Position numbers and translations under genes: made by a program. DNA of 47,709 nt from positions 3,965-51,673 of the forward strand of contig WELB01000174.1 in NCBI GenBank assembly GCA_009602725.1, written 5' to 3'. Numbering within the stretch: the first letter of the stretch is position 1; each line of letters begins with the position of its first letter. The notes beneath the pieces were generated by a model. It saw only the letters and a list, made by a program, of their open reading frames with translations, ran no database searches and was not told where the DNA came from. This DNA comes from Spirogloea muscicola (lineage: Eukaryota; Streptophyta; Zygnematophyceae; Spirogloeales; Spirogloeaceae). Shown here piece after piece: positions 1 through 47,709 of this stretch.

Positions 1-112
1 TCTCTCTCCCTCCCTCCCTCTCTCTCCCTCTCTCTCCCTCTCTCTCCCTCTCACTCTCTCTCTCTCTCTCTCTCTCTCCCCTCCCCCCCCCCTCCCCCTC
101 TCTCCCTCTGTC
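1..112. repeat. CT-rich microsatellite
   Basis: Pyrimidine-only low-complexity tract made of CTCTCC/CTCTCT units, with a C-run near 80-92. It lies about 250 bases upstream of the first gene's start codon, so it may be part of its promoter region, but that is only positional inference. Confidence 0.9.
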
Positions 113-152
113 CTTTGCTCAAGGCCCGCCGCCGCCTGGCAGCCCGTCCTCA

Positions 153-158
153 TTATAC
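153..158 (+). promoter_or_regulatory. possible TATA-like element of the first beta-helix gene
   Basis: An AT-rich TTATAC stands out in a very GC-rich stretch about 205 bases before the ATG at 362. The second paralogue has a clear TATAAA at a nearly identical distance from its own ATG, which is the main reason to note this one. It is weak on its own. Confidence 0.3.
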
Positions 159-361
159 GCTCTCCCCCCGGCCCCACCTCGAAGGCCTCTGCCTCGTCGC
201 AGCCGCAGCCTCCCTACCTCCCTCGCTCCCCTTCCGCACTCCGTCTCTCGCACCTCGCGCACCGGTGCGGCGCATCAAGCAACCCACTGCTGCTGCCGCC
301 GACGGTGCTGGGCAACTTGAGAGAACGGATTGCTGGGAACCTCTGCCGCATCGGTCTGGCT

Positions 362-3074
362 ATGGGGCCCTTGTTTCCGTGCCAACGCAACGTCCTGCTG
401 CCCACGGCTCTGACGCTCGTCGTGCTCCGGCTGGGCCCAGTCGCGCTCGCCGTCCTTCTGGCCTGTGCGGGCGCCTCAGCAGGTGGGACTTGAATATATT
501 GTCACTCGTTATCCGTTTTGCCTTCTTTCTTGTGCAACGATGTCTTGAGTTGCCATGCTGCAGAGGGCGCCACCCCATTACTCCATCTATTTTGTGCCTC
601 TGTAATGGCTCTGGCCACCATCTCTGCAACACCGCCCTGCAGCAGGAGCTGATGGCCTGCTGTTGCCGTCGGCCTTCGTCCGCCCCGCAGCTTGCAGTGA
701 GAACCAAACGCTCATCGAGGTGAGAAGTGTCAACGACATAAGTAAGCAACAGCGGCTTCCTGGCATCCAGACTGTCGTGCTGGAGCTCCAAAGCGACGTC
801 AACATCACCGAGACGCTCATCCTCGGGGTCAAGTACTCGTGCACAATTGTACGCTCGGCTGCAGGCGCGCGGTACGCGCTTACATCGGACAACGACACCA
901 TGCCCGCATTGACCATCATGGGTGCGGCCGACGTCCTTTGGCAGAACGTCGACATCAGACTCCCGATCGTCAATGGCAGCTCGCCCATGTGCACCTACAA
1001 GGCGTACCAATACCTCGACGACACCTACTGCCCTGCAGTCGTCGTCTTGAATTCGTCGCGCATCCAGGTCGCCAACGCGTCAATCGGCGGCGGCGTGCAC
1101 ATCTTCCAGGGCAACTCCGTCCTACTTGACTCCTGCACAGTGAAAAGCTTCGACTTTGCAGTGATCCTTGGAAACACGGGTGGCGGGTATTGGACGAATG
1201 CCAGCAACGGCCACGTGATCAGCAACAATGTCCTCCGTGGCTACGTCACGGGCGTCAACATTGCATACGGCAGCGTCGGCGTACAGGTCATCAACAACTA
1301 TATCACGGACTTCATCTTCTCTGGGCTCTCGCTTGGCCGTGGCGCCCACAATGTCGCGGATGGTGAGCAACCGCTGCGCGTGTGCTCCCAGTGCTGAAGC
1401 TGCTGTGTTGGTCGTAGGCTGGCTACTTGATTATAGTAGTATTTGCTGTCTCTCAGGTTGAGATGATATGGTGATTAGTCTCGTATCTCAACACGAGCCT
1501 TTGGGCGCCTTGCATGCCTGCTCAAGCAAACGCTTTCCAGTAATAGCAGCGTGCTTAATAGCCAGTGCGGGTGTCCACGCTGTTAGGTCTGTGCCGGTGT
1601 CCTGCACGTCTGAGTAAAATAGCCTTGAATGTTCTGAGAGGAGGCTTCATATGACCTGCAGCTCGCTTGTTCTTCATTGCCAGCCATGAACAGTGACATC
1701 AACAACAACTACATCACAGTCACCAATTCGACCGACATACTCCCTGACGGCGCTGGCATCTATGCTGTGACCCACTGGATCAATCCAAGTATGTTGTGCT
1801 TGATACTTTATGCCAAACCTGAACGTGCCAGTACTAATGCCCAGGTTTCTTCGTCTCATCAACTCGTCTCTAAATAAGTCGTGGCTTTCTGTGGCCCTGC
1901 ATCTGCTTTTAGCTATAGGGATAATTGATTGATGTGGAACGTCTCTTATTGCGTGCAGACAATACATTGCGATGCAACTATGTCGTGGGGCCTGCTCCAC
2001 ACTGCCTCTATCTTGACTTTGCGAGCTCCGACTACCTTGTGAACGGCATGGTCTGCATAGGGAGCGGTAATGGACTCAAGGCCAACACAGGCCACCATAA
2101 TTTCATCTACGGCATGGTCATTGCGGAACCCTATTCGCAGCCCGGCTTCATTGCTCCGCAGCTCCTCTGGAATTGCGCCTCTGACCCCGGCACATTCTGG
2201 GACGAGCAGCGGAAGTTGTACTTCAGCTCCACTGACTTTCAGGCAGTAAGATTCAATTCTTCTTTGTACAGAGAATCTACCAAAGCTGACAGGACCTGTG
2301 TCGCCACCTTGTCATGCTCTTTCCAGCTCAGAATGTGCAGTATACTGGCAACCTTGTCAGCCGGAATAAGACGGCCAACATGTCCAGATATTTGTGCCTC
2401 ACCTCGTGATGCCTCATATGTCCTGAAGTAATGTGTCAACAATGTTCAGGCAAACCTTTGGCTCCACGACTTCTGCAGCAAAACATCATTCAATGGCACC
2501 AACTGCAACACTGGCACAAATCTTACAGCTGCGCAGACGGGCAACTGTAGCGGCATGCCCACTGGAAATATATGGCAGGTGAGCTGCAAGTTTGACAATA
2601 ACCACAACTTGTCTTACCTCCAGTAGCACACTAGAGATGACTTACCCTTCTTGACCTTCCGCAAAGTCTCCTCCCGTGTAGCTGTTACGAGATGTATAGA
2701 CAATGACTTAGCGTTTAAGTGCTTTTGAATGCTTTTGCACTGATGCTCCTCCATGAGTTGTATGCAATCTGCAGAGTGTTGTGCTAGCCGCTACATCAAC
2801 GAGCCGGCCCCAAATGTATGGCATGGACATTTTACCCACGCTTCCATTGATCAACACTATACAGTACCTTGACTTCAACGAGTCTGATGCCGCGACAGCC
2901 AACTCTGCAAATGGCTTGCAATTTGCGGATGTCGCCAACAACGACTATGGCCTTGCTTCTACATCGCCCATATATGACACCTTTTCTAATTTCCCAAGCT
3001 GCCCGCGTGCAAAGGCTGGCCCTCAGGCTGTTTTAGCTTCTTCCTACATGTCCAGATATAATGGGGAGTCGTGA
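362..3074 (+). CDS. secreted right-handed beta-helix-like protein 1, six exons
   Basis: My exon model is 362-482, 691-1362, 1684-1788, 1959-2245, 2450-2578 and 2775-3074 (537 residues, TGA stop). All introns are GT-AG and all phases join. Exon 1 is almost entirely a signal peptide: Met, a short polar stretch, then a Leu/Val/Ala-rich core ending near ACAGASA. The mature part begins at a conserved Cys. It is rich in Asn and short beta-rungs (SNNVLRGY, INNYITDF), as in right-handed parallel beta-helix proteins. About a dozen Cys are shared with the two paralogues at 21369 and 27771, which suggests an oxidised, extracellular protein. The proline-rich exon of the paralogues is absent: exon 1 splices directly, in phase 1, to the domain. 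No catalytic motif is recognised, so a carbohydrate-active or structural cell-wall role is inference only. Mobile DNA follows downstream. Confidence 0.8.
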
Positions 3075-3088
3075 GCTCCTCCACATCC

Positions 3089-3254
3089 TGTAAATACTTG
3101 TCACCTAAGAACCTTAAACATCAGCCTAGCTTACTGATGTAGTCCCCTGTGCAGACATACGACACCGTTGTACAAAGCCACGCTCCTTGTAGTGCAAGGC
3201 TATACCTTGATCAGAAGACTCGCTCACGTTGTGGAGCGTGGTATAAGCAATAAA
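3089..3254 (+). terminator. possible polyadenylation signals of beta-helix gene 1
   Basis: TGTAA, the usual chlorophyte polyadenylation signal, occurs at 3089-3093, only 15 bases after the stop. A canonical AATAAA occurs at 3249-3254. The first seems very close to the stop, so I cannot say which is used. Confidence 0.3.
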
Positions 3255-4370
3255 ATGTACTCGTTGAATTATCAACGGCCAATTATACATCGACCTTGAC
3301 TCGATACTGTTGCCCCTAGTAAGAGTGACTTGCTCCTACAGTACAAGCAATGGAATGCAATGCACTGCACAGTCAGCATTCATCTCGGCAGCTGTAATCG
3401 TGTTGAACAGAAACTATCTGTTGACATATAGAGATAAGTGTCACAAGGGAGTGGAGAAGACAGCATTCTTCGGACTCCTTGCGTTGAGGAATGACACCAG
3501 GAATAACTCGATGATAGAGTACAATCTGATGAAGTGTGTGATAGCTCAGGTTGTCAACAGAGATTTTAAGAGACAGCATCTTTCGAACCTCGAACACCTG
3601 ATCAGTCATTCTAAAGAATGGGAAGCGAAAACGATTCGATATAACGAAGTGTGTCAAACTCTAGAAGCACGTAGACAAATCGCCAAACACTAATTGACCA
3701 CACCGTAAGCCTGGTTTGACAACACTGTTCCTGTTACCGTGCATCGTATGTTTATTAACGAGAGACACACGTCTTCTATCAGAGAAAAACGCTCAAGACG
3801 TTGCACTGGCTGGCCACTCACACCTACTGTCCTGTAGGAGCGCTTTCTCTCCTACTTGTCCATCATCTCAGTCCCTTCCGGATCAGATATTGGGTGGTTG
3901 CGGATGGGTCACCTCTAATTTTACGCGGTTGGCCAGGCAGGAGGCGTGCGTGGTCACAAACGTGCAGGCAAGCGCGCTCCAAGCGGGCAGTGGCTGTGAT
4001 CGGGCAACTCCAACACTAAGTGCTGGGGCAGGGCGGTGACAGCGGAGGAAGCTACGCAGCTGAAGAAGCAGTGGCTCTCACTTGAATTGCACAGCTCCCA
4101 TAGACACGGGGGTCGGCCAGTGCAGTATGCCGGCACGGCTGTCCGCAGCCAACTGAATCTGCATGGAGTGACGGCCAACATAGAACTGAATAAGAGGCCT
4201 GCCAGGACAATGCACAAGTTCACGAGTGCACATGAATGAAGTTTCGAATCGCCATGTGATCTCGGCCATGTAGTTAGTATGGGGAACGCTCCGGGTTATC
4301 TTCCCCCCCCCGCCAAGCCCTTCCTTCCGGAGGAAAGTATTTGATTAAGGGCGGCGGGCGCAATCCGAAA
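3255..4370. other. intergenic, no recognised gene
   Basis: This is AT-richer unique-looking sequence. An open frame of 127 codons at 3310-3693 has no recognisable motif and no plausible splice partner, so I do not call it a gene. The rest shows no repeat or gene signal that I can identify. Confidence 0.5.
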
Positions 4371-4503
4371 GGAGAAAGGGCTCGCCCATTGAGGATTGGG
4401 GCTGGACAAGCCAGCCCAAAAAAAGAGAATGAACGAAGGACGAGAAGGGGGCCAAGGGAAGCGCTAAGAAAAACAAGCACAAAATGGAACTAAGCAGCTA
4501 CGA
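4371..4503 (-). repeat. non-LTR retrotransposon 3' tail, antisense
   Basis: Read on the minus strand this is a retrotransposon 3' untranslated tail: the GGGCTGGC/GCCAGCCC-type stem-loop near 4400-4420, preceded by the 'gcgcttcccttggcccc' and 'cattctctttttt' blocks and followed by the GGGCGAGCCC...CTTTC end block. It abuts the plus-strand coding remnant that starts near 4510. Confidence 0.75.
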
Positions 4504-4509
4504 ATCACT

Positions 4510-5682
4510 CAGTTTCGCTCGCGCGCGTCTGCAGGCCAGCATTCCTCGGCAGTTGGGCACAGGTCGCCACGTCGGTGGCGCAGCGCTTCCTCCATGATGG
4601 GCGGCCCCTGCTGCAGCAGGTTGTGGAGGAGGTGGCGACTGGCTCGTTGCCTTTCCAGGAGGCCCTCCGCTCAGCCCAGGACGGGTTACTCGCGGAGCAT
4701 CCTGCCCTTGCAGAGAGCGTGGTCCCCTTCGCCCACCTCGCCCACACCTCCGACTCGCAGGCGCAGGCGCGATACATGGCTGCTGTGGACAAGGCGGCGT
4801 TCACGGACACGCTGCAGCTCCTCCCCGCAAGCGACGTGCGCGGCCGTGCTCGGCTGCTGTCGGCCGCCTCCCCCGGCGCGGCAGCCTGGCTCTCCGCGCT
4901 CCCACTGTATGATGCGCTCAGGCTGCCGGACGAGCTGTTCCGCACGGCCACGCATCGCCTGCTGGGCTTCCCCCGCCCTGCTGCTGGGCGTGCTGCAGTA
5001 CGAATGTGGGGAGCGGTCGACGGACCCGGCGGAGCTGGCGGCGCATCTCCTCCGCTGCGCCACTGGAGGCGAACGAACAGCTGCGCACGACCTCTTGCGT
5101 GATGCTATGTTCGGAATCTTTCAGGAGGCGGGCTCCACGGTGGCGATGGAGAACGCCTCGGTCATGCCCATCCTCGAGAGGGCTGACGGACACCATACGC
5201 GTCGTGTCGACCTGGTGGCGTCCACGCCGGGAGGTGGCGCGCGGATCATAGCCGATGTAGTCACCACCGATGTGGTCGACCGCTCCAACCTGGGGCTCTC
5301 TGCCTCGCGGGCAGGCCACGCTGCCTCGAAGGCCGCTCGCTGCAAGGCGGCCAAGCACTCCGACCACCCACCTGCCGACGAGTTCGTCACCTTCGCGGTG
5401 GACGTGCACGGGGCTCTTGGGTCCCAGTGGCTTGACCTGTTGGCTACGCTTGCGCGGCGGGCTGTGTCCCGCAGACGCGGCGAGCCAGCCGACTTCAACG
5501 CCGCTGGCTCGTGGGCTCAGGTATACCGGATGCGCCTCTCTGTATCCCTGCAGCGGTCCATGGCCCACGCTCTGCATCTGCGAGCTGGCCGTGCTCTCGC
5601 TGCGGGCTCTGGCTTTCGTCAGGGTGATAGCTTCCCGGCAGCTAGTTTGTCGGATCTGAGGCTCCTCACCCGTAATTACTGA
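4510..5682 (+). pseudogene. 5'-truncated non-LTR retrotransposon ORF with RLE-like nuclease domain
   Basis: This is the C-terminal part of a retrotransposon polyprotein; no reverse transcriptase core is present. It reads in one frame from about 4510 to the C-run near 4968, then continues one frame over from about 4975 to the TGA at 5680-5682, so one frameshift is needed. Visible parts in order are a helical region of about 150 residues, a Cys/His cluster (ECGE...AAHLLRC...AAHD), and then RVDLV followed 14 residues later by ADVVTTD. This fits the (K/R)-x-D-X12-14-D signature of restriction-like endonucleases in R2/CRE-type elements. A Lys-rich AARCKAAKH segment and a basic QVYRMRLSVSLQR helix follow. 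It ends in SDLRLLTRNY-stop, an ending that recurs across the window. Assignment to an RLE clade is inference from the motif. Confidence 0.75.
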
Positions 5683-5829
5683 GTGATCCATCCTCCCCCT
5701 GTTTTACCATAGCATCCTCAGGCCCCTTTGTAGCTGCTCACCGCTCTTAGGCCCCTCTGAACCTTTGTGAAATCTTTTTGGGCTGGCTTTTCGCAGCCCT
5801 TGCCCCCATTGGGAGTGCCACTTCTTCTA
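5683..5829 (+). repeat. 3' untranslated tail of the 4510-5682 retrotransposon remnant
   Basis: This tail directly follows the stop codon: a CCATCCTCCCCC block, GGCCCCTTTGTAGCTGCT, an AACCTTTGTGAAATC block, the stem-loop GGGCTGGCTTTTCGCAGCCC at about 5779-5798, then CCCCCATTGGGAGTGCC and ACTTCTTC. A minus-strand tail begins at the next base, so two tails meet end to end. Confidence 0.8.
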
Positions 5830-6085
5830 GTAACCCTTGCTAAGCAGCCGCAGGTCCGAAAGGCCCGCCCCCATTCGAAGAAAGGGCTCGCCCATTGAGG
5901 ATAGGGGCTGGACAAGCCAGCCCAAAAAAGAATGAACAAAGAACGAGAAGGGGGCCAGAGGAAGCCAGAGGAAGCGCTAAGAAACCAAAGCCCACAAAGA
6001 AAGAAAGCAGCTACAAATTACTCAGTAACCCCTGCTAAGCAGCCGCAAATCAGAGAGGCTAGGGTCCTGGAAGTGGGTCCCCTGG
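5830..6085 (-). repeat. nested antisense retrotransposon 3' tails
   Basis: Two minus-strand copies of the coding end (LRLLSR-type, near 5830-5860 and 6023-6060) flank a tail with a GGGGCTGGACAAGCCAGCCC stem-loop at about 5905-5925. They belong to the subfamily whose coding end is SDLRLLSRGY-stop. They are remnants and have no coding capacity. Confidence 0.75.
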
Positions 6086-6340
6086 ACAGAGCCCCCATTC
6101 CCCCTTCCCGCCCGCTTCCCGCCCCCCCCGGGGGGCTCCGTTCTCATTGGCGGGGACGCCTACGGCGGCCCAGGAGAAAAAGCGCGGCCAGATTGACTGG
6201 TGGCTGGGAGAAGGAAAGTGCGCGCGCCCATTAGGAAAAGGGGGCCTGGAACGTTCCCACTTACTGTGAGCGTTAACCCAGGTCGTTACGTTCATCTAAT
6301 TGGCCGACCTGGCCTGGCCAGGTGGTCCCGCACGGGGGCC
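6086..6340. other. GC-rich intergenic sequence
   Basis: C-runs and G-runs (about 6095-6135) are followed by a short antisense fragment of the widespread retrotransposon tail. No gene is seen. Confidence 0.5.
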
Positions 6341-6344
6341 TCGG

Positions 6345-6600
6345 TGGCGCGCTGTCCACCCTGGCGCCCCGCGCACGGGGCCACGGTGGCGCGGTGTCCA
6401 CCGTGGCGCCCGGTGCACGGGACCACGGTGGCACGGTTCCACCCTGGCGCACGGGGCCGCGGTGGCACGGTGTCCACCCTGGCGCCCGGCGCACGGGGCC
6501 GCGGTGGCACGGTGTCCACCCTGGCGCCCGCCTGGCGCCCGGCGCACGAGGGCCGCGGTGGCGCGGTGTTCACCCCGGCGCCTCGACACGTTGGGCCCGA
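6345..6600. repeat. 42-base GC-rich minisatellite
   Basis: There are about six head-to-tail copies of a unit of about 42 bases, each running from GCRCGGTGTCCACC through TGGCGCCC and GCACGGGGCC to RCGGTG. One copy is shortened to about 34 bases and one has a 12-base internal duplication. It produces long open frames in several frames, which are artefacts of the period being a multiple of three and of the lack of A/T stops. Confidence 0.9.
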
Positions 6601-6907
6601 CAGCGGGGCCCTTCCCCTCGGCAGGCCTGTCCCTCGGGGCGGGCCCGCATGCGGCCCGCCCCGCGGGGTGGGCCATGGAGCGACCCCATGCGCCCCTGAG
6701 GGGGGGCGCGGCACTGGGAGCACTAGGAGTCTGGGGGCTGAGAGCTGAGCACCAGTTCGGATCAGTGAAGCCCCGAGAGCGGCGCAGCCCTGCTGCTGCG
6801 CCTGCTGCTGCAGCTCGCCGCCGCAGGACGCTGCCGGCTCGCTTGCAACGCGTCCGTGGCCGACCCTTGGTGGGCTAGCTGCGGACTGGTGCCCGAGAGG
6901 TAGAGAC

Positions 6908-7010
6908 GCCGCCTGACGGCGGCACCACAGGGCAAGACTTCCGCTGCGCGCTGAGGCGCGAGGTGCTTCACGGTGTAGGGGTTTGCTCCAAAACCCCTAC
7001 GTCCGAATCC
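6908..7010. other. three consecutive perfect hairpins, possible structured RNA or SINE-like remnant
   Basis: Three perfect inverted repeats follow one another: GCCGCC/GGCGGC (6908-6923, 4-base loop), CGCGC/GCGCG (6947-6960, 4-base loop) and a 10-base-pair stem GTAGGGGTTT/AAACCCCTAC (6975-7000, 6-base loop). GTCCGAATCC then follows, one mismatch from the RNA polymerase III B-box consensus. The 10-pair stem is too long for a tRNA anticodon arm, so I do not call a tRNA. Confidence 0.5.
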
Positions 7011-7085
7011 AGTAAGCACTTGACCGCCTAATTGCCTCTCTGTAGGGGTCGAGTCATTACAGGGCCAGCAAAGAAAGTGCGCAGC

Positions 7086-7545
7086 CATAGAGAAAGGGGG
7101 CCAGCAAAGCCAGCCCGGAAAGGATGGACAATGTCCAAAGCCAAAGAAAGGCAAAACACACAGCTAGGCATCTAGACAATTAGACATGACGAATCCACAG
7201 GCTGGGAGAGGCCAGCCCAAATGGAATGGACCAGGAACTGTTGTCCTCAAGCGAGGAATCGCTAAGGGGAAAGCCTTAGCTGACTGGAGGGTAGCTAGCC
7301 AGCTCCAGGCGGCGGAAGCCGCGAGTAGTTTCCCGTCCCCTCCCTTCCCTTTTGTCCATTCCTTTGGGCTGGCCTCTCCCAGCCACCAGTCAATCTGGCC
7401 GCGCTTGCATTCCAGAATGAAGAAGAAGTGGCACTCCAAGTGGGGGCAAGGGCTGTGATAAGCCAGCCCAAATTTTTTTGACAAGGGTTTGGAGGGGCCG
7501 ACCAGCGGTTAGCAGCTACAGAGGGGCCTAACAGGTGAGGGGCTG
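7086..7545 (-). repeat. left copy of a direct repeat of about 440 bases flanking the Ty3 element
   Basis: It matches 13441-13886 in the same orientation, with only scattered substitutions and a constant offset of about 6340 bases. Inside are several minus-strand retrotransposon-tail modules with stem-loops (near 7095, 7203, 7367 and 7450). It is not a proper LTR pair: the right copy starts about 175 bases after the polypurine tract, and those 175 bases are not repeated on the left. Confidence 0.85.
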
Positions 7546-8691
7546 TCGTGCCGTATCCTGTCGACTGCCTATTTGTGTCGATCTGACTAGGACCGCTGAC
7601 TGGGCTTCACACGTGGCCTTACTAGGCTGACTCATTCACTTCGGTGGGCGATTCACGCTGAGGATGAAGGACCACTTTTCTCCCTATGTGGCTCCTAGGC
7701 TGGGTCATACAGTTTTGTGTGTGATTCACGCTGACAATGGAGGTTCCACCCACCTCTGACTCTCTCTCTCTGCGACACCGACTTTCTCTTTCGGCGACAA
7801 CAATGACATCGACCGCTCTTCCGATGGGGACAACACCAACAACAACATCAACCGATCATCAAATGCGGACAACCACAACAACGGCGTGACTACAAGGGCC
7901 CAAGCCCACGCGCGACGCCAACCAGCCGAAGACCGTTCAAGGCGCAACGAGGAATGCCCGTCTACAGGTACCTCAACCACCAACAAGACCGTCAAGGTGG
8001 GCGCTATCGAAGCGGTGGCGGGGCGACCGTGCAGCAGATCATTGGATATGTTCATCTACGGTCAAGAAGACGACTCCAGGGTCGGGAGCGGTCCACGAAG
8101 GCCGGCAATCCAGCTTAGCCAACCAGCGTAGCCAACGGCCCGCATCTGGCCTATCAGGTAGCGCTAGAGTTTCACCGCGTCGGGCCCATGTCGGGGCGCG
8201 CGCTCTAGGCCAGGCAGTCCGCTTGGCAATACTCACCCTCCTGCCGCGCCTGCGCCCACCGCGCCTGCGCCGATCAAGCCTGCGTCTACTCGCGCCTGCG
8301 TCCGCGAGAGAGCAGAGCCCGGCATGTACGGCGTGCGCGCCTAGCGAGCCTTGCGTGCGGACCCGCTACGACAGCGAGAAGTCGTTCTATCGGTGTGGTA
8401 AGCAGTCTTTACATTGTGCTGATCTTGCCTGTCTTCACATCTGGAGAGTTGCGCTCATCGTTTGAGTGCCTGTTTCGAATTGATTGCTTGCGTGCATCCA
8501 TTGGCTGCATTTCTTGTTATAATCACAATTACAGAAAAGGTGCGGGCTTGCCCGAGAACAATTGCTCGAGTAGATAGGGACCATCCTTCAGGGTGGTCAC
8601 CCAAGACGGGTAGATAGGGATACCCTGGGACTCTAGATACTGGATACTGGTTACCGGGCACTGTCACGCCACTTTCTATTGCCAAGCGGAG
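7546..8691. other. unresolved region upstream of the Ty3 element
   Basis: This is where gag, protease and a 5' LTR would be expected. Short open frames (7886-8131, 8223-8465) are rich in Arg, Thr and Asn and show no CCHC knuckle, no protease D(T/S)G and no primer-binding site that I recognise. It may be a decayed gag or unrelated sequence. Confidence 0.4.
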
Positions 8692-8809
8692 AAGAAGGCC
8701 CGCCAAACCGGTTGCTACTCCACCAAATAACTCCAACACCACGAGCTCCTTCTCCCCGAATTTAAACGGAGTAACTCCTGAGTAGAAGCGTGGATCCTCA
8801 AGGCTCTGA
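8692..8809 (-). repeat. inverted-repeat arm carrying methyltransferase motif I
   Basis: The reverse complement of this segment matches 8981-9099 at roughly nine bases in ten, beginning in TCAGAGCC and running through the codons for VLELFGG to GGGCCTTCTT. Read on the minus strand it still encodes a VVLELFGGVAT segment. The two arms are separated by about 170 bases and could form a long hairpin. Confidence 0.9.
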
Positions 8810-8820
8810 CCATACAGGGT

Positions 8821-10000
8821 ATGAGCAATCGTGACTTGGGTGAATTGGAGGTGGAAGAGAGGTACAGACGGTACCTCGCAATGCTCCCAGATTGGACTAG
8901 AACTGCGGCCATCAGGGTGGCCGATGCTTGGGGGCAGCCAGCTTTCGAAGTGGCAGAGTTGGTAGACCCTGGCACAAACCTCAGAGCCAATGAGGATCCA
9001 CGCTTCTACACAGGAGTTACTCCGTTTGAATTCGGGGAGAAGGGGCTCGTGGTGTTGGAGTTATTTGGTGGAGCAGCAACCGATTTGGCGGGCCTTCTTA
9101 GGAGCCGTTATAAGGTTGCTCGTTACATATATGTAGATAATGATAAGGATGCAAGGGAAGCGGCGGCACATCATATTGCCATATTGCAGGAGCGCTACCA
9201 TCATTTTGTGACTCCTACGACTTTCAAGGGCTGGGACACTCTTCTACCAGACGACATTACAGAAGCTAGCAAACCCAAGTACCTGAAGAGACTACCTCAG
9301 GTCGACCTCGTCATAGCAGGGTTTCCCTGTGAGGGTTTCAGTGGTGCAGGGAAGGGTCATGGCTTCGACAATCCTAGTACCAATCTCTTTTTCTCTATGC
9401 TAGAAATGATGCGGAGTATTCGGAGTCGGTAAACGGCACCCATGGGTTACATTATAAGAAATGTAGAGCCGCCAAAAGCGTCGGCCTCTACGAAGGATTT
9501 TCGTCGATTGTTTCACATCCTAGGTCCCTGTGCTAAACTAGATGCAGCTAGGGTCAGCTCTTTGGCTGACAGAGTGAGGCTGTTCTGGACTAATTTAGCT
9601 CCAGTGCCTCCACTCCAAGCTTGCATAGATGGGCAACGTCCTCACAAGGATGCTAAGGCAGCCCTCATCTTAGATGCTGGACGACGTCTACCACCAGTGC
9701 CTGGATATGTGCAGAATCATCCAGTCAACAACGCCTACCAGGAGCGACGTACCCTTCCAACTTTCGTGGCGACGCCTCGTTCTCATGCATTCTGCATCAA
9801 AGAAAATGGTGAGATTGGCCAGGGAATGGTGATTACAGGGCCTCCTACAGCTGAACAACTTCTTGCTCAGTTTGATGTTCCCACTCCTAGGGAATGGGAG
9901 AAAGCCATGGGATTTTGGCCAGGTGACATCACGCCGGCACACTTTTAAGATGACCAGAAGAATGCTTTGATAGGGCAGGCGTTTGATTTGAATAGCATCA
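8821..10000 (+). pseudogene. DNA cytosine-5 methyltransferase domain at the N-terminus of the retrotransposon polyprotein
   Basis: Motif I (VVLELFGGAATDLAGLL, from 9049) binds S-adenosylmethionine. It is followed by YIYVDNDKDAR (motif II/III) and the catalytic motif IV GFPCEGFSGAGKG, with its Cys codon at 9328-9330. After the TAA at 9430 the same frame gives GYIIRNVEPP at the position of motif VI, where the family has ENV; here Glu is replaced by Arg (AGA 9457-9459). ARVSSLADRVRLFWTNL and the C-terminal PTPREWEKAMGFWPGDI, then IGQAFDLNSITWL, resemble the C-terminal motifs of Dnmt3/DRM-type enzymes. Such an enzyme methylates cytosine in DNA. Because the frame runs on into reverse transcriptase, it was part of the element's polyprotein and not a neighbouring host gene. 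This copy is inactive. Confidence 0.9.
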
Positions 10001-10254
10001 CTTGGCTGACTAGTGTCTTGGGACGTATTCAGACTGAATACGCGGTGCTTCAGGACGCCTATGAGAAAAGTCTCCAGCCAGGTGCAGAAGGACTGACAAA
10101 CATGGACAATAAACTGTTAGCCATGTTTGAACTTGCAGGCATTGTAGAGGAAGAGGACACAATGTAGCAACCAAAGTTTGTTGCCCTTGCTGATAATAAT
10201 GGCATTGTTGAGTACAAGTGCCAGCTGGGTCCTCAGTTATGTGATGAGCAATAA

Positions 10255-11660
10255 CGTGAATTGACAAGCATGCTGCAGGAGAACATCATTTGCTTTGCAT
10301 TCTCAGCAGCTGATTCAGGCACTTATACAGGTGCCAAATTCCAAATTACTCTCAGCAGTGATAAGCCCATCTTTCGGAAGAGGTATACATTGTCTCCCTT
10401 TGAGGATGAGCTTGTGGAAAAGAGATGTCAAGAATTGCTTGCTCTTGGCATGATAGAACCTTCTAATAGTTCATTTGCAGCACCTACTGTTCTCCCGGCA
10501 AAGAAGGACGAACATGGGAATTATACTGACCGTCGAATGTGCGGTGATTATCGTTTGCTGAATGCTAATACTCCACTGGAGAGGTATCCAATGCCTACAC
10601 CCGACGAAATCTTCAACCGTGTCGGTTCTGCAAAGGTTTTCTCTGTTTTGGATTTGAAATATGGGTTTCAATCAGATTGAAATTGAGCCTAGTGATCGAT
10701 ATAAGACTGCATTCTGGGGTGTCGATACGCTTTATCGAAGGACTAAGATGCCGTTTGGACTGAAAAATGCACCATCTATATTTCAGCGTGTCATGGACCA
10801 GGTGTTGAAGGGAGTTCCATACGCCAGATGTTACATAGACAATGTCTTGATTTTTTGTCATGAATTCACTGAGCATGTGACACATATTGACTCTGTTCTC
10901 AAGTTGATACAGAGTTCAGGTTTGAAGTGCCATCCGGGGAAATGCCGGTTTGCACTCGCTGAGGCTCATTATCTTGGGCATCAGATAACGGCAAATGGTC
11001 TTTTACCACAAGACAGCAAGGTGCAAGCGATACTGTTAATCCCTGCACCTACCAATCTTACATCTTTGAGATCGTTTCTAGGACTTGCCAGTTTCTATCG
11101 TAGATATATTGAGCATTTTAGCTCTTTGGCTCGTCCTCTCAACAGCCTTCTCAAGAAAAGTACACAATGGCTGTGGGGATCTGAACAGGAAAACGCTTTT
11201 TGCCAATTAAAGCAATCACTGACAACAGCTCCTGTTTTACGTCGTCCTGATTATGCCAAAGAATTCCAGCTGCACACAGACTGGAGTAAACTCGGCATGG
11301 GAGCTGTACTCACACAGCAAGACGAAGATTCCCATGATTACGTCATTGCATACGCTAGTCATTTTAATAATGCTGCTCAACAGAATTATTCTGCATACGA
11401 AGGCGAATGTCTTGCAGCTGTTTGGGCTGTCACGCATTTTAGACCGTACTTATTTGGACGACGGTTTAAGCTTATAACCGATCATCAACCTTTGAAGTGG
11501 CTACTAACCACTAATCATCTGACTGGCAAACTAGCCAGGTGGTCGCTGCGTTTAACGGAGTATGAGTTTGAGATTGTCCATAAGCCAGGGTTACAGAATT
11601 TGGATGCAGATGCACTCAGCCGCAATCCTATATCAGTATCTGTGGAAGAGCAATTTGCTT
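10255..11660 (+). pseudogene. Ty3/gypsy reverse transcriptase and RNase H domains
   Basis: The RT opens with RKRYTLSPFEDELVEK and the GMIEPSNSSFAAPTVL finger motif. It continues with MCGDYRLLNANT, FSVLDLKYGF, MPFGLKNAPSIFQ and the active-site box CYIDNVLIF. The second catalytic Asp of Y-x-D-D is Asn here (AAT 10841-10843), so polymerisation would be lost. A single extra base near 10669 shifts the frame within the third motif. The connection and RNase H follow (SFLGLASFYRRYI, LHTDWSKLGMGAVL, AYEGECLAAVWAV, ITDHQPLKWLL, LDADALSR), with the acidic residues of a Ty3-type RNase H in place. No aspartic protease lies between the methyltransferase and the RT. Confidence 0.95.
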
Positions 11661-11859
11661 TACTTTCAGTAGCTGTTGTGTCTGAATCTGTCAGTAGTCC
11701 TGCTTCTTATTTGGCCTGTTTTGCTATGTATTCGCCACTTGCCAATGCTCTTGATGTGCCTGATGATACCTTCTTTTCAGAAGATGTTTGGCTAGATCTT
11801 CCAGTTCTTCATTACATTCAGCATGACATGTATCTTCCTAATCTTTCTACTGTTCAGAA

Positions 11860-13030
11860 AGACAGGATCAAGCACCGAGCTAAGCGATATGTTTGGCAGA
11901 ACAATCAACTCATTCGTCCTCATCAGGAATACAGGAACCAGGTTGTCCCTCCTCCTGCTGATTGTTTGCAGATAGTCCAAGATGTCCACACAAACTATGG
12001 ACACTTTGGTGTGAAGCGTACCATCAGTCTTCTTATGCCAAGATATTGGTGGTATGGTGTGACAAACACTGTCAAACATGTTTTGTCACAATGTGAGGAG
12101 TGCGATCGTATTCGTAGTACCTTCTCACTAAAATCTCCAGTGTTGCATCCTTTTCCAAATGAGGGGCTCTTTTATAGATGGAGTCTTGATTTGGCAGGGC
12201 CACTGCAACCGGGTAGACGTGCCAGACCTTATGTGCTCATTATGATTGAGCATTTTTCGAAATAGGTAGAAGTTGTTATTATTCCTGCCAAGACTAGTGA
12301 GCTTATTGCTTATGCTTTCCGCGATGCTGTACTCACTCGGTATGGTGCTCCGGCAGAAGTGCTTACCGACCGCGGTACAGAATTCAAAGGCGCATTCCAG
12401 CAATTGTTAGACCGCAGCTTCATTGATCACCGACTTACATCTAGGGATCATCCACAGGCTGATGGTTTGGCAGAGCGGATGGTGCAGACATCAAGAAAGG
12501 ATTAATGAAGTATGCAATGCAACATGGTTTGGAACGTTGGGACTACTTTCTACCATGGCTAATTATGGGATATCGAATGTCAAACCAGGCTTCTTTGTCC
12601 TGTTATAGTCCTTATTTTCTTCTGTTTGGTCAGCATCCAGCTATCCCTGCTAACATTAGCCTGGTCACTAACGTGGTAGACCTGGACGATCCACTGATTT
12701 GGCAGAAGGTTTGCACGGCTCGGGGCCAACTGTTTCAGAAGCACATGCCCATGGCCATGAACAACTTACGCATTGCACAACATCGTGACACAAACCGGTA
12801 CGCCACAATCCGTAGCGGTACTTACAGACCCAAATCTAAGGACACTAATGTGGGTGATTTTGTGTATCTTAAGGTCAAGCCACAGGATGCATTGGACTCT
12901 TCAACCGGACCTCTCATACTTCAGGTTGTTGAGAAACTTTTATCAGGCTTGCTTCGCCTTCGCGGTTCATGTAACCGTGATATCAGTGATCATATTCAGA
13001 ATGTTGCTCGTTGTCACCTCAGCAATATAG
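11860..13030 (+). pseudogene. Ty3/gypsy integrase
   Basis: An HHCC zinc-binding module is visible (H-x3-GH...CEEC, about 11980-12110). The catalytic core follows, with WSLDLAGPL (first Asp), LTDRGTEF (second Asp, near 12368) and HPQADGLAERM (Glu, near 12473), i.e. an intact D,D,E set. A TAG at 12263-12265 and a one-base deletion near 12487 interrupt the frame. The C-terminal part has a GPLILQVV segment like the GPY/F module of chromovirus integrases. The protein would insert the element's cDNA into the genome. Confidence 0.93.
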
Positions 13031-13077
13031 ATACTACTTTTGATCCCACTAACCAGTGGGTATCTAAGCAGTTATCT

Positions 13078-13212
13078 TGTGAAGTTTGTGAGTGTACAGA
13101 TCAGGCAGGTGTAATGCTCTTGTGCTCTCACTGCAATCGAGGTTGGCATACTCCTTGCCTTGTACCTCCACTTGAATCAATACCAGAGCATGATTGGTTT
13201 TGTACAACTTGC
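13078..13212 (+). pseudogene. PHD finger at the integrase C-terminus
   Basis: This is a textbook C4HC3 zinc finger: CEVC, then LLCSHC, GWHTPC, the PPLESIPE linker and WFCTTC. It lies where many Ty3/gypsy elements carry a chromodomain, immediately before the polypurine tract and in the integrase frame. PHD fingers commonly read histone H3 tails, so a targeting role for the integration complex is a reasonable inference. The aromatic and acidic residues needed for methyl-lysine binding cannot be judged from the sequence alone. Confidence 0.92.
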
Positions 13213-13255
13213 TCAGCTAATCACCCAACTGCTAAACCTGAACCAGGACTGACAG

Positions 13256-13266
13256 TGGGGGGGGGG
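13256..13266 (+). other. candidate polypurine tract
   Basis: An almost pure G-run ending in GGATA follows 44 bases after the PHD finger codons. Its position fits plus-strand priming at the 3' end of an LTR retrotransposon. The sequence downstream (13268-13440) should then be the start of a 3' LTR, but I find no match to it upstream of 8.8 kb. Confidence 0.55.
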
Positions 13267-13440
13267 ATACTACATAGTCAAATTTCACACGTTCTTGAGT
13301 TGTTTATCTGTTGTGATCTTTGGCAACTGACAACAACTGTTGACCTTTATCAGACAGTTCTTCCTGTCAGCTGGCCAAGGTTTGTTATCGTCTAGACCTA
13401 TCGACGTCATTTCGCACCAACGCCTAACGGCATGACTGCG

Positions 13441-13886
13441 CCAGCAAAGCCAGCCCAGAAAGAATGGACAATGTCCAAAGCCAAAGAAAGGCAAAACACA
13501 CAGCTAGGCATCTAGACAATTAGACACGACAAATCCACAGGCTGGGAGAGGCCAGCCCAAAAAGGAATGGACCAGGAACCGTTGTCCTCAAGCGAGGAAT
13601 CGCTAAGGGGAAAGCCTTAGCTGACTGGAGGGTAGCTTGCCAGCTCCAGGCGGCGGAAGCCTCGAGTAGTTTCCCGTCCCCTCCCTTCCCTTCTGTCCAT
13701 TCCTTTGGGCTGGACTCTCCCAGCCACCAGTCAATCTGGCCGCGCTTGCATTCCAGAATGAAGAAGAAGTGGCACTCCAAATGGAGGCAAGGGCTGTGAT
13801 AAGCCAGCCCAAAATTTTTTGACAAGGGTTCGGAGGGGCCGACCAGCGGTTAGCAGCTACAGAGGGGCCTAATAGGTGAGGGGCGG
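13441..13886 (-). repeat. right copy of the direct repeat of about 440 bases
   Basis: This is the partner of 7086-7545, with the same modules in the same order and near-identical length. It contains minus-strand tail stem-loops near 13443, 13545, 13705 and 13790. See the left copy for why it is not simply an LTR. Confidence 0.85.
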
Positions 13887-14284
13887 TGAGTGGTTTCGCG
13901 AAGGCGGAGCACCACCTGCGTCACCTGCTTGGTGGGCGGCGGCTAACCGCATTCATCCCACAAGCAGCTCTGTCAGACACTTGGGGCGTTCGCCCTCCCT
14001 GGCTCCCCGACATCTATATAACCAGGGCACCAGCCCAATCCCCTGCTTGCGGAGTCATTTTCAGCGTACTGTGGCCCAAGCCCTGCCTGTCTGCCCGCTC
14101 AACGCTCCATCTCCCCTCGCCTCGTAGTAGAAAGAAAGTGATCGCCAATAGAGAAGAGGGGCTGGCAAAGCCAGCCCAAAAAGAATTGACAATGTCCAAA
14201 GCCAAAGAAGAGGAGCCGGAAAAGGACTACACTACAAAACTCAAGACGATGCAGAGGGAAGCTCAGTACCCGCGGTCTCAGTGA
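13887..14284. other. intergenic with one retrotransposon tail fragment
   Basis: No gene is recognised. A minus-strand tail with a perfect GGGCTGGC-AAA-GCCAGCCC stem-loop lies at about 14158-14200. Confidence 0.5.
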
Positions 14285-14475
14285 GAAAGAGAAGGGCTCG
14301 CCCATTGAGGAAAGGGCTGGAAAAACCAGCCCAAAAAAGAATGAACATAGTACGAGAAGGGGTGCCAGAGGAAACGATAAGAAAACAAAGCACACAAAGA
14401 AAGAAAGCAGCGACAAATCACTCAGTAACCCCTGCTAAGCAGCCGCAAATCGGAGAGGCTAGGGTCCTGAAAGTT
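14285..14475 (-). repeat. antisense retrotransposon 3' tail with coding end
   Basis: On the minus strand the coding end LRLLSRGY-stop (about 14460-14421) is followed by the subfamily tail: the TTGTCGCTGCTTTC block, a GGCACC-CCTTCTCGTAC block, the stem-loop near 14305-14325 and the GGGCGAGCCC end block. It closely matches the copy at 5870-6060. Confidence 0.8.
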
Positions 14476-14780
14476 GGTCCCCTGGCCAGAGCCAGTGGGC
14501 TCTGCCCACCCGCTGGCACGCCGTTCGGCCTTCAACAATCTTCCGCTGCTAACCGTAGCCCGCCATGGCTGCTGTTAAGCAATCTGTCCTTCAGGAACCA
14601 CCAGTGCTTTTGCAACGTGGAGGCTTCTTCGGGCCGCCCGGGCGGCCGCCGTCCAATAAGGGCAGCCGGCCGTCCGATGCACCCGGCCCCCTCCGGGGCG
14701 TCCCACGGGCGGAGGGGGCTTTCCCCTGCTGGCCTCTCAAAGCCATTTGAGATGAAGTGGAGCTCTGACACCCCATGGGA
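14476..14780. other. GC-rich intergenic sequence
   Basis: It contains a GGGCCGCCCGGGCGGCC palindromic GC cluster near 14631 and no recognisable gene. The last bases run into a retrotransposon coding end. Confidence 0.4.
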
Positions 14781-15190
14781 GATAGTTTTCCGGCTAGTTT
14801 GTCGGACTTGAGGCTCCTCACTCGTAACTACTGAGTGGTCCATCCTCCCCCCGTCCCGACAGCTTCTTCAGGCCACTTCGTAGCTGCTAAGCGGTTTTTG
14901 GCCCCTTCGAACCTTTGTCAATTCTTTTCGGGCTGGCTTTTCACACTGGACATTGTCCAATTTGTTTAGGCTGGCTTTGCCTAAAAAACGAAATCTTCTT
15001 TCCTACGGGCGAGCTCTTTCTTTTCCTCAGTCCCCCCTTGGCAAAGGGCTTCGCTTCTGTGTGGCCCCATTCTTTTTCACAGCCCTTGCCCCCATTTGGA
15101 GTGCCACTTCTGGCTCTGGCCAGGGGACCCACTTCCAGGAGCCCCGCATCTCTGATCTGCGGCTGCTTAGCAGGGGTTACTGAGTGTCTC
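14781..15190 (+). repeat. two sense retrotransposon coding ends with tails
   Basis: Codons 14781-14834 read DSFPASLSDLRLLTRNY-stop, nearly the same as the end of the 4510-5682 remnant. They are followed by its tail (GGCCACTTCGTAGCTGCTAA, CCTTTGTCAATTC, stem-loop near 14928). A second tail fragment follows with a GGGCGAGCTC end block near 15005. A further copy ends in ISDLRLLSRGY-stop at about 15150-15183. The modules are nested and truncated. Confidence 0.8.
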
Positions 15191-15420
15191 GTAGCAGCTT
15201 TGTTTCTGTTACTTAGCGCTTCCCCTGGCCCTTTTCTCGTACTCTGTTCATTCTTTTTCGGGCTGGTTATTCCAGCCCCTATTCTCAATGGGCGAGCACT
15301 TTCTTCTCTCAATGGGGTTAAGGGCTATGACAAAGAAGAAGTAGCTCTCCCAACGGGGGCAAAGGCTGTGAAAAGCCAGCCCGGAAAGAAATGACAAGGG
15401 TTCGAAGGGGCCAAATGACG
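15191..15420. repeat. sense tail meeting an antisense tail
   Basis: The plus-strand tail of the LRLLSRGY copy runs to the GGGCGAGCACTTTCTTC end block at about 15290-15310. It is followed by a minus-strand tail with GGCTGTGAAAAGCCAGCCC near 15365. This is another tail-to-tail junction. Confidence 0.75.
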
Positions 15421-16730
15421 GAGGGCCTTAAGCTCTATGTCAGACCGGGTGTAGAGAGACTCTCATCTCCATCTCATCTCCATTGGTAGAGCCACTTCTC
15501 TCTACTGGAAGCGTCCTTCTTTCCGGGGGTGGTTTCGAACGCGGCGCTGATTAATGAGGTGGGCATTCTGCTGGGATCCTCTCCCGGACTAGCATGGAAC
15601 ATATATAATGTAGAAACCAAACAATGTGAGGTAGACAATACATGAATCATGGGCCCAGAGAGGCTGTCCTCTCAGTCAAGTGGAAATCTGCGCCACATCT
15701 CGTCCCTTCCCCCCTCGGCTGGCTACCTTCTGGTCACTGGCTGCCGCCCACGGCAGCCAATTTTCGTTCATTCTTTGTCATTTTTGGGGCTGTTCTCTAA
15801 TAGCCATCGCCTTAATATTGGAAGAGCTATTCCCTCTTCCGGCGTTCTCAGCTTGGGCTGGCCGTCATCGTAGCCACTATGGCCCCCTCCCCGAGATGGG
15901 CTTGCCAGCTACATAGCTGTCGTTCTTGCGCTGTCGTGTGTCGGCCTCTCTGCAGCGTGCTCAGGCTCATGCTTTGCACTAGAAAGCTGGGGAGCTCCAC
16001 TTGGTGCAGAAGGGCTTGAAAATGGCCATCCGATGTCAGGCATCGAAGGTATCAGGTATGACGCGACCTTTATGTGTTGACCCGGCTTATTGAGCGGGTC
16101 AACATGCAGTGGGTGATGTACATCATCAGATCTGCTTGCCTTTGCATCCGGCCGTATCGGCCTTCGTTCATGTAAGATATAAAAAGTTTCCTGGCTCTTG
16201 GTAAAAACAGCTCATGCAATGTAAGGGAAACGGCTGTCAGAGGCCAGCCCACAAAAGAGTGGACAAGGTCTACAAGGGGTCCGGACAGCGCAGAATGCAA
16301 CAGGAGGACGGAAATGGCTCGACAGAAAGGCTTGAACCCTGGACCCTGGACCTTGTTTAGAGAATGTGGGCTGTCCTTTCACAGCCTCCCCTTCTCTGAA
16401 GCTGCTTCACTTTTCACAGCCATTGCCGTTTTCAAGAAAAGTATGCTCTTCCACAGGAGGCGATGGCCTTGAGCCACCCCAAAGAAAGACAGTAAAAGGG
16501 CGATGGCTGAGAAAGAAAGGGCTCGCCCAGAGAAAGGCAGCCCAAAAGAAATAGCTCTTCCAACTTACACCAGTCAAAACACGCAGACAAGGTCGGAAAG
16601 GTGAAGTGAGCTCTTCCTTAGGGGTGGAGGGCTGTGAAAACCAGCCCGAAAATTCGAGAAGGCCGAAGGGGCCGAAAATCGCTACACTTTTTGATTAAGC
16701 ACGTACCATGTAGGATAATCACATAGTAAC
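15421..16730. other. intergenic, scattered retrotransposon-tail fragments
   Basis: No gene is recognised. Short fragments of the common tail occur near 15765-15800, 16225-16280, 16365-16440, 16500-16560 and 16615-16680, identified by the GGCTGT...CCAGCCC stem or by adjacent CCTTGTCCA and GGCCGAAAA blocks. Confidence 0.45.
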
Positions 16731-16990
16731 CTCTACTTAGCAGTCGCAATTCAGAAAGACCAGCCGCAGAGAGCAGTCCCGTTGGCGGAAACCAGAGGCT
16801 GCAGCTAGCACGGCCAGCACGCATGTGCAAGGCGTAGGCCAAGGACCGGTGGAGAGATTTGGACAGGCGCATGCGGAACACCTGCGAGCTGAGGCCCCAA
16901 AAACGCCAAACAACACCGCTTTGCAGAGATCGACGACGACTGGGTGCCCCAATCGACATCACCCAGTGAGGTAAGGGACAAGGCATTCTT
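16731..16990 (-). pseudogene. short retrotransposon C-terminal remnant
   Basis: On the minus strand the frame gives a PLPHWVMSIGAP segment corresponding to the conserved PLAMDIGG stretch. It continues with VFRMRLSKSLHRSLAYAL, a decayed linker and SELRLLSRGY, without the usual stop. It belongs to the same family as 39964-40478 and 4510-5682 and is heavily truncated. Confidence 0.65.
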
Positions 16991-18530
16991 TTGCCAAAGA
17001 CAGAGTTCTCCTGATTCCCGGTCCCCCAGATCCCGACACGCGCGGCAGGGCGGCCGGGCGCCGCCATTACTGCAATCCTGCGGGCGCGGCTGTGGGCCCG
17101 CCCACGTCGCACGCCGTGGCGAACGGCAGCGCGCCGCGCGGTGGCAATCATGGCGGGCCCCACTCGCGACGTCTTCCCTGCCCGTGGAGGCGGGAACGTC
17201 AGAGGCTGCCCGCCATGTCGCTTTTTATGCACGCTCATGGCGAGCTGAGAAGCCGGGCGCCGCGCAACAGTGACCGTGGATCTACAGTGTACGACCACGA
17301 CGTCAGCACTGATGGTGTTATTTCCTATCGATGATAGCATCCCCTCCACTCGCAGAACTACAGGTACTACAGGACAGGACAGGACTGACAGCACTGATTT
17401 CAACGATGGGGATGCAGTTATAATTGGTGGGAGACAGGGGTCGGGCACGGCCCTCGCTGTTTTGGGCGACATGGGAGCTTGCCCGCGCCGGAGATGGTGG
17501 CCAGGAGGGCGCCCCACTGCGCGCGAAAAAGCGCCATTGCTTTTGATGATGGCAAGGTGAGTGGTGGGTGTGGCCCCAGGAGTTCCAGCCAGAGCAGCGG
17601 CCTAAATTTGGGCAGGCGCCCCGTGGCAGCTCCTGCCACCCCCAGGAAGTCGGCTTGCTCAAAGGGGCGCCCTCTCCGGGCCTCGTTAGCTATGCCCACC
17701 AGGCGCCGTTCTGCGGCACCACGCTTCCGCGTGCGTTGCCCGGGCTAAGATTCCCGGCATTGAAGAATTATTCTTCTGTATCGTTAGCTCCTCCTGTGCT
17801 GTCCACGTTTCTTCCGGCCTCTCTGGACCTCGTTTATTGCTTTTGTGGGCTGGCCATCGCCCCAGTTGGAAGAGTTGCTTGTACCCCTGTGCACCAGCCA
17901 CTATTTTGTGCAAAGGTGACTAACCTTACCGCCTGTAGTGTAGCAATGTCACTGCCAGCAAACGCATCTCGACACCAAAGAAGATGTTTGCCTGCGGATG
18001 GCTTCGTTCCAGCTGAGGAGCCTTCAGGTGCCTGACTTGCCTTGTATCACTTTGTCATACGTTACGTCCGGCTCCTCAGCCACCCATGTCTGCTCCTTCT
18101 CTCGGTGCAAAATTACAGCTAAGCTGCACAAAGAATCTGCGACCAACTTGGCAGAGTACTTGCAACGAGTACGTTAAGATGATAAGGATTGTGGTAATCA
18201 TAAGTGGTGTACTAATTGACACGGTAGACGAGCTCCAGCAGGCAATACTCGTGGGAGCTCTGCACTGGCCCACTCGACTGACTGCCGACTCAGGTCGTGG
18301 ATGGCAGTGTAGATCTGGACATGATTCGCAACAGGAAAGTCCTTGGGCCCGCAGTTGTGGAGGGTCGTGACGCACGCCTAAGGCGTCCGAGTAGGTAGGT
18401 GTATCGGGGAGGGGCCCACGCACGCTCGACAAGGAGAGGGGCCAGATGGGCGGGGGTTGGATTTAGCCGGAAGGAGGGACACTAAGGGGTAGCTTATATC
18501 AACGTGGAGCTTAGACAAGATATAGCAATT
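16991..18530. other. intergenic, nothing recognised
   Basis: GC-rich up to about 17750, then mixed. Long open frames on both strands overlap each other and show no domain, signal peptide or splice pattern that I can support. Confidence 0.4.
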
Positions 18531-18547
18531 CGAGCCTATGCGAGTGT

Positions 18548-18561
18548 TTGGAGCGAGAGAG

Positions 18562-18612
<51 letters not shown>

Positions 18613-18800
18613 CAGAGANGGAGGGTGAGAGAGAGAGGGAGAGAGGGAGAGAGAGAGAGAGGAAGGGAGAAGTGGTACTCCCAATGGGGGCAAGGGCTGC
18701 GAAAAGCCAGCCCAAAAGAATGGACAAAGGGAGAGAGGGAGAGAGAGAGAGGCAGAGAGAGAGAGAGAGAGAGAGACGGAGAGGGAGAGGGGGCGGTAAT
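18548..18800. repeat. GA microsatellite containing a single N and an embedded retrotransposon tail
   Basis: AG/GAGA repeats run from 18548 to 18660 and from 18727 to 18790. They are interrupted at 18661-18730 by a minus-strand tail fragment with GGGCTGCGAAAAGCCAGCCC. A lone N at 18619 falls inside the simple repeat, consistent with an assembly gap placeholder. Confidence 0.9.
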
Positions 18801-19420
18801 GAATGCGGCAGTGGCCTTGCCCACTTTATTATGGCTGCCTTTTCACAGCCCCCGCCCCTGAGGAAATAGGGAGGAGGGGAATAGAGAGAGGGAGAGGTGG
18901 AGAGAAGGGGGAGGGAGGGAGGTGGCGAGTGACACGGGTAAGTGCGGGGAAGCGGGGTTAGAGGGGGTTTAGAAGGAAAATGGCTCTCCTACAAAAAGTG
19001 GCTCTCCCGAAATGGTCGCGGGCTGTAAAACAGCCAGCCCGAAAAGAATGAAAGAATGTGTCTCCCAAATGGGGCTTGGGCTGTGAACGGCCAGCCCGAA
19101 GAGATTTGACGAGGTCTGAAGGGGCCGAAAAGCGCTGAAAGACTTCGCAATGACCAACGGGGTCGAGGGCTGTGAACAGCCAGCCCGAAAAAAGTGTTGA
19201 CAAGGTCCGAATGAACTGACACGCGCTGAAACGCAGACTAAGCATATGGTCAACCCCCTGGTTAACGTAAGATAATCACTACTTCAGGGGGAGGAGGGAG
19301 GTGGGGGGGGCGAAAGAAGGCTCGCCCATAGAGAAAGAGGGGCTGGCAAAGCCAGCCCAAAAAGAATGGACAATGTCCAAAGCCGAAGAATGAGATGCCG
19401 AGGACTCCTCTACTCTACCA
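18801..19420 (-). repeat. array of antisense retrotransposon tail modules
   Basis: Stem-loops at about 19019, 19079, 19168 and 19338 have the same arms (GGGCTG/CAGCCC) but different loops. Each is followed by a GAAAAG-AATG / TTGACAAGGTC block. They appear to be repeated insertions or duplications of one tail type. No coding ends are visible here. Confidence 0.7.
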
Positions 19421-20030
19421 ATCACGACAACATACTAGGGAAGCTCAGTACCCGCGAGTGAGCAAGGGGCAACTCCACCAAAAGAAACTTGCTCGCTCAC
19501 AGAGGGTAGGGGCTGGGAAAAGCCAGCCCGAAGAGGGAATGCGTGTATATTAAGAGATGGGGAGGCCATGTGTGGCCAAGTACAAAGGCAAGCACATTGA
19601 GGGGGCGAGAGCTGTAGCCCGAAAGAAGAATCTCTTCCAATGGAGGGGCGATGGCTGTGATTGACCAGCCAAGAAAAGCCCAACACAATCGACAGGGGCC
19701 GAAAAAGCGCGTCTCAGCAAGGACCTTGTAGGACACCCAGTTGGGGTTGATGTAGGGAAGTCACTGAAGGAAGAAAGAGCTCGCCCATTGAGGATAGGGG
19801 CTGGAACAGCCAGCCCAAAAAAGAATGGACAAAGTACGAGAAGGGAGCCAGGGGAAGCGCTAAGAAAAACAAGCACAAGAAGAAACAAAGCATTTACGAA
19901 TGACTCAGTAACCCTGCTGAGCAGCCGCAGATAGAGGTGCTAGGGTCCTGGCGGAAGGAAGGAAATGCGTGTATATTAAGAGATGGGGAGGCCATGTGTG
20001 GCCAAGTACGAAGGCAAGCACAGCAGAAGG
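19421..20030. repeat. mixed tails and a duplicated 56-base segment
   Basis: Minus-strand tails lie at about 19495-19530 and 19770-19950; the latter includes the coding end LRLLSR near 19905-19935. A segment containing TGTATATTAAGAGATGGGG is present at 19539-19594 and again at 19965-20020 with one difference. A shorter relative occurs at 40494-40515. Confidence 0.7.
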
Positions 20031-20300
20031 GGGGGTGAGGAGGGAGGTGGGGGGCGCGCGGCGCCCCACCCTCCCTCCTCGACAAAGCGATAAGGGCTCC
20101 GACGTCGGAGACGACCCGGGGGGCGCGCGCGCGCCCGCCGCACCTCGCGGCCAAGATCGCGGCGGCGTCGCCACGTGTTCCACGTGGCGGCCGCCGGGCG
20201 GGGGCGCGGCGATCCGGGCCCCTGGCAAAGGGTTTGGCCCCCGCCCGCTTTTGCTCCGCGGGATAAGGGCGCAGCAATTTGACCAAGCGATGGGGGCGCT
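20031..20300. other. very GC-rich unique block
   Basis: GGGCGCGCGCGCGCCC-type and CGGCGGCG sequence with several open frames caused by composition. No motif or repeat unit is recognised. Confidence 0.4.
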
Positions 20301-20311
20301 TTACCCAGCAA

Positions 20312-20332
20312 GTTAAGCTTCATCAGCTTAAC
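20312..20332. repeat. perfect 8-base-arm hairpin
   Basis: GTTAAGCT and AGCTTAAC are separated by five bases. No function can be assigned. Confidence 0.6.
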
Positions 20333-20439
20333 CTGCAAGCCTGCACGCGCTTGATTCGGCCTAGAGTGGGTCAGTGATTGGTTGCCATTAGTGCGATTTA
20401 GCGCGTTCCGGTCATGTGGAACCTACTCTCCTTCTCTGG

Positions 20440-20650
20440 GCTGGCTTTCGAGAAGAAAGAAGGGCTCGTCCATTGATATTAGGGGAGAGCCCCCGGCTCC
20501 TCTTGACGAGCTGTGCAATGGTGGTGGCCGGCTGAAGAAAGTGCTCGCCCATTGAATAGGGGCTGGAAAAGCCAGCCCAAAAGAAGAATGAACAGCCGGC
20601 TGAAGGCTAGCAACAGCGTCGTTGGATCACACAACACTGGGGCCATGCTT
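20440..20650 (-). repeat. antisense retrotransposon tail fragments
   Basis: Two partial end blocks (GGGCTCGTCCATTGA near 20462, GTGCTCGCCCATTGA near 20540) are present, with one stem-loop GGGGCTGGAAAAGCCAGCCC at about 20557. Confidence 0.7.
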
Positions 20651-20654
20651 GGTA

Positions 20655-20848
20655 GACACTAGCAGAAGAAGTGGCACTCCCAACGGGGGCAAGGGCTGCG
20701 AAAAGCCAGCCCAAAAAGGAATTGACAAAGGTTTGGAGGGGCCTACAAGCGATTAGCAGCTACAAAGGGGCCGGAAGATGGGATGGCAGAACAGGGGGAG
20801 GATGGATCTTTCAGTAGTTACGAGTGAGGAGCCTCAGACACTAGCGGA
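20655..20848 (-). repeat. complete-looking antisense 3' tail with coding end
   Basis: On the minus strand LRLLTRNY-stop (about 20840-20812) is followed by a full tail: the GATCCTCCCCCTG block, GGCCCCTTTGTAGCTGCTAATCGC, CCAAACCTTTGTCAATTCC, the stem-loop near 20690 and the GGGAGTGCCACTTCTTC end. This is the cleanest reference copy of the TRNY subfamily tail in the window, about 155 bases from stop to end. Confidence 0.85.
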
Positions 20849-21167
20849 GCCAATCCTGTGGAGAAAGGTCCAGTGGGGGGGGGTTTTGACCGCCCCCACC
20901 TACCCCCCAAGGGGCGGCATTTGCGACCGGGAGCGCGGGACGCACCTCCCCGCCCGGACGGCACGCCCCGTCCGTACGGTCGCGTCTCGCTCCAGGTGAA
21001 AACAACAGAGCGACTCCCCGGGGGACGGGAACCCCCCCCCCCCGGCGGCCTGCAGCTCCTCCCGGCCTCAGCCATGGCGGCCGCCGCCGCCCGCCCGGCC
21101 CCGGCCCCCAGCCCCGCACGACCCCTACTCTATGGCCGCCGCTACGAGAGCCTCCACAAGGGCCTTC

Positions 21168-21173
21168 TATAAA
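21168..21173 (+). promoter_or_regulatory. TATA box of beta-helix gene 2
   Basis: TATAAA lies in a GC-rich promoter about 200 bases before the ATG at 21369. It is the only such motif in the preceding few hundred bases. Confidence 0.6.
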
Positions 21174-21368
21174 GGCTTCTGAAGGCCGGACCCTCACCGC
21201 CACCACTGCCCCTTCCGCCGCCAGCGCCGGCGCCTGCCGCTCCTTCCTCCTCCTCCTCCTCCGCGCCGCCGGCGGCTCCTCGTCGCTCTCGCGCAGCTCG
21301 CCGAGCTCGCCTGGAGGCGCCTTGCTCTCCGCTGCTGCTGCTGCTGCTGCGGCGGGAGCTCGCTCGCC

Positions 21369-24300
21369 ATGGCGCCCGCGAAGGCGCTCGCCCTGCTGCT
21401 GCTCCTCCTCTGCGCGGCGGCCTCCCCTCTGGGCGGTGAGAGCCGAGCCGCCAGCCGGCGACGGGCGCCCGCAGCAACCTTGCCTCTCTGACGGCAGGAG
21501 CTCGGCCGCTCCGGCGCAGCTTTAGCGGCGGCGGCCATGGCCGGCCCGCCCGCACTGAGCGCTTCGCGGCAGCAGAAACGAAACGAAACGAGACGAGAGC
21601 TCGTCACGTCTGCTGAGCCTTTGCTTGGTGATGGCCGCCGAGGCGTTGTGCAGCGACGGCGCAGCTGCAGCCCCGCAAGATCGTCCCCCTCCGCTTGCTG
21701 ATTGCCTCGCTGCCAACGCCGTATCCGTCGCCGCCGCCGCCATCGCCGCCGCCGCCGCCGCCGCCGCCGCCGTCGCCGTCGCNCCAGTCGCCCCCGCCCC
21801 CGTGGCGCCTGCCACGTGGCAGCGGGGCTCCCATGTCCAGACCCGCGCCACCCTTTCCTCACATTCCCGCCGCTGCCGCCGCCGCCGCCGTATCCGCCGC
21901 CGCATCCGTCGCCGCCGCCGCCGCATCCGCCGCCGCCGTCTCTGTCGCCGCCGCCGCCGCATCCGCCGCCGTCGTTTACACCTCGGCCGCCGCCATCGCC
22001 CCCGGCACTTCCCCCACCGTCTACAGGCCTCCGCCCTCCGCCTGCCCAGCCGCCTCCCCCTGGCACCTCGGGTAATACCAGGCCCAGGATGCTCACAAGC
22101 CCTTGAGCAGAATCGAACACTTGCAGTGCCACCTCCTGTCAAGTGGTCTTAAGAGCTCCTAGACGTAATACGCAAATGAATACATCTGGCAACTCTTGAC
22201 TTGAAAGACCTGACCATTGTGTCACTCTTCAAGGCTGACCTGATTGCAAAATCGATTGTCCTTCCAGGCTGCAGTGCCACTAAGATGATCATCAGCGTCC
22301 GCACGCTCAACGACATCTACAGCCGGCTGAAGTGGCCCGCGACGCAGACGGTCGAGCTCCAGCTCCTCAACGATGTCACAACCCCATCCACTATCACTTT
22401 CAACAAGTCCTTCTCGTGTACCATCTTGCGGTCAAGTTCGAGCACACCCCACAGCATCAAGTCCCAGAGCGACAAGGCGCCGGTGCTGCTGCTCTCCCAG
22501 GTCAACAACTTCCTCATGATGGACACCAACCTCCACATACCCATCATCAATGGGACCTCGCCAAAGCCCTGCCCGTACAAGGTGTTTGCGTACATCGAGC
22601 CGACGGTCTGCCCGGCGCTGGCCATCGACCTCTGCAACCGCGTCCAGATCACGAGGGGTACCTTGGATGGGGGCATCCATCTCTTCCGCAGCACCAACTC
22701 ACTGATTGACAGCAACCACATCTCCAGCTTGGACTGGGGAGTCATCGTTGGCCACACAGGTGGTGGCAGGTGGACAACCAGCCTCCTGAACAATGTGGTC
22801 AGTAACAACAGGATCCAGGGCTACGTGACAGGCGTGAATGTCGCTTATGGTGCTACTGGCATATACATCCTCAACAATTACATTGACGAGTTCATCTTCT
22901 CGGGAGTCACTCTCGGTCGAGGTGCTCACAATACTGGAGATGGTGAGTCCATCAATAGTCTCCTCTCTGGCCCTGAACTTTCTTGACGGTTCCTTCTCTA
23001 ACCCCTTATCCTGAATGCGACGCAAATGCACTCCTACTGACTCTTGCTCACTTGACCAAGTACTTCAGACCACATTGATATTTCTGCTCTGTCCACTTCA
23101 CCATTCTAAAGCCATGTTTACTGCATTGCTTGCTGTGCCAGCCATGCACAATGTGGTCGCGAACAACTACATTGAGGCCCTAAACACGACGGCGATTGTC
23201 ATCCCTGATGCTGCTGGAATATACTGTGTGCTGCACTGGATTAATCCAAGTAAGCAGCACGTATGCCTCTCTGCTGCATATAATCAAAGAGCCCATCAAA
23301 TCAAGTCTCTGACTCACACTGTGCACCTACAGAGTGTGAAAAGAGTACACTCAAATGTCATTGAGCCGCCGTTGCTGACTTGGTCCCTTGTCTTCGGTTG
23401 CAGATAACACCCTCAGTTGCAATTACATAGTCGGCCGCATACCTCACTGCATCTACCTCGACTTCGGCACCTCTGGCGTCCAGATCCACGGCACTGTCTG
23501 CATCCACAGTGGCAATGGTCTGAAGATCAATACGGGCCACAGCAACAATATTAGGGGTATGGTTATTGCCGAGCCCTACGCTCAGCCGGGATACATTGCC
23601 CCTCAACTTTTCTGGAATTGTCTAACGGATCCCGGCACCTCCTGGGACGAGCAACGGCAACAGTTTTTCAACACACCGCAATTCAGAGCTGTGAGATCCT
23701 CATGACTTTGAAACATCTGAAGGCAATCTCAACTGAGCACAGTGTTCCTTTGGATTGTCTTACTTACTCTGACTCTAGCTGCTGCACCTTTGCTGCAATC
23801 TCTTGACTTACTTCAGCTTTCATTCCTCATTTGCGCTGTTGCCTTGTACTGTGCTTTTGCCCCAAGAGAATAGTGCTCCGACTGTTTAGCCTAGATCTGA
23901 CAGATGTTGCTTTCTGAACTTACAGCTCTATCCATGGCTCACCAACTTTTGCTCCATCACCCAAATCAACGGCGTGAGCTGCAATGCACCAGGTGGTCTC
24001 AACGCCTCCCAAACCGGAAATTGCAGTGGCATGCCCACAGCAAATTATTGGGAGGTAAATCCTTTCTCGAAACCTTGACATCAGAATAATTCTCTGTAAT
24101 GTGTTAGTCTGCCACCTTACATCTTCAAGTTCCTAGTCATCGCAGGGCAAATGTTGCGCTACAGCTCATCAGTGAGCTCACTGCAGACACGACTGAACGC
24201 TTCCATCGTGATATTGTGCAGAGCGTTATTGTGGCTGCCATCTCCGGTCACGTACCCGAGTTCTATGGCCTAAACATCCTCCCTGCACAACCAAACATCA

Positions 24301-24515
24301 ACACCGTCACGTATCTGAAGTACAAAGGACCCTCCGCTGTGGTTACAAACGCCAATTACACACTGGGCTTCAACGACCCTGCCAACGACGACTATGGACT
24401 GCACCCAAATTCCCCCATCTTCCAAACGTACCCCACCTTTCCCAACTGCCCGAAAGCAAACAATGGTCCAAAACCTGTCGCCTCTTCCCTCTACTTGACC
24501 AAATTTAACAGCTGA
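21369..24515 (+). CDS. secreted proline-rich protein with beta-helix-like domain 2, seven exons
   Basis: My exon model is 21369-21435, 21654-22071, 22268-22942, 23142-23249, 23404-23690, 23926-24054 and 24222-24515 (about 658 residues, TGA stop, GT-AG introns). Exon 1 is a signal peptide with a LALLLLLLCAAAS core. Exon 2 encodes about 140 residues of SPPPP/HPPPP repeats like the hydroxyproline-rich shafts of algal wall glycoproteins. It contains the N at 21783. Dropping that N makes the exon a multiple of three and joins the two proline-rich frames. Exons 3-7 encode the Cys/Asn-rich domain with NNYI and SNNRIQGYVTGVNVAYG rungs. The domain begins at GCSA and ends near FPNCPKANNGPKP. A secreted wall or matrix protein is likely; enzymatic activity is unknown. 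It faces paralogue 3 tail to tail. Confidence 0.83.
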
Positions 24516-27500
24516 AGACACTTTTGAGCCAGACGTCACTAGCGGATCTCCCTGTGACAGATGGAAAAAGGTGAAGCTGAAAAGGTCTTGCCCAACTTCC
24601 TTGAACCTTTGTACGTGATATACTAGCTGCTTTAGAAGCTCTTTCCATCTTGATATGGTAGTGTCAATGCAGTCGACGGTCAAAAGCCAACTTGTACGAA
24701 TTTGAAGTTATAAAGATAGAGTAGGGCATACTTATTAGCGAAACTTCATGACAACCCATATCCGTTTAGTTGGCCTTTGACCATCTACTAGCACTCAATC
24801 TTGTGGACCTCACAACAATGCTCCTTACTTATACAAGGCACACTATCAGACAACTATTTCATTTATACTGCACAAGCTGCACCTTACATCATTTGCCAAA
24901 CCACATGTCATCACGAAGTAACCCCAGAGTTGCATAAAGTAGCTCCAGCTTGTAGTACACAACCATGTACAGAACCATGTAATCGCAACGAAATTGTGAT
25001 GGAAGTTACAACTTCATTCAAACAACTCTATCATGTTGTGCAAATCTTAAGTAACATACATCTGATGTTTCATTCCTAAGTATTATAGCACAACACGAAG
25101 AAATAGAAGTTGAAGATTCTGTACTTGTAAATCATAACCACAATGACGTTGCCAAGCAAAGTAGGTAGATATTACGAATGTAAATATCTTGGGAGTGAAT
25201 CGTGGGGGTAAAATGCAACAATAAGAACACTGGTACAATGTGAAGTTACTGTATAACATCGGTTGTACCAGTGAAGCTGAAGATGACTTTCAGTGGAACT
25301 CTCAGTCAATGGGAATCTTGTATAAGGACAGTGCAATACTCGAATCGGACCCATTAAGTTCTTTGTGGAATGCAGTATGTAAAGCAATTGTTGGTTCAAG
25401 ACATGCAACAGTCTTACCAACAGGACATCCTTTCCGATCCGACTCTTGTCAATTCTTTTTGGACTGCCTTATCCCAGCCCTTGCCCCCATTTGGAGTGCC
25501 ACTTCTTTTCTTTCCGATCAGCACGCTCTTCTGTCACTGCACCTAACTCCACCTTCTAAACAAGTGATGTTGGTGACACTCCCATGCTATTAATCTTCGA
25601 GGAAAACTGTCCAAATCCAACAATCAGGCTTTTTGACCTTCAACACATGATTCAGCATCTTGGAACATGAGATACAAGCTTCGGCTGGCCCCATGCGAAG
25701 CAGATAGTAGTTACTTACATCTCACCAATATATGTACAACTTGCGCCAGGGAATGCTTTGACAACCTTTGTCAAGCATTGAGTCGGTTTTAAGATTACAA
25801 CTGATCTGAATTTCAGTCAATGTCTACATCAGTCACTGCACCCGTGTCCTTTGCATGTTGATGTATGCTCACTTCCGGAGCAGTTCTGAAGCCCTCGGTT
25901 GGCATAGGAGTAGAGAACTATATTTCTTCCGCATCCACAGTCATGTACGTCTCGAATTCGGTGCAGACTGAAGTGTTACAATGAAGTTGAGAATTCATGC
26001 ACAGATTTCAAACGTCTGTTTGTTGGTACATGCCTGTTTACTTGGCCACTAGGACTCACTTGCATAGTGCATATTTGCTTCTCGTAAACCACTGCATAAG
26101 ACAGGTGCTTGTCATAAGTCAGGATGCTCGAACTACCTTGCCTAGTTGGAATGAGACGTCAGAAGCCTATATACTCTGACCATCTCATCCGCTTCCTGCT
26201 CCATATGGTCTTAAGTTGAGGTCCGGGCAGCGAAGGACGGACACCCAAGGAGAACGTGTTATCGTAAATCACATACATAACCGTTGGCACATGCAGATTT
26301 GAAGATCGTCCAGCGCAAAGGGTACACCACTATTGGGTTGAGCGCGCACCACTGTGTCGAATTTGACCTAGTTGGTGGAAGAACAGTGGCTCCAGCCATC
26401 AGGTACAGGTTTTGAAGGATCAGCCTCTCAGCCTGGACAAGAAGAAAGAAAGAAACAGCTATTTCGATGTAAAGCAATGGCTGAGAGGCCAGCCCAAAGA
26501 ATGAACAAGATTGAAAGGACCGAGAGGCGCCAATACTACACAGAAGCAAGACGTGCCTCTTGCAAGAAGGCAGTAGTCGTGAACGGCAAGCCCAATATGC
26601 AATGACAAATGTAATAGCAGGGCCTAGCCAGCAAACGAGGCTGATATTGTGAATGTCGCGTTTGGGCCCCTAAGACGCAGGAGGAGCGTTCAAAGCGTCC
26701 TTGTTAGGTTGAGTGCGTGGGAGGGACAATCACCCGCCACAAGGAAGTACTCCAGCAGAGAGGAGATAGGTGCACCAGAGCACTACCATGCACTTTCAGC
26801 ACAATGGAAGTTATGTATGTCTGTCATGGAGGTTGTCCAACACGCCGAAGATCTGAATACTTTTGACGTTAGTGTGACCAGTGGTAGTTTTACTGATCAA
26901 TAGGTTTGACCAATAGCCTAATCTTCTGTACAGATGTGACAGGGTATTATACTAACGGTTGTCATACATGTCCTTTGTGTTGTGGATGTGTGAACAAGAT
27001 AACTTAGTCAGTGATATGTGACAAATTGTTTTTGTCTAATTAGTGATATGTGAGACAGTTTGCGTCAAACATAGTGGCTTGTTGATATGTTTTACCTGTG
27101 AATCTGTTGTGAATAATTTAATGAGTATAATCACTGATGTGTGCAAAGGATTTCGAAAAGCGCGGTCGAATTTACCGGTGGCTGGGAAAAGCCAGCTTAA
27201 AAGGAATGGTCAAGGTCAAGAGGAGCCGAATGGCGCAGAAAGCAGGGGACTAAGTGTTAAGACGACAAGGAGGCTTTCAGTAACCTCTAGTTGCAAAGTT
27301 TGCAACAGTGGTTTTATCTTCTCAAGCCAAATTTTGGATACTTGATGAGTTGTTAGGGTGGGAAGTACATCAACAGGTAAAGATAGGATTTTGAGACAAG
27401 ATTATTGATGTTGTTTAGAAAATCAATGACAAGGTCATGATCACTCAATGTCGTGTTTTGCTATTCTGTCTCTAACTTTTCCTTCCTAAGGTAAGTGGAC

Positions 27501-27770
27501 CAAGAGCCAAGCACGTGGTGCAGGCACCATCAGGCTTGGATGTTGGTCCAGTGACCCTACAGAAAGCGAAATGGACAAAATGGGAACTCTGTTGCCGCTC
27601 TATTTGTCAATGTCTGCGTTTGCCCTGGGCTGCGTCAAAGGACAGGGAGGTCGCTAAAGACGATTCCATGCCAGGGGAGGAGTGGGGGAGACAAGCAACT
27701 ACAACACAACACGGGTTGAGGGAGTTAGGAGAGGTAACTGCACTCGGATCTTGCAGGACAGGCTAGCGTA
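24516..27770. other. intergenic between convergent paralogues
   Basis: AT-richer sequence without a supported gene. Single retrotransposon-tail fragments occur at about 25440-25515 (+), 26440-26560 (-) and 27165-27260 (-). Short open frames show no domain, codon bias or splice sites consistent with a gene. Confidence 0.5.
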
Positions 27771-30700
27771 TCAAAACCTCAAGTAGTAGTAGCTCTCTGG
27801 CACATATTTGGGTCCTGTATTGCCAATCGGGCAGCTGGGGAACTTGGGGAACGTTTTGTAAATTGGCGAAGTTGGCCTGAGACCGTAATCGTTGCTGGCC
27901 GGATCATTGAACTGGAGCCCATTTATGGCGTTTACTGCAAAGGCACTGGCGCCCGGGTACATGAGGTACTCGATGGTGTTGACGTCGGACAATGCTGGCA
28001 GAAGGGTCAACCCAAAGAACTCTGGAACGTGCTTGGTTTTCCCAGCAAGCACAACAGACTGCATCATGGAAAGAGACCGGAAGGTCAGTCGACTGCAGTG
28101 TGCATATGATACCTTCTCAGACAGCATATGATTTCCATATTCAAGTAGTCAAGGTGGCCTAACATTGTGAGGTAGTTAGTGCCACGTGCGCTGACCTCCC
28201 AAACGTTGCCTGTGGGCATGCCACTGCAGCCGCCAGTCTGCTCTTGCGTCAAGCCCCCAGGCGCGTTGCAATTGTGGCCATTGACATGTGTGATTTTGCA
28301 GAAGTCCTGAAGCCACGGGTAGGCCTGGACACATCATGGGGGCTTGGACAGTCAGCTTCGCAAACATTTGAAGCAGAAGAGAACTGCTTTGCGTGGTGGA
28401 AGCTCTGGTGGTAGCAATTTATACCAAACGAGGATGATGAGGATGTAGATGGACTGACCTTCTGAAAGTCTGGGGTGTCAAAGTACTTCCGGCGATCAGA
28501 ATCCCAGGAGGTGCCAGGGTCACTGACACAGTTCCAGTTCAGCTGTGGAGCGATGAAGCCAGGTTGAGCATATGGGTCTGCTATGACCATGCCGAGGATG
28601 TTGTTGTTGTGGCCCGTGTTGGCCTTCAGACCATTACCAGTTCCAACGCACACTTGCCCATCAATCTGGTAGCCTGAGCTGGCAAAGTCGAGGTAGACGC
28701 AGTGCGGGATGCTTCCAACGACGTAGTTGCATTTGAGGTGATTGCCTGCACCAGATCATAGTACACAGGTGTTAGCATGAATCAACAGCACAAGTGTGAC
28801 TATTGGGGCATGCTTGCAGCGGCAAAGCAGCAATCAGGCACAGCACATTGCGCTTGTCACAGTCGATGTTGAGTCTCCTTTTAACTAACCTGGGTTGATC
28901 CAGTGGGTGACCATGTAGATTCCGGTAGAATCAGGAATATAAGGTGTTTCTGACTTAATGTCCATGTAGTTGTTGGATAGGGTAATAAACATTGCTGCAA
29001 GTGGCACACATGGACGTACATTAGCTGCTGGATGTGTGACTCCTGGAAGTGAAGCAGGGCAACTTAGGTGGATGCACTGGAAGGCGCGAGGAAACATTTG
29101 CAGATCTTCACATGTTCAGCGTGTGCGCTTACCATCTCCGGTGTTGTGAACACCTCGTCCGAGGGAGATGCCGGCAAAAATGAAGTCGGTGATGTAGTTG
29201 TTGGAAACTTCGACGCCCACAGCCCCGTATGCAACATTGATGCCTACAATCTCCCCAGAAATACGGTTGTTGCTGACAACGTGATTCATCTTGGTCGTTG
29301 TCCACTTGCCGCCGCCAGTCCCGCCGACAATGACCGAGAAGTCATGTGTGGTGATGGTGTTTGAGTCGATGAGAGAGTTGGTGCTTGTGAAGAGGTGGAT
29401 TGCGCCATCGAATTTCCCTTTGACAATCTGAACGAGGTTTGAGTAGCTGATGACCACAGCAGGGCAATAGCCAATCTGCAGGTGCTGGTAGACCTTGTAT
29501 GGGCAGGGTGATGGGGACTTGTCGACGACAATGGGCACATATACGCTCACGCGAACCATCAGGAAGTGCTGCACGCCGGTGATCAAGACCGCCACACTCC
29601 TGTCATTCTGCGTGCGGATGGTGTATGTGTTGGCGCCCTGCGATGTCATGATTGTACATGAGTACGATTTGTCCAGACGTAGCGTTGAGGGTACTGTGAT
29701 GTCGTGCTGGAGAACCAGCACCACTGTCTGAGTGCTCAGGTACTCAGTTCGCTTTTTGATATCATCGGGTGATGCGACATTGATCGTGACGCGATCTGCG
29801 CTGCAGCCTGCAATGCATCACCAGGATGGATGGTCAGCACTAAGCATGGTCAATAAGGCAGAGGATTAATTATACCATCTAAGATGACTATCAGGCAGAA
29901 TGGATGGCAGCCATAGATGAGGCAACTAGCTGCTCAGATCTCCAGTTGGTGAGTAGGTCACTCTTACCTTGTCCTTGGCCTTGCACTGGGGGGGGAGAGA
30001 TGGGGGGCGGTGAAGGCGACCTCCGGAGTGGTGCCTCAGGGGGCGGCGAGTGCGGCGGAGGCGGCGGCCGCTTGGGCGGCGGCGGCGAGCGCTTGGGAGG
30101 GGGCGGCGAGCGCTTGGGCGGTGGCGGAGACTTGTGCATGCCCTTGGGTGGTGGGGGCGAGTGCTTGGGCGGCGACGGCGGCGGCGGTGAGTGCTTGGGC
30201 GGCGGTGGAGGCGAAATCTTGGGCGGCGGCGGCGGTGGCGAGAGCTTAGGCGGCGGCGGCGGAGACTTGTGCATGCCCTTTGGTGGCGGCGGCGAGCTGT
30301 TGGGCGGGGACGGNCTTGGGCGGCGGCGGCGAGCGCTTGGGCGGCGGCGGCGAGCGCTTGGGCGGCGGCGGCGAGTGCTTGGGCGGTGGCGGAGACTTGT
30401 GCATGCCCTTGGGTGGTGGGGGCGAGTGCTTGGGCGGCGACGGCGGCGGCGGTGAGTGCTTGGGCGGCGGTGGAGGCGAAATCTTGGGCGGCGGCGGCGG
30501 TGGCGAGAGCTTAGGCGGCGGCGGCGGAGACTTGTGCATGCCCTTTGGTGGCGGCGGCGAGCTGTTGGGCGGGGACGGTGGTGGCGGCGAGGGCTTCGGT
30601 GGCGGTGGAGGCAAGTACTTGGGCGGCGGCGGTGGCGGTGGGGAGAGCTTAGGTGCCGGTGGCGGCGACCTCCGGAGGGGAGCAGCTGGCGCGGGCGGCG

Positions 30701-31443
30701 GTGGCGATGGCGGCGGTGGTGATGGTGGCGGAGGCGAGGGCTCTAGCGAGGGTGCGGGAGCAGGGCCTGGCAGCAGTGGCGACGATGGTGATGGGGCAGG
30801 AGCTGGTGTGGGTATGGCAGCGGGGCCGGGCGATGGCGGTTCTGATGGTGTTGGTGATGGAAATTCGGTTGGCGACGGCGCTGGAGCAGGGATGGCCACC
30901 GGCGGCGGCGGCGGCAGCGACATGGTGGGAGCAGGAGTTGGTGGTGGGCCGTCCTCAGACACGTTGCGGAGCCGGCTGATGCGCCGGTCCTTCAGCGGCG
31001 GCGGCGGGGCCGCCCGTCTCAAATCAGCAAAAGTGATTGCCGGAGGTGGCATGACTGACGAGGCCAGTACATCGGAGGTCGGTCCGCCCGCTTCCGGCGC
31101 TGCCACCGGGGCCTCCACCGGTGAGGCCAATGGAGCTCCAAAGGGTGCGAGCCATGGAGCTCCGAGAGGAGCTTCACCAGAGGCGCCTGCATGGAAGCAG
31201 CAGTGGCTTCGGATAAGCATGCGATCATGCGAAGCTGGCGACTAGAACCTGGAGTGCAACTAAGGCCGTGCTCGCCCTACTGGCTGCGCATGCTGCTTCT
31301 GCAGGGCCGAGCACGATCAAGGGGCAGCAACTTCTCAAGATGGAGCTCTCACCCAAGACGAGCAGGGAGCACGATAACCAGAGCAGCAGCGCGGGCCCCC
31401 CGCACAGTGCTCGCAGCGCCGCCATGGCTCCCGCGGCTGCCAA
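27771..31443 (-). CDS. secreted proline-rich protein with beta-helix-like domain 3, seven exons
   Basis: My exon model on the minus strand is 31443-31353, 31186-29968, 29807-29133, 28994-28890, 28745-28459, 28324-28196 and 28058-27771 (about 930 residues, TGA stop). Exon 1 gives a signal peptide with an ALLLWLSCSLLVLG core; the ATG at 31425 is an alternative start. Exon 2 encodes about 406 residues. The first 170 are Ala/Pro/Gly-rich, with a basic LKDRRISRLRNVSED patch. The remainder is SPPPPK, KHSPPPP and GMHKSPPPPK repeats, partly in a 265-base tandem duplication. The N at 30313 must be dropped to keep the frame; with that the exon is exactly 1218 bases, as its phases require. Exons 3-7 match the paralogues in phase and length. 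The repeats suggest an O-glycosylated rod carrying a beta-helix head in the wall. Function is otherwise unknown. Confidence 0.85.
30100..30590. repeat. 265-base tandem duplication inside the proline-rich exon
   Basis: The segment from about 30116 to 30312 recurs at about 30381 to 30578 with a 265-base offset and almost no differences, including the codons for KGMHKSPPPP. The single N at 30313 sits exactly at the end of the first copy, a typical place for an assembler to stop. Confidence 0.85.
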
Positions 31444-32190
31444 CGCGCTGCGATCGCTCTATCGCTATAAGCGGAAGAGCCTCTCGACGTGTTGCAGCCA
31501 GCCCAGCGCTGGAGGACGGCAGCAGCCTGGGAGTCGCCGTCTGCGAGCGGTCCAGCCTCGACCTGAAGTGGGTCCGCGGCGGCGCAGAGGCTGCCAAGGC
31601 CAGGAAGCGGTGGCCGAGAGGCCGCTGCGAGAGGCCAAGGCGCGAGGAGGCCAAGGGGCAGAGCCGCTGCAGTGCGCGCTGACAGCAGTGGTGGAGGCGC
31701 GAGGCAGCTTGTGGGGAGGGAGGGGAGGCTGGACTGACTGACATGGCGCAGATCCCGGGAGCCCATAATAAGGCCGGCCGGGGGGGTGGACGGCGGGCCG
31801 GGGCGGTGCCGGGGGGGCGCTCCCTCCCTCCCCGCCTCGCGCTCACGGCTACGAGGGGGCCCCTCCCCCGGGGGCGCTCCCCCCCCTCCTCGCCTGGTCT
31901 CGCCAGGACAGCCGAGACGACGCCCGACGTCCCCGGAGTTGCCCTGCGCGCCAAGATTCCGTTGGATTCTCCTGGAACCCCCCTGCCAGGGACACCCCCA
32001 CGACCGCACCCGCACCGATAGACGACAATACTGGGATGTCTATGCGGCTTCGGCAGTCGTCTTGTAGCGGGGGAGGTGCTATGCGGGTGCCGCAGAGGGC
32101 ACCTGAGGGGGAGATCCGCGACGTCCGCCAGGGTGGGCGGGCCCGACGTAGAAAGCCCCGCCCCCCCCCCGGCTAACGTCGCGGAAGCGG
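31444..32190. other. GC-rich promoter side of beta-helix gene 3
   Basis: CpG-rich sequence with long composition-driven open frames on both strands and G/C runs around 31780-31880. A TTATTAT stands on the minus strand near 31765, about 320 bases from the start codon, as a weak promoter candidate. No other gene is seen. Confidence 0.4.
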
Positions 32191-32196
32191 TGCTCC

Positions 32197-32636
32197 CGAG
32201 ACGGCAGCGCGGGGCCACGACGCCCACCACGCCGTCTCACGGGTCGCTCGGCTCGGCCGCTTGCGGCCCCACTAGCTCGTGCGTGTTCTCTGCCCCTTTG
32301 CAGCCCCATTTTCAGGCCTTCGTCTCTTGTATCGTTGTGTGGGTTTGGCCCCATTCGGCCCCCTTCGACCCTCGTTCACTCTCTTCTGGGCTTGGCTTTC
32401 CACAGCTGTGGAAACTCAGCGTGCTGAGTTTCCACAGGGCGAGCCACTTCTTCGCCTTTCCACAGCCCCCGCCCCCTTTTGGCTGCAGCGCGGCCACGAC
32501 GCACTCCCGGCTGTCTGCGCGGGTCGCTCGGCACGGCCGCTCGCGGCCCGCTACCTCGTACGTGTTCTCTGCCCTGTCCGGCCCCTTTCTTTTCCAATCA
32601 GGCCCTTGTCTCTTGCATCGCTGTGTGGTTCTGGCA
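32197..32636. repeat. imperfect direct repeat with a 290-base period
   Basis: The segment at 32197-32348 (GCGCGGGGCCACGACGC ... GTGTGGGTTTGG) recurs at about 32485-32636 with substitutions and small gaps. Both copies share GGGTCGCTCGG, GTGTTCTCTGCCC and TCTCTTG-ATCG blocks. It may be part of a larger mobile element that I do not recognise. Confidence 0.75.
32397..32437. repeat. nested perfect palindrome
   Basis: CTGTGGAAACTCAGC (32406-32420) and its exact reverse complement (32423-32437) are separated by two bases. The upstream TTTCCACAG (32397-32405) pairs equally well with the first arm, so TTTCCACAG occurs three times in alternating orientation. It interrupts what looks like the usual retrotransposon-tail stem-loop (GGGCTTGGC...). 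Confidence 0.95.
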
Positions 32637-32739
32637 CTTGACGTCCGTGTTCCGTCAGGGCGACGCTTTTCCGACCTTTAGTTAGTCAAACTTGTCTTAC
32701 TGACTAGAGGTCATTGAGACCCACTTGCTGACGTCTTGG

Positions 32740-33180
32740 AGACTAGTATCCTGCTTTTTGCAGCTTTGTTTCTGTTACTTAGCGCTTCCCCTGGCCCCCT
32801 TCTCGTACTCTGTTCATTCTTTTTCGGGCTGGTTGTTCCAGCCCCTATTCTCAATGGGCGAGCACTTTCTTCTTTTTGCACCATCCGGCCCTTCCAGACC
32901 TTGTCCATTCCTTTGGGCTGGCCTCTCACAGCAATTGCTGTGAATATGGAAGAGCTGCTTTCTGGCCCTTTCGGCCTTTCACAGCCACTGGAGGAGCTAC
33001 TTATTTCGGCCCTTTGGACCTTGTTTATTGTTTCTGGGCTGGCTTTCCCCTCTTTTCACTTTTGGATAAGCTCACTTCAATTTTCTCTGACCTGCGGCTG
33101 CTTAGCAGGCGAAACAGGGCGTCCAAATTGACAGGGTTACTGAGTGTTTCGTAGCAGTATATCCATGTGTGCTAGCTTTA
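32740..33180 (+). repeat. sense retrotransposon tails and an interrupted coding end
   Basis: A full subfamily tail runs from about 32752 (TTTGCAGCTTTGTTTC) through CCCCTTCTCGTAC and the stem-loop at 32825 to GGGCGAGCACTTTCTTC at 32875. Tail fragments follow at 32900-32960 and 33000-33050. The coding end DLRLLSR...GY-stop at 33090-33145 is split by about 26 extra bases flanked by CAGG. Confidence 0.75.
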
Positions 33181-33640
33181 GCGCTTTCCCTGGCCCCTTC
33201 AAACTTTATTCATTCTTTTTTCTGGGCTGGCCTCCCAGCCACCGCCCCTCTCCTGGAAGAAAGAGAATGGGGCGCCCTTAGAGAAGACGGGCTGGCCAAG
33301 CCAGCCAAAAAGCTCCTGGGAGCGTCTTTCTTCTTCTTTGGAAGAGTGTCAAATTGCCTTGTTCATTCCTTTTGTGGGCTGCCCAATCACAGCTATTGCC
33401 CTCTTCTGTCAATGGACATTGTCCATTGTTTTCAGGCTGGCTTTGCCAGCCTCTCTTCTCTATGGGCGAGCACTTTCTTCTGTCAGAGTCAGGTGTGGGA
33501 TTCAGCGCTTTTTGGCCCCTTCAGACCTTGTCCATTCGTTTCGAGCTGGCTTTTGTACGGCCTCGCCCCCGTTGGAAGCCACTTTCTCTTTGGACTGGCC
33601 TCTCACTGCCATGCCTTACGTTCTTTCCCCTCGTGGCCTC
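33181..33640 (+). repeat. further nested retrotransposon tails
   Basis: Stem-loops lie at about 33220, 33290 and 33430, and a GGGCGAGCACTTTCTTC end block at 33463-33480. Several CCTTGTCCATTC and GACCTTGTCCATTCG blocks are present. Everything is truncated and mixed. Confidence 0.7.
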
Positions 33641-33789
33641 TGCAACTTAGGCCCCGACCCTCCCCGACGTAGGCCCCGCCGCGAGTTGTGCACCACCGTT
33701 CAGCCACGGGGGCTTTGCTTGTCCCCTTGCCGGTGCCCCTTTGGGCCGGCGTATCAGAGGCCACCAGCCTCCTCTGGGACGAGCATCTT

Positions 33790-33978
33790 CTTGTCCGCTC
33801 TTCTGTCCGGCTCCTCGCCCAGGTGTGTCGCATGCGCCTGGCAGCATTGCAATCGCGGTTGACACGGGCTGCATCTGCGTTGCCGGTCGCTTTGGCTGCG
33901 GCCTCTGGCTATAGACGGGGGACCCGCTACCCGGAGACTATTTTCTCAGACCTGCGGCTGCTCAACAGGGGATATTGA
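33790..33978 (+). pseudogene. short retrotransposon C-terminal remnant
   Basis: It encodes VCRMRLAALQSRLTRAASAL, a short linker and IFSDLRLLNRGY-stop (TGA at 33976-33978), matching the last 60 residues of the 4510-5682 remnant. Upstream similarity is lost. A tail of the same family follows. Confidence 0.7.
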
Positions 33979-34430
33979 GCACCCAGTGGCTACTTCAGTT
34001 GCTGTGTGCTTCAACGCTTTTCTGGCCCCTTCGAACTTTGGTAATCCTTTTCCTGGGCTGGCCTATCACAGCCATCGCCCTCTACTGGACGAGTCTTTTG
34101 TCTGGGTCTTGTCCTGACCTGCTGTTGCTCACTCGCGGGTACTGAGCTTCCCTCTGCATCGTCTTGTCTTGCATTCATGCGCCCCGCGCGCCTTCCCCCC
34201 TTGTCCCTGTAGTGTAGTCCCTTTCTGGCTTCTCTTCCTTTGGCTTTGGGCATTGTCCATTCTTGTTGGGCTGGCTTTGCCAGCCCCTCTATGGGCGAGC
34301 ACTTCTTTCTTGTCCATCATTTTCCTTCTTCTTGTGGGCAGCCGTTCCTAGCCCTCGCCCTCTTCAGAAGAGCTGCTACTGTTTGGCCAGACTGTTCCCT
34401 CCAGCATAGCCTCCTTCTGCCTGAACGTTG
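33979..34430 (+). repeat. retrotransposon tails and a second coding end
   Basis: A tail with a stem-loop near 34055 is followed by a decayed coding end (DLLLLTRGY-like, stop near 34142). Next comes a tail with a perfect GGGCTGGCTTTGCCAGCCCC stem at about 34268 and a GGGCGAGCACTTC end block. Confidence 0.7.
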
Positions 34431-35384
34431 TATCGGCTTGTTTTGACCTCCCTCATCTCATACGCACCGCGCGGCTTCTCCACTAAAAATAGCTATCGGA
34501 AGACCACAGTCATCACCATATGCTGCTCGTTGCTGCTACGGCCGTCGATGCAGGGCTTGCTGTGTGGCAGCCTGTCTCACCCCTGCTGCCGTTCGCGTGC
34601 CTCCAGCCGAGCCTCCTGCTGCTGCCCTTGTCCCAGTTCTCTCGCTGAAATTCCAAGAGCTCATCCAAAAGGACGTGATGGCAGTGAAAGGCCAGATATC
34701 TCCCGCTTAATGCGTGCTTATTCAGCACTGCTCTACATCTGCGTGCATGCTACCTCTAAGCACTGGATTCTGACTCCCGGCTGGCATCGCAACCAACACG
34801 GCAACAATCATGGCCCTCAGTCTTCTTGTGGAGAGCCCAACTCTGTTATAACACATGACAAACTTACCACTGGCAGACGCTGGGCCGCAGATGAAAGGGC
34901 TTGAAGCAGCAGTGCTCGCACGGACTTTCAGTTCTGTGACAAGGCTGATGCATGCCACCGGCCTGCCGAGCGCTAATTCAGTCTGGTAGCCCTCTTCTTG
35001 CATCGACTTGGACCTAACCCCTCCGTGATTATGTCATTGCTTTCTGTGCACAAGGTACTGGTACTGACTTACATAAACTTGAACGCTGCTGATCACTGCT
35101 GCACCTACTTCTCCAGGCAATCTGTGAATGTGCCCATTCTTTACTGCCAAGATGGACGAATGTAGCTAGTACATACATGAACCTGGGCAATGTGGGATTA
35201 GAGCCGTGGTCGACAATGAAAGGAAAGCCACACTCAGCCACCTATACAATAGGTACAGGGTCGTGAATCTTGCTGTGAGCTGTCTTTGCTATCAAGAACG
35301 GCGTCAACCCAATGACAAAGCTCCATTGAAATGCCTGTCACAGAAATGTGAAGCACTCAAGTCTTAGATTGCTCAGCAATGAGG
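34431..35384. other. intergenic downstream of CCZ1
   Basis: No gene, repeat or RNA is recognised. Open frames on both strands lack any identifiable motif. Confidence 0.45.
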
Positions 35385-38300
35385 TCAGTTCGATTGACGT
35401 GCAGGCACACTCTGCTGGGGCATGAAGGCATTGATTATACTGCCCCGGCAAAGGATATTCAATAGTTTCCCAAAGTAAAATGGCCCCCAGCATGGAGAGC
35501 ATGAGGTGCCTCTACCACACCCTCCACTGAACTTGGCTCTGTCCAAGTGCTCACCTCTCATCCAGGTTGTCGACGGCCTCAGTAGCGAGCAGCAGCGTGT
35601 CGCTGGCCCGCTCCATGACTGTGTACAGTGCTTCGCCACAACCCCTCCTGGCAACAAGCCACGCATTGTTCTGCGCCCGAATTGCAGTCTCGTCCACAAG
35701 CTCCACCTCCTCCTTGGCGCCTTGCCTCCTCTTTACATTCTGATCGACCTCCGCCCTCAGCTGGTTGAGTGCCACAAGAGAGTCCTGCAAACAGCATCGG
35801 ATCGACAAAATCGTATGAAATTGTGAAGTCCTCAACAGACTTGGTGAAATAATAATGGGAAAGGTTGAGGTCAGCGATTTCCATCTTGCTGCTTCTGCAG
35901 AGGTCTTTCGCAACCCCCAATACCAGCACAATTTTTGTCAGTGTACTAGACAAGAGCCAGCCCTGGAAGGTAGCTGTCTTGCAACACGTCCTTGCTTTAA
36001 CATCCTATATGAAACCTTCTTTTAATCAAAAGTAACCCTAGATAAGACGGCTCACAATGGTTTGCATCCCCCAAAACGGAGACGAATCTCGCTCACTCAC
36101 AGGTCTAGTCGGCCTGTAGGCATTTCAAGTCGTCCCAAATCTGCAAGGGGATGTTGCCTTGAGATATCATAGGTAAGAATTATGATCTGTAATCATGAGT
36201 CACCTTAGTCAATGTGGCGACCTTGATTGGTGGCGACATGCGGGAGAGGCCCATATCCCACTGATGGTGGAGGTACCGGTAGCCCTGCACATGCGTCGAT
36301 GTTGCCGCCCCAAACTTTCGCGCCAGAGACTCCTCCAGGGCCTCTGCCTTCACCTTGATCTGCACAATGAGATTCAAGTATCTGCTTTACATCCGTAAGA
36401 ACGTCATCTAAGGACCTCGACAAAGTCCACTGCGACAAAGTCCACTGCAAGACAACTATCGGGTTCCTCGGTGCACGTCTGACACAAGCACGATGTAAGT
36501 GGATCATGCAAGCGCCTTCATGCAGGCACAGGGGTTACACTCTGAACGTCATCTCTCCGCTGGGTTTCCAGTTTAAAGTCCGGTCCAGTGTCCTCCTATA
36601 CATACCAATGAGGCACTTCCATGCATGTTCCATACCTTGTCGATCATGGGAGGCACGATGCCATCAGACATCGGCATCAGGAGCATGAGCACCGTAAACC
36701 CTTGGTGCTGGTACGCGTGCAGTTCAAGGGGCTCTGCCGATGTGCTGACATGAACCCGCGGAGTTGCGTCGCTACCCCAGGCATCCGTTGTCAGGATGCC
36801 GCCAGCTGCTCGGCGCCATAAGTGGGCCTTGCTTAGCGGGTGTGGGAGAGCGACCTGCGCCGCTGGCGTTGGCAATGCGTCGCTGCTCTGCTGCGGTCGG
36901 GCAAGCTGGCGAGCCCCTGTTGTGGCAGCGGCAGATGCAGCCGACGACGCGTTGTGGAACATGGCTCTGAGTTTGCCGGGCTGCGAAAGCGGCGGCGCCT
37001 GCTGCAGCGGCTTGGGGGGCAGTGCCGCTGCAGGCGATGCTGCAGCCTTCGGCGGTGCCGTCGCGGCCGAAAGAATCCGCGTGGACGCGTATGTCCACAG
37101 CGCGACGGCGTCTCTCTGGAGCCAATGTGCAAATTCGATGGTTAGCAAGGACAGGCGGAAGGTCACGGAGCTCGACTTCGTTGTGCCAATTGCTGAATCG
37201 TAAGCACTTGCAAGAAGCTCTTAGAGGTCCACAGGAGTGAGCGTGTGGGCTTTCCTCCTGGAAGGAACACATTGTGGACCACTAATTTGTCCTAAATTGG
37301 TGTAATTTACTAACTGCCAAAAGTGCTGCTTGCAGAAAGTAAGATCAGGACCAGACCGGCGGGAGGGTGGCCCAGAGGAGGAAGGCCTGGTACAGCACAG
37401 CCACATGCCTCACCGCCCGCCCGCCGAACGACGTCTCCAGCGCATTTGCTAGTGACTGCAGTGGGGCTCAACAACTCGCTGCTGTTAGGCAAGGCCATGC
37501 AAGGCCGCTGGTTCCAAGCTCAGTGAAGGCTCTGCCTTCAAGTCCATTCTAGTGTCAATCGGCAGGAGTTACAGGGGACGTCACAAGCACAAGGACCTCT
37601 TTTCAGATTACTTCAGGATTAGTATTTAGATATGGGTTTTCAAGGAGGATGTGTCTCCACTTTTAGATTCAATTCAAGGACTGACAACACCTCGCCAGCC
37701 ATGACGATTGCCGCAAAGATTGTCTTGTCGGGGACAAGCTGTACCTGGACATCAATTGAGGTCTGGCGGTCGAGCTTGAGAGTAGGAGCTGCGCCGCGCT
37801 CCCACAGGCCAGACGAGAGGTCAGGCAGCTTCCACCGCTTGCCGACCTGAAAGCCTGAGCAGCACAAGTAGGGCTTGAGCCTCAGAGCAAGCGGCCCTCC
37901 TAAGTCCTCTGCCAATGTGCTCAGCTCCCAAATCCGTCCACTGGACAGAGACACGAGGCTTGACGCATTGGCTTCTCACTGACATTGCATGTACAAAGTA
38001 TCGATGAAAAGGTGTGCAAACTGCCATGGTAGAGGAGGGGACCTGCGAGGTAGTCAGGCAGCAGTGCTCGGAGGGCGCTCCTCGCAAGGCCAGCAGAGGG
38101 GTCGCGGTCGAGCAGCGCCGTGAGCGGGCCGAAGAAGAGGCGGAAAAGTGTGTGGGCCTCCTGCAGGACCGCACGCAGCGCCTCTCGCCGCACGTCCTCC
38201 CTCCGCCCCTCTGCAGCTCGCTCCAGCACCTGAGAGGCAGTGCATCCAGATCTGGGAATATTGGATTCGTGTCAGGCTTTGCAGTGAAATTTCGACTACA

Positions 38301-39391
38301 CATCATCGAGAGGTCTACTCTGCATATAAGAGAAGCTGCGTAGGCCAGCCATGTGGTAAGTGGTATGAAGAGAACCAGATACATGACTTGCAAAAACTCG
38401 GGCATGGTCACCACACATGCGACAGTGTGACTAACTCCACTTCCTCGTGACTATGACCAGCGTAGCTAGTAGCAGGGCTAGGTCCAGGATTGCGTTAAAG
38501 TGGTTATGCATATGAGAGCTGATCTCTGAGAACGCTGACTGAAGGCATTGTAAAACGAGCCACTGTTATCTCTACTGCTGAAGGCCGAGCCTTGTGCAAG
38601 TAGCAGCGGCTCTGCAGCTCAGATTGTGCAGGACAAGTGAATTTTGATGCCGCTAAGTCGCAGTAGCTCTGCCACTTAGCGGTGTAAATATCAGGGGTTC
38701 AGATCTCTATGTTTATCTCTCCATGGCTCAAGCCTGAGGAGCAGTGCAAGCAGGGTGGCGAAAAGGAAAGGCGGGGGCTGACCAGGACCATCCAGATGTG
38801 CGGCTCGCACTCGAGCAGGACATAGTGTAGCCGCTCGCCCTCCATGCCCTCGCACGGCGCGTCTGGTGAGAAGAGCCTGCAACAACGATGCCCATAAATG
38901 CCATTTAGACAGGTCAGTGCTCAGAGTCGGCACCCATCAATAGCATATGGCGTCCGAAGTCACTTATGGGCTTCTTCGAGGGAGAGGGCAGCTTCTCGCA
39001 TCCACTTGATATGTTATATATGTTACTATATTTTTGTCAATTGGCGGCGGCATAGCTGCCGGTTGCTACAACCCTTGCGTCCAGACACTGATAATCGACG
39101 CGATTATTGTCGCATGTGTACAGGACCAGGGCTAAGGTCATGACATATGAAGATGGAATGCAGGGCCGACAGTCGATTTTCTCAGCTCGGGTCAGCGCAC
39201 CGCGAGAAGGTGATGAGGGCCTCGCAGAGGCCGACGGTGGCCTGCTGCTGCGGCAGGAGCGAGGCCTCGGGGAAGTACAGCAGCACCTTGTCCGCCTCCT
39301 CGCCCTCCCGCTCGCCCCGCCGCGAGTCGAACACGCACAGCCCATTGCCGCCGCCGAGCATGGCCGGCGGCGAGGCCGCCGTGGCGGCCAT
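35385..39391 (-). CDS. CCZ1: vacuolar fusion protein CCZ1 homologue
   Basis: CCZ1 pairs with MON1 as the guanine-nucleotide exchange factor for Rab7 in late endosome-to-vacuole traffic. My exons on the minus strand are 39391-39201, 38876-38783, 38229-38043, 37854-37745, 37455-37357, 37175-36636, 36359-36204 and 35784-35555, plus a last exon ending at the TGA at 35385. Phases all agree. The N-terminus LCVFDSRRGEREGEEADK is the conserved CCZ1 opening, followed by GLCEALITFSRLFSP across the first intron. The middle contains EAHTLFRLFFGPLTALLDRD and GKRWKLPDL. The C-terminal part has GILTTDAWGSDA, HVQGYRYLHHQWDMG, SPPIKVATL and AIRAQNNAWLVARR. Exon 6 includes an Ala/Pro/Gln-rich linker of about 80 residues. 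The start of the last exon is uncertain; a stop directly after exon 8 (35551) is the alternative. Confidence 0.9.
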
Positions 39392-39963
39392 GGCGACCCC
39401 TGCTCTCCTCTCAAGCGCTGGCCATCTGGGCTACCGCAGTCGAGCTCCGCGCTGCTCCTGTGCCATCCTCCACTGATAGTGGGCGCCCACAAAAGCTTGA
39501 CGACAGCAATGGTGAGCTCGTGCCCACATCACGGATGCCGCCGCATCGGTCGTTGTCCCAACTCCATGGCTCCTTAGCCTCTACGCCATGAGGGCCTGCG
39601 AGGCGCGGCCCCGCAGAGAGCGCCAGCTCCGCGGCCTTGCGCGCTTCTGCCTGCGACGACGACGGGCCGGCTGTGCTTCATCAGAAACTCTTGATGAAGC
39701 AAGCGCTGCGGCGCCTCTGACTAGAGCAGCCGCCGCAGCTTCCGCAGCTTCCAGTAGCAAGAAGACGAGTGATGACGAGCTGCAGCGGCTGCTGACTGCT
39801 GCGGCTGCTGACTCGGCGTTACTAAGCTCCCATGATCGCATGGCTGTGTGGTCTCGTGCAAAGAAGAAAGCGGCTGCTGATATGAAAGAATCGGCTGTGA
39901 ACTGCCAGCCAGATGCATACAGGTGTTCATGACGGAGCCAAAGGCTAGGCAGACAGGGCGCCC
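39392..39963. other. intergenic upstream of CCZ1
   Basis: This presumably contains the CCZ1 promoter on the minus strand. A plus-strand open frame at 39588-39932 (Ala/Ser/Arg-rich, ending in NCQPDAYRCS) has no recognisable domain and may be chance. A perfect inverted repeat CTTCATCA/TGATGAAG lies at about 39676-39699. Confidence 0.4.
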
Positions 39964-40478
39964 TCAATACCCCCGTGTCAGCAGTAGGAAGTCAGATGAG
40001 CTGAGGGGAGGAAGAGCAACCCCGCTGCGCAAGCCAGAGGCTGCTGCAAGGGCGCGACCAGCGCGGCGGTGCAAAGCAAGCGCTTGGGAGCGCTGCAGGG
40101 ACATAGACAGTCGCATACGGTAGCAGGACACCAGACCCAAAGGCACCGAGCCACCGGGAAGGGCAGCACCCTGCTCCCGGCGCCGCTGGTCAGCTTGAGA
40201 GGCCAGCAGCGAAAGTAACGAGGACCACCGATGTCCATGGCCAGGGGGTAAAAGGTATCACCCGCCGGGTGGTCCTTGTACTTGTGCAGCTTCTTCCGTT
40301 CGGCTACCTTCACAGCGTAGCCGGTCTCAGAAGTAATGGGGCCCTTCGTCCGGAAGCTGTCGGTGAGGACAACGTCCATGAGGAGCCGCTTGCCACCTCC
40401 CAGGGGGACGCCGACCAGATCGACACGCCTCCTGCTGAGCTCCACTCTCAGCGTCAAGTCGAGCCACCTTGAAGTCAA
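39964..40478 (-). pseudogene. 5'-truncated retrotransposon RLE-like domain remnant
   Basis: On the minus strand it reads RRRVDLVGVPLGGGKRLLMD, an R-V-D followed by an Asp 15 residues later, then VVLTDS, a Lys-rich AERKKLHKYKDHPAGDTFYP stretch and PLAMDIGG. After a frameshift near 40140 the frame resumes with YRMRLSMSLQR and ends in SSDFLLLTRGY-stop. It is the closest relative in the window of 4510-5682, sharing the order but with an interrupted middle. The RT core is absent. Confidence 0.7.
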
Positions 40479-41837
40479 TCTTGTAGGAAAAAGGCGTGTG
40501 TATTAAGAGATGAAGGCAAGAGAAGCCCATTTACAATTTATAGTTTCCAATTTACTGGAAAAGGAATGGCCAGCCCACGGGAATGTACAAGAACTGAAAA
40601 AGCCGAATAGGCGCAAAAAGCATGAAACTACCATCTAGGACTCCTGCGAGTAGGCTCAATGACCTCTAGTCAACAAGTGCAAAGCAGATCAAGTAGAGTG
40701 CTAAAGCGTTAGGTTTTTCGACTTGCGGCTGCTGACCAGGGGTTCCTGAGCGGCAGCCTCTCTGACTCCTTTTCTTGACGGACTCCTGTGGTCTCTGGCA
40801 TAGCTGTGTGATTTGATGCTTTTGGGCCCTTCGGGCTTCGTCCAACTTTAAAGCTTATGTTTCCACAGCTCTCGCCCGCTTTTGAGCTTACTATTTGGAA
40901 GAGCAACTTCTTCTGTAAGATGAAGCTGTTCAAATAAGATGAAGCTGTTCAGAAGGGGCAATCAAAGCTGCTCCCAAGAGAGCAATGGCTGTGGATGGCC
41001 AGCCCATAAGGAAGTAATGACTCTCAGCATTGGTACAAGCCGTAAGCAGTGCCAGAAGCCCGTGACAGCTAGAACAATCGTAATGCTTGGCCACAGCACT
41101 TCAAAATAGTGTGCGCATGTTTCAAAGTATGGCCAACGGATGCTATGTCCCCTGCTTACTATTTGGGCTTGGCCTGCTGCCATTTGGGGGGACTCCAACT
41201 TTGCATGTAGATGTCAGCACACATCTCATTGTGCATGCATAATCGTGCTCCCTCATCTGCAAAACAGACCGGTGCTCACGCATGACCAATAGCTGCAATG
41301 CCAAGTTAACTGATGTTGCTTAAAGTGGAGGCCACACTTTGATGGGCGGTTCCCCTCACTCGCTTAAGCTATACATACTAGTCAATCAGACATCAGGCTT
41401 GCCTTGCACAGATGCACATAGCCCTGGTGTGCTGAGCCCAATGATACAAGTGCACTTGAGCCCACTGAAAACGAGCACAACATCCATCGCTGGAAAGTTG
41501 TGGCCAGAGATCTAAGTTACGAATCTATAAATTTGCTCCATGCTGCACATGCTGCACACTAGTGCAAGCTGCTGTAGAAGCATAAGCTATCAAGGACGTG
41601 GTGGGGCCACAAAGGACAGCAATGCTGCTTCTATGGTAATCAAACACATCAGCAGGGTGCATGCATGGCCAGAAGGCAAATAGCTTCGACCATAACTTTG
41701 CACACTGCACGCGTCAATTTGGCCCAAGAATGATGGAGAGTGTAAACTACCAGGGTTCAGGGGCCCTGCTTGAGTGCGCCTAACCGGGTCAAATGGGAGG
41801 CTACATTATACACCTGAAGAACCTGCTGAAAGGAAGG
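40479..41837. other. intergenic downstream of the stromal processing peptidase
   Basis: Retrotransposon-tail fragments occur at about 40550-40620 (-), 40715-40920 (+, with the coding end DLRLLTRGS-like near 40720) and 40975-41010 (-). A 20-base near-direct repeat (GATGAAGCTGTTCA) occurs at about 40920-40955. From 41010 onward nothing is recognised. Confidence 0.5.
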
Positions 41838-44800
41838 TCACGTTGTTGGCCGTGTCATAGTGGACATGCCCCGATGGGGATGAAGCATTGGCCCCGGCAC
41901 AACCCCTTGCACCCCTTGACCCAAATCTGCACATGGGCACCCACACGATTTTCCATTACCATTGTCAAAGCCTGAGATGGCTTGAGATTGAAGGCAAAGC
42001 CGCAGCCAAAGCCATTGTCAAATGCCCACCGGGTCTTGCTGATACAATGACTGTATATGAAGTTGCAAACCTTCTAATAGTTCATTGGCCTCCTCAATGT
42101 CTGGCGTGACAGCCCCGCCACTCTCAGCATCCGCCCCAGCGATCCCCGTGCACGTGAACAGCGAATCATCATCCAAGCTGAGGTAGTTGTATGCATTGTA
42201 GATGTCCTCAGCAGTTGCCATCTCGTACAAATAGGGGAGGTCCCTTATGCAGCCCACATCCTTCAAAAGGGAGACCCAAGTAAACCAGAGCATGTGAACC
42301 ACTGATGATATTTGAGGTCAACCGTAACTGAAAGGCCCACAAGCACCAGCAATCGCTCGACTAGGACATACTTCTTGACTGAGAACAGTAGGTCTGCCTT
42401 GCACCTTGCGTGCTACTGATGGGGCAAGCAGGTGCGTCAGGAGGCCGAGCCAGTATGTGTTGTCCTTCAGGTCCGACTCGTGGCGCATGACCAGTGTCCT
42501 CTTCGCCTGTGAAGAAGCGGTTGCGGCGTAGGTCAAGGCACAGCAGCGAAGCAAACCCAAGAAGTAGGACATGAGTTCATGTGTCTAGCACTGAAATACC
42601 CTTCTGCAACTGCAGACGCACACTTTTCTTGTGTGCTTAGCAATGTTGGGATTTTGTCAAGCTTGAAGTGAAACACGTATCAAGGACTACTATAAATATA
42701 GAGCTCATGATACATAACAGCAGGCTGGAACTGAGCGTACCCGGTCCAACTCGCGCTGATTGACGCGGTTCCCATGCAAGCCCCGCAAAACGTTGAGGGA
42801 GGCCTCCATGGCCTGCTGGATCTTGGCAGGGGTTGACGTCACGGACACGACAAACCAGCCCGTCTTAAGGCGGTCAAAGAGGCTCAGCTCAAATGACACG
42901 TCGTAAGTCAGGCCCAGGGCATCCCGCACTGTGGTGAAGAGCCTGCAGTGGTGCACTTTGCAACAGGCAGCCAAGTCAGGTCAAGCTTCACTGAACATAT
43001 GACTTACGCATATGGAAAGTCAATCTCAGAGGATACGGATCTTACAACAATCTCACTCTCAGATTTAGTGACTCTGTTGTAAGCTATGGGTCACGCTCCA
43101 GGGTCAGGTTGGCATATGTGCACCTTGCATTGACTATCTCCGCAAGCAGCGCCATAGCCACGCTACCGTACAGGGGGTGCCGCTGCCTCTTCCAGCACAG
43201 GTTGCCCTCAGAGCCAAGCACAACTTCAACTCCAGGGGGAGCCAGCTTCACAGCTTGCTCCACTGCCCAGCAGCCCAAGATCACAAAAAGGCGTGTCATT
43301 ACATTAACCTCCCAAAGAGTGACATGTATGGAGCTGTTGAGAAGCTTCCAGCTGCATACTAACTTTCCTGATCCTGTGCTGTCCTCGTAGAACATCTGGT
43401 AGATGCAGCATAAAGGGCCTCTAGAAATGGACTTACTAGCTAGATTACATAGCCATAAATATGCCTGCAAGCACTGGCAAACAGCAGATGATGTGGCTGC
43501 ACGCATAGACTACAGAGTTGCTATATGCACCACAAGCACCACGGACACAGCAGCATACTGGATAGAGAGGAGGGCACGGGGTCCATCATGGTGTTGATGT
43601 CTCTGTCGTCAGCCGTGAAGCCCCAACGGTTGGGTGCGGCACCAGCAATGTACGCGCATGCCCGCTCGTCCGTGTCCCTCAGCATAACCTGCCATTCAAT
43701 ATGGTTAAGCAGGAAAAAGCCCGCTCTCTCATCTACAACATCATCATTCTCTAGCTTCTTTCGCGTCTAATCAGCGTGATCAGCTTGCCTGAAGAGGGTT
43801 ACTGTTGCCACTTGTCAGACATGATTGTGTTCATACTCCTTGTCTTCCTTCCATCTAGAGAGTCAATACCTTCTGATGGCGCTTGTTTGGGTCGGTCTGA
43901 TTCACGATGACAACGGGCTTCTCCTCAAGAGGATGGATGCATCCAGGCGGGCAGTCGTCAGGCGTGATTGTCCCCAGGTACTTAAGCAGGCAATCCTCCA
44001 CCTCATCCTCTGTGAAGTCGCCCACGACACTTACCTGCCAAGCAGGATAACTGTGAGTATAATCTCTCCAAGCAGGTACCATTGAAGACAAGCAACTATC
44101 AAGTCTGGTCCCAGGTGGCCCACTACAGATGGTGACAAGCTCTTAGCTAAGCCTTTCCACTGCTGATGTCATAATATAAGCTGAACAACAACGTCTTAGG
44201 ATAAGCAGAACTGCTCTGAACGTGAGTGCCAGCAAGACAATAATATCAGTTGACGAGAATTGCAGAACTTTCTCATCTGCTTCTCCATCTTACCTCCATG
44301 TTGCCAGTGACAAGCTGCTTCATCACGGCAGCCTTGGCCTCAGCCAGAGTCAACTTCTGAATGGCCTCAGGGGTCGGCTCGATGAAGCGCTGGTCACTGT
44401 CAAACATGGCCCGCATGAGGTGGTGCGCAGTGGCTCGCTCCAGGCTCTTGGGCATGGAGCGGTAGTGCGAGAGGTACAGCTGTTTGGCTCGGTCCAGCGC
44501 GTCTTCCAGCCAGACAGAGTGCTGCATCGACATGATCTCAGATACGCTGAGTCAAGACCACCAATGTGAGACGGCTTCCATGCTTTGCTAACACCATAGC
44601 TGATAGCCAATGAACACTCTTAGCCCACAGCAAGCAAATCCTGTGTATGCCAACCGGGGCTCAAATATCACAGCTAATCTATCAGTGTCATGTGCCAAGC
44701 CCTAGTGGCGAGTGGTGTGTAACGCATGCATATGCCTACTACGACACACAAATTGGTACTTGCTTAACAAAATGCATAACCATTTCACAGCTTAGACACA

Positions 44801-47709
44801 TCGGCCCTGGTGAGCATATTGGGCCCGGGTGCTAACCTCAAGAACCATGTGGAGGAGCTGAAAGGTGGCCGGCATCCCGCCCTCGCGCATGGTGAAGTGG
44901 AAGTCCATGCACATGAATTCCTCATCTGCCTCCAGCAGGCAGTTGATCAAGTTCCCCACACAGAACAACTCGACCTGCAAAAAAGCGAAAGAGATCACAA
45001 CAACCTCGTCAGCGTAAGCGTAACGAGTACCTTCACAATCCACAGAAGACAAGGGGCCAGTTCCACATTGAAATACCAGTGCAGAATTGAATATACCAAG
45101 AAATCTCATGCTTAAGTCTCAGTATGAGTATTACGTGGTGACTTATGCTTAGGTGCAATTGTAATACTACCACAAATCCATTCCCAGAAGTATGTCCTAC
45201 ACAGCCACAGCAATCGTGGAAGCACCTGTTCCCTGGAGTAGGTTCCCACTGCTCCACCCTCGCTCAGCGCCCGCACACCGACTGCCACTGCCCCCGACTG
45301 AGCACCCAACTCTTGAGCACGACCGCCTGCGCTAACTAGCCTCAGAACGCCACCTTTGGCTTCATTCTTAGTCATCTACACAAAGCACAACATGGCGGCT
45401 GTCAAATCGCTATCCCTGCAACTCTTGCTCCATCGGCAGTAAGCCCAAGGGCAACTCTGCAATCATACATGCAAGAAAGACATACATATACCATGAACAT
45501 CTGCATCACACAGTCGCTGCAGTCGTTTGAACACTCGCTCTTCTGATTTGGGAGCTTACCTTGTAATTGACGCGGATGCCATTGGAAAGGCGGCGCTGCG
45601 TCACGCCCGTCGTACTGTCGTGCAGCTTCAGCTCCGTGCTGTTATCGAGCACAGGCACAAACCCGGGCCGACAATCCTGTAGGAGCTTCGCCAAGTCTGT
45701 AGGGGATAGGAGCCACTTGGGAACCTCCACCTGCAGACATTTGGCAGGCCTTAGAAACAATCATAAGGGACTGTACCTTCCAAGCCTTGGACTCAAGTAA
45801 CAAAGACCCCAGATTTGAATGGCGACAAGTAGCGTCTTTGCTTAATTGCCTTGGCAACAACACAATGCAAAATGACCACCCAATGGATATCAGTATTAGG
45901 AGTAACTTCCTAATCTGCTACATATGCAGGTCTTACCTCGGGCTCCGGAGCGATGGGTTCATCCAAGCCCGTCAGTATTGCCTCGCGAATGCTCTCAGGC
46001 GTGATGTCAAACGGAGTGTCCTCCTCTCCGTCAGCAGAATGCACCATCTTTGGGACGCAGGCAATGATGGCTGCTGGCACTGGCGCGCTCAGCTTGCCGA
46101 AATCTGCAATGTATTCCAGCATCACCTCTGCAACTTGGTTGACCTGGAGAGACAACCAACATGTCTTATATATAAGTATATACACAGTCCATATGAGAAG
46201 GGTCCAAGGTTTGACCTGTAAGGGTCTGAGACTTGGGTATCACAACCTCTATGCGAATCGTAACCTGCCTTATAACCAGTACCTCCTCAAGCGTGATAGT
46301 GTGTGCAACGGCGGTGAGGCTCTCGTGGCCCTGCTCCTGGTCCATGACGCGGTGGCCGAGCGCGTCGCTCTCCATGATGAAGTCCAGGTTGTCGACTGAC
46401 GGGATATTGTCCACCATGGCCGCCAGCTGCTCGCTATCCTTGAGCAGCACCTCGAGGTAGCGCGCCAGCTCGCCACGCGTCACGCCAAAGTCACGTAGCC
46501 GCTTCACCTGCCCCAGCGCAAGTCGCAGATGATGCCGCAAAGTCTTAGCTCCAGGGCAAAAGAGAACCACAGCTTGACAGACTGCCTAAGTACTAGACGT
46601 ACGAGCTGGCTAAGTATTGATAAAGACCAATGCATGTGAAGAAGGATGGACACCAACAAGTATCTGGCCTTGGATAGCCATGGATTGTATCTGAAGGTGA
46701 AGCTACACCTCTGAGTTACCTGGGCTTAAGCTGGACATGGACCTATGCCAGAGCCAAGAAATAAAGACCTGGCTCTCACATCAATATATCTGGTCCTACA
46801 GCATGAGATTTGTTAAAATCTGCAATGGCAAAGCAAGAAAATTTTAAGCTTGCAAGCTGACCTCCTGCACGCCAACCCTGACAGCGCCCTCCCAATGCCG
46901 AGGCTCTGCCGTGACTGTGAGCGTGGACACGGTGCAGCCCTCGCGACCGGAGTCGCTGTGATCCAGCTCGATTGCTGTGAACGGAGGGCTGGCGCTCTGC
47001 GTGGGCCGCCATTTCAGAGAGCGAGCTGAATTTGTCAGCGGGACACAATTAAAAGCATAGAACACAGGAATCAAACAGCTACAGCATTTGTATAATCTGC
47101 ATTAAGTATATTGCATAGGCCCCAGCTTACAGCTTACAGGTCGATCTTAATCAAACCGCAATACTATCTATGATGAACAGCTGAAGCTTGAATCATCACT
47201 CGGTTAAGTAACTGGACACTCCAGTGTGAAGGTCATTAAGATTCACCTTGTAACGCGTATTAATCCGGAATTGAAGAGCTGACAGTACAATGCGCTGCAT
47301 GAGCACGTTTCGCAGGTCCTTGTAGCGCTGCACAGGCCGCACCGGCGTCTGCGACAAGGCCGAAAGCGCCACAGCAATCCCAAGGCCGCAAACGAGTCAC
47401 CAGTCAGAGCGAAGTCGCGCCAAGTTGCAGGCAGGCTACGTGCGATGAGCACCATCAGCGGCGACCGCTGGGGGAAGGCATACCTTGCAGAAGACAGAGA
47501 GGGAGAAGTTCTGGAGGAGCTCGTGCTGGAACACCGCAGGCGCGACGACGGTGCCCAGCGACGCGGCGTACCCCGACCGCGCGAAGGCCAGGTCCTGGGT
47601 GCTCCACCTGTGCTCGACAGGCGGCCGGATGACATGGCGCTCCTTCCGGACCGGAGGCGGCGACGCGGCAGCGGCGGCGGCGGCGGCGGCGGCGGCGATG
47701 GCGGCGGGG
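41838..47709 (-). CDS. SPP: stromal processing peptidase (chloroplast M16 metallopeptidase), 5' end off the window
   Basis: This enzyme removes transit peptides from imported chloroplast proteins in the stroma. My exons on the minus strand are 47709-47484, 47348-47247, 46996-46862, 46507-46283, 46143-45937, 45730-45560, 45375-45226, 44974-44837, 44521-44294, 44034-43870, 43688-43559, 43262-43124, 42942-42741, 42506-42405, 42260-42071 and 41905-41838. All introns are GT-AG and all phases agree, giving about 858 residues to the TGA. Diagnostic stretches include TAIELDHSDSGREGCTV, VDNLDFIMESDALGH, VTQRRLSNGIRVNYK, VRALSEGGAVGTYSREQ, RDTDERACAYIAG, LGLTYDVSFELSLFDRL and the C-terminal RGMSTMTRPTT, which match land-plant SPP almost throughout. 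The zinc-binding HxxEH lies in the missing N-terminal half. An Ala-rich run at the right edge (about 47640-47709) precedes ASPPPVRKER and may be an insertion relative to plants. Confidence 0.95.

Follow-up and report, generated by a model that had tools for sequence, protein, structure and literature searches.

The window, i.e. the whole stretch of 47,709 nucleotides of Spirogloea muscicola DNA analysed here, contains a copy of a Ty3/Gypsy retrotransposon family that carries its own cytosine-5 DNA methyltransferase (MTase). As the sequences of its copies show, this family encodes gag, protease and MTase in front of a stop codon in a leaky, plant-virus-like context, and reverse transcriptase (RT), RNase H, integrase and a PHD finger behind it; it is likely that the MTase is made together with Gag and that a minority of ribosomes read through the stop into Pol.

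The window copy itself is a truncated and decayed member of the family that has lost gag and protease. Its parts, in window positions, are:

7544..8690, + strand: terminal repeat 'A' (starts TGTCGTGCC) plus what is presumably an untranslated leader, together the element's 5' end (alignment to other copies)
8692..8800, - strand: inverted copy of 8991-9099, the MTase motif I region (109-nt arms, 95% complementary)
8893..10158, + strand: Dnmt3-type C5-methyltransferase domain (PF00145, E 2.2e-10; motifs aligned)
9430..9432, + strand: TAA within the MTase, decay (absent from the open frames of L011, L009, L015 and L013)
9946..9948, + strand: TAA within the MTase, decay (absent from the open frames of L011, L009, L015 and L013)
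10165..10173, + strand: MTase/RT junction signal TAG CAA CCA (STOP-CAR-YYA), kept across copies
10168..10987, + strand: RT, with a frameshift near 10665 (RVT_1, E 2.7e-19)
10252..10254, + strand: TAA near the RT start, decay (absent from L011 and L013)
11249..11563, + strand: RNase H (PF17917, E 1.6e-36)
11951..12499, + strand: integrase, H2C2 zinc-binding region and core (PF17921, E 1.3e-12; rve, E 3e-4)
13078..13212, + strand: C-terminal PHD finger of the pol frame (PF00628, E 8.7e-8)
13257..13266, + strand: poly-G tract, likely the polypurine tract (comparable run of G in front of repeat B in L011, L013 and L028)
13267..13436, + strand: terminal repeat 'B' (88% identical to L015 3201-3032)

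MTase and Ty3/Gypsy RT share one frame, position 10168 lying 425 codons from 8893, and the earlier note, which had described a C5-methyltransferase in frame with RT, was right in this respect. It had also seen in-frame stops between the two; these are present, but they are of two kinds, i.e. the stop at 10165 belongs to a conserved leaky signal and those at 9430, 9946 and 10252 are decay. The window MTase is 60% identical to MTase residues 1-420 of copy L011 in a single tblastn alignment (E 4e-163), and the window RT, in two pieces, is 83-86% identical to that of L011. A TAG at 12263 and a frameshift near 12490 interrupt the integrase, whose rve match is below Pfam's cut-off in the window and above it in L011. 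At the 5' end, 7544..8690 aligns with the 5' ends of L011 (395-615, 97%), L012 (1491-1739, 94%), L015 (9066-7909, 85%) and L019 (5602-6745, 94%). The inverted copy at 8692-8800 occupies the point at which the window copy lacks gag and protease; in L015 about 2.9 kb lie between the positions matching window 8690 and 8797. The lack of a protease, remarked on in the earlier note, is a feature of the window copy only; fuller copies have a protease upstream of the MTase. Direct repeats of 448 bp at 7100 and 13440 were considered as LTRs of the element and rejected, since the element's 5' end is at about 7544 in other copies. An Rfam scan of the window at the gathering threshold gave no match.

The search of the genome (153 Mb, 471 contigs) that the earlier note had proposed found the L011 MTase matched at least 102 times, in at least 71 loci, 99 of 285 candidates having been scored, and the arrangement of MTase and RT is therefore not due to chance. 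Fuller copies have the order gag - protease - methyltransferase - STOP - RT - RNase H - integrase - PHD finger. Nine other copies, with 16 long frames between them, and 8 pieces of the window were scanned with Pfam, and among the frames scanned L011 alone contains every part. Its two frames, 1520-5752 (1411 codons) and 5756-8866 (1037 codons), are in register with one stop between them, and the second contains, in this order, RVT_1 (120-273), RNase H (336-465), H2C2 (594-649) and rve (669-762). This order of RT, RNase H and DDE integrase, which defines Ty3/Gypsy elements, is found likewise in the window, there with frameshifts. A zf-CCHC and a gag-asp_proteas match are both present in L010, L011, L013, L014 and L015, the latter match always being below Pfam's cut-off, and the PHD finger recurs in L011 (E 1e-9) and L014 (E 1.3e-10). 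A phage integrase/tyrosine recombinase, which is a DIRS trait, was not found in the 16 long frames of the nine copies, which gave integrase-core matches instead. The ends of the element are best seen in L013, where A (267-620), the coding region, B (8527-8760), A (8763-9573, interrupted) and B (9565-9798) follow each other as split direct repeats, bounded by TG...CA and with a possible 4-bp duplication, ACGT, as read by eye. L012 shows A, coding region, B and A up to the end of its stretch, and A in front with B behind is found in L014, L017, L028 and the window. In four further copies (C2, C30, C38 and C157) neither A nor B occurred a second time in the flanks read; the C2 flanks have an unrelated tandem repeat in common.

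The MTase has the motif order I-IV-VI-VIII-X, i.e. it is unpermuted and therefore Dnmt3-like and not DRM-like. When 11 aligned sequences, 9 of them taken from other copies and 2 being pieces of the window, are used as a profile, the best PDB chain is DNMT3A (E 1.4e-14), compared with 1.7e-9 for the best bacterial enzyme and 7.5e-6 for DRM2. Thus, of the two classes named earlier, Dnmt3/DRM-like, only the Dnmt3 half holds, and the DRM class, whose permuted order is absent, was rejected. The best of five AlphaFold2 models of the MTase reached a pLDDT of 80.8 and a pTM of 0.86 (three of the five had a pLDDT below 57), and in a fold search of the PDB with the model the best 50 of 164 matches (E <= 0.001) were all DNMT3 entries. 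An ultimately viral origin of the enzyme was also considered on the basis of predicted folds and is conceivable. Among viral predicted structures, phage and giant-virus C5-methylases were matched, some with low E-values and mostly with poor superposition; the E-value of the best of them, a phage C5-methylase (E 3.6e-15, rmsd 16), is below that of the top PDB match. None of 45 pattern matches in viral contigs encodes a relative of the MTase.

The stop between MTase and RT could be read at 29 junctions (window, L009-L013, L015-L017, L021, L028, L038, L039, L041-L055 and L057); loci were excluded if the junction was masked, rearranged or truncated, or if the sequence upstream of RT was non-homologous (L040), as was L056, which diverges from the family just ahead of the junction. 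The stop is retained in 27 of the 29, as TAG in 21 cases, TGA in 6 and TAA in none. Exact STOP-CAR-YYA is found at 23 junctions and a version one base off at four more (L013, L050, L053, L054); the two junctions that have lost the stop (L010, L043) both retain CAA-YYA. Three of the loci (L021, L044, L051) were found via a search for the signal and then identified by their flanks, and without them the exact signal is present in 20/26 and the stop in 24/26. In the exact cases the codon after CAA is TTA, TCA or CCA, and because it varies between Leu, Ser and Pro while YYA stays, it is the nucleotide pattern that is conserved and not the amino acids. As a control, CAR-YYA follows none of 100 other in-frame stops (29 TAG, 36 TGA, 35 TAA) within homologous alignments of 42 sequences (window piece, L009-L028, L037-L057). 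Counted on both strands and in all frames, junctions included, it follows 30 of 4295 TAG, 20 of 7829 TGA and 3 of 3472 TAA.

A stop followed by CAR-YYA is what characterizes type I (TMV-like) readthrough signals. In the accessible parts of the respective papers, CAR-YYA is described as essential for TMV readthrough, the natural TMV signal giving 32% readthrough in one plant reporter and UGA or UAA giving less (PMC2754532), and gag/pol readthrough is described as known in retroelements (PMC2194720). Moreover, purifying selection acts on the RT 3' of the stop (dN/dS 0.24 (0.12-0.45) for L011-L012 and 0.18 (0.10-0.32) for L028-L016) in two pairs in which each copy retains the junction stop, and RT is therefore most likely translated despite the stop. 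Signal and selection together strongly suggest readthrough at the junction. The arrangement occurs in each of the three clades described below and is thus probably older than their divergence. Whether readthrough might be older than the capture of the MTase was considered as well; in three Gypsy elements of this genome that lack the MTase (L063, L064, L065), one frame runs from protease to RT with no stop.

The junction stop might instead be an ordinary terminator, with RT being expressed by other means, e.g. from a separate transcript, by internal initiation or by splicing. Stops between gag and pol can indeed be bypassed non-canonically, as at the Tca2 junction, for which no readthrough was seen in yeast according to the available portion of the source (PMC2194720), and the stop has been lost at the two junctions mentioned. 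RT nevertheless follows in the same frame directly past the stop in L011, L013, L016, L028 and others, the hexanucleotide of leaky plant-virus stops has persisted in three diverged clades as the amino acids changed, and TAA, which makes up 35 of the 100 decay stops, occurs in 0 of 27 at the junction, so that we regard an ordinary terminator as unlikely. That a host Dnmt3 gene was interrupted by, or merely adjoins, a Gypsy insertion is hardly conceivable. The window taken alone would allow it, as gag and protease are missing there and the MTase seems to come first in the element. Fuller copies, however, have a protease and in several cases also gag beyond the MTase in one open frame, and MTase and RT go together in most RT matches of the family. 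Family RT matches, i.e. those at least 50% identical to L011 with the 5' end of RT included, number 26, and according to the search tables 20 of them are preceded by an MTase no more than 1.5 kb away on the same strand, in frame in 13 of the 20; direct tblastn added C290 and C123, giving 22/26. In the readable sequence of the other four no MTase was found: C142 is masked and C24 rearranged, C36 retains just the junction signal and a linker, and C101 shows no MTase. RT copies lacking the MTase, which the earlier note had named as the finding that would speak against it, are thus, among the 26 matches, confined to these four, and its view that the MTase belongs to the element and not to a captured neighbour stands. 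An interrupted host gene is moreover at odds with the trees of RT and MTase, which contain the same three clades: A (L009-L012 and the window), B (L013, L016, L017, L022, L028) and the GC-rich clade C (L021, L039). Twelve copies are common to both trees and others are in one tree only; four RTs of Gypsy elements without MTase served to root the RT tree, and clade C, by choice, to root the MTase tree.

It is also very unlikely that the MTase, although part of the element, is a functionless passenger retained merely by its position in the Gag-Pol frame. The genome is rich in Gypsy families whose RT is more distant (36-40% identical), and as the three such elements examined (L063, L064, L065) have no MTase, transposition as such does not require the enzyme. 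In one comparison between clades, L013-L018 (dS 1.78), dN/dS was a relaxed 0.40, 33 of the 36 MTase pairs of that set being too diverged for dN/dS, and L018, a clade C copy, has an unusual motif IV (AGWEC vs AGFPC). Yet the MTase itself is under purifying selection, with dN/dS of 0.05-0.15 in six comparisons (L009-L010 0.15 (0.10-0.20)). Motifs I, IV, VI, VIII and X, too, remain recognisable between clades at 36-49% identity, and because MTases of different clades are this far apart, with synonymous sites mostly saturated, the association of MTase and element must be old.

CpG depletion provides a view on methylation of the elements themselves. Observed/expected CpG is 0.51-0.68 in clades A and B (8 copies) and 0.82-0.86 in clade C (3 copies), compared with 0.78-0.97 in other Gypsy elements (4 stretches) and 0.77-0.90 around 7 light-harvesting genes. 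The low values would agree with clades A and B being methylated, whatever the agent, and clade C does not fit; self-methylation is thus not uniformly supported, because CpG is low in clades A and B and not in C. The light-harvesting genes of the assembly are of the green type, the LHCII matches being chlorophyll a/b proteins with the unusual 620-residue chain 9vfj first, and Lhca4 is of the land-plant type (it scores about 250-270 bits with full-length chains called Lhca4/P4 or similar, and at most 185 with other Lhca types), which suggests a streptophyte host. rbcL was not found in the assembly, and neither were two dynein heavy chain domains; for the latter the control genomes were prokaryotic, and none matched in one search. 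As a weak hint, the lack of dynein would point to a flagella-free plant or alga, e.g. a zygnematophyte, and the host is probably not Klebsormidium.

The claim that no such element is known from this lineage does not hold, as a DNMT3-bearing Gypsy element from the streptophyte Klebsormidium nitens was published in 2018 (PMC5890265). The accessible text of that paper describes Gypsy elements that have DIRS-like repeats and contain DNMT3 within the Pol ORF, with a Ka/Ks below 0.2. KnitGypsy-Dnmt3 and the family described here agree in having a Dnmt3-type, intronless and unrearranged MTase in a streptophyte LTR Gypsy element, in the layout A - coding - B - A - B (here complete in L013) and in the purifying selection on the MTase (PMC5890265). 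They differ, as far as a comparison by description alone goes, in that the K. nitens DNMT is described as lying within the Pol ORF (PMC5890265), whereas here a stop of the conserved leaky type separates MTase and RT in 27/29. In the main text, as available, readthrough, PHD and protease have 0 mentions, and 'stop codon' occurs once in another context (PMC5890265). The K. nitens MTase is reported there to cause no methylation in yeast, a result that is inconclusive because human DNMT3B also failed (PMC5890265). SymbioDIRS-Dnmt3 and SymbioLINE-Dnmt of Symbiodinium, described in the same text, are likewise retrotransposons that recruited a C5 methyltransferase, but on tyrosine-recombinase DIRS or LINE backbones (PMC5890265), in contrast to the Gypsy-type DDE integrase here. 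With MuLV and TMV the family would share the principle, as the excerpts at hand present it, that an in-frame stop and a defined 3' context set the ratio of upstream to downstream product (PMC2194720, PMC2754532). Unlike in these viruses, the stop here lies behind an acquired MTase, and because of this position the MTase would join the abundant upstream product. Among the partly available texts, a literature search found no further paper on DNMT-bearing retrotransposons and no algal case of PHD fingers in Gypsy integrases; a PHD domain is mentioned for the Ginger1-9 DNA transposon of Hydra. What appears to be new is thus the putative readthrough switch that would place the MTase with Gag and not with Pol, the PHD finger, and the presence of the three clades in both trees.

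DNA methylation is a means by which plants silence transposons, and the paradox of an element that keeps its own methylase was reportedly raised in print in 2018. With a leaky stop behind the MTase, most ribosomes would halt there and gag, protease and MTase would be produced in excess, and a minority would read through to give RT and integrase. The MTase might then be packaged with Gag and act on the new cDNA or at the insertion site, and the PHD finger of the integrase might read histone H3 tails and so steer insertion. It is conceivable, if on balance doubtful, that the element is a 'writer-reader', i.e. that an MTase present in the particle at Gag level marks the cDNA or the landing site and the integrase PHD finger picks chromatin by its histone state. 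Taken together, the three clades common to both trees imply that the association with the MTase is not only old but has been maintained, and a conserved leaky stop would place the MTase with Gag, in quantity, and not among the rare Pol enzymes, which would narrow its possible roles to protection of the cDNA, a function in the nucleocapsid or the marking of insertion sites.

The copy of the Ty3/Gypsy element in the window is directly adjoined, once on each side, by a 448-bp repeat whose two copies (window 7100-7546 and 13440-13887) are 96% identical; its length far exceeds that of usual target-site duplications. Among matches of at least 150 nt, this repeat has no counterpart in the other fetched copies of the element. 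The copy on contig C2 (L011) is flanked on either side, beyond the element ends, by a tandem repeat of ~250 bp (flanks L058 and L059).

Several truncated methyltransferase (MTase) pieces of the same family, partly inverted, are found at C66:28500-38400 (L019), and the deletion that removed gag and protease has the same left breakpoint in them as in the window copy (window 8690). The C66 pieces may represent a non-autonomous derivative of the element. At C91:236000-245900 (L020), clade B MTase duplicates are clustered in both direct and inverted orientation, including two 265-aa MTase frames with equal scores.

In the clade A copy L010 (C134) the MTase-RT junction carries TAC (Tyr) in place of the stop codon, and thus MTase and RT lie in one shared frame; Tyr is, according to an excerpt of PMC2754532, the residue that plants insert at leaky UAG. 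In L018, which belongs to the GC-rich clade C, the catalytic motif IV of the MTase reads AGWEC instead of AGFPC, and its activity may be different.

The same genome also harbours a distant Gypsy family with open frames of 1172-1237 codons and near-equal scores across many contigs:

Distant Gypsy family, genome G000: contigs C70, C80, C225, C294, C33, C170, C235, C412 and C267

This family has perhaps been active recently.
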